Source: Variovorax sp. (GTDB lineage Bacteria; Pseudomonadota; Gammaproteobacteria; Burkholderiales; Burkholderiaceae_C). Taken from it: a DNA stretch of 64,000 nt. This document shows positions 1 to 64,000 of this stretch, piece after piece. The notes under the pieces were generated by a model. The model searched no databases, was not told the origin of the DNA, and saw only the letters and a list, made by a program, of their open reading frames with translations. Location of the stretch: NCBI GenBank assembly GCA_017744935.1, contig JAGIAI010000025.1, positions 1-64,000 on the forward strand, read 5' to 3'. The position numbers were made by a program, and so were the translations under genes. Position 1 is the stretch's first letter. Each line of letters opens with the position of its first letter.

Positions 1-1311
1 GACGCCGCCCTGGCCGCCGGCAGCGCCGGCCCGCTGGCCGGCGTGCCCATCGCCCACAAGGACATCTTCGTGACCACCGGCTGGCCCAGCACCGCCGGAT
101 CGCGCATGCTGGCCGGCTACCAGTCGCCCTTCAACGCCACCGTGGTGCGCAAGCTCGCCGAGGCGGGCGTCGTGACGCTCGGCAAGCTCAGCTGCGACGA
201 GTTCGCCATGGGTTCGGCCAACGAGAACGTGGCCGTGCCGGCCATCGGCCACGACAAGGCCGTGCCGGTGCGCAACCCCTGGGACACGACGCGCGTGCCC
301 GGCGGCTCCTCCGGCGGCAGCGCCGTGGCCGTGGCCGCGGGCCTGGCGCCCGCCGCCACCGGCACCGACACCGGCGGCTCGATCCGCCAGCCGGCCAGCT
401 TCTGCGGCATCACCGGCATCAAGCCCACCTACGGCCGCGCCAGCCGCTACGGCATGATCGCCTTCGCCTCCAGCCTGGACCAGGCCGGCCCCATGGCCCG
501 CTCGGCAGAGGACTGCGCCCTGCTGCTGTCGGCCATGTGCGGCCCCGACCCCGACCGCGACTCCACCTCGCTGGACCGCCCGGCCGAGGACTTCTCGCAG
601 GGCCTGGCCGGCTCGCTCGACGGCCTGCGCATCGGCGTCCCGAAGGAGTTCCTGGGCGACGGCGTGGCCCCCGGCGTGCGCGCCGCCATCGACGCCGCGC
701 TGGCCGAGTACGAAAAGCTCGGTGCAAAGCGCGTCGAAGTGAGCCTGCCGCGCACCGAGCTGGCGATCCCCGTGTACTACATCATTGCCGCGGCCGAGGC
801 CAGCTCCAACCTCAGCCGCTTCGACGGCGTGAAGTTCGGCCACCGCGCCAGCCAGTACAAGGACCTGGCCGAGATGTACATGAAGACCCGCGCCGAAGGC
901 TTCGGCGACGAGGTCAAGCGCCGCATCATGATCGGCACCTACGTGCTCTCGCACGGCTACTACGACGCCTACTACCTGCAGGCGCAGAAGGTGCGCCGCA
1001 TGATCGCGGACGACTTCCAGGCCGCCTTCCGCGACTGCGACGTGATCGCCGGCCCCGCCGCGCCCACCGTGGCCTGGGCCATCGGCGCGCACAGCGACGA
1101 CCCCGTGGCCGACTACCTGGCCGACGTCTTCACGCTGCCCGGCTCGCTGGCCGGCCTGCCCGGCCTGTCGCTGCCCTGCGGCTTCGACGGCGGCATGCCC
1201 GTGGGCCTGCAGCTGATCGGCAACTACTTCGCCGAAGGCCGGCTGCTGAACGCCGCCCACCGCTTCCAGCAGGCCACCGACTGGCACCAACGCACGCCCA
1301 CCGGCTTCTGA
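1..1311 (+). CDS. gatA: Glu-tRNA(Gln)/Asp-tRNA(Asn) amidotransferase subunit A (5' partial)
   Basis: GatA is the amidase subunit that releases ammonia from glutamine to amidate mischarged Glu-tRNA(Gln) or Asp-tRNA(Asn) in the cytoplasm. The frame is open from base 1, so the N-terminus lies outside the window; the ATG at 43 is internal. The amidase-signature triad is visible: Lys in 'AHKDIF', the cis-Ser in 'GGSSGGS' and the nucleophilic Ser in 'DTGGSIRQP'. The C-terminus is full length. gatB starts one base after the stop, the usual gatA-gatB order, and supports this identity over a catabolic amidase. Confidence 0.96.
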
Positions 1312-1312
1312 G

Positions 1313-2806
1313 ATGAGCACCGAGACCAACACCTTCGCCGCCGCCCAGGAGGGCCGCCCCACCGGCCCGCTGGTGCAGGGCTATGAAGTCGTCATCGGCT
1401 TCGAGACGCATGCGCAGCTCTCCACCCAGAGCAAGATCTTCAGCCGCGCGCCCACGGCCTTCGGCGCCGAGCCCAACACGCAGGCCTGCGCGGTGGACCT
1501 GGCGCTGCCCGGCACGCTGCCGGTGATGAACCGCGGCGCCGTCGAGCGCGCCATCCGCCTGGGCCTGGCCCTGGGCAGCACCATCGCGCCGCGCAGCATC
1601 TTCGCGCGCAAGAACTACTTCTACCCCGACCTGCCCAAGGGCTACCAGATCAGCCAGTACGAGATCCCCGTCGTGCAAGGCGGCTCGGTGAGCTTCTTCC
1701 TCGGCGAAGACAAGAAGACAGTGCGCCTGGTGCGCGCGCATCTCGAAGAAGACGCCGGCAAATCGCTGCACGAAGATTTCATCGGTCAGTCGGGCATCGA
1801 CCTGAACCGCGCCGGCACGCCGCTGCTCGAGATCGTGACCGAGCCGGACATGCGCTCCACCGCCGAGGCCGTGGCCTATGCGCGCGAGTTGCACAAGATC
1901 GTGACCTGGATCGGCATCTGCGACGGCAACATGCAGGAAGGCAGCTTTCGCTGCGACGCTAACGTGTCGGTGCGCAAGCCCGGCGAGCCGCTCGGCACCC
2001 GGCGCGAGATCAAGAACCTCAATAGCTTCAAGTTCATGCAGCAGGCGATCGATTTCGAGATCCGCTGGCAGATCGATGAGCTGGAGGAAGGCCGCGCGAT
2101 CCAACAGGCCACGGTGCTGTTCGACCCCGACACCGGCGAAACACGCGCGATGCGCACCAAGGAAGACGCGGCCGACTACCGCTACTTTCCCGATCCGGAC
2201 CTTCCGCCGCTGGCCATTGCCGCCGAGTGGATCGAGCGCGTCCGCGCCGAGATGCCCGAGCTTCCGCGCGCCATGGCCGAGCGTTATGTGCAGCAACACG
2301 GCCTGTCGGAATACGACGCGACGCAGCTCACGCAAAGCCCTGCACTCGCGCGCTACTTCGACGACGCGGTGAGCGCCGGCGCCGCGCCCAAGCTGGCGAG
2401 CAACTGGATCACCGGCGAGATCGCACGCCGCCTGAACCTTCAGGACATCGGCATTGCCGATGCGCCGGTCGGTGCGGTGCAGCTGGCCAAGCTCATCGCG
2501 CGCATCAGCGACGGCACGATCTCGAACAACGCTGCGCGCCAGGTGTTCGACGCACTCTGGACCGGCGAAGGCCAGGACGTCGACAGTGTGATCGAGGCCA
2601 AGGGCCTGAAGCAGATGAACGACACCGGCGCGCTCGAAAAGATCATCGATGGCGTTCTGGCGACGAACCAGAAGAACATCGACGAGTACCGCGCCGGCAA
2701 GGACAAGGCCTTCAACGCGCTGGTCGGTCAGGTCATGAAGGCCAGCCAGGGCAAGGCCAACCCGGCGCAGGTCAATGCGCTGCTGAAAGCCAAACTCGGG
2801 GGCTGA
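1313..2806 (+). CDS. gatB: Glu-tRNA(Gln)/Asp-tRNA(Asn) amidotransferase subunit B
   Basis: GatB is the tRNA-binding kinase/transamidation subunit that activates the mischarged aminoacyl-tRNA and transfers ammonia from GatA. The 497-residue protein begins with a short extension, then the GatB core ('[13 protein letters not shown]', '[15 protein letters not shown]') and ends in the helical YqeY-like tail ('[19 protein letters not shown]'). The ATG sits one base past the gatA stop, implying translational coupling. No damage is visible. Confidence 0.97.
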
Positions 2807-2808
2807 AC

Positions 2809-2915
2809 TCGCCCCCAGGCTGCCCGCACTTCGCGTCGCTTCGCCAACCCCCTGCCGGGGGCAATGCCAGCGGCCCGGCGAAGCCGGTTCCGCGGCATTT
2901 CGCGGCGCTGCGTGT
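2809..2915. repeat. Intergenic repeat, copy 1 (intact)
   Basis: This GC-rich intergenic element sits between the convergent gatB and DUF4124 genes. It has a 'CCCCCAG-C' left end, a central 'CCCCCTGCCGGGGGC' hairpin and a right part containing 'GGCCCGGCGAAGCCGGTTCC'. Related copies occur at 8423-8520 and, split by the island, at 29246-29297 plus 41613-41690. The nested palindromes and placement at 3' ends fit a dispersed repeat that may act as a terminator. Confidence 0.75.
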
Positions 2916-2938
2916 CAGTCCGCCGACAAGGCGCCCAG

Positions 2939-3625
2939 TCAGCGCTGCGCCTGGGCGGCCGCGTTGGCGGCCCAGAGCGGCTTCAGGCGGGCCTGCTCTT
3001 CATCGAAGCGCGCGTTGACGCGCTTCTTTTCTTCTTCCTGTTCCGTGATGAAGCGGTTCTGCACATCGACGCTTCGCGTGTTGTCCTCGGCCTTGCGGCG
3101 GATCGAACCGGGCGCCTTGCTCGGGTCGCTCTTGTAGAACTCGAGTTCGTCGTCGATGCGCTTGCGGTCTTCTGCCAGTTCGCTCAGTCGCTTCCTGGCG
3201 GCGGTGATCACCGCGTCGATCTGCACCAGCGCCTCAGCGCGCTCGCGGTCATGCGCGGCGGCGTTCGGGTAACGGACCAGCAATGCGCGCTCGCGACGGC
3301 GCTCCTCGACCTGGCGCGCCGCCTGCAACTGGGCCTGGCGCTCGCGCTCTTCGCGCTCGGCTTGCTCGCGCGCGGTGTAGGTGGGTTCGATCTTGCGGCG
3401 CGTGGTGCCACTAGGATTCAGTTCGCGCTGCTCGCGGTCGTTGCAATCCGCTATAGGACGGTCCGCGGTGATCGTACGGCCCTTTGAATCGATGCAACTG
3501 TAGATACCGGCACTGTTGGGAGTGCTCGACTGGCGAGCCGCACCGGATTGCTGCGCTTGCACTTGGCCGGCCGCAGCCAGCGAAAGCGCCATGAAAGCTA
3601 ACAACGATGCCTGGAATCTCGCCAC
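2939..3625 (-). CDS. DUF4124-type periplasmic protein with coiled coil
   Basis: This 228-residue protein has a Sec signal peptide (cleavage near 'GQVQAQQ'). A DUF4124-like module follows ('YSCIDSKGRTITADRPIADC'), then a long charged, probably coiled-coil region rich in Arg, Glu and Gln to the C-terminus. Proteins of this kind are exported and of unknown function in betaproteobacteria. It starts 24 bases after the pyrE stop on the same strand and is probably co-transcribed with pyrE. The family call rests on the motif; function is not known. Confidence 0.8.
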   Translation of the reverse strand: MARFQASLLAFMALSLAAAGQVQAQQSGAARQSSTPNSAGIYSCIDSKGRTITADRPIADCNDREQRELNPSGTTRRKIEPTYTAREQAEREERERQAQLQAARQVEERRRERALLVRYPNAAAHDRERAEALVQIDAVITAARKRLSELAEDRKRIDDELEFYKSDPSKAPGSIRRKAEDNTRSVDVQNRFITEQEEEKKRVNARFDEEQARLKPLWAANAAAQAQR

Positions 3626-3649
3626 GTCCGTCCCTTCGGGAAGGTTGAA

Positions 3650-4333
3650 TCAACGCGCTCCGTAGCGCGCCCGATACTCCAACACTCCCTGTCGGTGGGC
3701 GCCCAGCTCTCCGTCCGCGCGGCCCGAGAGGTACTGTAGCAAGTCGTCCAGCGTCGCGATGGCCACCACCTGCAGCCCCAGCTGATTCCGTACATATTGC
3801 ACGGCGCTGTGGTCTACATCCACGCCGTTCTCGGTCGCCTTTTCCTGGCGGTCCAGCGCGATCGCGACTGCGTGCGGCGTGGCGCCGGCATTCCGGATGG
3901 CGGCGATGGATTCACGCACCGCGGTGCCGGCCGACATCACGTCGTCGACGATCAATACCCGTCCCTTGAGCGGCGCCCCGACCAGCGTGCCGCCTTCGCC
4001 GTGGTCCTTGGCTTCCTTGCGGTTATAGGCAAACGGCACGTTGCGGCCGCGGCGCGCGAGCTCGGCAGCCACGGTGGCGCCCAGCGGAATGCCCTTGTAG
4101 GCGGGGCCGAAGATCATGTCGAATTCGAGCCCGCTCTCGATCAAGCGGTCTGCATAGAATCCGGCGAGCCGCGCGATCTTGGCGCCGTCGTCAAACAGGC
4201 CCGCGTTGAAAAAATAGGGGCTCATGCGACCGGCCTTGGTCTTGAACTGGCCGAAGCGCAGCACCCCCGACTCCAGGGCGAACTGCACGAACTCCTGTGC
4301 GAGCGCGCCGCCCTCTCCAAACTCTCCAGCCAT
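3650..4333 (-). CDS. pyrE: Orotate phosphoribosyltransferase
   Basis: PyrE converts orotate plus PRPP to orotidine 5'-phosphate in de novo pyrimidine synthesis. The PRPP-binding signature 'VLIVDDVMSAGTA' is present, as is the N-terminal 'RMSPYFFNAG' segment. The chosen ATG at 4333 gives 227 residues, normal for the family; the longer ORF upstream is antisense to xth. The start lies only 13 bases from the divergent xth start, so the promoters must overlap the opposing coding regions. Confidence 0.95.
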   Translation of the reverse strand: MAGEFGEGGALAQEFVQFALESGVLRFGQFKTKAGRMSPYFFNAGLFDDGAKIARLAGFYADRLIESGLEFDMIFGPAYKGIPLGATVAAELARRGRNVPFAYNRKEAKDHGEGGTLVGAPLKGRVLIVDDVMSAGTAVRESIAAIRNAGATPHAVAIALDRQEKATENGVDVDHSAVQYVRNQLGLQVVAIATLDDLLQYLSGRADGELGAHRQGVLEYRARYGAR

Positions 4334-4346
4334 AGGGAATGTCCTC

Positions 4347-5150
4347 GTGTTCAAACTGACCAGCCTCAACCTCAACGGCCTGCGATCGGCTGCCACCAAG
4401 GGCGTTGCCGACTGGGTGGCCGAACTGGCGCCGGATTGTATTTGCATGCAGGAAACCCGCGTCCAGGCCAGCGACATCGAGGGTCGCTTCGAAGAAATGG
4501 CAGGCCTGAAGGGCCATTTCCATTTCGCCGAAAAGAAAGGCTACTCCGGTACCGCGGTCTACACCAGGCACGCGCCTAGCGACATCGTGATCGGCTGGGG
4601 CGATGCGGAATTCGACGCAGAGGGCCGCTATCTCGAAGTGCGCTTCGACACGCCCAAGCGCAAGTTCTCGGTGATCAGCTGCTACTTCCCGAGCGGCTCC
4701 TCCGGTGAGGAACGGCAGGAAGCGAAGTTCCGCTTTCTCAAGGGCTTCTTTCCGCACCTCGTGGCGCTCAAGAAGGATCGTGAGTTCGTCCTGTGCGGCG
4801 ACATCAACATCGCGCACAAGGAAATCGACCTGAAGAACTGGCGCGGCAACCAGAAGAACAGCGGATTCCTTCCGGAAGAGCGCGCCTGGATGACTCGCCT
4901 GCTCGACGTCGGCGCGGAGGGCGCCGGGCTCGTCGACGTCTACCGCATGCTCAAGCCCGAGACCACCGGCGAGGCCTACACCTGGTGGAGCAACCGGGGC
5001 CAGGCCTACGCGAACAACGTGGGGTGGCGTCTGGACTATCACCTGGCGACGCCGGCCATCGCCAAGCTCGCGCGCACCGAATCGATCTTCAAGACGATCA
5101 AGTTCAGCGACCACGCGCCGATCACGGTCGATTACGACTTCAACCTTTGA
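4347..5150 (+). CDS. xth: Exodeoxyribonuclease III
   Basis: This is an ExoIII-type AP endonuclease / 3'-5' exonuclease of base-excision repair. The metal and catalytic residues of the family are visible: Glu in 'CMQETR', Asp-Asn in 'CGDINIAHKEID' and His in 'SDHAPITVD'. The GTG at 4347 is chosen because 'FKLTSLNLNGLRSA' is the family N-terminus and an AGGGA element lies 8 bases upstream. It yields 267 residues, full length. Confidence 0.93.
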   Translation: MFKLTSLNLNGLRSAATKGVADWVAELAPDCICMQETRVQASDIEGRFEEMAGLKGHFHFAEKKGYSGTAVYTRHAPSDIVIGWGDAEFDAEGRYLEVRFDTPKRKFSVISCYFPSGSSGEERQEAKFRFLKGFFPHLVALKKDREFVLCGDINIAHKEIDLKNWRGNQKNSGFLPEERAWMTRLLDVGAEGAGLVDVYRMLKPETTGEAYTWWSNRGQAYANNVGWRLDYHLATPAIAKLARTESIFKTIKFSDHAPITVDYDFNL

Positions 5151-5162
5151 ACGCCGGGCCGC

Positions 5163-6068
5163 TCAGCGCGACAGCGCGGGCAGCGCCGCCGTCAGCGTCG
5201 CGCCGAATGCCTGCATCGCCTCCGACTCCATCGCGCCGCGCTTGGTGATGCGGTAGAAGTCCATTGCGACCTTGGGCCGGACCAGCACATCGGTACGCAC
5301 CCGGTGACGGCGACACGCCGCCAGCGCAAAGGTTGGCATCACGGCATTGCCGAAGCCGGATTCCACCATCGAGATCAGGGTGCCGAAGAAGTTGAAGGTC
5401 GGCCGCTGCGCATCCGCACGGCCGATGGTCGCGAGGTGGCCGTCGATGACTTTCTGGATCGGATTGCTCGGCGGCAGGCCCAGCAGTTCTTCGGAGCGCA
5501 ATACCGACCACGGGACGGCGCCAGGGGTCGACACGTCTTGGTCCGGCCCAGCCGGCGCCACGCGCATCAGGTGGAACCGGCCGACCGGCGATCGCTCCAG
5601 TCCGGGCGCGGCCTTGAAGAAGAAGCCGAGGCCCATGTCCGCCTCGCCATTGACCACCATGTCCTGCACATCCCGCAGATCGGCATCGAAGAGCCTCAGG
5701 CTCACCGCGGGATGGCTCTGCCGGAATTGGTGAAAGACCTGCGGCAGCAGATGAGACGACACCAGCGGCGTCGCGGCGATGCGCAGTGTCTGCCTTGCGG
5801 CATCGCCTTCCGCGCCCAGATGCGCGGTCACGTCGTCAAGGTCGGTCACCACGCGCTCCACCACCGGCAGCAGCCGCCGGCCGGAGGCAGTGAGATTGAC
5901 GACGCGCGTCGTACGGTCGAAGAGCCGGCAGCCGAGTTGCCGCTCCATCTCGCGGACCAGCGTGCTCAGGCCCGCCTGCGTCATGTGCGCCTGCTCAGCC
6001 GCTCGCGTGAAGTTGCCGATGCGTGCAACGTGGAGAAAGGCGCGCATCTGGCGGGTCGACAAATTCAT
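5163..6068 (-). CDS. LysR-family transcriptional regulator
   Basis: This LysR-type regulator has an N-terminal winged helix ('RQMRAFLHVARIGNFTRAAE') and a C-terminal periplasmic-binding-like effector domain. Starting at 'MNLSTRQ' (6068) matches family N-termini and gives 301 residues; an upstream ATG at 6089 would add seven. It is divergent from the flavin monooxygenase/Bug pair, the classic LysR arrangement, so it probably regulates that pair. The inducer is unknown. Confidence 0.88.
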   Translation of the reverse strand: MNLSTRQMRAFLHVARIGNFTRAAEQAHMTQAGLSTLVREMERQLGCRLFDRTTRVVNLTASGRRLLPVVERVVTDLDDVTAHLGAEGDAARQTLRIAATPLVSSHLLPQVFHQFRQSHPAVSLRLFDADLRDVQDMVVNGEADMGLGFFFKAAPGLERSPVGRFHLMRVAPAGPDQDVSTPGAVPWSVLRSEELLGLPPSNPIQKVIDGHLATIGRADAQRPTFNFFGTLISMVESGFGNAVMPTFALAACRRHRVRTDVLVRPKVAMDFYRITKRGAMESEAMQAFGATLTAALPALSR

Positions 6069-6093
6069 ATCAATTAATGATAAATCCATACGA

Positions 6094-6112
6094 CATCTAA
6101 ATTTCTCAGATG
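6094..6112. promoter_or_regulatory. Candidate LysR operator dyad
   Basis: CATCT and AGATG form an inverted repeat around a 9-base AT-rich spacer in the short AT-rich divergent region. The size and position suit LysR binding, but the arms are only five bases. Confidence 0.4.
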
Positions 6113-6172
6113 ATCTTCGAACCGGTCTAATCCACTGTTTGTTGACCGAAGACAGAGACAAGGCAGATCGAC

Positions 6173-7432
6173 ATGAGCAAAGAAACCGAAGTCATCGTGC
6201 TGGGCGCCGGCATCGGTGGGCTCACGCTGGCGCTGAGCCTGCATCAAGCCAGCATTCCGTGCCGCGTCTACGAGGCGGTGCCCGAACTCAAGCCGCTGGG
6301 CGTCGGGGTCAACCTGCTGCCGCATGCGGTGCGCGAACTGAGCGAACTCGGTCTGAAGGCGGTGCTCGATGCTGTCGCGGTCCGCACCAAGGAAGCGGTT
6401 TTCTTCAATTCGCACGGCCAGCTCGTTTTCCGCGAAGCGGCCGGCACCACCGCTGGCTATGACTGGCCGCAGTACTCCATCCATCGCGGCGACCTGCACT
6501 CCGTGCTGCTGGCCGCGACCCGGCAGCGCCTCGGCGCCGATGCCGTGGTGTGCGGACATCGCTGCGCCGGGGTGGACCAGGACGACACAGGCGTCACCGC
6601 ACGGTTTACAGCACCCGACGGCTCATCGCTGCCGAGCGTGCACGCGACCATCGCGGTGGCTTGCGACGGTATCCATTCGGTCCTGCGCAAGCAGCTCTAT
6701 CCCAACGAAGGCGCGCCGCGCTACTCGGGCGTCAACATGTGGCGCGGCACCGCGAAGCACAAGCCCTTCCTCTCCGGCGCAAGCATGGTGCGCGCAGGCT
6801 GGCTCGACGAGGGCAAGATGGTGATCTACCCAATCCGCGACAACGTGGACGGTGAGGGCAACCAGCTCATCAACTGGGTTGCGGAGATCCACGCACCAAA
6901 GCCCGCGTTGCAGGACTGGAGCCGTCCCGGTCGCCTCGAGGACTTCCTCCCCGCCTTCGAGAACTGGCACTTCGACTGGCTCGACGTGCCCGCGCTGATT
7001 CGTTCGTCGGATTCGATCCTCGAATACCCGATGGTCGACCAGGACCCCCTGCCCAAGTGGACGCACGGCCGCGTGACGCTGCTCGGCGACGCGGCGCACC
7101 CGATGGTGCCGCGCGGGTCGAATGGCGCGGGGCAGGCGATCATCGATGCGCGCTATCTCGCGGGCGCACTGCGCCGGCTCGGCGTCGGCAATGCCGCACT
7201 GGAGGAATACGACAGCGTGCGGGTGAAGGCGACCACCAACGTGGTGCTGACCAACCGGACCAATCCGCCCGACGCGATCCTGCGCGAAGTGTTCGAACGC
7301 TCCGGCGGACGGCGATTCGATCGGCTCGACGACTTCGTCACACAGGCAGAGCTGCAGGCGATCTCGGACAACTACAAGCGCGTGGCGGGTTACGACCCGG
7401 CCGCCCTGAAGGCACGGCCTTCCTATCTGTAA
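6173..7432 (+). CDS. FAD-dependent aromatic/heterocycle monooxygenase
   Basis: This 419-residue flavoprotein hydroxylase belongs to the salicylate hydroxylase / UbiH-like group. The Rossmann motif 'VLGAGIGGLTLALSL' is at about residue 9, and the second FAD motif 'VTLLGDAAHPM' is near residue 300. Such enzymes hydroxylate aromatic or N-heterocyclic rings with NAD(P)H and oxygen; FAD-dependent urate hydroxylases fall in the same superfamily. It starts the pair with the Bug receptor (25-base gap) and faces a LysR gene. The substrate cannot be read from sequence; a link to the downstream ureide operon is speculation. Confidence 0.85.
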   Translation: MSKETEVIVLGAGIGGLTLALSLHQASIPCRVYEAVPELKPLGVGVNLLPHAVRELSELGLKAVLDAVAVRTKEAVFFNSHGQLVFREAAGTTAGYDWPQYSIHRGDLHSVLLAATRQRLGADAVVCGHRCAGVDQDDTGVTARFTAPDGSSLPSVHATIAVACDGIHSVLRKQLYPNEGAPRYSGVNMWRGTAKHKPFLSGASMVRAGWLDEGKMVIYPIRDNVDGEGNQLINWVAEIHAPKPALQDWSRPGRLEDFLPAFENWHFDWLDVPALIRSSDSILEYPMVDQDPLPKWTHGRVTLLGDAAHPMVPRGSNGAGQAIIDARYLAGALRRLGVGNAALEEYDSVRVKATTNVVLTNRTNPPDAILREVFERSGGRRFDRLDDFVTQAELQAISDNYKRVAGYDPAALKARPSYL

Positions 7433-7457
7433 AACGACAAACGACGACGGAGACACG

Positions 7458-8420
7458 ATGCGCAAACTCACGAAATTCCTCGGCGCCATGCTGCTGGGCG
7501 CCAGCGCCATGGCCGCTCACGCATGGCCCGACCAGCCCATCACGCTGGTCGTCCCCTACACGCCCGGCACCGGCATCGACCTGATCGCGCGGCAGTTGTC
7601 GGTACGGCTGCCCGCCGTGCTCGGCCAGCCGGTGATCGTCGAGAACGTCCCGGGCGCGAGCGGCAACATCGGCAGCGAGAAAGTCGCGCGCGCCAAGCCC
7701 GACGGCTACACGCTGATGGTGCAGGTCAACACGCTGGTGATGAACAAGAGCCTCTACAAGACGCTCGCCTACGATCCGGTGGCTGACTTCACGCCGGTGT
7801 CGCTCACCTCGTGGGGCACACTGCTGCTGGTGACCAACCCGAACGTGCAGAAGTTGACCACCGTGCAGCAGATGGTGGCCGCAGCCAAGGCGGCACCGGG
7901 CAAGCTGACCTACGCAACTCCCGGCGTCGGCACGCCGCACCACCTCGCCATGTCGCTGCTGATGCAGAACACCGGCACCGAGATGCTGCATGTGCCGTAC
8001 AAGGGCACGGCCGGCGCGGTGACCGATCTGCTCGGCGGGCGCATCGACTACATGTTCCTGCCGGTGCACGTGGCACTTCAGCAGATTCAGGCCGGCAAGC
8101 TCAAGGCCATCGCCACCGGCAGCGACAAGCGTCTGCCGCAACTGCCGAACGTGCCGACGCTGGCGGAAGCCGGCATCAAGGGCGGCAACGTCGACATGTG
8201 GTATGGCGTGCTCGCGCCCAAGGGCGCCCCGCCTGCCGTCGTCGCGCGGCTTAACAAGGAGATCGGCGCCATCCTCAGGCAGCCTGAAGTCGCGACGGCC
8301 TTCGAAGCGCAGGGCATGGTGCCCGCCGCATCGACGCCAGAGGAATTCGGCGCGCTGATCGCAAGGGATGAAAAGCGCTGGGCCGACGTCGTGCAGCGCG
8401 GCGGCATCACCGCTGAATAG
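7458..8420 (+). CDS. Bug-family (TctC-like) solute-binding protein
   Basis: This is a 320-residue periplasmic solute-binding receptor of the tripartite tricarboxylate transporter type. It has a signal peptide ending near 'MAAHAWPDQ', the typical 'PITLVVPYTPGTGIDLIAR' N-terminal strand and 'YKGTAGAVTDLLGG' in the binding region. Bug receptors usually bind carboxylates or amides and are often orphaned from the TctAB membrane proteins, as here. It is probably co-transcribed with the monooxygenase and may deliver its substrate. Confidence 0.92.
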   Translation: MRKLTKFLGAMLLGASAMAAHAWPDQPITLVVPYTPGTGIDLIARQLSVRLPAVLGQPVIVENVPGASGNIGSEKVARAKPDGYTLMVQVNTLVMNKSLYKTLAYDPVADFTPVSLTSWGTLLLVTNPNVQKLTTVQQMVAAAKAAPGKLTYATPGVGTPHHLAMSLLMQNTGTEMLHVPYKGTAGAVTDLLGGRIDYMFLPVHVALQQIQAGKLKAIATGSDKRLPQLPNVPTLAEAGIKGGNVDMWYGVLAPKGAPPAVVARLNKEIGAILRQPEVATAFEAQGMVPAASTPEEFGALIARDEKRWADVVQRGGITAE

Positions 8421-8422
8421 GG

Positions 8423-8520
8423 GCTCTCCCCCAGCCTCGCCCACTTCGTGTGGCTCGGGCACGCCCTCTCCGGGGGCAATCCCGGCGGCCCGGCGGAGCC
8501 GGTTCCGCGGGATTCCTGGG
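8423..8520. repeat. Intergenic repeat, copy 2 (intact)
   Basis: Second intact copy of the repeat at 2809-2915, again between convergent genes (Bug and gntR). The left part 'CCCAGCCTCGCCCACTTCGT' is identical to the half copy at 29246, followed by 'TCCGGGGGCAAT' and 'GCCCGGCGGAGCCGGTTCC'. Confidence 0.75.
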
Positions 8521-8533
8521 TTCGCGATATTGC

Positions 8534-9280
8534 TCAGCGACTGGGGCGCCTGGCGCGGCCTGTGTGGCGCGCCATGTGCACTTGGTGCAGCGTGATCTTG
8601 CGGACCTCGGCCTGGCTGGTCTCGATGTGCGCGCGCAGCAGCATCGCGGCCTGATCGCCGCGATTGGCGCGGATCGCCTTCAGGATCTTCGCGTGCTCGT
8701 CGTAGGTCGCGTCGATGCGCGGCTGCTTGGTGAAGTCGAGCCGGCGAATGATGCGGATCCGATCGGTCACGTCGCGATGCACGCGCGCCATCTCGGCGTT
8801 GCCGGCGGCTTCAACCAGCGAGCAGTGGAAGGCCTCGTCCCACTGCGCGACCTGCACCGTGTCCGCGCTGCGCTGCGCGACCGGCACCAGCCAGATGTTG
8901 GCGAGACTGTCGAGCAGGCTGCGGTCCACGCGATGGTCGCTTTCGCAGAGCCGATGCACCGCGGTGGTCTCCAGCACCATGCGCAGGTCATAGAGTTGTT
9001 CGAACTGGTCGAAGTCGAAAGGCAGCACCCGCCAGCCGCTACGGAAGAGCACCTCGACGAAGCCCTCCTGCTGGAGCCTGAAAAGCGCCTGCCGCACCGG
9101 CGTGCGTGAAACGCCGAGTCGCTCGCTGATCTCGTTCTCCGTAAACCGGTCGCCCGGCACCAGGCTGAACTCAGCCACGTCGCGCTTCAGTTGCGCATAG
9201 ACCTGGTCGGCACGCGTGCGAAAGGCCGCGTCCTGCGACGCAGCGGCAGTGGGGTCGGAAGGAGATCGAACGTTCGACAC
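8534..9280 (-). CDS. GntR/FCD-family transcriptional regulator
   Basis: This 248-residue regulator has an N-terminal GntR winged helix ('ENEISERLGVSRTPVRQAL') and a helical FCD effector domain with the expected metal-binding acidic/His residues ('HCSLVEAAGN', 'EHAKILKAI'). It is the last gene of the minus-strand ureide operon, 10 bases after the cysteine hydrolase. It is the best candidate to bind the two CTTG-type operators at 15503 and 22001. FCD regulators are commonly repressors released by a pathway metabolite; the effector is not known. Confidence 0.9.
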   Translation of the reverse strand: MSNVRSPSDPTAAASQDAAFRTRADQVYAQLKRDVAEFSLVPGDRFTENEISERLGVSRTPVRQALFRLQQEGFVEVLFRSGWRVLPFDFDQFEQLYDLRMVLETTAVHRLCESDHRVDRSLLDSLANIWLVPVAQRSADTVQVAQWDEAFHCSLVEAAGNAEMARVHRDVTDRIRIIRRLDFTKQPRIDATYDEHAKILKAIRANRGDQAAMLLRAHIETSQAEVRKITLHQVHMARHTGRARRPSR

Positions 9281-9290
9281 GAATGGGATG

Positions 9291-9956
9291 TTAGTGCTTG
9301 CCGAGCGCGGCGAGCAGTGCGTTGCTTGGCGCGGTCCAACCGACGATCGCGCCCTGCGCGCGGATCATCTCGATGGCCGCCGCCTTGAAGGCGGGAAAGT
9401 AGCTCTCGGTGCAATCTTCGAGCAGCAGGCTGTCGTAGCCACGGTCGTTGGCCTCGCGCATGCTGGTCTGCACGCAGACCTCGGTGGTCACGCCGCCGAA
9501 GATGAGGTGCGTCATGCCACGACGCTTGAGCATCTCGTGCAGGCCGGTGGCGTAGAACGCACCCTTGCCGGGCTTGTCGACCACGATCTCGCCCTCGAGC
9601 GGCGCGAGCGCCTCGATGATCTGGTTGCCGGGTTCGCCCAACACGAGGATGCGGCCCATCGGCCCCTCGTCGCCGATGCGCAGGGTCGGATTGCCGCGGT
9701 TGCGCTTCGCGGGTGGGCAGTCCGATAGATCGGGTTTGTGCGCCTCGCGCGTGTGCACGACCAGGCCGCCCGCCTCACGCCACGCTTCGAGCGCCCGGCG
9801 CGTTGCCGGCACGATGGCTTCGAGCAGCGACACATCGTTGCCCAGCGTTTCGCCGAAGCCGCCGGGCTCGATGAAGTCGCGCTGCATGTCGATCAGCACG
9901 AGCGCGGTCTTCGCAATGTCGAACTCGTAGGCGAACGGATTGGCGTCGATCTGCAT
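9291..9956 (-). CDS. Isochorismatase-like cysteine hydrolase, BiuH paralogue
   Basis: This 221-residue amidohydrolase of the isochorismatase-like cysteine hydrolase superfamily has the full catalytic set: Asp23 in 'VLIDMQRDF', Lys128 in '[10 protein letters not shown]' and Cys161 in '[10 protein letters not shown]'. It resembles BiuH at 11603 across its whole length ('[18 protein letters not shown]' against '[18 protein letters not shown]') but is clearly diverged. It lies in the ureide operon between the ABC ATPase and gntR. It may hydrolyse a second carbamoyl or ureido amide; substrate unknown. Confidence 0.88.
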
Positions 9957-9972
9957 GTCAATGCTCGAAGGG

Positions 9973-11586
9973 TTATGCGGCAGCCGCGTGCTGATGGTCG
10001 CCGCCGCCCATGTGGGCGCCGAGCACATGGCGCTCTGCCGTGGCGGCGGGTGTCTCGAAGACCACCCGGCCTTCGCTCATGACGACGATGCGGTCGGCCA
10101 TTTCGAGCAGCTCGTCGAGGTCCTCGCTGAGGAGCAGCACCGCGCCGCCGCGTGCGCGCACCTGCTTGATACGGCTGTGGATCTCCGCGACCGCCGCGAA
10201 GTCCAGCCCGAACACCGGGTTCGCCGCGATCAACACATTGACGTCGCCGGCAAGCTCCCGCGCCAGCACCGCGCGCTGCACGTTGCCGCCAGAGAGACTC
10301 CGGATCGGCGCACCCTCGCCCTGCGTCTTGACGCCGTATTCCGAGATCCACTCGCGTGCGCGGCTTCGCCAGACCGGGAAGTTCAGCACGTCCGCGCCCG
10401 TCGCCTTCCAGGCCAGCGGTGGCTGGTCGAAATCGCGCAGTGCCATGTTTTCCGAGACGCTGAGATCGCCCACGCAGGCATTGCGCAACGGCTCTTCGGG
10501 AAGGCTTCGCACCTTCAAGCGGCGATTCTCCTCGCGGCGCGCACCGTAGGGTTCGCCCATCACGGTGACCTGCCCGCCGAGGCGCGGGCGCTGGCCGACC
10601 AGCGCCTCGACCAGCTCGCGCTGGCCATTCCCCGATACGCCCGCCACGCCGAGGATCTCGCCGCTGCGGACCTCCAGGCTCAGGTCGTGCACGGCGAGCG
10701 TGCCGCGATCGCCTTGCGCGCTCAGCCGTTCCACCTTGAGCGCGACGGCCGCGTCTGCACGGGTCGGCGTCACCAGATGGAGGGCGCGTTCCGGAGGGGG
10801 TGGCGTGTCGACTTCGGGCGGCGGCGCTTCGCCCTCGCCCATCATCGCGGCGGCGAGCCGTGCCGGGTCGGTGTCCGGCACCTTGCAGTGATGCACCGCC
10901 TTGCCGCGGCGCAGCACCGTCACGCTGTCGGCATAGGCCATCACCTCGCGAAACTTGTGCGTGATGATGAGCACGGTGCACATGCCGCTCAGCGCGAATT
11001 CGCGTACATGGCCCAGAACCTCGTCGGCCTCCTGCGGTGTCAGCACGGAGGTCGGTTCGTCGAGGATCAGCAGGCGCGGCTTCAGGTACAGCTGCTTGAG
11101 AAGTTCCAGCTTCTGCTTTTCGCCTGCGGCCAGCTCGGCGGGTCGCACGTCCAGATCGAGACTGAACGGCGTGGTCGCGAGGAAGTCCTTGAGCTCCGCG
11201 CGCTTGCGCTTCCAGTCGATCAAGGCAGGCGTCTTCCCGCCGGCCAGCAGCAGGTTTTCGGCCACCGTCATGCCCGGCGCGAGCGTGAAGTGCTGGTAGA
11301 CCATGCCGATGCCGAGCGCGCGCGCGACGATCGGATTGGCGATGTCCTGCTCGCGTCCGTCGATGAGGATGCTGCCCTCCTCGGCCCGCTGGTAGCCCGC
11401 GACGCATTTGACGAGCGTGCTCTTGCCGGCGCCGTTCTCGCCGAGCAGTGCATGGACGGTGCCGGGCTCGACGCGCATCGTCACGCGGTCCATCGCGGTG
11501 AAGCTGCCGAAGCGCTTGGTGAGCTCGTAGGTGTCCAGCGCGAGCGCGCCGGTGGCGGGGGGAAGCGGATCGACGGGCGCAATCAT
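9973..11586 (-). CDS. ABC transporter ATP-binding protein (BMP/nucleoside-type, double ATPase)
   Basis: This is a 537-residue double-domain ATPase of the YufO/RbsA type. Domain 1 has Walker A 'GENGAGKST' and Walker B '[11 protein letters not shown]'. Domain 2 has the degenerate 'GVSGNGQRE' and signature 'LSGGNVQR'. It pairs with the two permeases and the BMP-family binding protein encoded just upstream to form an importer. The start at 11586 excludes a spurious extension into the biuH frame. The His/Ala-rich C-terminal tail is likely unstructured. Confidence 0.92.
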
Positions 11587-11602
11587 GGTGGCGTGGCCTT
11601 TC

Positions 11603-12310
11603 TCAGAACGTCGCGAGCGTTTCGAGCAACGCGCCCGAGGTCGCGTGGGCACCGAACACGCCGCCCTGCATCGTGATCATCTTGAGCGCCGCGAGATGGT
11701 TGCCGTGGTCGGTCGCGGCCGTGCAGTCCGACAGCAGCAGGCATTCGAAGCCGCGGTCGTTCGCGTCGCGCATGGTGGTGTGCACGCACACGTCGGTGGT
11801 GATGCCGGCGAGGATCATGTTCTCCACGCCGCGCGTGTGCAGCACCAGTTCGAGATCGGTCGCGTAGAACGAGCCCTTGCCCGGTTTGTCGATCACCGCT
11901 TCGCCCTCGATCGGCGCGAGCGCGGGAATGATTTCCCACCCCGGCTCGCCGCGAACGAGGATGCGGCCGCGGGGGCCTGCGTCGCCGATGCCGACGCCAT
12001 TGGCACCGATCTGCCGCGAGCGCCACCGCTTGTTGGCTGGCAGGTCCGCGAGATCGGGGCGATGGCCCTCGCGCGTGTGAATGATGTGAAAGCCCAGTGC
12101 TCGCATCCGCGCCAGCGTGCGGCGGATCGGTTCGATCGGCGCCTGCACCAGCGAGAGGTCGTAGCCCATCACGTCGACATAGCCACCTTCCCCGCAGAAG
12201 TCGGTCTGCATGTCGATGACGATCAGCGCGGTGTTGTCCGGCCGCAGCGCGCCGTTGTAGGGCCAGAGATAAGGCTCCGCCGCAACGTGTGTCGTTTTCA
12301 TGGTGTTCAT
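11603..12310 (-). CDS. biuH: Biuret hydrolase (biuret amidohydrolase)
   Basis: BiuH cleaves biuret to allophanate and ammonia. The 235-residue protein is very close, from memory, to characterised rhizobial biuret hydrolase: '[15 protein letters not shown]', '[14 protein letters not shown]' and '[19 protein letters not shown]' all match. The catalytic Asp33 ('VIDMQTDF'), Lys142 ('IDKPGKGSF') and Cys175 ('[10 protein letters not shown]') are present. The ATG at 12310 overlaps the permease stop as ATGA; a second ATG lies at 12301. The product feeds AtzF, encoded in the same minus-strand block. Confidence 0.92.
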
Positions 12311-13227
12311 CGTGTGGAAGACAACTCGCCGGGACTTCCAACGGCCACCTTGCCCGGCTTGCAGGTCAGCACCAGGATCACGAGCGTGAGCAGGTAGGGC
12401 ACCGTGTTGAACAAGTGATACCCCCAGCCCACCCCGATCGACTGCAGCGCCGGCCCGATCGCACCCGCGCCACCGAAAAGCAGCGCCGCGCCGATGCAGC
12501 GCAACGGGCTCCAGCGCGCGAAGATCACCAGTGCGACCGCGATCAGCCCTTGTCCGCTGGAGATGCCTTCGTTCCAGCTCCCCGGATAGAACAGCGTGAG
12601 CGACGCACCGCCGAGTCCTGCGATGAAGCCGCCCGCGGTCGTCGCCGCGATCCGTAGCCCCGAGACCGAGTAGCCGAGCGCCCGCGTCGCGTTTGCCGAA
12701 TCGCCCGCCATGCGCACCAGGAGGCCGATCCGCGTGCGCGCGAAGCCCCACCACAGCAGGACCGCGATAGCGATGCCGATCGGCACCAGTGCATTGACCT
12801 GCAGTGCCGAGCGGATGACCGGGTTGTCGCTCCAGTTGCCGAGCGGGATCGATGGCAGTTGCGGTGCCTGCGGCTGGATGAGCGGCTTGCCGAGATAGAA
12901 CGCAAGGCCAGTGCCGAACAGCATCAGCGCGATGCCGGTCGCGACGTCGTTCACACGGTCGAGCGAGCACAGGAGGCCATGCAGGAGTGCCAGCATCGCG
13001 CCGACGACCGCGCCGATCAGCGCGCCCAGCCATGCGGAATCCGTGAGCCACGCACCGCCGAACGACGCCATGGCCGAGAGCACGAGCACGCCTTCCAGCC
13101 CGAGGTTGATGCGGCCCGATTTCTCGGTGAGGCACTCGCCGAGACTCACGAAGAGAAACGGCGCCCCAACGCGCAGCGCGCCACCGACGATGGCCGCGAA
13201 GAGGGCGACCCACTGGTCGGCCGTCAT
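12307..13227 (-). CDS. ABC transporter permease (BMP/nucleoside-type, second subunit)
   Basis: This 306-residue multi-spanning membrane protein belongs to the BPD_transp_2 family (YufQ-like). It carries the conserved '[16 protein letters not shown]' segment and several long hydrophobic stretches. The ATG overlaps the stop of the preceding permease as ATGA and its own stop overlaps biuH, showing tight coupling. It forms the heterodimeric channel with the 13224-14309 product. Confidence 0.92.
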
Positions 13228-14309
13228 GGCGTGACCTCCGTCGCGATCGCGGGGCCGCGTGGCGCGAGGGGCGGGCGGTTCTTCAGCAGCGCCTTCCAGT
13301 CGACCATGCGCAGCCCTTCGCTCGCGAGGATCAGGACGAAGGCCATGCCCTGGAGCACCAGCACGGACGCATCCGGCAAGCCGAGCCGCCGCTGCAGCAG
13401 GCTGCCGGCCGCGCCGAATCCGCCGAAGAGGATCGCCACCGGAATGATCGCGACCGGGTTGTGCCGCGCAATGAACGAAACGAGGATGCCGGCGTAACCG
13501 TATCCCGCGATCAGCGACGCGTTGGCGTTGGTGTGGACGGCAGCGACCTCGACCGCACCAGCGACGCCAGCGCATGCACCACCGAGCCCGCACGCGGCAA
13601 GGATCAATCGGTTGGCCGGCAAGCCAACGAGTTGCGCCGTACGCGGGTTGCCGCCGACCACACGCACCGAAAAGCCCGATGCGGTAAAGCGCAGCCACAG
13701 CCCCGAGGCAATGCAGGCGACGATGCCGATCACCAACCCCCAATGCACATCCGAACCGCCGATGCCGCCAATGCCAAGGCCCTCCGCGAGCGATCGCGTC
13801 GCCGGCTTGTTCAGGCTTGCCGGATCACGCAGTGCGCCTTCGACGAAGTGCTTGAAGAATCCGATCGCCACGTACGCCAGCAGCAGGCTGCTGATGGTCT
13901 CGTTGATGCCGCGGTATTGCCGCAGCCACCCGGCAAGGGCGATCCACGCGCCGCCGGCGATTGCACCAGCGACGCAGAGCGCGAAGGTCCCCACGATGTT
14001 CGCCGGCAGCGGCAGCACATAAGGCAGTGCCGCGCAGGCCAATCCACCGAGCACCAGCGCACCTTCGCCACCGATGATCACCAGCCCCGCGCGCGCCGGA
14101 ATCGCAACGCACAGCGCGGTGAGCATCAACGGCGCCGCGCGCTGCAAGGTGTTCTGCCACGAGAACCAGTCGCCGAACGCGCCCTTGAAGAGGATGACCC
14201 AGACATCCACGGGGCTCACGCCGGCGAACCAGACGAACACGCCGAACAGCAGCAGCGCCGCCGCGATGGCGAACACCGGCAGGGCGATCTCTTTCAATGC
14301 GCTGGGCAT
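13224..14309 (-). CDS. ABC transporter permease (BMP/nucleoside-type, first subunit)
   Basis: This 361-residue permease of the YufP/RbsC-like family has about ten hydrophobic segments. '[18 protein letters not shown]' and '[16 protein letters not shown]' are family landmarks. It follows the BMP binding protein by 31 bases and overlaps the second permease by four. With the ATPase at 9973 and the binding protein at 14341 it makes a complete importer, most likely for a purine-, pyrimidine- or ureide-like compound given its enzyme neighbours. Confidence 0.92.
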
Positions 14310-14340
14310 CGTCGGCTCGCTGCGCTGGAAAGAACCGCGC

Positions 14341-15456
14341 TCAGCCTACGGAGCCCACGACCCCTTCGACGAGGTAGTTCATCTTTTCCAGTTCGAGATC
14401 GGTCTGCTTGAGCGTCTTGCCGGCTGCGATCACGACATTGCCCTTGTTGTCCTTGAGCGGCCCCTGGAAGATGTCGAATGTGCCCGCGAGCATCCTGGCC
14501 TTGATGTCGTCGGCGTTCTTCTTCGCAGCGTCGGTCACCATCGGGCCGTAGGGCGACATCTTCACGTAGCCCTCTTTCAGGCCGCCGCGCAGGAAGTTGG
14601 GATGTGGCTTTCCGGTCTGCGCCGCGTCGATGATGGTCTTGTAGGCGGTGAGCCAGTTCCACTCCGCGCCGGTCAGGTAGGCGTTGGGCGCGAGCTTCGC
14701 CTGGCTCGCGTGGTAACCGCAGACCATCTTGCCGCGCTTGGCGGCCGTCTCGACCACCACCTTCGGGCCGTCGACGTGCATCGTGAACACATCGCAGCCT
14801 TGATCGGCGAGGCTGTTGGTGGCTTCCGCTTCCTTGACCGCCATCGACCAGTCGCCGGTAAAGATGACGCTGCAGGTGATGTTCGGCTTGACCGATCGCG
14901 CGCCCATGGTGAAGGCGTTGATGTTGCGCAGCACCTGCGGAATGGGCTTCGCGGCGACGAAGGCGATCTTGTTGCTCTTCGTCATGTGGCCGGCGACCAC
15001 GCCGTTGAGGTACTGGCACTCGTCGATGTAGCCGAAGAAGCTGCCGACGTTCTTCGGATGCTTGCCTTCGGTCCAGAGGCCGCCACAGTGCGAGAAGCGG
15101 ACATCGGGGTTCTTCGGCGCGACGGCGAGGATGTGCGGGTCGAAGTAGCCGAACGACGTCGGAAAGAGCAGCGTCGCGCCGTCCTGCGCGATCATGCCGG
15201 TCATCGTCTTCTGCACGGCCGCGGTCTCGGGCACGTTCTCTTCCTCGACCACCTTGATGCCGGGCATCTTCTTGAGCTCGGCCGCCGCCTGCGCGTGCGC
15301 CTGGTTGTAGCCGTAGTCGTCGCGCGGACCGACGTAGATCACGCCGACCGTCATCGGCTTCTGCGCGTTGGCGAGCACGCTCCAGCCGCCGAGCGTCGTC
15401 GCCGACGCAAGTGCTGCAAGGGACTTGAGGGAATCGCGACGATTGAACTGGCTCAT
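14341..15456 (-). CDS. BMP-family ABC substrate-binding protein
   Basis: This 371-residue periplasmic binding protein of the basic-membrane-protein (Med/PnrA-like) family has a twin-arginine-type signal ('NRRDSLKSLAALASA', cleavage near 'LANAQ'). BMP-fold landmarks such as 'IYVGPRDDYGYNQAHAQ' and 'FGYIDECQYLNGVVAGH' are visible. It leads the 15.5-8.5 kb block, with an operator candidate 47 bases upstream. Members bind nucleosides, nucleobases and related N-rich compounds, consistent with a ureide importer. Confidence 0.93.
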   Translation of the reverse strand: MSQFNRRDSLKSLAALASATTLGGWSVLANAQKPMTVGVIYVGPRDDYGYNQAHAQAAAELKKMPGIKVVEEENVPETAAVQKTMTGMIAQDGATLLFPTSFGYFDPHILAVAPKNPDVRFSHCGGLWTEGKHPKNVGSFFGYIDECQYLNGVVAGHMTKSNKIAFVAAKPIPQVLRNINAFTMGARSVKPNITCSVIFTGDWSMAVKEAEATNSLADQGCDVFTMHVDGPKVVVETAAKRGKMVCGYHASQAKLAPNAYLTGAEWNWLTAYKTIIDAAQTGKPHPNFLRGGLKEGYVKMSPYGPMVTDAAKKNADDIKARMLAGTFDIFQGPLKDNKGNVVIAAGKTLKQTDLELEKMNYLVEGVVGSVG

Positions 15457-15502
15457 GGTGCAGGCTCCTGGAAGTGAAGGGTCGGAGGGCGCTGAGGCCT
15501 AA

Positions 15503-15517
15503 CTTGGATACAAGATG
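15503..15517 (-). promoter_or_regulatory. Candidate GntR operator upstream of the BMP gene
   Basis: On the minus strand the site reads CATCTTGTATCCAAG, an imperfect CTTGnnnnCAAG dyad. It matches the site at 22001-22015 at 13 of 15 positions and lies 47 bases from the BMP start, as expected for an FCD-type GntR operator. Confidence 0.65.
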
Positions 15518-15564
15518 GTGTGCATAAACCGTACCAACGGGAATGCGCCAAAAAGGGACCGGAA

Positions 15565-15945
15565 TCAGCCCAAAAGGCTCACGTGCGCGGCCACCACGCG
15601 CCAGCCTTGGGCAGTGCGCATCCATGTCTGGCTCTGGCGCCCCGTCGTTGTGCTTCCTTCGCGGCGGAATTCGATGTTGGCGGTCGCGAAGTCGAGGCCG
15701 TAGGTGGTGATCACGGTGCGCAGGACCTCGCGCGCAAGCCCCTGCGAAGGGCGCGCGGCGCGGAATGCCTGGATCTCGGCGTAGCCGTAGAGGTTCTCGG
15801 TCGCGCCGTAGCGCAGCGTGTGCGGGCTGTGCCAGAACAGCTCGTCGAGCACCTCGACCTTGTTGTTCACCAGCGCGTCTTCGTAGCGGTCGAAGGCGGC
15901 CGTGACTTCAGCCACGACCTCGGGGAGATTGATCAGGGGCGTCAT
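15565..15945 (-). CDS. atzH: AtzH/HpxZ-like protein (DUF3225)
   Basis: This 126-residue protein has the NTF2-like DUF3225 fold of AtzH/HpxZ. '[18 protein letters not shown]', '[14 protein letters not shown]' and '[19 protein letters not shown]' are family signatures. In cyanurate catabolism AtzH is reported as an accessory amidohydrolase that clears a dicarboxyurea-type dead-end product; HpxZ accompanies oxalurate use. The ATG at 15945 has a strong AGGAGG-type site. It follows atzE by 14 bases. The AtzG-AtzE-AtzH order supports the name. Confidence 0.87.
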
Positions 15946-15959
15946 CGTCTGGGCCTCCT

Positions 15960-17384
15960 TCAAAGCGGTGCGACGGGCGCCTGCGCAATGCCCGCCGATT
16001 CGAGTGCCGCGGCAACGCGCAGCACGAGGTCTTCGCGCCATGGCGCGGCGATCACCTGCACGCCGATCGGCAGGCTGGGGTGCGCGCCCCACACTGGCAC
16101 TGCGCATACCGGCAGGCCGATGCACGAGATGGGCTGCGTCAGCACACCCATGTTGGGGCGCACCGGCAGGCGCTGGCCCCCCAGCTCAAACCATTCGGCG
16201 CCGATCGGCGTCGCAGCGCAGGGTGTCGCTGGAGCCAGGAGGATGTCGAAGCGATCCAGCAGGCGCGCCACCTGCTCCGCATAGAGGCGCCGCACGCGCT
16301 GTGCACGTGCGACCCACGCCGCCGGCAGCAGCGCGCCCGCCAGAAAGCGGTCGCGCGACAGCGGCTCGAAGTCCTGCGCTCGTGTGCGCAGGTCCGGCAA
16401 ATGCAATGCTGCGCCTTCGCTGTTCGTGATGAGGAAAGCGGCAGCGCGTCCCGCCTCGACCAACGGCAGTTCCACCGTGTGATTCGCTCCCAGGGCCTGC
16501 GCGACGGAATCAACCGCGGTGAGCGCCTCGGGCTGCGCACGTTCGCGGAACCAGCCACCGAGCACGCCGATGCGCAATCCGTGCAGGCCATGCCCCAAGG
16601 CCGGGGTCGCGAGCTCGATGCTTCGCTGCGCGCATCCGGGGTCGCGCGGCCCCAGCGTTTCGGGGCCTTGCATGGCGTCATACGCGGTTGCGAGATCGCG
16701 CACCGATCGCGCGAAAGGCCCGAGATGGTCGAGGCTCGACACGAAGGGGTAGCTCCCGGTGCGCGGCAAGCGTCCGAAGGTCGGCTTGAGCCCGAACACG
16801 CCGCACAGCGATGCCGGCACGCGGATCGATCCATTGGTGTCCGACCCGAGTGTGATCGGCACCTGACCCGCCGCCACGGCCGCACCGGAGCCTCCCGACG
16901 ATCCGCCTGCGATGCGCGACAGGTCATGCGGGTTGTGCGCCGCGCCGACATGGCCGTTCTCGGTGGTGAATCCGTAGGCGTACTCGTCCATGTTGAGCGC
17001 ACCGACGAGGACTGCGCCCGCGCTCTCCAGCCGTCGCACCAACGCGGCATCGCTGCGCGCCGGCGTCGCCTCGCGCTCGATCTTCGAGCCCGCGAGCGTC
17101 GGCAGGCCGGCGATGTCGAAGAGGTTCTTCACCGCGAAGGGCACGCCCAACAACGGCAGTTCGCGGGTGCGCGCGCCCCTGTCGGATGCGAGTGACTCAT
17201 CAATCTGCGATGCGCGCCGCAGTGCACGTTCGCGGACCACATCGGTGAACGCGTTGATGCGCACGTCTGTCGCTGCGATGCGATCGAGACTCGCCTGCAC
17301 CAGCGCACCGGCGCTCACCACGCGGGAGCGCACCGCCTCGGCCATCGAAGTCGCATCCTTGAGCACGATCTCGGCGGCCTTCAT
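15960..17384 (-). CDS. atzE: AtzE/HpxY-like amidase (1-carboxybiuret hydrolase-like)
   Basis: This 474-residue amidase-signature enzyme has the Ser-cisSer-Lys triad: Lys86 ('[11 protein letters not shown]'), cis-Ser162 ('AGGSSGGSG') and Ser186 ('[10 protein letters not shown]'). AtzE deaminates 1-carboxybiuret to 1,3-dicarboxyurea in s-triazine catabolism; HpxY is the oxalurate-pathway relative. Its ATG overlaps the atzG stop (ATGA). The adjacent DUF4089 partner is characteristic of AtzE/HpxY and excludes GatA. The exact substrate among ureide amides remains to be shown. Confidence 0.88.
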
Positions 17385-17587
17385 TGCTCTTTCTCCCTCG
17401 GCACGACCGGCGAGAAAGCCACAGCCGGCTCGTGGTGCGGCTCCAGCGGCACTGCATCGATGACGGCGGCGAACTCCGCCGCGAGTGCGAAGTAGCGCAG
17501 AACACCCGCCCGGTGATCGGGCCGAAGCCGCATACCGAGTGCAGTGGATGTGGCGTCAACGTAGGCTTCGATCTGAGCGGGGGTCAT
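17381..17587 (-). CDS. atzG: AtzG/HpxX-like small subunit (DUF4089)
   Basis: This 68-residue protein, typical of the DUF4089/AtzG family, is related to the GatC-like partner of amidases. It starts 'MTPAQIEAYVDATSTALGM' and contains 'YFALAAEFAAVIDAVPL'. AtzG forms a heterotetramer with AtzE and is needed for its stability. It overlaps atzE by four bases and follows the ATPase gene by 11 bases. Confidence 0.88.
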   Translation of the reverse strand: MTPAQIEAYVDATSTALGMRLRPDHRAGVLRYFALAAEFAAVIDAVPLEPHHEPAVAFSPVVPREKEQ

Positions 17588-17598
17588 GGCGGCTCCCT

Positions 17599-18429
17599 TC
17601 AGCGGCGCACTTCGCGCTGGAAGATTTCGAGGCTGAGCTTTTTCATCGCGACGAAGCTCGCGGCGCTCAGCGTTTCGAGCGTGCGGGGCCTCCCGTCCCG
17701 GTAGTCAAGGATCTCGGCCACCTTCGTCGGCCGCTTCGTCAACAGCAGCACCTGGTCGGCCAGGTACACCGCCTCTTCGAGATCGTGCGAGACCAGCAGC
17801 ATCGTGGTGCCGGTCTGCATGAACACTTCCTGCAGCTTTTCGCGGATGAAGAGCGTCATCTCGAAGTCGAGCGCGGAGAAGGGTTCATCGAGAAACAGCA
17901 CCTCGGGGTTGGGCGCCAGCGCCCGCATGATCGAGGCCGTCTGCTGCTGCCCGCCCGAGAGTTCGTACGGATATCGGTTGAGGTCGAACTTCACATCGAA
18001 CGAGGCCACGAGTTCCTGCATGCGGCGGTCGACTTCCGCTTTTGATCGGCCTTCCAGCTTCAGCGGATAGGCAATGTTGTCGATGGTCCGCATCCACGGG
18101 AACATCGCTTCCCGGTAGTTCTGGAAGACGTAGCCGATCTTGGTGTCCTTGAGCGACTTGCCGTCGAACAGGATCTCGCCCGAGTCGATCGGGATCAGCC
18201 CCGCGATCATGTTGATCAGCGTGGACTTGCCGCAGCCGTTGGGGCCGAAGACCGAGACGATCTTGTTCTTCGGAATGTCGAGATCGAAGTTCTCGTACAG
18301 CGGCCAGCCCGCGAAGTACTTGGTGAGCCCGCGGATCGTGATGTGCGTGCCGGCGGGTCCGGGCTGGAAAGCCGGTGTCGGCACATCGGCATAGACCGGG
18401 CCGTTGATGACGTTGCCTTCGGTTCTCAT
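17599..18429 (-). CDS. ABC transporter ATP-binding protein (nitrate/sulfonate/NMT1-type)
   Basis: This 276-residue single-domain ATPase has Walker A 'FGPNGCGKST', signature 'LSGGQQQ' and Walker B 'VLFLDEPFSALD', as in SsuB/TauB. The ATG at 18429 overlaps the upstream permease stop (ATGA). With 18426-19238 and 19243-20256 it forms a second importer inside the ureide block. Confidence 0.93.
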   Translation of the reverse strand: MRTEGNVINGPVYADVPTPAFQPGPAGTHITIRGLTKYFAGWPLYENFDLDIPKNKIVSVFGPNGCGKSTLINMIAGLIPIDSGEILFDGKSLKDTKIGYVFQNYREAMFPWMRTIDNIAYPLKLEGRSKAEVDRRMQELVASFDVKFDLNRYPYELSGGQQQTASIMRALAPNPEVLFLDEPFSALDFEMTLFIREKLQEVFMQTGTTMLLVSHDLEEAVYLADQVLLLTKRPTKVAEILDYRDGRPRTLETLSAASFVAMKKLSLEIFQREVRR

Positions 18430-19238
18430 CGCCCGCTCCAGTGCACGATGCGCCTCTCGGCCAGCAGGAAGAGGATGTTCAGCGCATAGCCCAGCGCGCC
18501 GGCCGCGAGGATCGATGCGTACATGTCCTTCACGTTCATCACCTGCTGCGAGTTGATGATCCGGTGGCCGAGGCCGCTGTCGGAGCCGATGAACATCTCG
18601 GCGACGATCACGATCACCAGCGCCATCGAGACCGCCGAGCGCAGGCCGACGAAGCTCGGCTGCAGGCTCTCCCACACCAGCACGTCGCGGAAGATCTGCC
18701 AGCGCGATGCGCCCATCACCTTCGCGGCCATCACGCGCTGCTTGCGTGCGTTCATCACGCCATAGGCGCTGTTGAACACCACGATCAGCATGGCGCCGAA
18801 CGCGGCGATCGCGACCTTGTTGACGTCCGAGACGCCGAAGATCATCAGGAAGAGCGGGATCAGCGCGGAGGACGGTGTGGAGCGGAAGAAGTCGATCAGG
18901 AACTCGACGCTGCGATAGGCCTTCTCATTGCTGCCGAGCAGCACGCCCAGCGGCACGCCGACGACCGCCGCGATCAGGAAGGCCTGCAAGGTGCGCCAGA
19001 CCGTGACCGCGAAGTCGGTCAGCAGCGCGCCGCCCGCAAGACCGGTCAGCAGCGTGGCGATGGTGTCCGAGGGCATCGGCAGCAGGATCGCCTTGATGAG
19101 GCCGAGGCGAACCGCGAGGTCCCACACGATGAAGAGCACGACCGGCCCGATGAAGGGCAGTGCCTTGCCCCAGTGCGATGCGCGCGGCGGCGCGGCGGCT
19201 TGCGATGCGGCGGGCGCGGCCCAGGGCGTGGCGCTCAT
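18426..19238 (-). CDS. ABC transporter permease (SsuC/TauC-type)
   Basis: This 270-residue inner-membrane permease has about six segments and the BPD_transp_1 EAA-like loop ('AKVMGASRWQIFRDVLVWESL'). It is coupled by ATGA overlap to the ATPase downstream and sits four bases after the binding-protein gene. It belongs to the nitrate/sulfonate/taurine group; the substrate is inferred only from context as a urea- or biuret-related compound. Confidence 0.93.
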   Translation of the reverse strand: MSATPWAAPAASQAAAPPRASHWGKALPFIGPVVLFIVWDLAVRLGLIKAILLPMPSDTIATLLTGLAGGALLTDFAVTVWRTLQAFLIAAVVGVPLGVLLGSNEKAYRSVEFLIDFFRSTPSSALIPLFLMIFGVSDVNKVAIAAFGAMLIVVFNSAYGVMNARKQRVMAAKVMGASRWQIFRDVLVWESLQPSFVGLRSAVSMALVIVIVAEMFIGSDSGLGHRIINSQQVMNVKDMYASILAAGALGYALNILFLLAERRIVHWSGR

Positions 19239-19242
19239 CGCA

Positions 19243-20256
19243 TCACCCCTTGTAGAGCATCGTGTCGACCATCAGGCGCGACGAGAAGATGCCCTTTTCC
19301 GAGAACAGATCGAAGAACTTCTGGAAGTACGCGACGTCGGCCGGCGTGAACTCGTTGTACATCGTGTAGGCCGCCAGGGGCACCTCGGCGGTGAGCGGCC
19401 CTTCGATGGCGGTGTAACCCTTGAGGAACTGGCGCGCTTCCGCCGGCTTGTTGCGCACGAAGGCCACGCCCTGGCCGTAGGCGGTGATGAATTTCTTCGC
19501 GGCCTCGGGGTTCTTCTTGATGAAGGCCGAAGTGAGCGACGCCGAGCCGCCGAACCACGGTGCCATCGGATCGCCCAGCACGTACTTCGCGATCACGCCG
19601 GATTCGAGCACGCGGGTGCTGCCGTTCAGTCGCCCGATGGTGCCGGTCGGCTCCAGCGTGTAGCAGCCGTCAACCTGCCCCGCCGCGAGCGACGCGACAT
19701 GCTGGCCGATCGGCAGTTCGACGACGGTTGCGCCGGTTGCGCCGCCGCGTTCGAGGATCGTCTTGGCGAGCGTCACGTTCTGGATGCCCGGCCCCGAGGC
19801 GACGCGCTTGCCCTTGAGGTCGGCCATGGTCTTGGCGGTGCTAGCGGCCGGCACCAGCATCTGGTCGAGCACGTTCTTCGCGTTGCTCGGGTTGGAGCAG
19901 AAGATCTTGAAGCTGCCCGGCGCGGCAATCTCGCCGATGGCGATGTTGGCCGAGCCGGTGCCGTTGGCGCTGCCGTCGCAGCGGTCGGAAAGCATCGCTT
20001 CCATGATCTGCTGCGCGCCGGCGAAGCGCTGCACCTCGACATCGAGGCCGGCGCTCTTGAAGTAGCCCTGCTCCACCGCGGCATAGAAAGGCAGCCCCGC
20101 TGCAATGGGCCAGTAGCCGATACGGATCTTCGGAGAGGTCTGCGCGCGCACCAGCGCCGGTGCGGCAAGCACGGCCAATCCGGCGGCGCCGGCCTGGAGC
20201 ACGCGGCGACGCGAGGCCGGCGTTTGGGGAGTCAGGGGAGAGTCGGAACGGGCCAT
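19243..20256 (-). CDS. NMT1/SsuA-type ABC substrate-binding protein
   Basis: This 337-residue exported protein has a twin-arginine signal ('ASRRRVLQAGAAGLA', cleavage near 'LVRAQ'). An NMT1/SsuA-like core follows, with 'KIRIGYWPIAAGLPFYAAVE' near the N-terminus and 'GIQNVTLAKTILERGG' mid-protein. It follows atzF by 37 bases. Such proteins bind small N- or S-containing anions or amides; in AtzF clusters they are thought to import urea- or biuret-like compounds. Confidence 0.92.
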   Translation of the reverse strand: MARSDSPLTPQTPASRRRVLQAGAAGLAVLAAPALVRAQTSPKIRIGYWPIAAGLPFYAAVEQGYFKSAGLDVEVQRFAGAQQIMEAMLSDRCDGSANGTGSANIAIGEIAAPGSFKIFCSNPSNAKNVLDQMLVPAASTAKTMADLKGKRVASGPGIQNVTLAKTILERGGATGATVVELPIGQHVASLAAGQVDGCYTLEPTGTIGRLNGSTRVLESGVIAKYVLGDPMAPWFGGSASLTSAFIKKNPEAAKKFITAYGQGVAFVRNKPAEARQFLKGYTAIEGPLTAEVPLAAYTMYNEFTPADVAYFQKFFDLFSEKGIFSSRLMVDTMLYKG

Positions 20257-20293
20257 GGAGTACTCCAGAGAGTTCGAAGTTGGATAGGAGGGT

Positions 20294-21988
20294 TCAGGCG
20301 GTCTGCGCGGTGCGCGATGCGATGTAGGCGCGCCAGCCGCCGTGGTGCGTGATGTCTTCGGCGCCCTGCACGGCCAGCGCCTCGCAGAGAAAGCCCTGCA
20401 CGCTGCTGCCGTCGGCCAGCGTCAGGCTCCCGATGCCGAGCGGTGCCGGAATGAGCGCGACGAAGCTGCCGTAATGCGCAAGCGGCATCTCCCAGACCTC
20501 GACCGCGATGGCCGCGCCTTCGCCCGAAGGCACGCGCAGCAGCCCCGGCTTTGGCGGCACCGTGCCGGGCAGTGCGTAGAGGCGGTACTGCGGCGCGGTG
20601 TGCGTCGCACGCAGCAGTCGTGCACCGCGTTCGATCAGCTGGCCATTGAGCGGCATGCCGGAGAGATGTGCGCCAACCAGGACGACACGCACTGTTGGTG
20701 CGGGCGCGACGATCGGCAACGCCTGCGGCGCAGGCATCGGTTCGCCGGTCGCGCCGAGCGGAAGGCAGGTGGCGTGATGAAAGCGCTGCCCCAGTTCAGC
20801 CAACTGGAAGTCGCTGCCGCAGCGGCCGATGATCGTGATGCCGAAAGGCAGGCCGTCCTCGCGAATGCTCGCCGGCACCGAGATGGCCGCGTAGTCGAGC
20901 AGGTTCACGAAGTTCGTGTATTCGCCCAGGTTGCGATTGAGCGCGACCGGGTCGGCCTGCATGGCTTCGATCGTGTAGTGGGTCGGCGCAGTCGGCACCA
21001 GCAGCACGTCGATGCCGTCCCACACCGCCGCGGTGCGTTGGACCAATGCCTGCAGCTTCACGCGCGCATCGACGAAATCGGCAGCGCTGTAGCCCCGGCC
21101 TTGCGCGAGGATGCCGCGCACCGGTTCGATCACCTCGGCCTCGTGCGCATCGAAGAACTCGCGCACCGCGGCGTAGCGTTCGGCCACGAGCGCACTGTCG
21201 TAGAGCAGCGCGGCCGCTTCGGCAAGCGGGGCGTAGTCGATCTCCACCGGCGTGCCGCCGAGCGCGCACATCTGTTCGATCGCACGCGCGAAGGCCTGCT
21301 GCGCCTGCACGTCCCCGAAGAAGCGCAGCACCGACGGAACGCCGAATCGGAAGCTCGCCGGCAGCGGCTGCGTCGCGAGCGTGAGGCTGCGCGAATACGG
21401 GTCGCCCGCGTCGAAGCCCATCGCGGCCTGCAGCACGCGCGCCGCGACATCGACGGTGCGCGCGAAGATCGACACGCAATCCACGCTCTGCGCGGCGGGC
21501 ACCACGCCGCGCGCACTCAGGAGTCCACGCGAAGGCTTGATGCCGACGATGTTGTTGAGGCCGGCCGGCACGCGGCCCGAGCCAGCGGTGTCCGTGCCGA
21601 GCGCGAAGTCGGCCTCGCCCTTTGCCACCACATAAGCCGAACCCGAGCTGGAGCCGCCCGAAACGTAGCGCGCATCGAAGCTGTTCGGCACCGCGCCGTA
21701 GGGCGAACGCGTGCCGTTGAGTCCGCAGGCGAACTGGTCCAGGTTGGTCTTGCCCAGCAGTTCCGCACCGGCGTCGAGCAGGCGCTGCACCACGGATGCG
21801 TGCGTCATGGCTGTGCGCGCGAAGGAGGGGCAGGCGGCCGTGGTCGGAACGCCGGCCACGTCGATGTTGTCCTTGGCCGCGAAGCGCAGGCCGGTCAGCG
21901 GGCCGGCCGCGGCCGTCTTCACGGGCGAGGCCAGCCGCGTGATCCACGCCGGTCCGGCTGCGTCATCCGTTTGCTTGTGCACCATCAT
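20294..21988 (-). CDS. atzF: Allophanate hydrolase
   Basis: AtzF hydrolyses allophanate to ammonia and carbon dioxide, the last step of biuret and cyanurate mineralisation. The 564-residue protein has an amidase-signature domain with Lys39 ('FAAKDNIDVAG'), cis-Ser113 ('SGGSSSGSA') and Ser137 ('GTDTAGSGRVP'). A C-terminal allophanate-hydrolase domain follows from about residue 440 ('VLVGAHLSGMPLNGQL'). Start at the double Met (21988/21985). It is the first gene of the upstream transcription unit, with an operator candidate 13 bases before it. No urea carboxylase gene is linked. Confidence 0.93.
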   Translation of the reverse strand: MMVHKQTDDAAGPAWITRLASPVKTAAAGPLTGLRFAAKDNIDVAGVPTTAACPSFARTAMTHASVVQRLLDAGAELLGKTNLDQFACGLNGTRSPYGAVPNSFDARYVSGGSSSGSAYVVAKGEADFALGTDTAGSGRVPAGLNNIVGIKPSRGLLSARGVVPAAQSVDCVSIFARTVDVAARVLQAAMGFDAGDPYSRSLTLATQPLPASFRFGVPSVLRFFGDVQAQQAFARAIEQMCALGGTPVEIDYAPLAEAAALLYDSALVAERYAAVREFFDAHEAEVIEPVRGILAQGRGYSAADFVDARVKLQALVQRTAAVWDGIDVLLVPTAPTHYTIEAMQADPVALNRNLGEYTNFVNLLDYAAISVPASIREDGLPFGITIIGRCGSDFQLAELGQRFHHATCLPLGATGEPMPAPQALPIVAPAPTVRVVLVGAHLSGMPLNGQLIERGARLLRATHTAPQYRLYALPGTVPPKPGLLRVPSGEGAAIAVEVWEMPLAHYGSFVALIPAPLGIGSLTLADGSSVQGFLCEALAVQGAEDITHHGGWRAYIASRTAQTA

Positions 21989-22000
21989 TAAGCATCCCGT

Positions 22001-22015
22001 CTTGTGTACAAGATG
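22001..22015 (-). promoter_or_regulatory. Candidate GntR operator upstream of atzF
   Basis: On the minus strand the site reads CATCTTGTACACAAG, with a near-perfect CTTGTnnACAAG dyad. It matches the 15503 site at 13 of 15 bases and lies 13 bases upstream of the atzF start, where a bound repressor would block initiation. Confidence 0.68.
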
Positions 22016-22112
22016 CCTTGCAAGCGGTATGCCAACGCCAGAACGCGCATTGGCGGCGCGGACGACCCGACGCAAGCGGGAATAATGCGGGAACCCTGAA
22101 CACCGCCAGTCC

Positions 22113-23483
22113 ATGTCCGCACCACCGGCTGCCGAAACCCCCTCTTCCCTGCCCTGGCGCGATGCGCTGAAGGTCTACCTCGAACCCGCCACGCTGCGCA
22201 TGCTTGCGCTCGGCTTCTCGGCGGGCCTGCCGCTGCTGCTGGTGCTCGGCACGCTGAGCTTCAGGCTGCGCGAAGCTGGCATCGACCGCACCACCATCGG
22301 CTTCCTGAGCTGGGTCGGGCTGGCCTACGGCTTCAAATGGGCGTGGGCGCCGCTGGTGGACCGCGTGCCGGTCCCACCCTTCACCACGCTCCTGGGCAGA
22401 CGCCGCGGGTGGCTCCTGATCGCACAGTTCGCGGTGATCGCCGGTCTTTGCGGCATGGCCTTCAACGATCCGCGCGACGGCCTGCCGCCGCTGGTGTGGT
22501 GCGCGGTGCTGGTGGCTTTCGGCTCGGCGACGCAGGACATCGCGCTGGACGCTTTCCGCATCGAATCCGCCGCCGCGCGCAAGCAGGCCGCGCTGGCCGC
22601 CGCCTACCAGACCGGCTACCGCCTCGCGATGATCTGGGCGGGTGCAGGCGTGTTGTGGATCGCGGCGTGGGCCGAACTGCCGGGGCTCTCCGGCTACCAG
22701 AACGGGGCATGGAAGTTCGCCTACCTCGTGATGGCCGGCTCGATGGCGGTGGGCGTGATCACCGTGCTGCTGTCGCCCGAACCCGTGCGCGCGGCGCTGC
22801 CCAAGCCGAAGAGCGCGGGCGAGTGGCTCGAAAGCGTGCTCATCGAGCCTTTCGCCGACTTCATCCGCCGCTACCGGTGGCAGGCGGTGCTGATCCTGTC
22901 GCTGATCGCGGTCTACCGCATCAGCGACGTGGTGATGGGCATCATGGCGAACCCGTTCTATGTCGACATGGGCTTCACCAAGGACGAGGTTGCGACCGTC
23001 AGCAAGATCTACGGCGTGATCATGACGCTGGTCGGCGCGTTCGTCGGCGGCGTGCTGTCGATGCGACTCGGCGTGATGCGCGTGCTGATGCTCGGCGCGG
23101 TCCTGAGCGCCGCGAGCAACCTCCTCTTCGCTGGCCTGGCCACGCGCGGACACGACCTGACCGCGCTGGTGCTGGTGGTGTCGGCCGACAACCTGGCCGG
23201 CGGCATCGCATCGGCGGCCTTCATCGCCTACCTGTCGAGCCTGACGAACGTGAGCTACTCGGCCACGCAGTACGCGCTGTTCAGTTCGCTGATGCTCCTG
23301 CTGCCCAAGTTCATCGCAGGGTATTCGGGTGCGTTCGTGGATGCCTTCGGCTACCACGCCTTCTTCATCGGGACGGCGGCGCTGGGCGTTCCGGTGCTGT
23401 TCCTGGTGGCGCTTGCGTCGCGCACCCATACCAACGACGCAGCGAAAGACAAGGCGCCCGACCCGGCCGCTACCTCACCCTGA
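22113..23483 (+). CDS. ampG: AmpG-family muropeptide permease (MFS)
   Basis: This 456-residue polytopic membrane protein belongs to the AmpG branch of the major facilitator superfamily. AmpG imports anhydromuropeptides for cell-wall recycling. Family segments include 'LGFSAGLPLLLVLGTLSF', 'WVGLAYGFKWAWAPLVDRV' and 'ATQDIALDAFRIE'. It is divergent from atzF with about 125 bases between starts. The assignment is good at family level; transported species not shown. Confidence 0.9.
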   Translation: MSAPPAAETPSSLPWRDALKVYLEPATLRMLALGFSAGLPLLLVLGTLSFRLREAGIDRTTIGFLSWVGLAYGFKWAWAPLVDRVPVPPFTTLLGRRRGWLLIAQFAVIAGLCGMAFNDPRDGLPPLVWCAVLVAFGSATQDIALDAFRIESAAARKQAALAAAYQTGYRLAMIWAGAGVLWIAAWAELPGLSGYQNGAWKFAYLVMAGSMAVGVITVLLSPEPVRAALPKPKSAGEWLESVLIEPFADFIRRYRWQAVLILSLIAVYRISDVVMGIMANPFYVDMGFTKDEVATVSKIYGVIMTLVGAFVGGVLSMRLGVMRVLMLGAVLSAASNLLFAGLATRGHDLTALVLVVSADNLAGGIASAAFIAYLSSLTNVSYSATQYALFSSLMLLLPKFIAGYSGAFVDAFGYHAFFIGTAALGVPVLFLVALASRTHTNDAAKDKAPDPAATSP

Positions 23484-23568
23484 CGCTCACCGTCAGGACG
23501 GCAGGACGGGCGGTCGCCTCCAGATCGCCGGTAGCTGTTAGGCTTAAAGGTTTCGCGCTGAGGCGCAT

Positions 23569-24780
23569 TTGCACACCTCTTTCACCGTGTCACCTTCACG
23601 CATTCCTCCCCTGCGAGTCAGCGCCTTCACCGCCACGTCGTCGGTCGGCGTGGGCAAGGGCCCGCTTCTCGCGGCGCTCGAACAATCGAAGAGCGGCCTT
23701 CGCGCCAATGACTTCGGCCCCACGCCGCTGCCGACCTGGATCGGCCGCGTCGATGGCCTCGAAGAACTCCGGCTGCCCGAAGAGCTCGCAGGCTGGGATT
23801 GCCGCAACAACCGGCTCGCATGGCTCGGCCTGCAGGCGGACGGCTTCATCGAAGCAGTGGCTACGGCACGGAAGCGCTATGGCGCGGCCCGGATCGCGCT
23901 GATCCTCGGCACCTCGACCTCGAGCATCGGCGAAACCGAAGCGGCCTACACCGAGCTCGACAACGGCGCCTTCCCGGCGCACCAGCACCGCCCCAAGGTG
24001 CACACGCCACACTCGCTCACCATGTTCGTGCAGGAAGCGCTCGGCCTCGAAGGACCGGCGGAGACCATCTCCACCGCCTGCTCGTCGAGCGGCAAGGTGT
24101 TCGCTTCGGCCGAGCGGCTGATCCGCCTCGGGCTGGTCGATGCGGCCGTGGTCGGCGGTGTCGACACGCTGTGCGGCAGCGTGCTCTTCGGCTTCAACTC
24201 GCTCGAACTGGTGTCGCCCGAACCGTGCCGCCCCTTCGACGCCGGACGCAACGGCATCAGCCTCGGCGAAGCCGCGGGCTTCGCGCTGCTCGAACGCGGC
24301 GAGGGCCCGCTCGAACTGCTGGGCTATGGCGAGGCGAGCGACGCACACCATATGTCCACCCCGCACCCCGAAGGGCTGGGCGCCGAACACGCGCTCGACG
24401 ACGCGCTCGCGCGCGCCGGCCTCAAGCCCGCGGACATCGACTACATCAACATGCACGGCACCGCGAGCACCAAGAACGACGAAGTGGAAGGCGCGCTGGT
24501 TGCGCGGCGCTTCCCGGAAACCACCCACGCCAGCTCGACCAAGGGCTTCACCGGCCACACGCTGGGCGCGGCGGGCATCGTCGAAGCCGTCATCAGCCTG
24601 CTGGCAATCGAGACCGGCCTCAAGCCCGGCACCGTCAACACCACCGTGCTCGACGCCGAATGCGGCCCGCAGATCAAGCTGCAGCCGGCACGCGGCGACG
24701 TGCGCTACGCGCTCAGCAACTCCTTCGGCTTCGGCGGCAACAACTGTGCGCTGATCTTCGGCAAGGGGGCCGCCGCATGA
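23569..24780 (+). CDS. Beta-ketoacyl-ACP synthase (aryl-polyene/FabF-like)
   Basis: This is a condensing enzyme with the complete Cys-His-His set: Cys in 'ISTACSSSGK', His in 'NMHGTASTKND' and His in 'GFTGHTLGAAG'. The track starts at a TTG; a GTG at 23587 ('VSPSRIPPLRVS') is an alternative. Pairing with a chain-length-factor gene through ATGA overlap is typical of aryl-polyene and related type II polyketide pigment clusters, rather than primary fatty-acid synthesis. The rest of the cluster is not in the window. Confidence 0.88.
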   Translation: MHTSFTVSPSRIPPLRVSAFTATSSVGVGKGPLLAALEQSKSGLRANDFGPTPLPTWIGRVDGLEELRLPEELAGWDCRNNRLAWLGLQADGFIEAVATARKRYGAARIALILGTSTSSIGETEAAYTELDNGAFPAHQHRPKVHTPHSLTMFVQEALGLEGPAETISTACSSSGKVFASAERLIRLGLVDAAVVGGVDTLCGSVLFGFNSLELVSPEPCRPFDAGRNGISLGEAAGFALLERGEGPLELLGYGEASDAHHMSTPHPEGLGAEHALDDALARAGLKPADIDYINMHGTASTKNDEVEGALVARRFPETTHASSTKGFTGHTLGAAGIVEAVISLLAIETGLKPGTVNTTVLDAECGPQIKLQPARGDVRYALSNSFGFGGNNCALIFGKGAAA

Positions 24781-25583
24781 GCGCGAAGACCCCGACCGTC
24801 TACATCGAAGGACCGGCCTTCTGGGCGCCCGCACTGCCCGGCTGGGACGCTGCGCGCGCTGTCTTCCGCGGCGAGGGACAACCCGTCGATCCGCCGGCCA
24901 AGCGGCCGTCACCGCAGGTGCTGGCACCGGCCGAACGCCGTCGCGCGCCCGACACGGTCGCGCTGTCGCTCGAAGTCGCGGCGGCTGCCGTGGCCGGCTC
25001 GGGCCGCAACGCGGCCGACCTGCCGTGCGTGTTCGCATCGGCGCACGGCGACCTCGGCATCAACGACTACATGTGCAGCACGCTGGCGGCCGATCCGAAG
25101 CTGCTGTCGCCGATCAAGTTCCACAACTCGGTGCACAACGCGGCGGTGGGCTACTGGACCATCGGCACCGGCTGCATGGCGGCAAGCAATTCGCTGACGG
25201 CCTATGAAAGCACCTTCGCGTCCGCCCTTCTCGAAGCAGCGGCGCAGTGCGCGGCCGACCAGCAAGCCGTGCTGCTCGTCGGCTACGACATGCCCGCCGT
25301 CGGCGCGCTCGCCTCGGTGACGACAAGCCGCGGCCTGCTGGCGGTGGCGATGGTCATCTCGCCCGAGCGCACCGACCACACCGTGGCGTCGATCGACTGG
25401 TCGCTCGCGAGCGGCCCGGCGACCGCAACGCCGCTGCGTACCGATGCCGCGCGCGCGCTCAGCGACAACGCGATGGCCGATGCGCTGCCGGTGTTCGAAG
25501 CACTGGCGCGTGGCGATTCCGAATCGCTGCGCCTGCCGCTGTCGGCAAAGCTCACCCTGCAGCTCGCGCTGCAACCTTGCTGA
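24777..25583 (+). CDS. Ketosynthase chain-length-factor-like protein
   Basis: This 268-residue protein has a truncated ketosynthase-like fold of the aryl-polyene chain-length-factor type. 'SPIKFHNSVHNAAVGYW' and 'LLSPIKFHN' are the family landmarks. It is too short for an active ketosynthase and probably forms a heterodimer with the preceding enzyme. ATGA overlap with that gene; 7 bases before the flavoprotein. Confidence 0.86.
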   Translation: MSAKTPTVYIEGPAFWAPALPGWDAARAVFRGEGQPVDPPAKRPSPQVLAPAERRRAPDTVALSLEVAAAAVAGSGRNAADLPCVFASAHGDLGINDYMCSTLAADPKLLSPIKFHNSVHNAAVGYWTIGTGCMAASNSLTAYESTFASALLEAAAQCAADQQAVLLVGYDMPAVGALASVTTSRGLLAVAMVISPERTDHTVASIDWSLASGPATATPLRTDAARALSDNAMADALPVFEALARGDSESLRLPLSAKLTLQLALQPC

Positions 25584-25590
25584 GATCGCC

Positions 25591-27219
25591 ATGGCCGTGA
25601 CCACCGCCCAGCACGACGTCGTGATCACGGGCGGCGGGCTGGCCGGGCTCACGCTCGCCCTGCAGCTCAAACAGCAGTTCGCCGACATCGACGTGATCGT
25701 GCTGGAGCGCCGGAGCCATCCGGTGCCGCACGCGGCCCACAAGGTCGGCGAATCGTCGGTGGAGATCGGCGCGCACTATTTCGACACCGTCCTCGGCCTC
25801 GGGCCGCACATGCGTGGCGCGCAGCTACGCAAGTTCGGCTTCCGCTTCTTCTTCAGCGAAGGGCGGCGCGACATCGACGCGGTGACCGAGATCGGCGCGA
25901 GCCGCTATCTCTCGGTGCCGAGCTACCAGATCGATCGCGGCATCTTCGAGAACTACCTTGCCGAAGAAGCTGCGCGTCGCGGCGTGCGCTTCATCGACGG
26001 CGCCACGGTCCGCCGCATCGACCTGGCCGACGACCCGCGATCGCCGCATCGCATCGAATGGACGCGCGCCGGCGAGACGCACGCGCTGCAAGCGCGCTGG
26101 CTGGTCGATGCCTGCGGCCGCGCTGGCATGCTCAAGCGCAAGCTGGGGCTGGCACAGTCGAACGCGCACGAATGCAACGCGGTCTGGTTCCGCATTGGCG
26201 ATCGCATCACCATTGACGATTGGTCAGACGACCCGGCCTGGCGCACGCGCTGCGAGCCACAGGCGCGGTGGCTGTCGACCAACCACCTCGTCGGCGCGGG
26301 CTACTGGGTGTGGCTGATTCCGCTGGCCTCGGGCTCGCACTCGGTCGGCATCGTGGCCGATCCGCGGCTGCATCCGCTGGAGAAGATGGACAGCTTCGAC
26401 AAGGCGATGGAGTGGTTTCGCACCTGGCAGCCGCGCCTTTTCGACGAGCTCGACGGCAAGCGCCATCTGCTGCAGGACTTCGCTTTCTTCCGCCGCTTCT
26501 CGTACGGCTGCAAACAGGTGTTTTCGGCCGACCGCTGGGCGCTCACCGGTGAGGCCGGGCTCTTCCTCGATCCGTTCTATTCGCCGGGCAGCGATTTCAT
26601 CGCGATCGGCAACACCTACATCACCGATCTGATCGCGCGCGACCGCGCCGGCCTGCCGTTGGAGGCGCGCGCGCAGCTCTACGACCAGATCTATCACTCG
26701 TTCTACGAAAGCACGCTCGCGCTCTACACCAACCAGTACGCGATGTTCGGCGACCCGGAAGTGCTGCCGGTCAAGGTGATCTGGGACTACACCTACTACT
26801 GGGGCGTGCTGTCGCAGATCTTCTTCCAGCAGCGACTCACCGACGTGGCGCTGCTCGGCCAGGTGCGCAACGACCTGCAGCATTGCCAGCGACTGAATTT
26901 CGCGGTGCAGGATTTCCTGCGGGCGTGGTCGGCGGTGAGCAGCCGTCGCAATCCGCCGGCGCTGCTCGACCATGCCGCGCTGCCGTGGTTTGCCGAACTC
27001 AACCGCAGTCTCACGGACCGGCTCGACGACCGCGCCTTCGTCAAGCGGCTGAAGGATTCGGCGCAGCAGCTGGATCTGCTCGCGGCAGAGATCCTCGAAC
27101 GCGCGACGCTCGACCATCCCGCGCTGGAAGCCGGCAGGCTGCGCGCCGTGCTCGGCGAGCGGCCGATGGCCGCCATCTGCGACAGCCCCCGCGAATCGAT
27201 GCTTTTCGCGCCGGCCTGA
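25591..27219 (+). CDS. FAD-dependent oxidoreductase, tryptophan-halogenase-like
   Basis: This 542-residue flavoprotein has an N-terminal FAD motif ('VVITGGGLAGLTLALQL'), the halogenase-family 'KVGESSVEIG' loop and a 'WVWLIP' segment that fits the WxWxIP signature of flavin-dependent halogenases. The second FAD-binding stretch is 'ALTGEAGLFLDPFYSPG'. Related genes occur in aryl-polyene/xanthomonadin-like pigment clusters. Halogenation is plausible but unproven; non-halogenating homologues also keep this motif. Confidence 0.82.
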   Translation: MAVTTAQHDVVITGGGLAGLTLALQLKQQFADIDVIVLERRSHPVPHAAHKVGESSVEIGAHYFDTVLGLGPHMRGAQLRKFGFRFFFSEGRRDIDAVTEIGASRYLSVPSYQIDRGIFENYLAEEAARRGVRFIDGATVRRIDLADDPRSPHRIEWTRAGETHALQARWLVDACGRAGMLKRKLGLAQSNAHECNAVWFRIGDRITIDDWSDDPAWRTRCEPQARWLSTNHLVGAGYWVWLIPLASGSHSVGIVADPRLHPLEKMDSFDKAMEWFRTWQPRLFDELDGKRHLLQDFAFFRRFSYGCKQVFSADRWALTGEAGLFLDPFYSPGSDFIAIGNTYITDLIARDRAGLPLEARAQLYDQIYHSFYESTLALYTNQYAMFGDPEVLPVKVIWDYTYYWGVLSQIFFQQRLTDVALLGQVRNDLQHCQRLNFAVQDFLRAWSAVSSRRNPPALLDHAALPWFAELNRSLTDRLDDRAFVKRLKDSAQQLDLLAAEILERATLDHPALEAGRLRAVLGERPMAAICDSPRESMLFAPA

Positions 27220-27323
27220 AATATCCGGCGAGACACGTTTACTGAACTTTACGTTGCGTTCAAGCCCGCTTGGCGGCGGGCGAGGAACCTTGCAACATGC
27301 CGTCCCGTGGAGGGAATAAAACG

Positions 27324-28037
27324 ATGAGCACGCCCCAACTCCTGATGATCGAAGACGACACCCGCCTCGCGCAGATGGTGGGTGAATACCTGACCCAATC
27401 GGGTTTCGGCTTCAGCCACGCCGCAGACGGCGCGAGCGGCCTCGAACTGCTGCAGCAGCGCACACCTGACCTCGTCATCCTCGACCTGATGCTGCCGGAC
27501 ACCGACGGCCTCGAGATCTGCCGCCGCATCCGCGCGCTGCCCAACGGGCTTGCCAAGGTGTCGGTGCTGATGCTCACCGCCAAGGGCGATCCGATGGACC
27601 GCATCATCGGCCTCGAGATCGGTGCCGACGACTACCTGCCCAAGCCCTTCGAGCCGCGTGAACTGCTCGCCCGCATCCGCGCCGTGCTGCGCCGTCGTGG
27701 CGAGAGCGCCGCGGATGCGACCGCGCCTTCGGTGATGCGCTTCGGCTCGCTCGAGATCGACCGCAACGCGCGCACCGTCACGGTCAGCGGCGAGCCGGCC
27801 GACCTCACCTCCTACCAGTTCGACCTGCTCACCGCGATGGCCGAACGCGCCGGCCGCGTGCTCACGCGCGACCAGATCATGGAAGCCGTGCGCGGCCGCG
27901 AACTCGAAGCCTTCGACCGCTCGATCGACGTGCACATGGGCCGCATCCGTGCCGCGATCGAGGCCGACGCCAAGAATCCGAAGCGCATCCTCACCGTGCG
28001 CGGTGTGGGCTACGTCTTCGCCAAGCAGCAGGACTAG
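27324..28037 (+). CDS. OmpR-family response regulator
   Basis: This 237-residue two-component regulator has a receiver domain with phospho-acceptor Asp54 ('LVILDLMLPDTDGLE') and the conserved 'PKPFEP' Lys. A winged-helix OmpR effector domain follows ('LTSYQFDLLTAMAERAGRV', 'TVRGVGYVF'). The ATG at 27324 follows GGAGG and trims 18 non-homologous residues. The kinase gene starts 6 bases later. Target genes unknown. Confidence 0.94.
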   Translation: MSTPQLLMIEDDTRLAQMVGEYLTQSGFGFSHAADGASGLELLQQRTPDLVILDLMLPDTDGLEICRRIRALPNGLAKVSVLMLTAKGDPMDRIIGLEIGADDYLPKPFEPRELLARIRAVLRRRGESAADATAPSVMRFGSLEIDRNARTVTVSGEPADLTSYQFDLLTAMAERAGRVLTRDQIMEAVRGRELEAFDRSIDVHMGRIRAAIEADAKNPKRILTVRGVGYVFAKQQD

Positions 28038-28043
28038 GCGGCG

Positions 28044-29243
28044 ATGCTGCTGAACCTCTACCGGCGCCATCTCTACGTCCGCATCTGGCTTGCGGTCGTG
28101 GCGGGCGTCTTCATCCTGACGCTCACGGCCAACTGGATCGTGCGCGAGGCCGCCGAGTACGAGCGTGAACGGCTTGCACCCGTGCCGCGCGACGTCGTGG
28201 TGCTCGACGACCAGGACCGCCCCATCGGGCGCGGCAAGGCCATACGCGTGCCGGGACAGGGCCTCGACTTTGATGTCGACCTGGGTGACGGTCGCAACAT
28301 CACGCTGCGCGTCGGACCACGGCCCCAGATGGGTCCACCGGGCGGCCCGGGCCCAGGCCTGGCGCCCTGGCGCTCGCCGTTCGGGCTGGGCTGGATGGTG
28401 GCGCTGATCGGCGTCGCCGTCGCGCTGGGCGTCTATCCGATCGTGCGTCGGCTCACCAAGCGGCTCGAAGGGCTGCAACGCGGCGTCCAGAGTTGGGGAG
28501 AAGGCGACCTCTCGGCGCGGGTCGTCGAAGAGGGGCAGGACGAAGTCGCCGACCTGTCGAAGCGCTTCAACCTGGCGGCCACCCGCATCGAGGAACTCGT
28601 GCGTTCGCACAAGTCGCTGCTCGCAAACGCATCGCACGAATTGCGCTCGCCGCTCGCGCGCATCCGCATGGGCCTGGAACTGATGGGCGGCGAGCGCCCC
28701 AGCGCGGCCGTGCGAGAAGAGATCTCACGCAACATCGCCGAACTCGATCAGCTCATCGACGAGATCCTGCTTGCTAGCCGGCTGGATGCGAAGGAAGCCG
28801 ACATGGGCACCGTCGAAACGGTGGACCTCACGGGCCTTGCCGCCGAGGAATGTGCGCGGGTCGATGCCGACCTCGAAGTGAGCGAAGGCACTCAAAGCGA
28901 CGTGCTCACGGTGCGGGGTGTTCCACGCCTCCTGCGCCGCGCGATCCGCAACCTGCTTGAAAACGCCCGCCGCTATGGCGCCGGCGAAACCAGCGTCGAA
29001 CTGGCGAGTCGCGGCAACCTCGCCGAGATCCGCGTCAGCGACCGCGGCCCCGGTGTGCCGGCTGCGCTGCGCGATCGCATCTTCGAGCCCTTCTATCGGC
29101 TGCCCGGCGCGAGCGAACGCAATGGCGGCGTCGGTCTGGGTCTGGCGCTGGTCAAGTCCATCACCGAACGCCATGGCGGCAGCGTCCGCTGCGAAGACCG
29201 CCCGGGCGGCGGTGCGAGCTTCGTCATCACGCTCCCGCACTAG
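28044..29243 (+). CDS. Membrane sensor histidine kinase
   Basis: This is a 399-residue kinase with two membrane helices (about residues 12-31 and 114-133) around a short Pro/Gly-rich periplasmic loop. HAMP follows, then HisKA with phospho-acceptor His198 ('NASHELRSPLARI'), and HATPase_c with 'NLLENARRYG' and 'GGVGLGLALVKSI'. It partners the preceding regulator. The island's left repeat begins three bases after the stop, so the integration spared the coding region. Confidence 0.94.
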   Translation: MLLNLYRRHLYVRIWLAVVAGVFILTLTANWIVREAAEYERERLAPVPRDVVVLDDQDRPIGRGKAIRVPGQGLDFDVDLGDGRNITLRVGPRPQMGPPGGPGPGLAPWRSPFGLGWMVALIGVAVALGVYPIVRRLTKRLEGLQRGVQSWGEGDLSARVVEEGQDEVADLSKRFNLAATRIEELVRSHKSLLANASHELRSPLARIRMGLELMGGERPSAAVREEISRNIAELDQLIDEILLASRLDAKEADMGTVETVDLTGLAAEECARVDADLEVSEGTQSDVLTVRGVPRLLRRAIRNLLENARRYGAGETSVELASRGNLAEIRVSDRGPGVPAALRDRIFEPFYRLPGASERNGGVGLGLALVKSITERHGGSVRCEDRPGGGASFVITLPH

Positions 29244-29245
29244 AG

Positions 29246-29297
29246 CTCGCCCCCAGCCTCGCCCACTTCGTGTGGCTCTGCACCCCCTACCGGGGGC
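29246..29297. repeat. Intergenic repeat, copy 3, left half (split by island)
   Basis: 'CCCAGCCTCGCCCACTTCGT' is identical to copy 2. The copy runs through the central hairpin 'CCCCTACCGGGGGC' and then stops. Its missing right half ('AATACCTGTGGCCCGGCAAA') is found 12.3 kb away at 41627. Confidence 0.85.
29284..29297. other. attL-type core repeat
   Basis: The 14-base sequence CCCCTACCGGGGGC is identical to 41613-41626. It lies 164 bases before the integrase start and coincides with the hairpin core of the intergenic repeat. Confidence 0.8.
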
Positions 29298-29410
29298 CGT
29301 AACCGTTCATAAACTGCGTTTCGCTGAGAACGAAAAAGCGGATTTTCAGAGGGAAAACCGCAAAATCCGTGATCAGCGAGGTGCACCGGATTCCACGTTT
29401 TTGTCCCGCT

Positions 29411-29434
29411 TTACGGATACCGTTACGGATACCG
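29411..29434. repeat. Tandem 12-bp direct repeat near attL
   Basis: TTACGGATACCG occurs twice head to tail between attL and the integrase start. This is where integrase arm-type or excisionase sites often lie. Confidence 0.6.
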
Positions 29435-29460
29435 CCCTGCGCCATGTTCAACCCTTTTCG

Positions 29461-30679
29461 ATGGACGACATGGCCGACTACAGAATCGACACCCCCGCCG
29501 CCCGCGCGAAGCTCGCGCCGCGCCGCAAGCCCTATTTTCACAAGATCCTGACGAACCGCTTCGTCGGCTTCCGCTACATGACCCCCGGGCACCCCGGGGA
29601 CCCGGAGCGCCAAGCGCCAGGAAGGCCGCAAGGAAGTCGCCCTCCCGCTCGGGACACTTGACCACCTGGCCGAGAAGGATCGCTTCGCCTTCGCCCTCAA
29701 GGCGGCCCAGAAGTGGTTCGACGAGCAGGATACCCTCACCAAGGGCCAGACCATCATCCCGTCGAAGATGACGCTGCGCCAGGCGGTACAGGCCTACATC
29801 GTCGAGCAGGGCAAGAAGACCAAGAACGGCCTGGAGGCCGCGCGCTCGACGCGCTCGCGCTTCAACCTGCTCGTGGTGCCCTATGCCGACGAGAACGGCC
29901 GACGCTGGATTGATACCCCGATCGCCAGGATCACCACGGCCGAGTTCGCAGCCTGGCGCGAGTGGGTCGTGAAACTGCCAGTCACCCGAACGGGCGCGAT
30001 CGCCGGCAAGCCGCGCAAGGCCTCGACCGTGAACCGCGACGTGGCGAGCTTCCGGGCCGCGCTTAACCTCGCAGCGAAGGTTCACCGCTTGCACGACCAC
30101 TGGAGCGAGGTCCTCAAGCGCGACCTCGTCGGCGACGAGGGCCGGGGCTCGGAGGTCTATCTCAAGCCGGGGCAGCGTGCGGACCTGCTCGCCTCGGCAG
30201 CCGAGCTCGCACCCCACCTCCGGCCGCTCGCCAAGGCAATGCTCATCGTGCCGATCCGCCCGGGTGCCTTGGCCGCGCTCACGGTCGCCGACTATGACCG
30301 CCGCAAGCACAGCTTGTGGATTCACACCGACAAGGTCAACGCGGGCCGCTGGGTGACCCTGCCCGCCAGGAATAAGGACGGCACCCCGCACGAGTCGGTG
30401 GCGCTTCTCGCTGACCTGGTCCACCACAAGCTGCCCGCCGCGCCGCTGTTCGCGAACGACGGCGGCGGCCACTGGAATGCCAAGACCTGGAACGTCGCGA
30501 TCAAGGAAGTCGCCGCCGCGGCGAAGCTCCCGAAAGAGCTGACGATCTACTGGCTGCGCCACTCGCGCATCACCGACCTGATCACCGCGGGCATCGCGCC
30601 CATGACCATCGCCAAGATGGCTGGAAGTCGTCAAAACAGTTTCCACCCCACTCTTCTGGGCGGTAACCGTGGTGTGTAG
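29461..30679 (+). pseudogene. Tyrosine-type site-specific integrase, frameshifted and truncated
   Basis: The first ~40 residues ('YFHKILTNRFVGFRYM') read in frame 1; the rest ('KEVALPLGTLDHLAEKDRF' onward) reads in frame 2. The shift maps to a run of five C at 29582-29586. The catalytic domain has box-I 'IRPGALAALTV' (Ala where Glu is usual) and box-II 'LRHSRITDLITAG'. Homology ends at 'IAKMAGS' near 30620, where family members continue to the catalytic tyrosine ('EKHYGHL'-like). The last 15 residues are unrelated readthrough. Integrase activity is therefore not expected. Confidence 0.88.
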
Positions 30680-31176
30680 CTTGCTGATCAACATCGCGAG
30701 CAACTATCTGCAGCGCCGCCTGGACAAAGGGCATGCTTGGTTCGCACGGTGGAAAGGCGCTCGATCGGCCGCGAGGCAAGCATCGCATGACCGGCAACTG
30801 AGTGACCTCATTCAACATCCGGACCTTGTTGAGCCCTACATTGCTCGCGAAGGTCGTCTCTGGGCCGCAGCGGTGTTGTCCTGTCTTGCCGCCCTGGTGC
30901 TTGCGGCGTTCTACCTTCTTACTGTTCAGGCGGCGGATAGAGGGCCGTCCTACACGGTCATTCGCATGGTTCTTTCTGGGATTGGGTCTGGGCGTACTGG
31001 CTGGAGGACTTGCCCTAATGACATCGGCGACTCAGGCCGCCGATGTCCTGATTGCTCTCGGCCGCGCAAGGCGTAGCGGTCATCTTGCGCAGCTTGGCGA
31101 GCAGAACCAGCGCGATGATGAACGGCAAGGAAGTACAACGGCCGAAGAGGCTGATTCAGCCTCGTCTACTCGGTAG
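30621..31176 (+). pseudogene. Small two-helix membrane protein, frameshifted
   Basis: From 30621 the frame reads 'LEVVKTVSTPLFWAVTVV' without a normal start codon, directly abutting the integrase break; a GTG occurs at 30669. A second helix ('AAVLSCLAALVLAAFYLL') follows. At about 30958-30966 the reading continues in another frame as 'FAWFFLGLGLGVLAGGLAL'. The native protein appears to have lost its start and suffered one frameshift. Family not recognised. Confidence 0.6.
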
Positions 31177-31282
31177 TTGGCCGAGAACGCGGCGCGCGCC
31201 TCGGAAGCGCCCCCTCTAAACTTGTGGCAACCGAGCCGGCCGGGCGCTCCGTCCGCCCGAACTTCAGATAGAGACTCGACCA

Positions 31283-31321
31283 AAGGCCCCCGATGGCCAC
31301 GCTCGGGGGCCTTGCTTTTTC
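31283..31321 (+). terminator. Rho-independent terminator
   Basis: An 11-bp perfect stem (AAGGCCCCCGA / TCGGGGGCCTT) with a 9-base loop is followed by GCTTTTTT. The surrounding stretch from about 31177 to 31476 has no supported gene. Confidence 0.8.
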
Positions 31322-31476
31322 AAGCGCTGCGAAACGGCCGCAGCTGCATTTTCGGATTTATCTGATGGACTCCCCGTGGACGCCCTTCTTAGAGTGGCGG
31401 CTTAAAGGCGCACGCTCTCTCTTTCTGCGCGCCTAGAAGCTGAATACCCGCGCGCTTCGACGCGGCAAGAAGAACA

Positions 31477-31711
31477 GTGGCATCGCTTTCCCCGAGGGAG
31501 GAAGGGCGCAGGGCGGTCGCGTGCCGCGCTCCGGGACTCTCAATATCTGCTGTCACATCTTTGCTCCTCGCAGGGCTGGCTTTGCCGTTCGCGGCTCAAG
31601 CGCAACTTGCATCGAGCCCGCGTCCTGCGATCGAGGAGCAGCGCCAGCAGGAGCGCGAACGGGCTCTGCGCGAGCAGCAGGAGCGCAGTGTCGACGCGCG
31701 CATCGAGCGAA
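31477..31711 (+). pseudogene. N-terminal remnant of CdiB/FhaC-type two-partner secretion transporter
   Basis: The frame opening at a GTG encodes a signal peptide ('LLLAGLALPFAAQAQ') and then the Gln/Glu/Arg-rich helix typical of TpsB N-termini ('EEQRQQERERALREQQERS'). The POTRA domains and beta-barrel are absent. The frame meets the cdiA-like frame near 31711. A deletion has removed most of cdiB and the 5' part of cdiA. Confidence 0.75.
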
Positions 31712-34427
31712 CACCGTCGACAGCACGCGTGCCGTCGCCTCGGAGATCGGCGGGCGCACCGTCACCATCGTCGCGGGCAACGACATCGGCGTGAAGGGCT
31801 CCAACATCATCGGCGACCAAGGCACCACGCTGGTCGCCGGCAGCGACATCAAGATCGAGTCGGTCACCGAAACCAGGAACACCAGCGGCAGCAACCAGAT
31901 CAGCCGCAGCGGTGTCTTCTCATCCGACGCGGCCGTCACCTTCGGCAAGCAGGAAGAGCAGAGCAGCATTCGCCGCAGCAGCACGAGCGCGGCCGGCAGC
32001 ACTGTCGGCAGCATCTCGGGCAACGTGAATATCGTTGCCGGCAACAGCTACAGCCAGGTTGGCAGCGACGTGATTGCGGCCACCGGCGATGTGAACATCC
32101 TCGCCAAGGACGTTCGCATCACCGAAGCGCGCGAGACCTCGCAGACGCACACCGAGCAGCGCTACCGGCAAAGCGGCATCAGCGTTGGCGTGAGTTCGCC
32201 GCTTCTCGATGCGGGCATGGCCGCGCGTGATCTGGCCGAGGCTTCGGGGAAGACCGAGAGCAGCCGGATGCAGGCGCTGGGGGTTGCTGCCGGAGCGGGC
32301 ACCGTCCACAACGGCAAGAACGCTCAGGAGGCCGCAAACGCCAGGGCTGCGGATGCTGGGTCTTCAAGCCCGATGGCCGGCAAGTTGACGGTGACCGCTG
32401 GTGGCAGTCGCAGCGAAAACACCAGCGATCAAAGCGCCAATACCGCGAAGGGTTCGAATGTTCACGCGGGCGGCGATGTCAACATCATGGCGCTGGGCGG
32501 CGGTGCGGATAGCAACATCCTCATCCAGGGCAGCAACGTCAGCGCGGGCAAGAACGTCAACCTCGCGGCCGACAACAAGATCGAACTGCTGGCGGCGGAA
32601 AACACGGTCAGCCACAGCAGCTCTAGCAGTTCCAGCGGCTGGAGTGCAGGCGTCGGGTTCGCGAGCGGAAGTCAGAACGGCGTGACCTTCGAGGTCGGCG
32701 CGAACACCGGCAAGGGCAGCAGCGATGGCAGCGGCACCTACTGGACCAACACGCACGTCACCGCCGGCAACCAGGTCAACATGATCAGTGGCGGGGACAC
32801 CACGCTCAAGGGCGCGGTGGTTTCGGCCGATCAGGTCAATGCGCTGGTCGGCGGCAACCTCACCATCCAGAGCTTGCAGGACACGAGCGTCAACGCGTCG
32901 AAGCAAAGTGGCGGTGGCTTCTCGGCCAGCGTGTGCACGCCGCCCTTCTGTTATGGCGATAGCAGCGCAAGTGCCAATGCATACAACACGCACGCGAACG
33001 GCAACTACGCGAGCGTGACGGAGCAAAGCGGCATCAAGGCGGGGGACGGCGGATTCAACGTTCACGTCGCGGGCGACACGAACCTCATTGGCGGCGTGAT
33101 CGAGAGCACGCAGGCGGCTGTCGATCAAGCCAAGAACAGCTTCAGCACCGCTAACCTCACGATCACTGACATCGCCAACGTCGATCAGCAGACGGGTGGC
33201 GGCTGGAGCGTGAGCGTCAGCACGGACGGCAGCAAGCCCAATGGATCGTCGGCGGGCTTCTCCAACCTGGATGAAGGCCAGGAAAGCGTGACGCGCTCGG
33301 GCATCTCCGGCATCGCGGGCGATGAGAGTGTGAGGACCGGCGACAACAGCAGCGTCGGGGCACTGGCGAATCGCTGGAACGAGCAGCAAGCGATGCAGGA
33401 CCTCGCGGCGCAGCAACAGATCACGGCGGCCTTCGGGTCAAGCGCGGCGACCGCTTGGGGCGACTACGCGAACAAGCAGGAAGCGGCTGCGCAAACGGAC
33501 GAAGACAAGGCATGTTGGAGCGCATCGGGCGCATGCCGTGCGGCGGGCCACATGGTCATCGGGGGCCTGTCTGGTGGTGTGGAGGGACTGCTCGGGGCCG
33601 GTGCAGCCACGCAACTGGCCGGAACCATCGATCAGGCCGTGACGAATGCGGGCCTGACCGGTGCCGCGCACGACGCGGTAGTGGCGGGACTGACGACGGC
33701 CGTGGGTGGTGCGCTCGGTGGAACGGCCGGTGCGGCTGGTGCTTACAACGAGGTGACGAACAACTACCTCTCAAGCAAACAAGTGCTCGAGATGATGGAC
33801 CAGCTGCGCGAGGCTGAAACCCAGGCCGAGCGCGACAAGATCCTGAAAGACTACGCAGACTTGAGCGGCCGGCAAAGCGCGGAGGCCAAAGGTTGCACGT
33901 CCCAGTGTGACGCCATCGCCGAAGATGCTTACGGGGGCAAGCAGGCGCTCGACTCGGTTAAGAACGAGCTGAAGAATTTGGCTGGGGATTCGTCTGTAGC
34001 GGAACAAATCCTAGGAACGCAAAAGAACGACAGCCTATTCTTCACTAGCCTCGGCAATGGCTGGATTGATTCGCATGGAAATCCTATCGATATTTCCAAA
34101 CAAATGCGCCAGACGGGTAAGGATATGGCGGACAGCATTTCGTCGGCAGCTGCGTACGCTTCAGCTGGATGTGCGACCGTTGTAGTGTGCGCTCCCGCTA
34201 TTCCAGCATTTACGGCGGCCGGCTTTTGGACCGGGATGGCGGGGTCTTTTATATTCGACGTCAATCCTGCTGGCGCATTTGTAGACACTGCCATTGATAA
34301 GTCGATCGATACGATCAGATATAAACTGAAAGTGCCCGCCTTGATTTCTACTTCAATCGCAGAGGGCATAAAGGGATCAAAGGAGATGAGTGACTGGAAG
34401 GACTCGCTATCAATTGACAAGAGGTAA
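31521..34427 (+). CDS. CdiA/FhaB-type adhesin-toxin, C-terminal half with toxin-like tail
   Basis: The open frame is 968 residues, but the first ~63 are out-of-frame cdiB sequence; recognisable CdiA begins near 'NTVDSTRAVASEIGG'. The middle is made of hemagglutinin repeats ('AGKNVNLAADNKIELLAAEN' and similar). A pretoxin region ends in 'YNEVTNNYLSS' at 33759-33770. The remaining ~218 residues are the variable C-terminus; base composition becomes AT-richer from about 33960, and a hydrophobic stretch ('CATVVVCAPAIPAFTAAGF') suggests membrane action. The TPS secretion domain and signal are missing, so export is doubtful. Confidence 0.8.
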   Translation: MPRSGTLNICCHIFAPRRAGFAVRGSSATCIEPASCDRGAAPAGARTGSARAAGAQCRRAHRANTVDSTRAVASEIGGRTVTIVAGNDIGVKGSNIIGDQGTTLVAGSDIKIESVTETRNTSGSNQISRSGVFSSDAAVTFGKQEEQSSIRRSSTSAAGSTVGSISGNVNIVAGNSYSQVGSDVIAATGDVNILAKDVRITEARETSQTHTEQRYRQSGISVGVSSPLLDAGMAARDLAEASGKTESSRMQALGVAAGAGTVHNGKNAQEAANARAADAGSSSPMAGKLTVTAGGSRSENTSDQSANTAKGSNVHAGGDVNIMALGGGADSNILIQGSNVSAGKNVNLAADNKIELLAAENTVSHSSSSSSSGWSAGVGFASGSQNGVTFEVGANTGKGSSDGSGTYWTNTHVTAGNQVNMISGGDTTLKGAVVSADQVNALVGGNLTIQSLQDTSVNASKQSGGGFSASVCTPPFCYGDSSASANAYNTHANGNYASVTEQSGIKAGDGGFNVHVAGDTNLIGGVIESTQAAVDQAKNSFSTANLTITDIANVDQQTGGGWSVSVSTDGSKPNGSSAGFSNLDEGQESVTRSGISGIAGDESVRTGDNSSVGALANRWNEQQAMQDLAAQQQITAAFGSSAATAWGDYANKQEAAAQTDEDKACWSASGACRAAGHMVIGGLSGGVEGLLGAGAATQLAGTIDQAVTNAGLTGAAHDAVVAGLTTAVGGALGGTAGAAGAYNEVTNNYLSSKQVLEMMDQLREAETQAERDKILKDYADLSGRQSAEAKGCTSQCDAIAEDAYGGKQALDSVKNELKNLAGDSSVAEQILGTQKNDSLFFTSLGNGWIDSHGNPIDISKQMRQTGKDMADSISSAAAYASAGCATVVVCAPAIPAFTAAGFWTGMAGSFIFDVNPAGAFVDTAIDKSIDTIRYKLKVPALISTSIAEGIKGSKEMSDWKDSLSIDKR

Positions 34428-34429
34428 TT

Positions 34430-34687
34430 TTGAAGAACCTATTTTATAAATACTCGATACTCGGAGTTCCTTTGGGGGCTTCGGGTTTTCTATTCAACTC
34501 GCCTTGGATTAGTTACCCACTATTTGTTGCCGGAGCCTTTATTTGTGGATTTGGATGGATGATTGGCATGGAAAAGGCGGGGCAAGAAGCATTAGAGAAG
34601 CAAAACAAAAAAAAGAAAGGGAAAAGAGAAGATGAAAAAAGACCTCTAACTCAAGGCCGAGGTCAAGTCGCAAGAACATCCCTTTGA
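34430..34687 (+). CDS. Small membrane protein, candidate CdiI-type immunity protein
   Basis: The frame starts at TTG three bases after the cdiA stop, with AAGAGG five bases upstream. The 85-residue product has two hydrophobic segments ('YSILGVPLGASGFLF', 'YPLFVAGAFICGFGWMIG') and a Lys-rich tail ('KQNKKKKGKRED'). Position, size, AT-rich composition and likely membrane location fit immunity to a membrane-acting toxin tail. No family recognised; the role is inferred from position. Confidence 0.6.
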   Translation: MKNLFYKYSILGVPLGASGFLFNSPWISYPLFVAGAFICGFGWMIGMEKAGQEALEKQNKKKKGKREDEKRPLTQGRGQVARTSL

Positions 34688-34740
34688 AGAATTCCATCAA
34701 CACTCCCCAGTCTTCTGCAAGACTCAGTTCACAAGCGTCA

Positions 34741-35235
34741 ATGATGAATACATATACCACCCGATCCATTCGTACGCCTACTCAGCCCGAGGTTGCATCA
34801 AACGAAGGGCCTTCGGGCTTCGGCGGATGGCTTCTTCTGCCGCTGATATCCATCACGCTTAGCCCCCTTCCGTTCGCCGCTGGCGCCATGGGTCTTTGGA
34901 TCGGCATGTCTGACAAATGGGGTTCCACGTGGGAACAAAACGCCCCACTTGCTGTTCTGTGTGTAGGCGAAATTTTGGCCAACCTCGCGCTCATGTTCTT
35001 CGCCCTGAATGTCGCTTCGCATTTCTGGCGAAAGACCAAGGAAACACCGTTGCTCTTCACCCTGCTCATGGGCATTAGCCTAGCTGTCCTTGCGCTCGAC
35101 TACATCCTTAGTCTCGCATTCTTCAACGGGGATCAAGTTCCCGGTCGCGGTCTAGCCCGTCAGGCAATTGCATGCGCCATCTGGATTCCCTATTTCCGTG
35201 TCTCCAAGCGGGTCCGGAACACCTTCGTTCGATAA
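34741..35235 (+). CDS. DUF2569 membrane protein
   Basis: The DUF2569 pattern is visible: 'FGGWLLLPLISITLSPL' for the first helix, two further helices ('ILANLALMFFALNVA', 'LLFTLLMGISLAVLALDYIL') and the ending 'IPYFRVSKRVRNTFV'. The ATG at 34741 gives 164 residues; the track extends to a TTG at 34684 that overlaps the previous stop. DUF2569 proteins are of unknown function and often sit near polymorphic toxins, so a second immunity role is possible. Confidence 0.72.
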   Translation: MMNTYTTRSIRTPTQPEVASNEGPSGFGGWLLLPLISITLSPLPFAAGAMGLWIGMSDKWGSTWEQNAPLAVLCVGEILANLALMFFALNVASHFWRKTKETPLLFTLLMGISLAVLALDYILSLAFFNGDQVPGRGLARQAIACAIWIPYFRVSKRVRNTFVR

Positions 35236-35304
35236 GCGCTGCCGCCGCGGCATTTACACGACAGCACTCCGTGGCTGAACCCAATTTCAACGTACACCCA
35301 CATC

Positions 35305-36048
35305 ATGCGCCCTGGAAAGTCCAACTCGCCAGCGATGTACGGCATCAAGCGTAGCTCCGACTCCGAAGCCTGGGCCGTGCGATTGAGCCGCAAGGGGAAG
35401 ACGCTCTACAAACAGTTCTGCTTCAGCCTCTACGGTGGTGAACAAGCAGCACTCGTGCGTGCACAAGTCTGGCGCGACGAGATAGTCAGGGCTCATCCGC
35501 TGATGCCTCGGAGTCAGATGGCCGCCATCGTCCGGCGCAACAACACGAGCGGTATAGCGGGCGTCTCCTGCAGATTGGGGCCGGATGGCGAACCTCGGTG
35601 CTGGACTGCCAGAACTCTGATCGCAGCCAACACGGAGCTGCGTGCCTCATTCAGTGTTACTCGCTATGGCGCGCAGGCCAAACAGTTGGCGATTGCCGAG
35701 CGAGAGAAGCAACTGAAGCAATTGATAGGGCTGACTCACGTGCATAGTGCGGAGGCAATTGTTCGAGTCTCGTCGCCAAGAGAGTTGCCGCCCGATCTTC
35801 CCGTCCCCGTCACAAAGCCCCTGGTTGCCCGGCGAGACAGCAGAAGCGGCATTGCCGGTGTGTACCACCAAACTAAGCGGGAGAGTGACCCAGGACGATG
35901 GTGCGCGCGTACCAACATAGGGGGCGGAAAAATCCTTGTGAAGTCCTTCTACGTCAAGCAGCATGGCGAAGAAAAGGCCAAAGAGTTGGCGATCGCCGAG
36001 CGCAAGCGGCAGCTTGAGCAGGTTCGCGGCGTCTCCGCCCGGCCCTGA
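35305..36048 (+). CDS. Three-repeat AP2-like DNA-binding protein
   Basis: This 247-residue basic protein is built of three copies of an AP2/ERF-like unit. Unit 1 is about residues 12-62 ('KQFCFSLYGGEQAAL'), unit 2 about 79-141 ('SGIAGVSCRLG' ... 'ASFSVTRYGAQAKQLAIA'), unit 3 about 180-240 ('SGIAGVYHQTK' ... 'KSFYVKQHGEEKAKELAIA'). The GI-GV, W-AR and F-V-YG-A landmarks are those of AP2 domains from phage and homing endonucleases. No nuclease motif is visible. It probably binds DNA; the partner is unknown. Confidence 0.72.
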   Translation: MRPGKSNSPAMYGIKRSSDSEAWAVRLSRKGKTLYKQFCFSLYGGEQAALVRAQVWRDEIVRAHPLMPRSQMAAIVRRNNTSGIAGVSCRLGPDGEPRCWTARTLIAANTELRASFSVTRYGAQAKQLAIAEREKQLKQLIGLTHVHSAEAIVRVSSPRELPPDLPVPVTKPLVARRDSRSGIAGVYHQTKRESDPGRWCARTNIGGGKILVKSFYVKQHGEEKAKELAIAERKRQLEQVRGVSARP

Positions 36049-36054
36049 ATTGCC

Positions 36055-36201
36055 ATGCTCGACACTATAAAAGCGTCCCTGCGCCTCATCGCAACGATCC
36101 TGGCCGCCGCGCTTCTGACTGGCTGCGGCGTCCTCGGCTGCGTCGGAGCTGGAAGCAACAGCGGGTATTCCGCGGGGTGTGGGACCAACGTGCGGTTCTG
36201 A
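36055..36201 (+). CDS. Small lipoprotein (48 aa)
   Basis: This ORF is too short for the track. It encodes a basic N-terminus, a hydrophobic helix and a clear lipobox ('AALLTGC', Cys24), then a short Gly/Ser-rich tail with two more Cys. It starts six bases after the AP2-like gene. It could be a phage or plasmid entry-exclusion or lysis lipoprotein; nothing specific is recognised. Confidence 0.6.
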   Translation: MLDTIKASLRLIATILAAALLTGCGVLGCVGAGSNSGYSAGCGTNVRF

Positions 36202-36229
36202 GGGCTAGCGTACCAGCCCGCGTTCGCGG

Positions 36230-36592
36230 TCATTCCTTGCTGGCGGCGCCAGTGCGCGCCGCGAACATCCACCCCGCCACGGCCTCGACGAACCGCGCCC
36301 CGGAGAAGCTCGCGACCACGACGAAGGCCAAGCCCGCCCAAACATCGAACGCCCCCGATTCGCTCAGGAGGAACGCGAGCGTTCCGGCCAGCCAGCCGCT
36401 ACCCATGTGCGCGGCGCAAAGGAGCAGCCTGCGCGTGAACCCACCCGGCAAGTCGGCGCCATCGACCCACAGGCAGCGCTCGATCCGCACCAGCAGCGCG
36501 ACCACCGCCGACGCCGTCGAGAGCCCGGCCGACACGGTCATCAGCGGCAGCGACAGCACGAAGGGCGTGCGCATCTCGTTCGGGTCGATCAC
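36230..36592 (-). CDS. Putative phage holin-like membrane protein
   Basis: GTG at 36592 overlaps the stop of the chaperone ORF (GTGA), giving 120 residues; an ATG at 36574 is the alternative. Hydrophobic segments at 'LMTVSAGLSTASAVVALLV', 'AAHMGSGWLAGTLAFLL' and 'WAGLAFVVVASFSGARF' fit a three-helix holin-like protein. Its place directly after the tail-fibre/chaperone genes is where lysis genes often lie. The holin call is from topology and context. Confidence 0.55.
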   Translation of the reverse strand: MIDPNEMRTPFVLSLPLMTVSAGLSTASAVVALLVRIERCLWVDGADLPGGFTRRLLLCAAHMGSGWLAGTLAFLLSESGAFDVWAGLAFVVVASFSGARFVEAVAGWMFAARTGAASKE

Positions 36593-36963
36593 CGCGAGCC
36601 GCCTTCCAGGATCGCCATGCGCTCTTCCAGCGCCTCGACCACGCGAGCAAGCTGCTGGATGGCATGCAGTGCATCCACGAGCATGGCGAGCGTGTCCACG
36701 GTCTTGTAACGCCCCGCGTCGCTCACCCACTCCGCATCGATCGTCTCGATCTCCTGGGCGATCACGCCGATCGTGTGCAGGTGCCCGTCGTCCACCTTGA
36801 TCGTCGCCGGGTGGTCCTCCGGATCGCCCTCCTGCGACTGCCACGCGAGCTCCGGCCGGAAGCGGAACTGCCGGAACCGAAGGCGCATGATCTTGGCGAG
36901 CGAATCATCCGTGCTGTCCGCGATCTCCATCTTCAGGCGCTCATCCGATGCGTTCGTCGGCAC
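36589..36963 (-). CDS. Peptidase S74-type intramolecular chaperone domain
   Basis: This 124-residue segment has the chaperone signature beginning 'SDERLKMEIADSTDDSL', followed by 'FRFRPELAWQ', 'IGVIAQEIETIDAEWV' and a C-terminal coiled coil ('VVEALEERMAILEGG'). Such domains trimerise tail fibres and then cleave themselves off. Here it is in a different frame from the fibre that should precede it; the join is at about 36960. It could be translated separately from the GTG at 36963, but a frameshift is more likely. Confidence 0.78.
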   Translation of the reverse strand: MPTNASDERLKMEIADSTDDSLAKIMRLRFRQFRFRPELAWQSQEGDPEDHPATIKVDDGHLHTIGVIAQEIETIDAEWVSDAGRYKTVDTLAMLVDALHAIQQLARVVEALEERMAILEGGSR

Positions 36964-38227
36964 CAGATATCACCATAGCCCGCCAGGCCGCACAGCAGTT
37001 GCAGCACGCCGTTGTTGCGGATGTTGCGCGTCGCGGTGTCTCCGTTGTTGAGCCAGTACTCGCCCTGCCTGCCCATGAAGCGGTCGGCATTGTCGGCGTT
37101 GCTTGCCCGGCCCGCGCTGTTCGAGTAATTCGCGCTGTTGGCGTAGCTCACATTGAGGTTCCCCGGCTGCACAAGGAACTGGAATTGCCCGTCCCCGGCC
37201 GTGGCCCACAGGTACGGCGGGTTGTAGTTCAGGTTGTTGTAGGTCCAGCCACCGATGCCATTGACCATGTAGGCATTGCTCGCGGAGGCCGCATAGTCCG
37301 CGCTGGCGCTGCTGTCAGCGCGCCCCGAGGTGGCCGAGCGCGTCGCGTTGCCGGCGTTCGTCGCCACGGCCGCGCGCCCGCTCACATCGATAGGCCAAGC
37401 ATCGCCGAAGGCATCGCCCTCCACCGACACCAGCAGCCGCATCAGCGTGGCGCTCCAGCCGATGCTGACCGGCTCCAATCCTTGCCCAGGACCCACACCC
37501 TGGCGCACGGGCGTGAAGCCCAGCAGCGCATCGACGCTGCGCAGTGCGCAGGCCTCACCCGTGGCGTCGAGCGCGATGGCATGGTTCGCGAGAGCGGCAC
37601 CATCCCCCGGCCCCCCCGGCACCGGAAGCCCGAGTTGCCTGAGCGTCGTGGGCCACCCGCTGCCCGTGATGACCCAGTCCGCGAAGGTCCCGCTGCCCTG
37701 CGCCATCCCTTCGCCCACGACGAGGTCCATCGCGCCCGTCGCCGCGTCATAGCGGCCCACCACCGCGTTCATGCCCACACCGGCCGGATCGCTCGCGAGC
37801 GCGATGTGCACGAACTGGCCCGGCGCCCACAGCCGCCCGGGGTCCGTGATGAGCGTGCGCGTGCCTTCGCCGACCGTGAGCGAGGTGGTGCTCGTCCCAG
37901 GTGCTGCCGGCGCTGCAGCAGCAGCCCGCGCCGCTTCCTCGGCCGCCAGGCGAGACACCTCCGACGCCTGCGCCGACGCGCTCGCATTGGATGCACTGCC
38001 GACCGCCGCCAGCGCATCGGCATGCGTCTCGTCCCCGCGCTCGTTCATGTAGCCGCCCAGCGCGTTCGTCCGTCGATCGTCGCCGGCAGCGCCCCCAGCG
38101 TCGCATCCGCGCGCACCGCGAAGTTCTGCGGGTCGTTGCGTTGCGGCACGGGCGTGGGAATGGGCGGCACCACCGGAGGCGGCACCAGCGCGGCATTTTT
38201 GGGCGTGAAGGCGGGCTTCGCTTTCAT
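36933..38227 (-). pseudogene. Phage tail fibre protein, broken by two frameshifts
   Basis: The native start is ATG 38227 ('MKAKPAFTPKNAALV') with GAGG upstream. The first ~50 residues include 'FAVRADATLGALPATIDG', then the frame shifts at about 38066-38075. Sequence resumes as 'NALGGYMNERGDETHADAL' and continues through an Ala/Ser/Asn-rich shaft ('NSANYSNSAGRASNADNAD') to 'GYGDIW', where it shifts again into the S74 chaperone. Pieces together resemble tail fibres of lambdoid and Mu-like prophages. Confidence 0.75.
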
Positions 38228-38237
38228 GGGGATTGCC

Positions 38238-39119
38238 TCAGGTGAGGCCCTCGATCTCAAGCGTGCAGAAGGAGTGCGTGTAGTGCGCGATGTCCACGCT
38301 GAAGCTCTTGTAGAAGCCGTAGACGATCAGCGCCCCGAAGCGTTCGTCATTGCCGTTCCAGATCAGGGGCGTCGCGCGGTACTTCGCCAGCAGCCGACAG
38401 ACCTCGTCCACCAGGATGTTGTCCACCAGCACGTTCGCGCTCATGCGCTTGGAGAACGCACGCTCCACCACGAAGTAGTCGCCCCAGGCATCCACTTCCT
38501 TGCGCGAGTAGTCGTTGATCGACAGGTGCGGCGAGATCTGCGTCACGCCGAAGATGCGCGACTGCCCGACGATGATCTCGCCCACCGCCACGTCGTTCAC
38601 CGGCTTGGAGATCGTCACCGTCAACTCGCCTTCGAGATACGGGGGCACATTGGCGAAGCTCACGTCCGTGCGCGCGCGGAACTGCGCGAAGAAGTACTCG
38701 AACCAGTCGGTGATGACCTCGCTCGTGCGCATGTCGCGTTCATCGCGCCACACCGTCTCGCCAGCATGGTCCAACGCCACCTCCACGAGCTCGGCATCCA
38801 CGTTCAGGATCGCCACGTCGCTGATGATCCCCGCGCGCAGTTTCACGACGATCGGCGTCGGTCCCTTCGACTGGCTGCCCACCCGCTGGTCGAACATGGC
38901 CCAGGTGTTGGTCGCGCCGATGTCGAGCCAGTACTCGGGGTTCGCGCGCGGGACCACGCCCGTGCCGTCCTGCACCGCCTCCCAGATGCGCCGCTCGTGG
39001 ATGACCTGGTCTCCGACGATGAAGGCCGCCACCATGTCCCACGCGGGCAGCGCCTCGTCCACCACGTTGCTGTAGCTCAGCGTGGCCGGCGTGATGGGCG
39101 TGGGGATGATGACCTTCAT
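38238..39119 (-). CDS. Phage tail-associated protein
   Basis: This 293-residue protein sits between the tape-measure fragment (ATGA overlap) and the tail fibre (10 bases). It begins 'MKVIIPTPITPATLSYSNV' and contains 'AAFIVGDQVIHERRIWEAVQ', resembling the short aromatic-rich modules of phage tail proteins. It is probably a baseplate or tail-tip component; exact role not recognised. Confidence 0.6.
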   Translation of the reverse strand: MKVIIPTPITPATLSYSNVVDEALPAWDMVAAFIVGDQVIHERRIWEAVQDGTGVVPRANPEYWLDIGATNTWAMFDQRVGSQSKGPTPIVVKLRAGIISDVAILNVDAELVEVALDHAGETVWRDERDMRTSEVITDWFEYFFAQFRARTDVSFANVPPYLEGELTVTISKPVNDVAVGEIIVGQSRIFGVTQISPHLSINDYSRKEVDAWGDYFVVERAFSKRMSANVLVDNILVDEVCRLLAKYRATPLIWNGNDERFGALIVYGFYKSFSVDIAHYTHSFCTLEIEGLT

Positions 39120-41041
39120 GCCGAAGTCCTCACGCGTTGCATGCGCGGGAGCCGCGGTTCGGCCCGTTCGGCCTCGTCGACATCCCGCACGCGCAGCGCA
39201 TCGCCGCCCTCGCTCAGGCGATCCAGGAGGTGATAGGTGCGTTGCCCCATGCTGGCGATGGCCGCATCGCCCGTGCGGCCCTCCGTGCTGCCGCGGGCCA
39301 GTTCTTCGAGCAAGGCATCCAGCAATTGGACGATGCGGTCCTCGTGCGAGCGATCCGGAGCCGTGTGGGAAGCGCTCGGCCGGTCCCAGATCCGGGCGTC
39401 ATTGGCGGCATGCCCCCGAATCGCGGCGCCCAACTGCTGCTGGTTCCAGATGCGCGACGCCCCGGTCGCCTCGACCTCCCAGCCGCGCTCGCCGACCAGA
39501 CGCAGCCCGCCCGCGTGCAGGCCACCCGACGCGAAGCCCGGCAATACACCGCCCGCGAGGATCGCCCGCGCGAAGTCCACCAGGTTCGCGTTGATCGCCT
39601 GCAGCTCGATGATCTGCCGTGCGCTCGCATCCGCGATCACCTGCTGGATGCTGGCCTGTTCCTCCGCCTGCTCCAGCACCGCCGCGAGCTTGGCCTCGGT
39701 GAGCGCCCGGTCGCGGAGGTACTCCACGCGCGTGCCGCTCGTGCGCTCGGAGGCTTGCAGGAAGGCGGTCGCCGAGCCGCCCACGCGCTTGGCCGCCTCG
39801 ATGTCGCCGGTGTCCCCGGAGAGAGCCTGCACCACGTTCCGGTCGAGCTGCGCGAGGCCCCGGGCGTATCGCATGGCCGGGTCGATCAGGTTCTGCGTGT
39901 CCGCGCGCAGGCGCTCGATGTCGCCGCGCAGGTTGTTGGCGACCGAGCGCCAGGCATCGGCCGCGGACTGCGCCGTGCGGATGATGTCCACCTGGGCCTG
40001 CGCGGAGGCCTCGGCCGCGTCGGCCACCTCGGCGAACTGGCCCGCGAGGCTCATGAGCTGTCCGAAGAGCTGCGCGCCCGCGTCGGTGGAGGTGTCGAGA
40101 CTCTCGACCAGCGCGCGGAAGGCGTCCTTGCCGGCCGGCACGGCCACGCCGATGCGCTCGAACTCCTCGGCGAGGCGAGATGCTTTCGCGGCGTTCTGTT
40201 CCTCCTCGGAGAAGAACGCATCGAAGCAATCCTGCAGGCCGCTTTGCAACTGCTCGATGCCCCCGGCCCCACGCACCATCATGGCCGAGAGATCCAGAGC
40301 TTGCGCACCCACCGAGCGCATCGCGCCGCGCACGTCGGTGAGCACCTTGTACAGGTCGATCAGTTCGTCGTAGCTGCCGGTGAAGATGTCGATGATCTCG
40401 CCCACGCCCGTGAGCGCACCCGAGGCGGTGTATTCCAGCGCGGTGACCGACTGCCGCACGATCTCGGTGGCCAGGTCCCCGCTCTTGTTGAGGACCTGCG
40501 TGTAGTCGATCGCGGCGACCCCGAACTTCTCCAAGGCGTAGTTGGCTTTCTCGACATCGGCCGAGACGCGCACGAGCGTCTCGAACAGACCCTCGCCGAC
40601 CCTCTGGAATTCGGCGATCGTGGGCACGGCCGCGCGCGCGATCTGGTCGCCGAGGCTTGAGAAGAGCGCCTCCAATTCGGCCTGCGCCTCCTGGCCCGAC
40701 TTGCCCATGAGCGACAACTGGCCGCCGCCGACGATGCCGAACATGCGCATCATGGACGTGTCGCCCAGGTCCGGCAGGATCGACAGCATGCGCGACATCA
40801 TCCCGGGGTCGTCGAGCTTGAGGTTGTGCGCGGCCATCCCCACGGCATCCACCATGCTCACCACCATCGACGTCATGGAGTCGGTCAGCTCCGAGTCGAG
40901 CGCCGTGTACATGGCGCTCGCGCCCTTTTTCTTCGCCCAGGTGACGACATGGCCCACGGCCTGCACACCCTTGGTGATCATGTCGCCGACGGTCTGCGGC
41001 GCGAAGGAGATGCCGCTCGCGATGGTCTCGCCGCCGCTCAC
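39116..41041 (-). CDS. Phage tail tape-measure protein, C-terminal fragment
   Basis: This 641-residue, largely helical protein has Ala- and coiled-coil-rich stretches, a hydrophobic glycine segment ('LTGVGEIIDIF') and a C-terminal 'GFASGGLHAGGLRLVGERGW' typical of tape-measure C-termini. Complete tape measures are usually longer and have an N-terminal region lacking here. The frame opens at 41041, exactly where the restriction-enzyme remnant begins on the other strand, indicating truncation at a recombination junction. Confidence 0.72.
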   Translation of the reverse strand: MSGGETIASGISFAPQTVGDMITKGVQAVGHVVTWAKKKGASAMYTALDSELTDSMTSMVVSMVDAVGMAAHNLKLDDPGMMSRMLSILPDLGDTSMMRMFGIVGGGQLSLMGKSGQEAQAELEALFSSLGDQIARAAVPTIAEFQRVGEGLFETLVRVSADVEKANYALEKFGVAAIDYTQVLNKSGDLATEIVRQSVTALEYTASGALTGVGEIIDIFTGSYDELIDLYKVLTDVRGAMRSVGAQALDLSAMMVRGAGGIEQLQSGLQDCFDAFFSEEEQNAAKASRLAEEFERIGVAVPAGKDAFRALVESLDTSTDAGAQLFGQLMSLAGQFAEVADAAEASAQAQVDIIRTAQSAADAWRSVANNLRGDIERLRADTQNLIDPAMRYARGLAQLDRNVVQALSGDTGDIEAAKRVGGSATAFLQASERTSGTRVEYLRDRALTEAKLAAVLEQAEEQASIQQVIADASARQIIELQAINANLVDFARAILAGGVLPGFASGGLHAGGLRLVGERGWEVEATGASRIWNQQQLGAAIRGHAANDARIWDRPSASHTAPDRSHEDRIVQLLDALLEELARGSTEGRTGDAAIASMGQRTYHLLDRLSEGGDALRVRDVDEAERAEPRLPRMQRVRTSA

Positions 41042-41054
41042 ATGGAAACCTGAA

Positions 41055-41569
41055 GCCCACGGCGACTTCGAAGCCTACGCCGCGATCTCCGAGCGAAACA
41101 AGGCGGTCAAGGACGACCCCAGCATCCCGATTTATGTGGGGAAAGCCGTGCCCAGGGTGCCCGCAAGGGAAAGGTCATGGCGGACCCAACGCGCTCGAAG
41201 GCGTTGTTCAGCCGCCTCGTGGAGCACGCCGAATCGGTGGGCGCGAGCAACACGCTCTCTGTCGACGACTTCTCCTGCCGCTACCTCGTGGTGGACGAGA
41301 TCTGGATTCCCCTCGGTGAATCGCTGATGATCACGAAGTTCTCGCCGCTGTGGAACCTGTTCGTCGAGGGCTTTGGCAATCACGATCCTGGCAAGGGTCG
41401 CTACGAAGGACTGCGCCCCCGGTGGGACGTCATTCATCCCGCACGGGCATGGGCCGAGAAGTGCACGCCAAGACAAGAAAGCGAAGCAGACATCCTGAGC
41501 GACGTCCGCACGCATCTGGCGTCCATCGTCATGCCGCAATCAGCGCATTTCCTCGGGCGCGGGGCCTGA
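41055..41569 (+). pseudogene. Eco29kI-type GIY-YIG restriction endonuclease, truncated and frameshifted
   Basis: The C-terminal two-thirds of an Eco29kI-family nuclease is visible: 'PIYVGKAVP' (the YIG half), then, after a one-base shift near 41156, 'SRLVEHAESVG', 'DFSCRYLVVDEIWIPLGES' and 'EGFGNHDPGKGRY'. The catalytic Arg, Glu and Asn regions are retained, but the N-terminal GIY half is gone and the deleted base (probably in an AAGGG run) splits the rest. No cognate methyltransferase is nearby. A second frame opens at ATG 41177. Confidence 0.82.
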
Positions 41570-41580
41570 ATCCCCAATGA

Positions 41581-41605
41581 AAGCCGCATTTTTGGCTTTA
41601 TTTTC
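41581..41605 (+). terminator. Short hairpin terminator at island right end
   Basis: AAAGCC / GGCTTT stem with an 8-base loop, followed by ATTTTC, lies 11 bases after the nuclease stop and just before attR. Confidence 0.5.
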
Positions 41606-41612
41606 ACGAAGC

Positions 41613-41626
41613 CCCTACCGGGGGCA
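41613..41626. other. attR-type core repeat
   Basis: CCCCTACCGGGGGC is identical to 29284-29297. It marks the island's right boundary at the hairpin core of the intergenic repeat. Confidence 0.8.
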
Positions 41627-41690
41627 ATACCTGTGGCCCGGCAAAGCCGGTTCCACGGTGTTTCGCGAAGGGGCCTGGCTGCGCCGGCCC
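41613..41690. repeat. Intergenic repeat, copy 3, right half (split by island)
   Basis: From the hairpin core it continues as 'GGCCCGGCAAAGCCGGTTCC' into 'ACGGTGTTTCGCG', the part missing from 29246-29297. Compare copy 1 at 2809-2915. Confidence 0.82.
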
Positions 41691-41726
41691 TATTTGGGTG
41701 GGAGGGGGAACTAGATAATTGCCTTT

Positions 41727-42959
41727 ATGAGATCAAACATCGTCCGCCCCGCCGCAATGTTCTGGGGCCTCACGGTGTTCATGCCGGTCGGCGTCACCTA
41801 CGTTGCGGCCGTCCTCCTGCTCATCACGTTGTTCGCGGCCGGTGGCTTGCGCGAGCGCGCCATTCGGCTGCGCGGCAATCCGATGTGGTGGCCGGTCGTG
41901 TTCTACGTGGCGTGGACGCTGATCGTGCTGGTCATTGGGCCGCACTATCCACAGACCGGATCGAACCTGGGACACGGACTCCGCATCGCTGCGACGGTGC
42001 TGATGGCGCTTGCGCTCACGGATGAGGAAGCCATCTGGGCGCTGCGCGGCTTCTGGATCATCGGGCTCGTCAACATCGCGATGATCGGGCTCTACTACTC
42101 GGTCGGCTTTCCGATGCTGGAGCCATGGCGGGGCGTGCTGATCCTCGTGGGCAACAAGTCGATCAGCAATGCCCTGCTCTTCACCATCATGGCGGCGACG
42201 GCGGTGGTGTTCGGCCTCAAGTCACTCATGGAGCACCGACCCTGGCGCGTGCTGGCCGCCCTCGCGCTGGTGCTGGCGGTGGCCGCGATCATCACACTGA
42301 CCCTGATCTCGCGCACCTCGCTGCTCGCGCTGCTGATCGCCTCGGCCGCTGCTTGCGTGCACAAGTGGCGCCGGCAGCTCAAGCTTCTCGCGGTGGCGAT
42401 GGTGGTCGGCGGCGCGGTGGTCGCCGTGGGGCTCTGGAATTCGCCGGGCGTGCAGCAGAAGTTCGAGCTCGGCATGCATGAAATCGAAGCCGCGCAGGCC
42501 GGCTCGGTCTCTGAAGGCAGCTGGGTGGTGCGCTACTACATGTACCGCGACACCGCGCGGATGATCATGGACCGCCCGCTTGCCGGCTGGGGCATCGGCG
42601 GATGGACCGAGCAGTGGCATCTGCGCGGGCCGAGGCTGCTCGCGGACTACAACATGCCGCACAACGACTTCCTGTGGATGGGTTCGCAGGCAGGCGTACT
42701 GGGTTCGCTCAGCCTGCTGGCGATCGTGCTCACCGCGGTCTGGATCGCGTGGCGTCGCGACGATGTCGCGGGTCGCTATGCCTTCGTCGCGACGCTGATC
42801 CTGCTGATCGCCACCAGCCTCAATTCCGCGCTTCGCGACGCGCAGATCGGGCTCTCGATCCTGTGGATCACGATGGTTTACCTGCGTCTCGCGCAGGCGC
42901 CAGGTGATTCATGGCGCGGCCTCTTGCCGCAGCGGCTTGCGGCGCGGCTTCAGACCTGA
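41727..42959 (+). CDS. O-antigen ligase family (Wzy_C) membrane protein
   Basis: This 410-residue polytopic inner-membrane protein has about eleven helices. A long periplasmic loop holds the family's conserved 'YNMPHNDFLWMGSQAGVLG' and upstream 'MIMDRPLAGWGIGGW'. Such proteins ligate or polymerise surface polysaccharide (WaaL/Wzy) or glycosylate proteins. No LPS genes are nearby, so the acceptor is open. Before island insertion it lay directly downstream of the sensor kinase. It overlaps the convergent YkuD gene by 10 bases. Confidence 0.85.
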   Translation: MRSNIVRPAAMFWGLTVFMPVGVTYVAAVLLLITLFAAGGLRERAIRLRGNPMWWPVVFYVAWTLIVLVIGPHYPQTGSNLGHGLRIAATVLMALALTDEEAIWALRGFWIIGLVNIAMIGLYYSVGFPMLEPWRGVLILVGNKSISNALLFTIMAATAVVFGLKSLMEHRPWRVLAALALVLAVAAIITLTLISRTSLLALLIASAAACVHKWRRQLKLLAVAMVVGGAVVAVGLWNSPGVQQKFELGMHEIEAAQAGSVSEGSWVVRYYMYRDTARMIMDRPLAGWGIGGWTEQWHLRGPRLLADYNMPHNDFLWMGSQAGVLGSLSLLAIVLTAVWIAWRRDDVAGRYAFVATLILLIATSLNSALRDAQIGLSILWITMVYLRLAQAPGDSWRGLLPQRLAARLQT

Positions 42960-43570
42960 AGACGCGCGAGGTCCTTCACCGCAAGGATCAACGCGCCGCC
43001 CTTGAGCATGTCGACGACGACATCGCGGTCCTTGTACGAGAAGACCAAGCAGCCTTCGCTCAGACCGGCACTGCCGCGCTCGCGGATGTTGCGCGGGTCC
43101 ATGTACCAGTGGCCGTGCACGACGATGAGGCGCTTGTAGGCGTTGCTGTTGCTCGGCGACAGGCCATGCAGGCGCATCGACAACCCGTTCTCCAGCTGCT
43201 CACTCACGTAGATGTCGCCAGTGCGGTAGAGCCCGAGGCTGCTGGCCTCGCTGCCCTCGGTGTTGGAGAACACCTCCGCATAACCGTCGTCCGAAGGTGC
43301 GGCCGAGCCAACGCCATGCGCGACCACGAAGCTCTGGACGATCTCCCGCGAACTGCGCTCGACCACATGGAAGCGCGGCTCGGTTGAACGCTGCGAGAAG
43401 TCGACCACCGCACTGAAGGGATGCTCAGACGGCTGAGCGAGGAGCTGCGCCACGGCAGCATCCAGCAGCGACTCCGGCTCTTCCTGGGCGTGAACCAGTC
43501 TCTGCGCGCAAGCTGCGAGCATCGAAAGCGCGGTGGCGGCCGGCGCGAGGAGCAAGGCGCGGCGTTTCAT
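42950..43570 (-). CDS. Murein L,D-transpeptidase-like (YkuD_2) protein
   Basis: The ATG at 43570 gives 206 residues with a signal peptide ('LLLAPAATALSMLAACAQ', possibly a lipobox 'MLAAC'). The YkuD_2 catalytic region is visible: 'LIVVHGHWYM' and 'GSAGLSEGCLVFS', with the Ser-x-Gly-Cys nucleophile. It likely acts on or binds periplasmic peptidoglycan. The ORF's extra 26 residues upstream read through the promoter palindrome and are excluded. Confidence 0.82.
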   Translation of the reverse strand: MKRRALLLAPAATALSMLAACAQRLVHAQEEPESLLDAAVAQLLAQPSEHPFSAVVDFSQRSTEPRFHVVERSSREIVQSFVVAHGVGSAAPSDDGYAEVFSNTEGSEASSLGLYRTGDIYVSEQLENGLSMRLHGLSPSNSNAYKRLIVVHGHWYMDPRNIRERGSAGLSEGCLVFSYKDRDVVVDMLKGGALILAVKDLARLQV

Positions 43571-43582
43571 CAGCCGCAGGCC

Positions 43583-43600
43583 CCTTCCAGCCCTGGAAGG
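43583..43600. promoter_or_regulatory. Perfect palindrome upstream of the YkuD_2 gene
   Basis: CCTTCCAG and CTGGAAGG are separated by two bases, 13 bases from the start codon. It may be an operator or a leader hairpin; no regulator is assigned. Confidence 0.45.
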
Positions 43601-43655
43601 TACGTTGAATCCACGCCGCCATGCTAGGCAGGCGCGAGGCGCTGTCAATCAGCCA

Positions 43656-44087
43656 TCAGGCCGAGCGTTCGTAGCCTACGAAGGGGCCGAAGAAGACCGT
43701 GTCTTTCGAGATCGCAGCCGCGAGCTCGTCGCGTTGCGGAAGTTCGTCGATGAACTCGGGCCACGACTGCGCAATGTGCTGCACCCAATCGTCGAGTTCG
43801 ATGCGGGAGACAGGGCCTTGCGTCCCCAGGAACTCGAAGCCCTTCGAGGTGAGCTTCATGATCGCGAGCCGGGTGGCGGCGTCGGCGTCTGCCGCGGTCA
43901 CGTAGGCCGAGACATACGCGCCTGCCAGTCCCGACGACAGCTTGTTGCTGCAGCCGCGACCCACCTTGACGTTGACGAGGAACAGGCCCCGCGCAGGCAC
44001 CGCATGTGCGCGGCGCCGGGCCCTGAAGATGCCGAGGAGCGGTATCGCCCGGATGGAGCCTCCACCCGCGGCGTGAAGGAGACCCAT
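43656..44087 (-). CDS. Conserved hypothetical protein
   Basis: This 143-residue protein has no recognised family. The likely core is 'LFLVNVKVGRGCSNKLSSG', 'AIMKLTSKGFEFLGTQG' and an acidic helix with 'DDWVQHIAQSWPEFID'. A GTG at 44000 ('VPARGLFLVNV') may be the true start, since the upstream 29 residues look unstructured. It follows the zinc-finger gene by five bases in the ilvE operon. Confidence 0.6.
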   Translation of the reverse strand: MGLLHAAGGGSIRAIPLLGIFRARRRAHAVPARGLFLVNVKVGRGCSNKLSSGLAGAYVSAYVTAADADAATRLAIMKLTSKGFEFLGTQGPVSRIELDDWVQHIAQSWPEFIDELPQRDELAAAISKDTVFFGPFVGYERSA

Positions 44088-44092
44088 GGACT

Positions 44093-44305
44093 TCAGTGGT
44101 GGCTGCCGGCCACCTCACCCGCCTTGAGGCGGTAGACCGTGCCGCAGTACGGGCACTTCGCTTCGCCGAGGCGTGCGACGTCGAGGTAGACCTTGGGGTG
44201 CGCATTCCAGAGCTGCATGTCCGCCTTCGGGTTCGGGCAGAACACGCCGCCCTGGTCGTTCAGGTCTTTGGCGAGCAGTTCGATGACGGCTTTGGGGGAC
44301 GACAT
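44093..44305 (-). CDS. CHCC-type zinc-finger protein
   Basis: This 70-residue protein has the zf-CHCC pattern: Cys in 'VFCPNPKAD', His in 'WNAHPKVYLDV' and a Cys pair in 'AKCPYCGTVYRL'. Related domains occur in mitochondrial complex I subunit NDUFS6 and in small betaproteobacterial proteins linked to ilvE. It follows ilvE by eight bases. Molecular role unknown; probably binds zinc. Confidence 0.88.
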   Translation of the reverse strand: MSSPKAVIELLAKDLNDQGGVFCPNPKADMQLWNAHPKVYLDVARLGEAKCPYCGTVYRLKAGEVAGSHH

Positions 44306-44313
44306 AGCTTCTC

Positions 44314-45252
44314 TCAGACCTTCGTGAGCCAGTGGGCGTATTTGGGATTGCGTCCGTTCACGATGTCGAAGAACGCATTCTGGATTTTCTCGGTGACCGG
44401 GCCGCGCGAGCCAATGCCGATCTGCACGCGATCGAGCTCACGGATCGGCGTGACTTCAGCCGCAGTGCCGGTGAAGAAGGCCTCGTCGGCGATGTAGACC
44501 TCGTCGCGCGTGATGCGCTTCTGCACGACTTCGACGCCGAGGTCCTTGCAGATGTGCAGGATGGTGTTGCGGGTGATGCCGTTGAGCGCACCAGCCGACA
44601 GGTCGGGCGTGTACACCACGCCGCCCTTGACGACGAAGATGTTCTCGCCTGCGCCTTCGGAGACGAAACCGGCCGAGTCGAGCAGCAGGGCTTCGTCGTA
44701 GCCGTCGTCCACCGCTTCCATGTTGGCGAGGATCGAGTTGCTGTAGTTGCTGACCGCCTTGGCCTGCGTCATCGTGATGTTGACGTGGTGGCGGGTGTAG
44801 CTGGAGGTCTTGACGCGGATGCCCTGCTTGAGGCCTTCCTCGCCGAGGTAGGCGCCCCACGACCATGCGGCGACCATCGAGTGGATGGTGTTGCCCTTGG
44901 GGCTCACGCCGAGCTTTTCGGAGCCGATCCACACCAGCGGGCGCAGGTAGCAGCTTTCGAGGTTGTTGACGCGAACCACCTGCTTTTGCGCCTCGTTGAC
45001 CTGTTCTTGCGAGAACGGGATCTTCATGCGCAGGATCTTGGCGCTGTTGAAGAGGCGCTCGGTGTGCTCCTGCAGGCGGAAGATCGCGGTGCCGTTGACC
45101 GTGTTGTAGGCGCGGACGCCTTCGAAAACGCCGCAGCCATAGTGCAGTGTGTGGGTCAGCACGTGGATCTTGGCGTCGCGCCAGTCCACGAGATCGCCAT
45201 CCATCCAGATCTTGCCGTCACGGTCGTCCAGTGCGGGGGGCAGCGCGCTCAT
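44314..45252 (-). CDS. ilvE: Branched-chain amino acid aminotransferase
   Basis: IlvE is the PLP enzyme interconverting leucine, isoleucine and valine with their keto acids. The 312-residue fold-type IV protein shows 'LHYGCGVFEGVRAY', 'TMTQAKAVSNYSNSILA' (PLP Lys in 'AKAVSNY') and 'SEGAGENIFVV'. The ATG at 45252 fits family N-termini; the longer ORF is antisense to rdgC. It heads an operon with the zinc-finger protein. Confidence 0.95.
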   Translation of the reverse strand: MSALPPALDDRDGKIWMDGDLVDWRDAKIHVLTHTLHYGCGVFEGVRAYNTVNGTAIFRLQEHTERLFNSAKILRMKIPFSQEQVNEAQKQVVRVNNLESCYLRPLVWIGSEKLGVSPKGNTIHSMVAAWSWGAYLGEEGLKQGIRVKTSSYTRHHVNITMTQAKAVSNYSNSILANMEAVDDGYDEALLLDSAGFVSEGAGENIFVVKGGVVYTPDLSAGALNGITRNTILHICKDLGVEVVQKRITRDEVYIADEAFFTGTAAEVTPIRELDRVQIGIGSRGPVTEKIQNAFFDIVNGRNPKYAHWLTKV

Positions 45253-45369
45253 GTTCTTTGTCCTTCGCGGGAGGGGTATGTCGCAAAAGCTGACGATTTT
45301 ACGGCCGAGCCCAATCCCGACGCACCGACAATGCTCGGCTTTGCCAATCAGCCAAGGAAAAGGGTTCCC

Positions 45370-46356
45370 GTGTCCGTTTTCAAGAACGTCATCGTCTACC
45401 GCATCGAGACCACCTGGTCGCAGCCGCTCGAAGAGGTCCAGAAAGGCCTGGAGACCCAGCGCTTCGTGCCCTGCGGCCCCTCGCAGGAGAAGTCCATCGG
45501 GTGGATCGAGCCCCGTGGCGAAGCGCATGGCCCGCTGGTCGAATCGGTGGGCGGGCAATGGCTGCTCGAATTCATGATCGAGAGCAAGACGCTGCCGGCT
45601 TCTGTCGTGCGCCGCAAGGTCGACGAGCGCGCCGCGCAGATCGAAGCCACCACCGGCCGCAAGCCGGGCAAGAAGGAAAAGAAGGAACTCAAGGAAGACA
45701 TCACCCACGAGCTGCTGCCGCTGGCCTTTACCCGCCATGCGCGCGTGGCGGTGTGGATCGACCAGCAGTCGCACCGGCTCGTCGTGAACGCAAGCAATGC
45801 GCAGCGCGCCGACGAGGTGGTCACCAGCCTCGTGAAGGCGCTCGACGGCTTCGCGGTGAGCCTCGTCAACACGCAGGTCGAACCGGCCGCCGCCATGGCC
45901 GAATGGCTGTCGAGCCAGGAACCGCCGGCCGGCTTCACCATCGACCGCGAATGCGAGCTCAAGGCCAGCGACGAATCGAAATCGGTCGTCCGCTACGCCA
46001 AGCATGCGTTGGACATCGACGAAGTCCGCCAGCACATCGCCAACGGCAAGCGCCCGACGCGACTCGCGATGACCTGGGACGACCGCGTCTCCTTCGAGCT
46101 GACCGAAGGCATGCAACTGCGCAAGATCGTGTTCCTCGAAGGCACCCTGGACGACGCGCCGGGCTCGGGCAAGGAAGACAACTTCGACGCCGACGCCGCA
46201 ATCGCGACCGGCGAACTGGGCCAACTGGTGCCGGAACTGCTCGAAGCCCTGGGTGGAGAAATGCAGCTCGGTGCCGCGCCTGCCGCTGCATCGGCGCCGG
46301 CCGCACCGGCCCAGGTGCAGGAAGAGGCCCTGGCCGACGAATCCGCGCCGTTCTAA
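45370..46356 (+). CDS. rdgC: Recombination-associated protein RdgC
   Basis: RdgC is a ring-shaped DNA-binding protein that modulates RecA. The 328-residue protein shows 'MSVFKNVIVYRI' (GTG start at 45370), 'QFMIESKTLPASVVRR'-like core 'ESKTLPASVVRRKV', 'GRKPGKKEKKELKEDI' and 'LALTWDDRVSFELTE'-like 'LAMTWDDRVSFELTE'. An Ala/Pro-rich tail follows. It is divergent from ilvE by 117 bases. Confidence 0.94.
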   Translation: MSVFKNVIVYRIETTWSQPLEEVQKGLETQRFVPCGPSQEKSIGWIEPRGEAHGPLVESVGGQWLLEFMIESKTLPASVVRRKVDERAAQIEATTGRKPGKKEKKELKEDITHELLPLAFTRHARVAVWIDQQSHRLVVNASNAQRADEVVTSLVKALDGFAVSLVNTQVEPAAAMAEWLSSQEPPAGFTIDRECELKASDESKSVVRYAKHALDIDEVRQHIANGKRPTRLAMTWDDRVSFELTEGMQLRKIVFLEGTLDDAPGSGKEDNFDADAAIATGELGQLVPELLEALGGEMQLGAAPAAASAPAAPAQVQEEALADESAPF

Positions 46357-46371
46357 ACCGGCGCCAGAAAC

Positions 46372-46854
46372 TCAGACCGGCGGGCGCAGCGCGTCCGTCG
46401 CGCCGGGTTTCACCGCATCCGAAGCCGGCGCATCCGCCTCGATCGCGGCGGCTTCTTCTTCCGTGGGCTCGGGGCGCACGAGGTTCCACTCGGTCAACTT
46501 GCCGTTGACGAAGGTCGCATCGACCCACGAGCCGCCGGCGTCGGTCCAGCGGAAGATCTCGGGCTGGGTGTCCTGCGGCGAGCGCAGTTCGCCGATGGCG
46601 CGGGTCAGCGCCACCACATGCAGCAGGTTCGCCTTCGGCTTGAGCTTGGCGTTGAGCATCACCGCGCTCGCGACCGTGCCGATGGGACGATCGGCCGCAC
46701 GCTTCAGCACCTGGATCGCCCGGTTGAAATGCAGGAGCATGAACATCACCATCGCGCCCACAACCAGCGCCACGCCGGACCAACCGTAGCTGCGCCACGC
46801 GCCAGCGATCAATACGATGCCGACGAGGGGCACCAGGACTTTGCCGAAATTCAT
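46372..46854 (-). CDS. Conserved membrane-anchored hypothetical protein
   Basis: The ATG at 46854 gives 160 residues with two N-terminal helices ('VLVPLVGIVLIAGAW', 'SGVALVVGAMVMFMLL') and a soluble domain ('GELRSPQDTQPEIFRW', 'DATFVNGKLTEWNLVRPEP'). An acidic Ala-rich tail follows. Found in Comamonadaceae without known function. Convergent with rdgC (15-base gap). Confidence 0.72.
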   Translation of the reverse strand: MNFGKVLVPLVGIVLIAGAWRSYGWSGVALVVGAMVMFMLLHFNRAIQVLKRAADRPIGTVASAVMLNAKLKPKANLLHVVALTRAIGELRSPQDTQPEIFRWTDAGGSWVDATFVNGKLTEWNLVRPEPTEEEAAAIEADAPASDAVKPGATDALRPPV

Positions 46855-46986
46855 GGGCGCGATTGTCGCGCGTCCGAAAACCCCGGCCGGCGCCGCAATC
46901 CCGGAGCGAACTCGGGCGTTCATCTGACAACACCGCAGAGCGGGAGCGGCGCACAATTTGCAACATCCCCACCCCCTGCGCCGCTC

Positions 46987-49062
46987 ATGCATCAAGCGTC
47001 GTCATCCGCACCCTGGCCTGCCGCCACCGGGAATGCCGCTACCTGCATCCGCGCGCTTGACGCCGCCAACTCGCCGCTGGGGGCGCCGGACGACTGGCCC
47101 GAAGCCCTGCGGACCGTCGTTGATCTGATGCTGACCTCACAGGCGCAGATCGTTCTTTTCTGGGGCCCGCAATACTGCGCGCTCTACAACGACGCCTATT
47201 CGCCAACCATCGGCGACAAGCACCCCGCCGCGATGGGCCGCCCCGGCTGCGAATACTGGACCGAACTCTGGGACGACCTGCGCCCGCTGCTCGATCGCGT
47301 CTTCATCGGCGGCGAAACCGTCGCCGCGCGCGACCGCCCCTTCCAGATCAACCGCCACGGCCACATGGAAGAGGTGTTCTTCGACATCTCCTATTCGCCC
47401 GTGCGCCTGCCCGACGGCTCCGTCGGCGGCGTGCTGTGCATCGTCAGCGAAACCACCGACCGCGTGAACGCCACCCGCCGGCTCGCCGCCAGCGAGGCCG
47501 AACTCGAACAGCGCGTGGAAGAACGCACCCGCGACCGCAACCGCCTCTGGCAGCTCTCGACCGACCTGCTGGTCGTCATGTCGCTGGAGGGCCGCGTGAT
47601 CGCGGTCAACCCGGCCTGGTTCGCCACGCTCGGATGGAAAGAGTCGGAACTGGTCGGCGGATCGATCCTCGACCGCGTCGCGTCGCCGGACACGCCCGCC
47701 GTCTCCGGCGAACTCATGCAGTTGGCCAAGGGGAACGCGGCCTCCCGCTTCGAATGCCGGCTGCGGCACAAGGACGGCAGCCTGCGCGTTCTTTCATGGA
47801 CCGCGGTGCCTGACGACCGCTTCGTGCATGCGGTCGGGCGCGACGTGACCGCGCTGCGCGCATCCGAACAGCGCACGCTCCACAGCCAGAAGATGGAGGC
47901 CGTTGGCCAGCTCACCGGCGGCATTGCGCACGACTTCAACAACATGCTGCAGGGCATCACCGGCGCGCTCGAAGTCATCCGCCGCCGCATCGCCATTGGC
48001 CGCACCCAGGACCTCGACCGCTTCGTCGAAACCGCTGCCAGCTCGGCGCAGCGCGCCGCCGCACTCGTGCAGCGGCTGCTCGCCTTCTCGCGGCGCCAAT
48101 CGCTCGACCCACGGCCGGTGGACGTCAACGCGCTCATCCGCTCCATGGAAGAACTGATGCGCCGCTCGCTCGGCGAACAGGTCCGGCTGTGCGTGGACCT
48201 CACGCCGATCACGGTGCTTGCCGTCGGCGACGAGAGCCAGCTTGAAAGCGCCATCCTCAACCTCTCGATCAACGCGCGCGACGCGATGCCGCGCGGCGGC
48301 GACCTCACCATTTCCACGGATGAAGTCGTGCTGCCCCCTTCGGCCCAGCGCGAGATCGACGGCGTTCTGCCTGGCCGCTACATCGCCATGCGTGTTGCCG
48401 ACACCGGAACGGGCATGACGCCCGACGTGCTCGCGCGCGCCTTCGATCCCTTCTTCACGACGAAGCCGATCGGGCAAGGCACCGGTCTCGGGCTGTCGAT
48501 GGTCTACGGCTTTGCGCAGCAATCACGTGGCCACGTGCAGATCGACAGCGCGCCGGGGCGCGGCACCACCGTCACGCTGCTGCTGCCGCGCGCCACGCAG
48601 GCGGCCGCGCGCATCGAAGCACCCATCCTCGATCCGCTGCCGCAAGGCAATGGCGAATTCGTGCTTGTCGTCGAGGACGACCCGAGCGTGCGCCTCTTCG
48701 TGCTCGAAGTGCTGGCCCAGCACGGCTATCGCGCGCTGGAGGCGGCGGATGGCAATGCGGCGCTGCCCTATCTGATCGAACAGCGGCTGCATATCGATCT
48801 GCTCATCAGCGATGTGGGCCTGCCCGGCATGAACGGCCGGCAACTCGCCGAGCAGGCACGGCAGTACCGGCCCGGGCTGCCCGTGCTGTTCATGACCGGG
48901 TATGCGGAATACGCGCTCAACCGCTCGGAGTTTCTTGGCGAGGGCATGCAGATGATCAGCAAGCCCTTTGCGCTCGATGAGTTCGTGCACAAGCTGCGGG
49001 AGATGCTGAGGGAGCGGCAGACGGGTGGCGCTCACCCGGCGAGCTTTGCCGCTGCACCCTGA
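46987..49062 (+). CDS. Hybrid sensor histidine kinase / response regulator
   Basis: This 691-residue soluble protein has an N-terminal GAF/PAS-like sensor ('[17 protein letters not shown]'), a short coiled coil, a PAS domain (about 185-290) and HisKA with phospho-acceptor His315 ('[13 protein letters not shown]'). HATPase_c ('[12 protein letters not shown]') and a C-terminal receiver with Asp609 ('[13 protein letters not shown]') follow. No membrane segment, so it probably senses a cytoplasmic cue. It overlaps the convergent hipA 3' end by 31 bases. Partner regulator not linked. Confidence 0.92.
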
Positions 49063-50381
49063 AGTCCCTCCAGGATGCTTTCGGCCACTGCCTGCGGAAA
49101 GCCGTCGGGCAATTGCGCGCGCACTGCTTCAACCACCTGCGGTGTGCGCTCGACCAAGCTGTCGACCACGAACTGCGCCGCGCGGCCATCAGCCGTCGTG
49201 ACGCCGTGGCGTTCGCCCAGCGCGAGCCAATGGCGGCGCTGGATCTCGCGCATCTTCCAATGCGCATTCTTGGAGCGCACAGCCATCGCCATCTTCGCCT
49301 TGAAGGGCGACAGCTGCCCCGCCCCCGCACCAAGGATCGGATAGGCCGACAACACGTCATAGAGAGGTGTGAGCTGATACCGCCCGCCCGGCCGCAGGAA
49401 CACGCTGAAATTCTTCGCGTGACCATCGGTGGCGCACAGCATCCAGAAAACGATCTGCGCTTCGAAGAACGCCCGCCGATCTTCCTCGCGGGTGATGGAG
49501 CCCTCAAGCGCCTCCATGATGCTGTCGATGCCCGGACCGCCTTCCGCCTCGTACTTGAGGATTGGCGGCACGCCTCTCGCCTGGCACATGTCTTCCTGCG
49601 GCAGCCGCACGAGCCGGTTGTCGCCCGCGGGGCTCTTCCACCACGTGCGATCGAAGCGCTCGACCGACAGCACCTTCACGTCCTCGAACTGAAGCGGCTC
49701 GCAGGGCGCGACTGGCAATCCATAGGCCTTCAGGATCAACGAACAAAGCCACTCGTTCTCCACCGAATCGCGCATGTCGTACTTCATGCCGCCAATCAGG
49801 CCCAGGGGGAGCTTGAAGATGTGCGTGGTCGGCGTGTCGCCGTGCGGCAGGCACCACTTGCCGTCGAAGTGAAGCAGCGCGGTCTTCTCCTGCGCGCCGG
49901 CAATCGAGATGCGGAAGTCTTCATCCTCATCGCCGCGGCCCAGCAGCGTCGGAGCCACTGTGTTGCGCAGCATCTGCGCCACGCCGCTCTCGTGCAGCGG
50001 CGTGGCCTGCACCGGCTGAATACCGGCCGGGACGTTATCAAGCGGAAGAATCTGCAAAGCGCCCACACAGTCGCGCCCGATCTCCGCCAGCAACTGGAAG
50101 GCATCGGTTGAGCCGGTGCTGTATCGCCGCGCGATCCGCGCGCGGATGTCCTCGCTGTCGGGCAGCAGGTTCTCGAAGTACGCCCGCACCTTTTCGCCTC
50201 GATGCGGCGCCCCGCCGGGCCTGAACGGCAGCGACAGCGACAACGGGCGACCCTGCTCCGAGGCCACCCATTCAGGGTCATACGTGAGTACGTCGCCGGT
50301 TTGCGGATTGATGCGCCAGGTGCCGACCCGGGCACCGTTCATCCAGAGCCCCAACTCACGGGCATGCGAACGCCGACCCAT
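49032..50381 (-). CDS. hipA: HipA-type serine/threonine kinase toxin
   Basis: HipA kinases phosphorylate a translation factor (the glutamyl-tRNA synthetase in E. coli) and cause growth arrest and persistence. The 449-residue protein has the HipA N-domain ('SLSLPFRPGGAPHRGEKV'), the ATP-loop segment 'ISIAGAQEKTALL' with catalytic Asp319 ('ATDGHAKNFSVF') and metal-binding Asp342 ('PLYDVLSAYP'). It follows hipB by three bases in the standard order. Looks intact. Confidence 0.93.
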   Translation of the reverse strand: MGRRSHARELGLWMNGARVGTWRINPQTGDVLTYDPEWVASEQGRPLSLSLPFRPGGAPHRGEKVRAYFENLLPDSEDIRARIARRYSTGSTDAFQLLAEIGRDCVGALQILPLDNVPAGIQPVQATPLHESGVAQMLRNTVAPTLLGRGDEDEDFRISIAGAQEKTALLHFDGKWCLPHGDTPTTHIFKLPLGLIGGMKYDMRDSVENEWLCSLILKAYGLPVAPCEPLQFEDVKVLSVERFDRTWWKSPAGDNRLVRLPQEDMCQARGVPPILKYEAEGGPGIDSIMEALEGSITREEDRRAFFEAQIVFWMLCATDGHAKNFSVFLRPGGRYQLTPLYDVLSAYPILGAGAGQLSPFKAKMAMAVRSKNAHWKMREIQRRHWLALGERHGVTTADGRAAQFVVDSLVERTPQVVEAVRAQLPDGFPQAVAESILEGLQGAAAKLAG

Positions 50382-50384
50382 GGC

Positions 50385-50657
50385 TTACCAGTTGGGCCGG
50401 GACGAAGCGGTGGAGTCCGGCGGCGCGCTCGGAGGCTGCTCGGCTTTGCGCAGCACCAGCTCGACGCCCAGGATGCTGAGCAGCCGCATCAGCCGGCTGG
50501 CATTGACCTTCTCGGCATTGCGTTCGAGCGCGGAAAGCGTTTGCTGGGTCACGCCCAGCCGCAGTGCGGCTTCGGCTTGGGTCAGGCCGGCCTGCTTGCG
50601 GAAGGCTTGAAGAAGTTCGGGGAGCTGCTCCGATGTGCGGACGGTGAAGTCGGTCAC
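50385..50657 (-). CDS. hipB: HipB-type antitoxin / repressor
   Basis: This 90-residue protein has an XRE helix-turn-helix ('GLTQAEAALRLGVTQQTLSALE') and a Pro/Ser-rich C-terminal tail like that by which HipB contacts or is degraded from HipA. It is first in the operon, with palindromic operators directly upstream, so autoregulation is expected. Confidence 0.92.
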   Translation of the reverse strand: MTDFTVRTSEQLPELLQAFRKQAGLTQAEAALRLGVTQQTLSALERNAEKVNASRLMRLLSILGVELVLRKAEQPPSAPPDSTASSRPNW

Positions 50658-50721
50658 GGCTGGCCTCTCTGGATTGGCGATTTACGCATCTTAGGCTGTA
50701 TTTTGGTTTTACGCATTTTGA

Positions 50722-50742
50722 TTTGTATTTTCAAAATACAAA
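50722..50742. promoter_or_regulatory. hipBA operator, perfect palindrome
   Basis: TTTGTATTTT and AAAATACAAA flank a single C, 65 bases upstream of hipB in a strongly AT-rich patch. A matching half-site GCTGTATTTT lies at 50695. Together they resemble HipB operators. Confidence 0.75.
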
Positions 50743-50748
50743 CCTTGG

Positions 50749-50769
50749 GCTGTAAAAATGAAATACAGC
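50749..50769. promoter_or_regulatory. Second hipBA operator
   Basis: GCTGTA and TACAGC are inverted around nine A-rich bases, six bases from the first palindrome. The arms share the TGTA/TACA core of the other sites. Confidence 0.6.
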
Positions 50770-50799
50770 TTATGAGCTGTGCGACCGGCGAACTCCAGC

Positions 50800-51331
50800 C
50801 TACTGCCGCGGAGCATTCGCCACGATGAGCCGCGAAGTCGCCCGCGTCGCGCCGACATAGAACAAGCGCATCTCTTCCCGCGCTTCGTCATCCGCCACGC
50901 CGGCCTCACTGCCCGCCTCCGGCTGCCGCGCCCCCATCACGGCAACCACTGGAAACTCCAGCCCCTTGCTCGCATGCAAGGTCATCACCTTGATCGTGTC
51001 CGCCAGCGGATCGAAGTCATGCGCGCCCTTGCGCACCTTGTGCGGCAAACGGCGACGGCTCAAGGCGCGCGAACATTCGTCCATCAGCGCCCAGCTTCGG
51101 CACAGCACCGCCATGTCGCCCCGGGTATGGCCTTCGTTGTGCGCGCTTGCCATCAGGTCGGCGATGCGGTCGGCCTGCTCGCGCGGGCTTGGAAGATCAA
51201 TCACCAACGGCTCCGGCCCATCGCGACCGCAGCTCACCGGATGCAGAACAGGAATGCCATCGTCATCCTTCTCCTGCGCGCGCAACAGGTCTGCAGCCAT
51301 CGCGCTCGCTGTCTGAAGGATCTGCCGCGTG
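50800..51331 (-). pseudogene. C-terminal fragment of UvrD/Rep-type DNA helicase
   Basis: The fragment opens without a start ('NTRQILQTASAMAADLL') and runs to the stop. It keeps helicase motifs 'DTIKVMTLHASKGLEFPVV' (motif V) and 'LFYVGATRATSRLIV' (motif VI). About three quarters of a helicase is missing at the 5' side, where the 118-residue hypothetical gene abuts. A smaller piece of the same region occurs at 57865-58030. Confidence 0.82.
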
Positions 51332-51336
51332 TTACT

Positions 51337-51693
51337 TCAGTGCAACGCCTCACGCACCGTCTGAATTGCATCAGTCACCGTCTGCATCCTCCGCACCATT
51401 TCCGCGTTGACTACCTCCAGCAAGGCCCGCAGTTCGCTTGGTCGAACGAAGAACTCCTCGAAGTCGTGGCGGTAGATCGGGGTCAGGAAGTTCTCCACGC
51501 AGTCGTATGCGCAATGCGCTGCGCGGAGGTTGTTGAATTCGTCCTCGACGGACATCAAGGCGCTGCTGATCGCCCTACTCTTGGCTGATTTGCGTGGTGG
51601 CGCGCTTGATGCCACCCGACGTTTGACGGCCTTGAGCCTTGCGCGTTTGGAGTAGCCGGAAGAGGTCGCGGTTGTGCGATCGGACTTGGCCAT
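51337..51693 (-). CDS. Hypothetical protein
   Basis: The ATG at 51693 has a GGGAGG site and gives 118 residues; the ORF's longer 5' part lacks support. A basic Ser/Arg/Lys-rich N-terminus ('SKRARLKAVKRRVASSAPPR') precedes a helical domain ('VEDEFNNLRAAHCAYDCVEN', 'LRALLEVVNAEMVRRMQ'). Family not recognised. Confidence 0.55.
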   Translation of the reverse strand: MAKSDRTTATSSGYSKRARLKAVKRRVASSAPPRKSAKSRAISSALMSVEDEFNNLRAAHCAYDCVENFLTPIYRHDFEEFFVRPSELRALLEVVNAEMVRRMQTVTDAIQTVREALH

Positions 51694-52046
51694 TGTTGGC
51701 CTCCCTGAGGTTGCGGTTTGCAGAAACCACCGCTCCCGAGACCAATCGAGGGCGGCAGCTCGACGAGTTGGTCTACCGGGCAACCTCTTGCGAGAAACCG
51801 GCCGGGCTCGCGCCCGCCCGTCGAGCCGCCATAAGGGGCACGACGCGGCGAGGCCGCAAAACCTTGCAGACAGAACTGCGACCTTCGCCGCAGAGATTGC
51901 ACGGGAGACCAATCCCGATCACGCCCTTTTTCGACGCGACGGGCGCAGTATGCCAGCGGCACCGAATGCCGCGTTGTGCCCAGCCCCGACAAGTGCTACG
52001 GTCGAACGCCCTCCGGCCCAACCGCTCATTCAACGAAGGAGCTGCC
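51694..52046. other. Intergenic stretch without supported gene
   Basis: Several overlapping ORFs cross this 353-base stretch but none shows a start site or recognisable motif. The ribosome-binding site of the hypothetical gene lies at its left end and that of the peroxiredoxin gene at its right end. Nothing else is seen. Confidence 0.4.
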
Positions 52047-52730
52047 ATGGGAAACCCACCGCCACTCCCCCTGCAACCGGGCGATCCAGCGCCTGATTTC
52101 GTGCTGCCGTCAGCAAGTCAGGAAGGCACGGTTGCCCTTGCGGACCTGCGCGGCCAACCCTTTCTGATCGGTCTTTTCCGGGGCCTGCATTGCCCCTTCT
52201 GCCGCCGACAGGTGATGCAGTTGGCGGCGCAGCAACCCGCCCTGCAAGCGGCCGGGGTCAAGACGCTGGCGGTGATCAACACGCCGGTGGAGCGTGCCCG
52301 CCAGTACTACCGTTTTCGGCCGACGCCACTCCTGCTGCTGTCCGACCAGGAGTGCCGCACGCATCAGGCCTTTGGCGTGCCGCGCGCCGCGTTCCAGTCA
52401 CCCGAGAGCACCGAGCCGCCGCAATGGCCGTACCGCGCGAGCATGGCGGAGTTCGAGGCGGCCCGCATCAACCCGAACGGCGAGTTGCCGGAACCCACGC
52501 AGCCCATGGCTGCGAACGCGGTGCTCAATGCCAGGGACGGCTTTGAAATGGAGCCGGTCGACGGCGCGATCGCGGAAACCTACGGCACGCAGCTGGTTGG
52601 CCATTTCCTGATCGATCAGGCGGGCACCATCGCGTGGCGGCACATCGAAGCATTGGAAAGCCCGAACGGGCTCTGCTGCCTGCCCAACGCAGCGGAGATC
52701 GCGGCGGCGGTCGCAGGACTAGATGCCTGA
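52047..52730 (+). CDS. Peroxiredoxin-like (AhpC/TSA) thiol oxidoreductase
   Basis: This 227-residue thioredoxin-fold protein opens with 'QPGDPAPDFVLPSASQEGTV' and has 'FRGLHCPFCRRQVMQL'. The CPFC pair is placed like the thioredoxin/peroxiredoxin active site. A Cys pair near the C-terminus ('NGLCCLPNAAEI') could serve in resolution. Likely reduces peroxides or disulfides; the exact subclass is unclear. ATG at 52047 follows AAGGAG. Its 3' end overlaps the LysR gene by 12 bases. Confidence 0.83.
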   Translation: MGNPPPLPLQPGDPAPDFVLPSASQEGTVALADLRGQPFLIGLFRGLHCPFCRRQVMQLAAQQPALQAAGVKTLAVINTPVERARQYYRFRPTPLLLLSDQECRTHQAFGVPRAAFQSPESTEPPQWPYRASMAEFEAARINPNGELPEPTQPMAANAVLNARDGFEMEPVDGAIAETYGTQLVGHFLIDQAGTIAWRHIEALESPNGLCCLPNAAEIAAAVAGLDA

Positions 52731-53621
52731 CGCGATGTCGGAGGCCTCCTTGGCAACCCACGCCTCGAAGTCCCGCACGCGCTGCGGAACCGGCCGGTCT
52801 GCGCGCCACGCCATGAAGTAGCCGCCCGAGGTCTGCACGCGCAAATCGAAGGGCGCGACGAGGCGCCCGGCCGCGAGGTCATCCTCCACGAACGGGAGCA
52901 CGGCCACCATCACACCAAGCTCCTCCGCCGCAGCCTGGTAGGCCATCGCGGCGTTCTCGAACTCCAGGCTGCGATGACCGGCGCTGCGCTCGATGCCCGC
53001 CGCGGCGAGCCATGTCGGCCAGTCGTTCGGACGGTTCAGTGACGACAGCAGCGAATGCTTCGCGAGGTCCGCCGGCACCTTCAGCGGTGGCTTGCGCCGC
53101 AGCAGTGCAGGCGCGCAGACCGGCAGCAGGGTTTCGTTGAACAGCAGGCGGAAGCCGGCCCCCGTCGGCGGCTGCGGTTCCGAATGGATGCTGACGTCCA
53201 CGTCGTCACGGTCGAAGTCGGTCGGCTTGTGCGATGTCGTGATCTGCACGTCGATGCGCGGGTGCAGCGCATGAAAGCGCCCCAGCCTCGGAATGAGCCA
53301 CCGGATCGCGAAGGTGGGCGGCAGCTTGATGCGCAGCAGCCATTGGTCGTTGCTCTGCTGGAGCTGCCGCGTGCCGTGCTCGATCTGGTCGAAGGCCGCG
53401 CGCATGCTGGCGAAATAGCTCTGCCCGGCGGCCGTAAGGCGGATGCCATGCCGTCCGCGTTCGAAGAGCTGCGCGTTGAGCCACCCCTCCAGCGTCGCGA
53501 TGTGCCGGCTCACCGCGCCCTGCGTGACGCACAGCTCCTGCGCGGCGCGGGTGAAGTTGCCGCAGCGTGCGGCGGCCTCGAAGGCGCGGAGGGCGTTCAG
53601 TGGGGGCAGGCGGCGCGTCAT
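52719..53621 (-). CDS. LysR-family regulator (GcvA-like)
   Basis: This 300-residue regulator of the GcvA/AmpR-like branch starts 'MTRRLPPLNALRAFEAAARC' with a winged helix ('CVTQGAVSRHIATLEGWLN') and an effector domain. It is divergent from the Bug/leuCDB genes with a ~100-base shared control region, so it probably regulates them. The ligand is unknown. Confidence 0.9.
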   Translation of the reverse strand: MTRRLPPLNALRAFEAAARCGNFTRAAQELCVTQGAVSRHIATLEGWLNAQLFERGRHGIRLTAAGQSYFASMRAAFDQIEHGTRQLQQSNDQWLLRIKLPPTFAIRWLIPRLGRFHALHPRIDVQITTSHKPTDFDRDDVDVSIHSEPQPPTGAGFRLLFNETLLPVCAPALLRRKPPLKVPADLAKHSLLSSLNRPNDWPTWLAAAGIERSAGHRSLEFENAAMAYQAAAEELGVMVAVLPFVEDDLAAGRLVAPFDLRVQTSGGYFMAWRADRPVPQRVRDFEAWVAKEASDIASGI

Positions 53622-53723
53622 AGGGCATGAATTTAACTCATGCCTCACATGCCTAAATTGTGATTGCCGCTCTGTCTATACGGCACATAGGATTGCATCC
53701 ACTAGACAAGAAGGAGACACGCG

Positions 53724-54701
53724 ATGATGAAGAAAATGCATGCCTGCCTCGCGGCGGCCGTGCTTCTCGGATGGCATGCCGCGGCGCCTGCCGAAGATGT
53801 GGCGAGCTACCCGAGCCAGCCCATCAAGCTGATGGTTCCATGGCCGCCGGGCGGCGGGGTGGACACCACCGCGCGGATGGTCTCCGACCTGCTTGGCAAG
53901 CGGCTCGGCCAGGCCTTCGTCATCGACAATCGCGGCGGCGCCGGCGGCAACATCGGCACCGAGCTCGCGGCGCGACAGAAGCCCGATGGCTACAACCTGC
54001 TGATGTCGTCGATCAGCCCGAATGCGATCAACATCAGCCTCTACGGCAAGCTCGGGTTCGATCCAGTGAAGGACTTCGAGCCGGTCATCTACGTTTCGGC
54101 GGTGCCGAACATCCTCGTGGTGCCGGCGAATTCGCCCTTCAAGACGGTGCAGGACGTGATCGACGCGGCCCGCGCCAATCCGGGCAAGCTCAACTACGGT
54201 TCGGGTGGCGTCGGCTCGTCGCAGCATCTCGCGGCGGTGCAGTTCGCGTCGGCGGCAAAGCTCGACATCGTGCATGTGCCCTACAAGGGCACCTCGCCGG
54301 CCGAAGCGGATCTGGCTGCGGGCAACGTATCTCTGATGCTCGACACCACGACCTGCCTGCCTTTCATCGCGGGCGGAAAGATGCGCGCGCTCGCGGTCGC
54401 ATCGAAGGCGCGCAATCCCGCGCTGCCCGACGTGCCGACCTTCGATGAGGCAGGGTTGCCGGGCGTGTACGCGTCGTCGTGGTACGGCCTCTCGGCGCCC
54501 GCCGGTACGCCGCGCGCCATCATCGACAGGCTCAACGCCGAGGCCAACGCGGTGCTCAAGTCGCCGGAGCTCCAGAAGCGAATGCAGAAGCTCGGCGCCG
54601 AGATCGGCGGCGGCACGCCCGAAGACTACGGTCGCTTCATGGCCAGCGAAACCAAGCGCTATGCGGAGATCGTGCGTATCTCCGGCGCAAAACTCGATTG
54701 A
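53724..54701 (+). CDS. Bug-family (TctC-like) solute-binding protein
   Basis: This 325-residue exported receptor has a signal peptide (cleavage near 'AAPAEDVAS'), Bug-family '[19 protein letters not shown]' and '[19 protein letters not shown]'. It leads leuC by five bases, in the same unit. This suggests uptake of the carboxylate used by the LeuCDB-type enzymes. Confidence 0.93.
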
Positions 54702-54706
54702 TTCCC

Positions 54707-56122
54707 GTGACCCAACCCCGCACGCTCTTCGACAAGATCTGGGAGGCGCACGTCGTCATGCAGCGCGACGACGGGCAGAGCCTTCTCTACGTTGACCGCC
54801 ATCTGGTGCAGGACGGCTCCGCACCCGGCTTCGAGATGCTCCGGCAGCGCGGCCTCCCGGTGCGCAGGCCCGATCTCGCTTTCGCGACGCCGGACCATTA
54901 CGTGCCCACCGGCAGCCGCGCGCTGGCCGACGTCGCCGATGCTGAAAAGCGCGCGATGGCGCAAGCGCTGGAGGACGACAGCCGGGCCGCGGGCATCCGC
55001 TTCTTCGGCATCAACGACGTGCGACAGGGCATCGTGCATGTCGTCGGTCCGGAGCAGGGTTTGAGCCTGCCGGGCAGCGTGATCGTCTGCGGCGACAGCC
55101 ACACGGCCACGCATGGCGCACTGGGTGCGCTGGCGTTCGGCATCGGCGCGTCGGAAGTGGCGCATGTGCTTGCGACGCAAACGCTCTGGCAGCGCAAGCC
55201 GCGGACGCTGCGCGTGAACATCGACGGCAGGCTGGCCGATGGCGTCTCGGCAAAGGACATCATCCTGGCGGTCATCGCGAAGATCGGCGCGGGGGGCGGC
55301 ACGGGCTACGTCATCGAGTACGCGGGCAAGGCCATTCGCGCGCTGTCGATGGAGGGCCGCATGACGGTGTGCAACATGTCCATCGAGGCGGGAGCGCGCG
55401 CGGGCATGGTGGCGCCTGATGACAGGACCTATGCGTGGCTGGCAGGCCGGCCGAGCGCGCCTCAGGGCGCGGCATGGGACGAGGCGCTGCAGCGCTGGAA
55501 GCAACTCCCGAGCGACGAAGGCGCAGTCTTCGACCGCGAAGTGCACCTGCATGCGAATGACATTGCCCCGATGGTCACCTGGGGCAACAGCCCGGAGGAC
55601 GCACTGCCGATCACGGGGCGCGTGCCCGATCCTTCCGGCGCGGCCAGCAGCGAGCGGCGCGACGCGATGCAGCGCACGCTCGCGTACATGGGCCTGCAGC
55701 CCGGCCAGTTGCTGACGGACCTCGCGGTGGACCGCGTCTTCATCGGCTCCTGCACCAACGGCCGCATCGAGGACCTGCGCAGCGCCGCCGCCGTCGCGCG
55801 TGGCCGGCGCGTGGCGGACGGCGTCGAGGCCTGGGTGGTGCCGGGCTCGGGCCTCGTGAAGCAGCAGGCCGAGGCCGAAGGGCTCGATGCGGTGTTCCTT
55901 AAAGCGGGCTTCCAGTGGCGGCATGCGGGCTGCTCGATGTGCCTCGGCACCAACGGCGATCAGGTGCCCGCGGGCCAGCGGTGCGCCTCGACCTCCAACC
56001 GCAATTTCGTCGGCAGGCAGGGCCCGGGCTCGCGTACGCATCTGATGAGTCCTGCGATGGCGGCGGCGGCTGCGATCCATGGCCGCCTTGCCGATGTGCG
56101 CGGGCTGCTCGATGCCCGCTGA
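54707..56122 (+). CDS. leuC: 3-isopropylmalate dehydratase large subunit (LeuC-type)
   Basis: This 471-residue aconitase-family subunit isomerises 2- to 3-isopropylmalate. The [4Fe-4S] ligands are visible in '[13 protein letters not shown]' and '[13 protein letters not shown]'; '[14 protein letters not shown]' is the substrate-binding loop. GTG at 54707 gives the family N-terminus '[13 protein letters not shown]'. Because it is coupled to a Bug receptor and LysR gene, it may be a paralogue working on a related hydroxyacid. Confidence 0.92.
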
Positions 56123-56150
56123 AGCGTTCGAAAGCCATACGAGCAAGTCC

Positions 56151-56738
56151 ATGGAAGCCTTTACCCAACTCGATGCGGTGGCTGCGCCGCTGGCGCGCGC
56201 CAATGTCGACACCGACCAGGTCGTGCCCGCCCTCTACCTGCAGAAGCCGCGCTCCGACAACTTCGGCGATTACCTGTTCCGCGATGTGCGGCACGACGCG
56301 CAAGGGCGGCGCGGCGACTTCGTGCTCAACCAGCCGGCCTTTTCGGAGGCGCGGATCCTGGTGGCGGGGCGCAACTTCGGCTGCGGCTCCTCGCGCGAGC
56401 ATGCGGTCTGGGCGCTTTACGACGGTGGTTTCCGGGCGGTGATCGCGCCGAGCTTCGGCGATATCTTTTTCTCCAATGCGCTGAAGAACGGACTGCTGCC
56501 GGTGCGCCTCGCCGAAGACACGGTGCAGGCGTTGCTGGATGCATTGAGCGCAGTCCCGGGCACGCATTTGCGCATCGATCTCGAGGCACAGCAGGTCACC
56601 GATCCACAAGGGCGCACGCATGCCTTCGAGATCGACCCGTTCCCACGTCACTGCCTGCTGCATGGCATCGACGAGATCGACTACACGCTGGCCCAGGGCG
56701 CGCGCATCGAGGCCTTCGAGCGCGCGCACGGCGGCTAG
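56151..56738 (+). CDS. leuD: 3-isopropylmalate dehydratase small subunit (LeuD-type)
   Basis: The swivelling aconitase-family subunit partners LeuC. 'ANVDTDQVVPALYLQK' and 'VAGRNFGCGSSREHAVWAL' are diagnostic. ATG 56151 ('MEAFTQLDAVAAPL') matches LeuD N-termini and gives 195 residues; ATG 56112, overlapping the leuC stop, is an alternative. Confidence 0.92.
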   Translation: MEAFTQLDAVAAPLARANVDTDQVVPALYLQKPRSDNFGDYLFRDVRHDAQGRRGDFVLNQPAFSEARILVAGRNFGCGSSREHAVWALYDGGFRAVIAPSFGDIFFSNALKNGLLPVRLAEDTVQALLDALSAVPGTHLRIDLEAQQVTDPQGRTHAFEIDPFPRHCLLHGIDEIDYTLAQGARIEAFERAHGG

Positions 56739-56768
56739 TTTTTCAACAGTTCAGAGAGGACCACGAAG

Positions 56769-57839
56769 ATGAAGATTGCAGTGATGCCAGGCGACGGCAT
56801 CGGTCGCGAAGTGACTGCGCAAGCCGTCAAGGTGCTGAAGGCGGTGATCGGCCACACGCAGTCGCTGGAGCTGGCTGAAGCCCCGATCGGACAGGCCGGC
56901 ATCGACGCGGCGGGCGACCCCCTGCCCGCCGCCACCACCGAGATCGCGCGCAAGGCGGACGCGATTCTCTTCGGCTCGGCCGGCATGCCCGGCGACGAAG
57001 CCATTCCTTTCATGATGCGGCCCGGCGCGAGTCTGCTGCGCCTGCGCAAGGAACTCGGGCTTTTCGCCAACTTCCGGCCTGCGTTCCTCTTTCCCGAACT
57101 GATCGGTGCATCGACGCTCAAGCCCGAGGTGGTCGACGGGCTGGACATCATGATCCTGCGCGAGCTCACCGGCGATGTGTATTTCGGCGAGCCACGCGGA
57201 AGCGGCCTCAATGCCGCCGGCGAGCGCGAGGCATTCAACACGATGCGCTACAGCGAACCAGAGATCGAACGCATTGCGCACGTGGCCTTCCGCACTGCGC
57301 GTGCGCGCCGCCGCAAGCTCTGTTCGGTGGACAAGGCCAACGTGCTCGAAGTGATGCAGCTATGGCGCGATGTGGTGGTGCGCGTGAGCGCGGCGTATCC
57401 GGACGTGGAGCTCACGCATCTCTTCGTCGACGCGGCCGCGATGCAATTGATGCGCGCCCCGAAGCAGTTCGACGTCATCGTCACCGGCAACATCTTCGGC
57501 GACATCCTCTCCGACGCGGCGGCGATGCTCACCGGCTCCATCGGCATGCTGCCTTCGGCTTCGATGGCGGCCGGCACTTTCGGTCTGTATGAACCGGTGC
57601 ACGGCACCGCGCCGGATATCGCGGGCAAGAACCTCGCGAACCCGCTCGCGTCGATTCTTTCGATGGCGATGATGTTGCGGCACACCTTCGGACAGGCTGC
57701 GAACGCGGAGCGCGTCGAAGGCGCCGTGCGGCGCGTGCTGGCCGATGGCCTGCGCACCGGCGACATCTTTCAGCCAGGGAGCACGCGCGTCGGCACGGAG
57801 GAAATGGGCGACGCTGTGGCCGCTGCGCTTCGCGGTTAG
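56769..57839 (+). CDS. leuB: 3-isopropylmalate dehydrogenase (LeuB-type)
   Basis: This 356-residue NAD-dependent beta-decarboxylating dehydrogenase shows '[19 protein letters not shown]', the substrate loop '[17 protein letters not shown]', '[15 protein letters not shown]' and '[18 protein letters not shown]'. It completes a leuCDB set 30 bases after leuD. No asd gene follows, unlike the usual biosynthetic cluster of this bacterial family, which supports a paralogous role. Confidence 0.92.
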
Positions 57840-57864
57840 TGCGTATCTCGGGTTGTGGCGCTTG

Positions 57865-58030
57865 AGGCAAGGACGCTAGTCAAGAGCCCGGCGCACGGCA
57901 ACCGCCGGGAACTCCAGCCCCTGCTCGCGTGCAGGGTCATCACCTTGATCGTGTCTGCCAGCGGATCGAAGTCATGCACCACTTTCGTAGCTTCCGGCGC
58001 GAAGTCATGGCCCTCGTCGACTGGCACCGC
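57865..58030 (-). pseudogene. Short UvrD-type helicase remnant
   Basis: 'HDFDPLADTIKVMTLHASRG' repeats the motif-V region of the fragment at 50800-51331. A one-base deletion then shifts the 'LEFPVVAV' equivalent out of frame. The DNA of about 85 bases (57898-57985) closely matches 50941-51030. Apart from this, the 57840-58225 stretch has no supported gene. Confidence 0.72.
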
Positions 58031-58225
58031 GATCGCGAGCCTGCGAGCGCTCGGCCCCCCCTACTTTGGCGCCTTGGCCTCTGTCCTGAGGCACAGATCT
58101 GATTTTTTCCAAGAACCTTCTCGGCATGCCTCCGCAGTTTCGAATTCCAAGACTTCATGCGCTAGGGTCACGATGGCGCGCAGAAACAAGGCGACGCATA
58201 CATCACCATTCAGTGGAGGAGCTAG

Positions 58226-58708
58226 ATGGCACAGGACATGTTTTTGAAGTTGACCGGCATTTCTGGTGAGGGGCAAGATGCAAGCCACAAAGACGAAATT
58301 GAGGTCGTACGCTGGGAGTGGAGCATCCGCCAGCATTCATCAATGCACTCAGGCAGCGGCGGAGGCACGGGAAAGGCCACCGTTGGCGATTTGAAATTCG
58401 ATCACTACATGGATCGCTCAAGTCCCAACCTACTGAAGTACTGCCTGACCGGCAAACACATCGACACGGCCATGCTCGTGGTCAGGAAGGCGGGGGGTAG
58501 TCCCCTCGAATACTTCAAGATCACGATGGGCGATGTCATCGTGACACGCGTTACCCCAGTGTTGTACGACAGCATGGCCCGCCCTCGGGAATCGGTCGGC
58601 CTCTCGTTTGCGAGAGTCAAACAGGAATACGTGATCCAGAACCAACAAGGCGGTTCAAGTGGTACGGTTTCCGCCAGCTTCGACATTCAGAAAAATCGCG
58701 AAGCATAA
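58226..58708 (+). CDS. hcp: Type VI secretion Hcp family protein
   Basis: Hcp forms the hexameric tube expelled by the type VI system and can chaperone effectors in its lumen. The 160-residue protein matches the family: 'MFLKLTGISGEGQDASHKDE', 'FDHYMDRSSPNLLKYCLTGK' and 'YFKITMGDVIVTRV'. The start follows GGAGG. No structural T6SS genes are nearby, so this is an orphan hcp with its own effector. Composition is less GC-rich than neighbours. Confidence 0.94.
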   Translation: MAQDMFLKLTGISGEGQDASHKDEIEVVRWEWSIRQHSSMHSGSGGGTGKATVGDLKFDHYMDRSSPNLLKYCLTGKHIDTAMLVVRKAGGSPLEYFKITMGDVIVTRVTPVLYDSMARPRESVGLSFARVKQEYVIQNQQGGSSGTVSASFDIQKNREA

Positions 58709-58717
58709 GGAGGGGGC

Positions 58718-59356
58718 ATGCTCTACATAACCAAAGACGGCCATGTTGATGCCGAAAGAATCAAGATAAGGATTTTTTCTGTAATCGAACGAACAAGGAT
58801 GAGCGCTGTTAACGGCATCGTGGTTCACCAAACCGGAGCGCCAACGGCCCAAGCGACCTTCAATTCGTATGGGGACACGAGAAATGGCACGCCCAACGGC
58901 GCGCACTTCTTGATCGACAAGGACGGCACGATCTATCAAACGGCCTCGCTGTATCGAGTGACCAACCATGTGGGCTTCGTGCAGTCGCGTTGCGTGATCA
59001 CCAAGCAGTGCACTCCGACCGAGTTGAGGCATGCGCAGAGTTTGGAGCTAACCAAGGGCAACAGGGCCAGGGCGATCGCGGTTCACAGAAATGAGATGAA
59101 CAAATCATGGCCTGATCGTTTCCCTTCCAACGTCGACTCCATAGGGATCGAAATCGTTGGCATGGCGAAAGCGCAGGTCTTGCCCAATGGTCGTGCAGAT
59201 GAAATCTATGAGCCCGTGGGCGCTCAGCAAAATGCTTCTTTGGAATGGCTCATCAAGCAACTCGCCGAGACATTGAACGTCTCAATGCAAGAGGTATTCA
59301 GGCATCCAGAAATCGGCAGAAAAAATGCCACGGAAGCGAGCACCGCCAAATGGTAG
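58718..59356 (+). CDS. Amidase_2-type peptidoglycan amidase, probable T6SS effector
   Basis: This 212-residue N-acetylmuramoyl-L-alanine amidase-like protein shows the zinc-site pattern: His in 'GIVVHQTGAPT', 'PNGAHFLIDKDGTIYQT', 'SIGIEIVGMAK' and 'RHPEIGRKNATEAST' near the C-terminus. There is no signal peptide, consistent with delivery by Hcp (ten bases upstream). It probably cuts peptide from glycan in the target periplasm. The immunity gene overlaps its stop. Confidence 0.85.
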   Translation: MLYITKDGHVDAERIKIRIFSVIERTRMSAVNGIVVHQTGAPTAQATFNSYGDTRNGTPNGAHFLIDKDGTIYQTASLYRVTNHVGFVQSRCVITKQCTPTELRHAQSLELTKGNRARAIAVHRNEMNKSWPDRFPSNVDSIGIEIVGMAKAQVLPNGRADEIYEPVGAQQNASLEWLIKQLAETLNVSMQEVFRHPEIGRKNATEASTAKW

Positions 59357-59772
59357 GGAAGTTGTCGTTGATCGCCGCCTTGATCGCCGCCACCGCGTGC
59401 AACGATGGCCACGCCAGAACGGTGACCAAACTCAAAATTGAAGCCGTGGGCCTCAACCGCGATCCGCCGGAAAGGCACTCAGATGAAGAATGCAAGCGAT
59501 TCAGGCCAACGCTCAAGCAAGTCAAGAACTACTTCAACCGGGCCTATCCCGTTGAAGGGTACATGGTGACAACCGAAAGATACTCGCCCTGCTACGCCAC
59601 TGGCACCCTGGAATTTAGCGATGGACACTTCGGCACATGGAGACTGGATTCCAGCGGCACCTCATCGTTTACCTTCAATCGAGGGGACCAAGTGTTCTTG
59701 TTTTACAAACACAATCAATGGTTCGACCCCACGGCGTGCACGTACGGCATGGGCGATGTTGGCAGGTGCTGA
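59350..59772 (+). CDS. Periplasmic protein, probable amidase immunity protein
   Basis: The ATG at 59350 overlaps the amidase stop and gives 140 residues. A signal peptide ('LSLIAALIAATACNDGHA') has a weak lipobox before Cys16. The mature part holds several Cys ('YSPCYATGTLEF', 'PTACTYGMGDVGRC') that could form disulfides. Location and gene order fit a periplasmic inhibitor of the co-encoded amidase. Not a recognised family; role inferred. Confidence 0.68.
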   Translation: MVGKLSLIAALIAATACNDGHARTVTKLKIEAVGLNRDPPERHSDEECKRFRPTLKQVKNYFNRAYPVEGYMVTTERYSPCYATGTLEFSDGHFGTWRLDSSGTSSFTFNRGDQVFLFYKHNQWFDPTACTYGMGDVGRC

Positions 59773-59795
59773 TCGGCGGTCCCGATGGTTTCGTG

Positions 59796-61187
59796 CTACT
59801 GCAGCTGCCGCACGATATCCAGCGCCTCTTCGATCCGCTCCACCGCGTGGATCGTCAGCCCCTCGATCTCCTTCGCGCCCTTCTTCGGCGCGTTCGCCTT
59901 GGGCACCACCGCCACGCTGAAGCCGAGCTTGGCCGCTTCACGCAAACGCTCCTGCCCGCGCGGCGCAGGCCGCACTTCACCAGCAAGACCAACTTCGCCG
60001 AAGGCGATGAAGCCCTTGGGCAGCGGCTTGCCACGCAGGCTCGACGTGATCGCGAGCATCACCGCCAGATCGGCTGCCGGTTCGCTGATGCGCACGCCGC
60101 CGACGGCGTTGACGAACACGTCCTGATCCATGCACGCCACGCCCGCGTGCCGGTGCAGCACCGCGAGCAGCATCGCGAGGCGATCGCGGTCCAGGCCCAC
60201 TGACAAGCGCCTCGGGCTGGGTCCGCCGTTGTCGACCAGCGCCTGGATTTCCACCAGCATCGGCCGCGTGCCTTCGAGCGTGACGAGCACGACGCTGCCG
60301 GGCACGGGCTCCGGGTGCTGGCTCAGAAAGATCGCGCTCGGGTTGGTCACGCCCTTGAGACCGCGCTCGGTCATCGCGAAGACGCCGATCTCGTTGACGG
60401 CGCCGAAGCGGTTCTTGATGGCGCGCACGAGGCGGAAGCTCGAATGCGTGTCGCCTTCGAAGTACAGCACCGTGTCGACCATGTGTTCGAGCACGCGCGG
60501 GCCGGCGAGCGCGCCTTCCTTCGTGACGTGGCCCACAAGCACGACCGCGGTGCCGCTGGCCTTGGCGAACCGTGTGAGGTGCGCCGCGCATTCGCGCACC
60601 TGCGCGACGGAGCCGGGGGCGGAGGTGAGCTGGTCGGAATACACGGTCTGGATCGAATCGATCACCGCGATCGTCGGGCGCGTGGCGTCGAGCGTGGCGA
60701 TGATCTTTTCGAGCTGGATCTCGGCGAGCACTTGCACCTGCGAGTGGTCGAGGCCGAGGCGTCGCGAGCGCAGCGCGACTTGCGCGCCGCTTTCTTCGCC
60801 GGTGACGTAGAGCGCGTTGCGGCCCATGTTCTGGAGCGCATCGGCCGCCTGCAGCAGCAGCGTGGATTTGCCGATGCCGGGGTCGCCGCCGATCAGCGTG
60901 ACGCCGCCGTCGACGATGCCGCCGCCGAGCACGCGGTCGAGTTCTTCCATGCCGGTGGGGGCGCGCGCGACGTCGGCGGCTTCGATTTCAGAGAGGGTGG
61001 CGAGCTCGGCCGATCCGCCGAGCGACGCAAACTGGGTGCCGAAGCGGTTGTTGGCCGCGCCGCCCGCGGGCTGCGCAACCTGTTCGATCAATGTGTTCCA
61101 TGCGCCGCAGCTCGGGCATTTGCCGAGCCACTTGGCGCTCGTGCCGCCGCACTCGGTGCAGACGTAAACGGTTTTTTCCTTGGCCAT
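59796..61187 (-). CDS. radA: DNA repair protein RadA
   Basis: RadA/Sms is a RecA-like ATPase promoting branch migration. The ATG at 61187 gives 463 residues: an N-terminal C4 zinc finger ('VCTECGGTSAKWLGKCPSC'), Walker A 'GGDPGIGKSTLL', the RadA motif 'IKNRFGAVNEIG' and a Lon-like C-terminal domain ('GFIAFGEVGLAGEVRP'). Divergent from the phospholipase D-like gene. Confidence 0.95.
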   Translation of the reverse strand: MAKEKTVYVCTECGGTSAKWLGKCPSCGAWNTLIEQVAQPAGGAANNRFGTQFASLGGSAELATLSEIEAADVARAPTGMEELDRVLGGGIVDGGVTLIGGDPGIGKSTLLLQAADALQNMGRNALYVTGEESGAQVALRSRRLGLDHSQVQVLAEIQLEKIIATLDATRPTIAVIDSIQTVYSDQLTSAPGSVAQVRECAAHLTRFAKASGTAVVLVGHVTKEGALAGPRVLEHMVDTVLYFEGDTHSSFRLVRAIKNRFGAVNEIGVFAMTERGLKGVTNPSAIFLSQHPEPVPGSVVLVTLEGTRPMLVEIQALVDNGGPSPRRLSVGLDRDRLAMLLAVLHRHAGVACMDQDVFVNAVGGVRISEPAADLAVMLAITSSLRGKPLPKGFIAFGEVGLAGEVRPAPRGQERLREAAKLGFSVAVVPKANAPKKGAKEIEGLTIHAVERIEEALDIVRQLQ

Positions 61188-61314
61188 GCCGTGAGTGTAG
61201 GGAGGCATCGGCGCCGGTTTCCCCGATTCGTCATCGCCAAGTCTGATGATGGAGCGGCGCGCGCCTTGGCGTCGAATTGCAAGGCTCAACGACAACCAAC
61301 GTGTGGAGATGAGG

Positions 61315-63147
61315 ATGCCCGCTTCCGTATCGAAGAAAACCGCAGGGCTCTCGGTCAGGGCCTACATCGGCGACGCCAAGACGCTTCTGGCGTTCGACAT
61401 GCCGAAGGGCAAGACGAAGAACCTGGTCGGGTTCACGATCAAGGTGCAGCCCGAGGGCCAGACGCCCTTCTACCTGCACAACACGCTGACTTTCGCGTCG
61501 CCGGAGCTTCACGCCCAGGACCCGAAGCAGCCGCCCGGCTCCAGCCTGAATGCGCCGTTCCAGAAGTTCCGGTGGCTGCATGTGCCGGGGTCGATCCACC
61601 AGGGGCTGCAGCCGTTCATGGGGATGTACACGTACACGGTGACGCCGCGCTATGTGGATGCCAGGCAGTCGATGCAGCCGCTGGACGCGAAGCTCAGCGT
61701 TTCGGTCAAGGTTCCGGTCATGCCTTTCGAGCTGGACGGGCTGCAACTGGGGTTCACGCGCGGCTACGTGCAGTCGCAGGGTTTTCTGAATCACTTCGGG
61801 CCGAAGGCGCTGATCCGCCCGAACGACAAGGAGCTTCTGTTCGACACGTCGCAGATATCGGGCGCGAACGCCGCCGGCGAGCAATACAGCTTCGAGGAGG
61901 AATACACCTGGCTCGGCTTCACAGCGCGTCAGCGCGTGATGGATCTGCTGGACGAAGTGCTTGCGGACGGCAAGCTGACGGTCGATGTCTTCGCCTACGA
62001 CCTCAACGAACCGACAGTGATCGAAAGCCTTCTCGCGCTCGCGAAGGTCGGCCGGGTCCGGGTCATCCTGGACAACGCCGCGCTGCATCACGACAAGGAC
62101 ATGTCCAAGCCGGAGGATCAGTTCGAGACGCTGTTCACCAAGGCAAAGCGGAGCGGCGCCGCGATCAAGCGGGGGCATTTCAAGCGGTTCGCGCACGACA
62201 AGGTCTTCGTGGTGCGCAAGGTGGCGGACGGCACCGCGACGAAGGTGCTATGCGGGTCGACCAATTTTTCGGTGACGGGGATGTACGTCAACTCGAACCA
62301 TGTGCTGGTCTTCGACGACGCGAACGTGGCCGGTGAATACGCCAAGGTCTTCGATACCGCGTGGGAGGGCGACGTGAGCGGCCCGGCGTTCATCAAGTCA
62401 CCGCTGTCCGGGCAGATTTTCGATTTCAAGCTGTCACGCAAGATCACGGGAGACATCAGCTTTGCGCCGCACTCGCCGCAAGTCGCCACCTCGGTGCTCG
62501 ACGAGATCGCGACGCGTATTGCGCAGGAGGGCAAGAAGCCGCAGGGCAAGGCCAGCGTGCTGTTCGCGGTGATGGAGATGGACAACGGCACGAGCCCCGT
62601 CTACACGTCGCTGAGCACGCTGCACAAGAACCAGAAGGTCTTCAGCTACGGCATCTCGGACAACCCGACGGGCATCGCGCTTTACGAGCCCGGCAAGTCG
62701 ACCGGGGTGCTGGTGACCGGCAAGCCGAGTTCGACCATCTTGCCGCCGCCTTTCAATCAGGTCCGCAGCGTGGGCCTCGGTCACCAGATCCATCACAAGT
62801 TCGTGGTGTGCGCGTTCAATGACGACAACCCGACGGTGTATTGCGGCTCTTCGAACCTTGCGCTGGGCGGCGAGCAGGCCAATGGCGACAACCTGATCTG
62901 CCTGCGCGGGGAGGAAGTGGCGACGGTGTTTGCGCTTGAAGCCATTGCGCTGGTCGATCACTTCCAGTTCCTCGATCGCTATGCGAAGAAGAAGGGCCAG
63001 AAGGAGCCGCTGAAGTCATCTGCGCCGGCCGCCAAGGACGCTGCCGCCAAGGCGGTGAAATGGTCGCTTCGCACCACCGGCGAATGGGCCGAGGCGTACT
63101 TCGATTCGTCCGATCTCAAGTTCGTCGACCGACAACTCTTTGCTTGA
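61315..63147 (+). CDS. Phospholipase D-like domain protein
   Basis: This 610-residue protein has two HKD half-motifs, 'FAHDKVFVV' with 'CGSTNFS' and 'HHKFVVC' with 'CGSSNLA'. An N-terminal domain of about 210 residues is unrecognised. HKD proteins cleave phosphodiesters in lipids or nucleic acids; the Asp of the motif is not obvious in either half. GGAG lies six bases before ATG 61315; ATG 61309 is alternative. No signal peptide, so likely cytoplasmic. Confidence 0.8.
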   Translation: MPASVSKKTAGLSVRAYIGDAKTLLAFDMPKGKTKNLVGFTIKVQPEGQTPFYLHNTLTFASPELHAQDPKQPPGSSLNAPFQKFRWLHVPGSIHQGLQPFMGMYTYTVTPRYVDARQSMQPLDAKLSVSVKVPVMPFELDGLQLGFTRGYVQSQGFLNHFGPKALIRPNDKELLFDTSQISGANAAGEQYSFEEEYTWLGFTARQRVMDLLDEVLADGKLTVDVFAYDLNEPTVIESLLALAKVGRVRVILDNAALHHDKDMSKPEDQFETLFTKAKRSGAAIKRGHFKRFAHDKVFVVRKVADGTATKVLCGSTNFSVTGMYVNSNHVLVFDDANVAGEYAKVFDTAWEGDVSGPAFIKSPLSGQIFDFKLSRKITGDISFAPHSPQVATSVLDEIATRIAQEGKKPQGKASVLFAVMEMDNGTSPVYTSLSTLHKNQKVFSYGISDNPTGIALYEPGKSTGVLVTGKPSSTILPPPFNQVRSVGLGHQIHHKFVVCAFNDDNPTVYCGSSNLALGGEQANGDNLICLRGEEVATVFALEAIALVDHFQFLDRYAKKKGQKEPLKSSAPAAKDAAAKAVKWSLRTTGEWAEAYFDSSDLKFVDRQLFA

Positions 63148-63186
63148 GAACTCAGGGTTAACCCGGAGTGGGTTTCCTGCGTCCGA

Positions 63187-63204
63187 TATTTAACATGTTA
63201 AATA
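63187..63204. promoter_or_regulatory. HpaR-type operator palindrome
   Basis: TATTTAACATGTTAAATA is a perfect 18-base palindrome 14 bases upstream of hpaR. Size and AT content match a MarR-family operator, consistent with autorepression of hpaR-hpaG. Confidence 0.78.
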
Positions 63205-63218
63205 AATCGAGACACAGG

Positions 63219-63650
63219 ATGAGCACCACCTTCGCGCACCGCAATCTGCCGCGCCTGCTTCTGCAGGCGCGCGAAGCCGTGATGGCGCATACGCGCCCGA
63301 GCCTGCGCGAGCATGAGCTGTCGGACCAGCAATGGCGCGTGCTGCGCGTGGTCGGCGAACACGGGTCCGTCGAAACCGGTCGCGTGGCGCGCGAGGCGTT
63401 CATCCTCGGCCCGAGCCTCACCGGCGTGCTCGCGCGCATGGAGCGCGACGGGCTCATCACCCGCAGCCGCGATCCCGAAGACCAGCGCTGCACCGTCATC
63501 GAGGCGACGCCGCACGGGCGCAAGCTGGTGAAGCGGCTCTCGGTGAGCATCGAGGCGCACTACAAGTGGATGGAAGAGTCGCTCGGCAAGGAGAAGCTCA
63601 CCCAGCTCTATGCCCTGCTCGACGAATTGATCGCATTGGAACAACCATGA
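63219..63650 (+). CDS. hpaR: HpaR, MarR-family repressor of homoprotocatechuate degradation
   Basis: This 143-residue MarR regulator opens with the HpaR N-terminus ('HRNLPRLLLQAREAVM'), followed by the winged helix ('LGPSLTGVLARMERDGLI') and dimerisation helices. HpaR represses 4-hydroxyphenylacetate meta-cleavage genes until an aromatic ligand binds. The stop overlaps hpaG as ATGA. Confidence 0.9.
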   Translation: MSTTFAHRNLPRLLLQAREAVMAHTRPSLREHELSDQQWRVLRVVGEHGSVETGRVAREAFILGPSLTGVLARMERDGLITRSRDPEDQRCTVIEATPHGRKLVKRLSVSIEAHYKWMEESLGKEKLTQLYALLDELIALEQP

Positions 63651-64000
63651 CCTCCTTTCTCCCCAAGGGCACGGTCTACGGCGTGCTCCTCAACTTCCGC
63701 ACGGAAGTCGAGGCGCTCGCGCCGCAGATGAATCAGCCGCCGTACAAGGCGCCACCGAAGGCACCCATCCTCTACGTGAAGACGGCCAACACCTGGAGCG
63801 CGCACGGCAGCGCGATCACTGTGCCGGCGCATGTTGCCGAGGTCGAAGTCGGCGCGACGATCGCGATGGTGATCGGTGCGGACAACGACGTCGAAGGTTT
63901 CGTGCTGATGAACGATCTGTCGATCCCGCACGCGAGCTTCTTCCGCCCGCCCGTCAAGTTCAAGTGCCTCGATGGCTTCCTCGGCCTCGGCCCTGCCATG
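63647..64000 (+). CDS. hpaG: 4-hydroxyphenylacetate degradation isomerase/decarboxylase HpaG-type (3' partial)
   Basis: The frame runs from ATG 63647 to the window end without a stop, so it is absent from the track. 'VYGVLLNFRTEVEALAPQM', 'APILYVKTANTWSAHGS' and 'VGATIAMVIGADNDVEGFV' match the N-terminal half of HpaG, which decarboxylates and isomerises homoprotocatechuate ring-cleavage products. Directly coupled to hpaR. Confidence 0.85.
   Translation, partial: MTSFLPKGTVYGVLLNFRTEVEALAPQMNQPPYKAPPKAPILYVKTANTWSAHGSAITVPAHVAEVEVGATIAMVIGADNDVEGFVLMNDLSIPHASFFRPPVKFKCLDGFLGLGPAM

What the first reader, a model, noticed from the sequence alone, without database searches (positions are those of the whole stretch)
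35305..36201. Triple AP2-like protein followed by a 48-residue lipoprotein
Three AP2-like units in one bacterial protein without a nuclease domain is unusual. The neighbouring lipoprotein was too short for the track but has a clear lipobox. Both lie on the plus strand between cdi and phage genes and belong to neither.
Basis: partly seen in the sequence, partly recalled or inferred. Interest (0 to 1): 0.5.

Follow-up and report, generated by a model that had tools for sequence, protein, structure and literature searches.

The report
AP2-repeat protein of bacterial toxin loci
The gene encodes a small, basic protein made of three AP2-type DNA-binding units; in soil bacteria of the genus Variovorax, relatives of it are repeatedly the last gene of loci for toxins that bacteria inject into each other, so it is probably a DNA-binding helper or regulator of those loci, whereas the tiny lipoprotein beside it is a nearly unique neighbour.

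Summary
In detail: window 35305-36048 (+) encodes 247 aa with three AP2-like units and no nuclease domain, and 36055-36201 encodes a 48-aa lipobox protein. An AlphaFold2 model (pLDDT 89) shows three sheet-plus-helix units; the best solved matches are AP2 proteins, including a DNA-bound tandem AP2.

The reading "belongs to neither" is wrong for the AP2 gene. The genus is Variovorax. Homologues occur in 52 of 102 genomes. A 'core' clade has almost no toxin neighbours (1 of 51 loci). In contrast, 33 of 48 accessory loci lie within 7 kb of CDI (cdiA/cdiB) or T6SS (VgrG/Rhs) genes, 31 of them downstream on the same strand. 18 of 54 close cdiB genes have an AP2 gene directly downstream. Rhizobiaceae plasmid homologues lie beside VgrG/DUF2169/PAAR cargo in 11 of 12 records seen. 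The window copy follows a degenerate CDI locus.

Near-identical AP2 genes sit with unrelated toxins, and dN/dS is 0.05-0.28: a maintained accessory, not an allele-specific immunity gene. Most likely it is a DNA-binding regulator of the toxin locus (inferred). The lipoprotein has one clear homologue in 101 other genomes, beside alkB, not AP2. No paper linking AP2 to CDI or T6SS was found.

The parts
35305..36048 (+). Triple AP2-unit protein, 247 aa, pI 10.5, net charge +23
   Evidence: ORF; Pfam AP2; alignment of homologues; AF2 model pLDDT 89; charge
35335..35502 (+). AP2-like unit 1 (residues 11-66), the most diverged
   Evidence: family alignment, fold
35533..35742 (+). AP2-like unit 2 (residues 77-146)
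   Evidence: family alignment, fold
35839..36036 (+). AP2-like unit 3 (residues 179-244), passes the Pfam AP2 cut-off
36055..36201 (+). 48-aa Cys-rich lipoprotein (LLTGCGVLGC...GC...RF), 6 nt after the AP2 stop
   Evidence: one clear homologue G357 / L056
34684..35235 (+). DUF2569 membrane protein, 183 aa, upstream neighbour on the same strand
   Evidence: Pfam DUF2569 E 5.7e-26
34430..34687 (+). 85-aa low-GC (42%) membrane-protein ORF right after cdiA: position and GC of a CDI immunity gene (inferred)
31713..34427 (+). CdiA remnant: haemagglutinin repeats and C-terminal region, no N-terminal secretion part
   Evidence: Pfam Fil_haemagg_2 E 8.9e-55; comparison with relatives
31593..31701 (+). 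5' fragment of cdiB (signal peptide and EQRQQERERALREQ) in another frame, joined to cdiA
   Evidence: blastn about 75-89% to cdiB starts of relatives

Best explanation
It is a stand-alone protein with three AP2 DNA-binding units that belongs to a Variovorax family whose accessory members are carried at the 3' end of interbacterial toxin loci (CDI cdiA-cdiI-cdiB, and T6SS vgrG-toxin-immunity). Shown by sequence: the fold, the family, the recurrent position downstream on the same strand, purifying selection on relatives, and independence from the toxin type. Inferred: it binds DNA through the three sheets placed side by side, recognising a composite site, and acts as a local regulator of its toxin operon (an autoregulator or silencer made from the operon's own tail). 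In the window it trails a CDI locus that has already decayed. The 48-aa lipoprotein is an unrelated short lipoprotein gene that happens to lie downstream. Likelihoods: family and toxin-locus association 0.9; DNA binding 0.85; regulation of the toxin locus as the function 0.4.
For: AP2 profile hits; AF2 model with three AP2-topology units whose best solved matches are AP2 proteins, among them 6sy0, a tandem AP2 bound to DNA; pI 10.5, and at least 9.9 across 113 family members. Position: 18 of 54 close cdiB genes have the AP2 gene downstream on the same strand within 3.5 kb, some starting 10-34 nt after the cdiB stop; 33 of 48 accessory against 1 of 51 core loci near CDI/T6SS genes, Fisher p 2e-13, 31 of 33 downstream on the same strand; 8 of 20 Burkholderiales loci outside the genus; 11 of 12 Rhizobiaceae plasmid records with T6SS genes nearby. 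dN/dS 0.05-0.28 in 12 pairs. Near-identical AP2 genes with unrelated CdiA C-termini, and an identical C-terminus with and without AP2.
Against: Two thirds of close cdiB loci lack the gene, so it is not required for CDI. The core clade, the largest part of the family, has no toxin neighbours. Upstream regions of core genes gave no conserved repeated motif. No binding site, expression or binding datum exists. Unit number varies from 1 to 5. The tree needs at least 7 gains or losses of CDI linkage, so linkage is not a single stable inheritance, and relatedness inflates the Fisher value. The window's CDI locus is degenerate, so the gene's present role there is doubtful.
Confidence: 0.5

Rival explanations
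1. The AP2 protein is a DNA-binding accessory of cassette mobility: a descendant of AP2-HNH homing enzymes without a nuclease that promotes recombination or exchange of toxin cassettes at the locus end.
For: AP2 units are otherwise typical of phage HNH homing endonucleases, and the viral fold matches are such enzymes. The AP2 gene is decoupled from the toxin type, as expected if cassettes are exchanged around it. Linkage changed many times in the tree. GC of the block is lower than the window (60% vs 66%).
Against: No nuclease domain in any of 44 members scanned. Strong purifying selection on the units. Core-clade genes are inherited at sites without toxins.
Confidence: 0.2
2. It is a passenger: the 3' ends of CDI and T6SS loci are insertion hot spots, and AP2 genes land there with other cargo without a functional tie.
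For: Only a third of cdiB loci carry it, and other loci carry other genes at the same place. Several loci have 0.4-3 kb of other ORFs between cdiB and AP2.
Against: Two unrelated delivery systems and two bacterial classes show the same neighbourhood. 31 of 33 are downstream on the same strand. Some start 10-34 nt after the cdiB stop.
Confidence: 0.25
3. It is an immunity or anti-toxin factor of the CDI or T6SS toxin.
For: It lies in the toxin locus beside putative immunity genes.
Against: The usual immunity position after cdiA is taken by other genes. AP2 does not follow the toxin type: AP2 genes with dS 0.13 have unrelated C-termini, and a 100% identical C-terminus occurs with and without AP2.
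Confidence: 0.05
4. AP2 gene and lipoprotein form a conserved two-gene unit.
For: 6 nt apart, same strand.
Against: The lipoprotein's only clear homologue follows an AlkB-like gene in a genome without an AP2 hit; no comparable small lipobox ORF directly after the other AP2 genes.
Confidence: 0.03

Closest known systems
AP2 domain (Pfam PF00847), including apicomplexan ApiAP2 tandem DNA-binding proteins such as SIP2 (6sy0)
   Same: Three-stranded sheet plus helix unit in tandem; profile and fold matches
   Different: Bacterial, three units with long helices and no other domain; encoded in toxin loci
AP2-HNH homing endonucleases of phages (e.g. PHROG 99)
   Same: AP2-like unit; weak PHROG matches and fold matches
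   Different: No HNH or other nuclease domain; under purifying selection as a cellular gene; position at the end of toxin operons
Burkholderia-type CDI locus bcpAIOB (PMC3415462)
   Same: Same order: exoprotein, immunity gene, small ORF, then transporter cdiB; lipoprotein ORFs upstream of cdiB in many Variovorax loci
   Different: An AP2 gene after cdiB is not part of the described locus; the window's lipoprotein is downstream, 48 aa, and differs in position
T6SS vgrG/Rhs effector cassettes
   Same: AP2 relatives lie at the end of vgrG-toxin-immunity runs or divergent from vgrG in several Rhizobiaceae records
   Different: AP2 proteins are not described as cassette members in the papers searched

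Membership tests
AP2 domain family PF00847 | Profile score above the curated cut-off | tested here: met
   33.7 vs 33.3 bits for the window protein, third unit only; 41 of 44 family members match at E <= 0.01
AP2 domain family PF00847 | Three-stranded antiparallel sheet followed by a helix | tested here: met
   three such units in the AF2 model; PDB matches to AP2 proteins
AP2 domain family PF00847 | Sequence-specific DNA binding | not testable with these tools
   only indirect: pI 10.5 and match to DNA-bound 6sy0
AP2-HNH homing endonuclease | Nuclease domain (HNH, GIY-YIG or LAGLIDADG) | tested here: not met
   no nuclease family in 44 members
BcpO of Burkholderia-type CDI (for the 48-aa lipoprotein) | Small lipoprotein, 73-74 aa, encoded just upstream of cdiB | tested here: not met
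   48 aa, downstream of AP2, no cdiB after it (definition from PMC3415462)
LptM (for the 48-aa lipoprotein) | NCBIfam NF047847 score above cut-off | tested here: not met
   14.9 vs 27.7 bits
CDI locus component (AP2 gene) | Recurrent position in CDI loci | tested here: met
   18 of 54 close cdiB genes, all downstream and same strand
CDI locus component (AP2 gene) | Required for CDI | not testable with these tools
   36 of 54 loci lack it, which argues that it is dispensable

The most novel reading that the evidence does not exclude
Multi-AP2 proteins are a previously undescribed class of DNA-binding accessory genes shared by otherwise unrelated interbacterial toxin delivery systems (CDI and T6SS), which control or diversify the toxin loci they terminate.
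Probability: 0.45. Interest if true: 0.75.

Novelty: new variant of a known kind. Interest (0 to 1): 0.55.

Why it matters
AP2 units are known as plant and apicomplexan transcription-factor domains and as the DNA-reading part of phage homing enzymes. A cellular bacterial family of nuclease-free AP2 repeats tied to CDI and T6SS toxin loci would give these systems a common DNA-binding partner and would make open questions testable: how such loci are switched on in few cells, and how their toxin cassettes are exchanged. It also offers a simple bacterial system for AP2 DNA recognition by tandem units.

Tried and rejected
Search for the protein in solved structures by single sequence: nothing. Phage records: nothing, which speaks against a phage gene despite the neighbouring tail genes. 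A single-protein scan of genome contigs found no relative; the alignment had no stretch conserved enough for that scan. Lipoprotein: the genus search gave one clear homologue; the other hits listed are short lipobox-region matches. Repeated-motif search upstream of 63 core AP2 genes: no convincing conserved repeat. CdiB loci outside Variovorax in the named-record scan (Pseudacidovorax, Raoultella, Enterobacter and others) carry no AP2 gene nearby. Considered and rejected: immunity gene, homing endonuclease, phage cargo gene, conserved AP2-lipoprotein pair. Promoter and terminator scan: no clear excess over shuffles.

Full report
OBSERVATION. The window holds an ORF at 35305-36048 (+, 247 aa) and one at 36055-36201 (+, 48 aa, lipobox LLTGC), 6 nt apart. 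Pfam AP2 is matched just above its cut-off by the third unit. A family alignment of about 40 homologues shows three units of the same build in each full-length member, and 41 of 44 members match AP2 individually while none matches a nuclease. AlphaFold2 with that alignment gives mean pLDDT 89 and three strand-strand-strand-helix units. Foldseek's best solved matches are AP2 proteins: Toxoplasma mitoribosome AP2 subunits and 6sy0, a Plasmodium tandem AP2 on DNA (the molecule names are). Many viral matches are homing endonucleases. The protein is strongly basic, pI 10.5. Unit 1 is the weakest: pairwise it is not detectably similar to units 2 and 3 within this protein, so it rests on family profile and fold.

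DISTRIBUTION. The genome is a 6.0-Mb, 118-contig assembly (88% complete); record titles of relatives found with a cdiB query name the genus Variovorax. Homologues occur in 52 of 102 genomes of the genus, 15 of 301 of the family sample and 8 of 300 of the order sample, the window's genome included in each. None is found in phages; plasmid hits are all Rhizobiaceae.

NEIGHBOURHOOD. Fetching the surroundings showed that many accessory copies lie behind CDI genes. Against a genus-wide list of cdiB genes, 18 of 54 full-length close cdiB genes (>= 80% identity) have an AP2 gene downstream on the same strand within 3.5 kb, against 1 of 33 mid-distance (opposite strand) and 0 of 22 distant cdiB genes. 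My own arithmetic puts the chance expectation well below one (54 loci, 10 kb each, one or two AP2 genes per 6-7 Mb genome). A profile of the unit confirms the 18 and shows 1-5 units per gene. In five loci the called AP2 ORF starts 10-34 nt after the cdiB stop. Gene order is cdiA, small gene, often a lipoprotein, cdiB, AP2, which extends the Burkholderia bcpAIOB order described in PMC3415462.

T6SS LINK. A separate seven-member clade without CDI lies behind VgrG or Rhs toxin genes in all seven cases, and further copies do too. In several of these a pentapeptide-repeat ORF ends shortly before the AP2 start. Over all loci of the genus, 33 of 48 accessory loci against 1 of 51 core-clade loci lie within 7 kb of a CDI or VgrG/Rhs gene, Fisher p 2e-13, and 31 of 33 are downstream on the same strand. 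The core clade is an internal control with the same search and genomes; shared ancestry inflates the p value. Single-query tblastn misses some cases, so the count is probably a lower bound. VgrG genes number 1-9 per genome in 64 genomes at the sensitivity used, so a chance rate of a few per cent is expected, which is what the core clade shows. Outside the genus, 8 of 20 Burkholderiales loci have VgrG, Rhs or cdiB nearby. Of 12 Rhizobiaceae plasmid records inspected, 11 have VgrG, DUF2169 or PAAR-type cargo beside the AP2 gene, in several cases divergent from vgrG; the exception is H5. Some of these plasmids are close relatives of each other.

WINDOW LOCUS. Here the gene follows a decayed CDI locus: a cdiB 5' fragment at 31593-31701 is joined, in another frame, to a CdiA lacking its N-terminal part, followed by an 85-aa 42%-GC ORF, a DUF2569 gene, AP2 and the lipoprotein. 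L090 shows the same order cdiA, small gene, AP2 without cdiB between. The cdiB-cdiA junction could be real decay or an assembly fault; it cannot be decided here.

CONSTRAINT AND COUPLING. Twelve pairs of close AP2 genes, CDI-linked, T6SS-linked and core, give dN/dS 0.05-0.28: the protein is maintained. Near-identical AP2 genes (L098/L105, L145/L147) sit with unrelated CdiA C-termini, and L098/L099 share an identical C-terminus although only L098 has AP2. It is therefore not an allele-specific immunity gene.

LIPOPROTEIN. A genus-wide search gives one clear homologue (E 1e-6, 48% identity, same Cys and C-terminal pattern) in G357, directly behind an AlkB-like gene (named from memory of that fold's motif, not tested) and in a genome without an AP2 hit; the other hits are short lipobox-region matches. 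No comparable small lipobox ORF follows the other AP2 genes. It is real enough to have a relative but is not a partner of AP2.

MECHANISM. Shown: fold, basic charge, conservation, recurrent 3'-end position, independence of toxin type. Inferred: DNA binding, and regulation of the locus. The recombination-accessory and passenger readings remain open. No paper in the library holds AP2 together with CDI, VgrG or polymorphic toxins, with the limit that only open-licence papers were searched.

Noticed in passing
window 31593-34427: CDI locus is degenerate: a cdiB start fragment is fused out of frame to a CdiA without N-terminal secretion domain; could also be an assembly junction.
   Followed up: partly
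window 33561-34687: CdiA C-terminal region after the motif VTNNYLS contains a long hydrophobic stretch and is followed by an 85-aa low-GC membrane-protein ORF: looks like a membrane-acting toxin and immunity pair without relatives in the loci fetched beyond the pre-toxin part.
   Followed up: partly
window 34684-35235: DUF2569 membrane protein between the CDI genes and AP2; no homologue in the fetched loci.
   Followed up: partly
window 29768-30679: Tyrosine integrase fragment close to the CDI remnant.
   Followed up: no
window 36589-41041: Minus-strand phage tail genes (tail fibre with S74 chaperone domain, tape-measure-like ORF) directly followed by other genes: looks like a prophage tail remnant.
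   Followed up: no
L192 7850-8439, L180, L156, L219: A pentapeptide-repeat protein is encoded immediately upstream of the AP2 gene in several T6SS-linked loci; a conserved pair worth a separate look.
   Followed up: partly
L098-L151: Variovorax CDI loci carry several unrelated families of small lipoproteins on both sides of cdiB, some BcpO-like in position.
   Followed up: partly
L086, L087, L163 and others: A tandem pair of core AP2-repeat paralogues is found in many Variovorax genomes, away from toxin loci; function unknown.
   Followed up: partly
L258-L269 (Rhizobiaceae plasmids): AP2-repeat proteins beside vgrG, in several records divergent with a 58-340 nt gap, a suitable place to look for binding sites.
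   Followed up: partly
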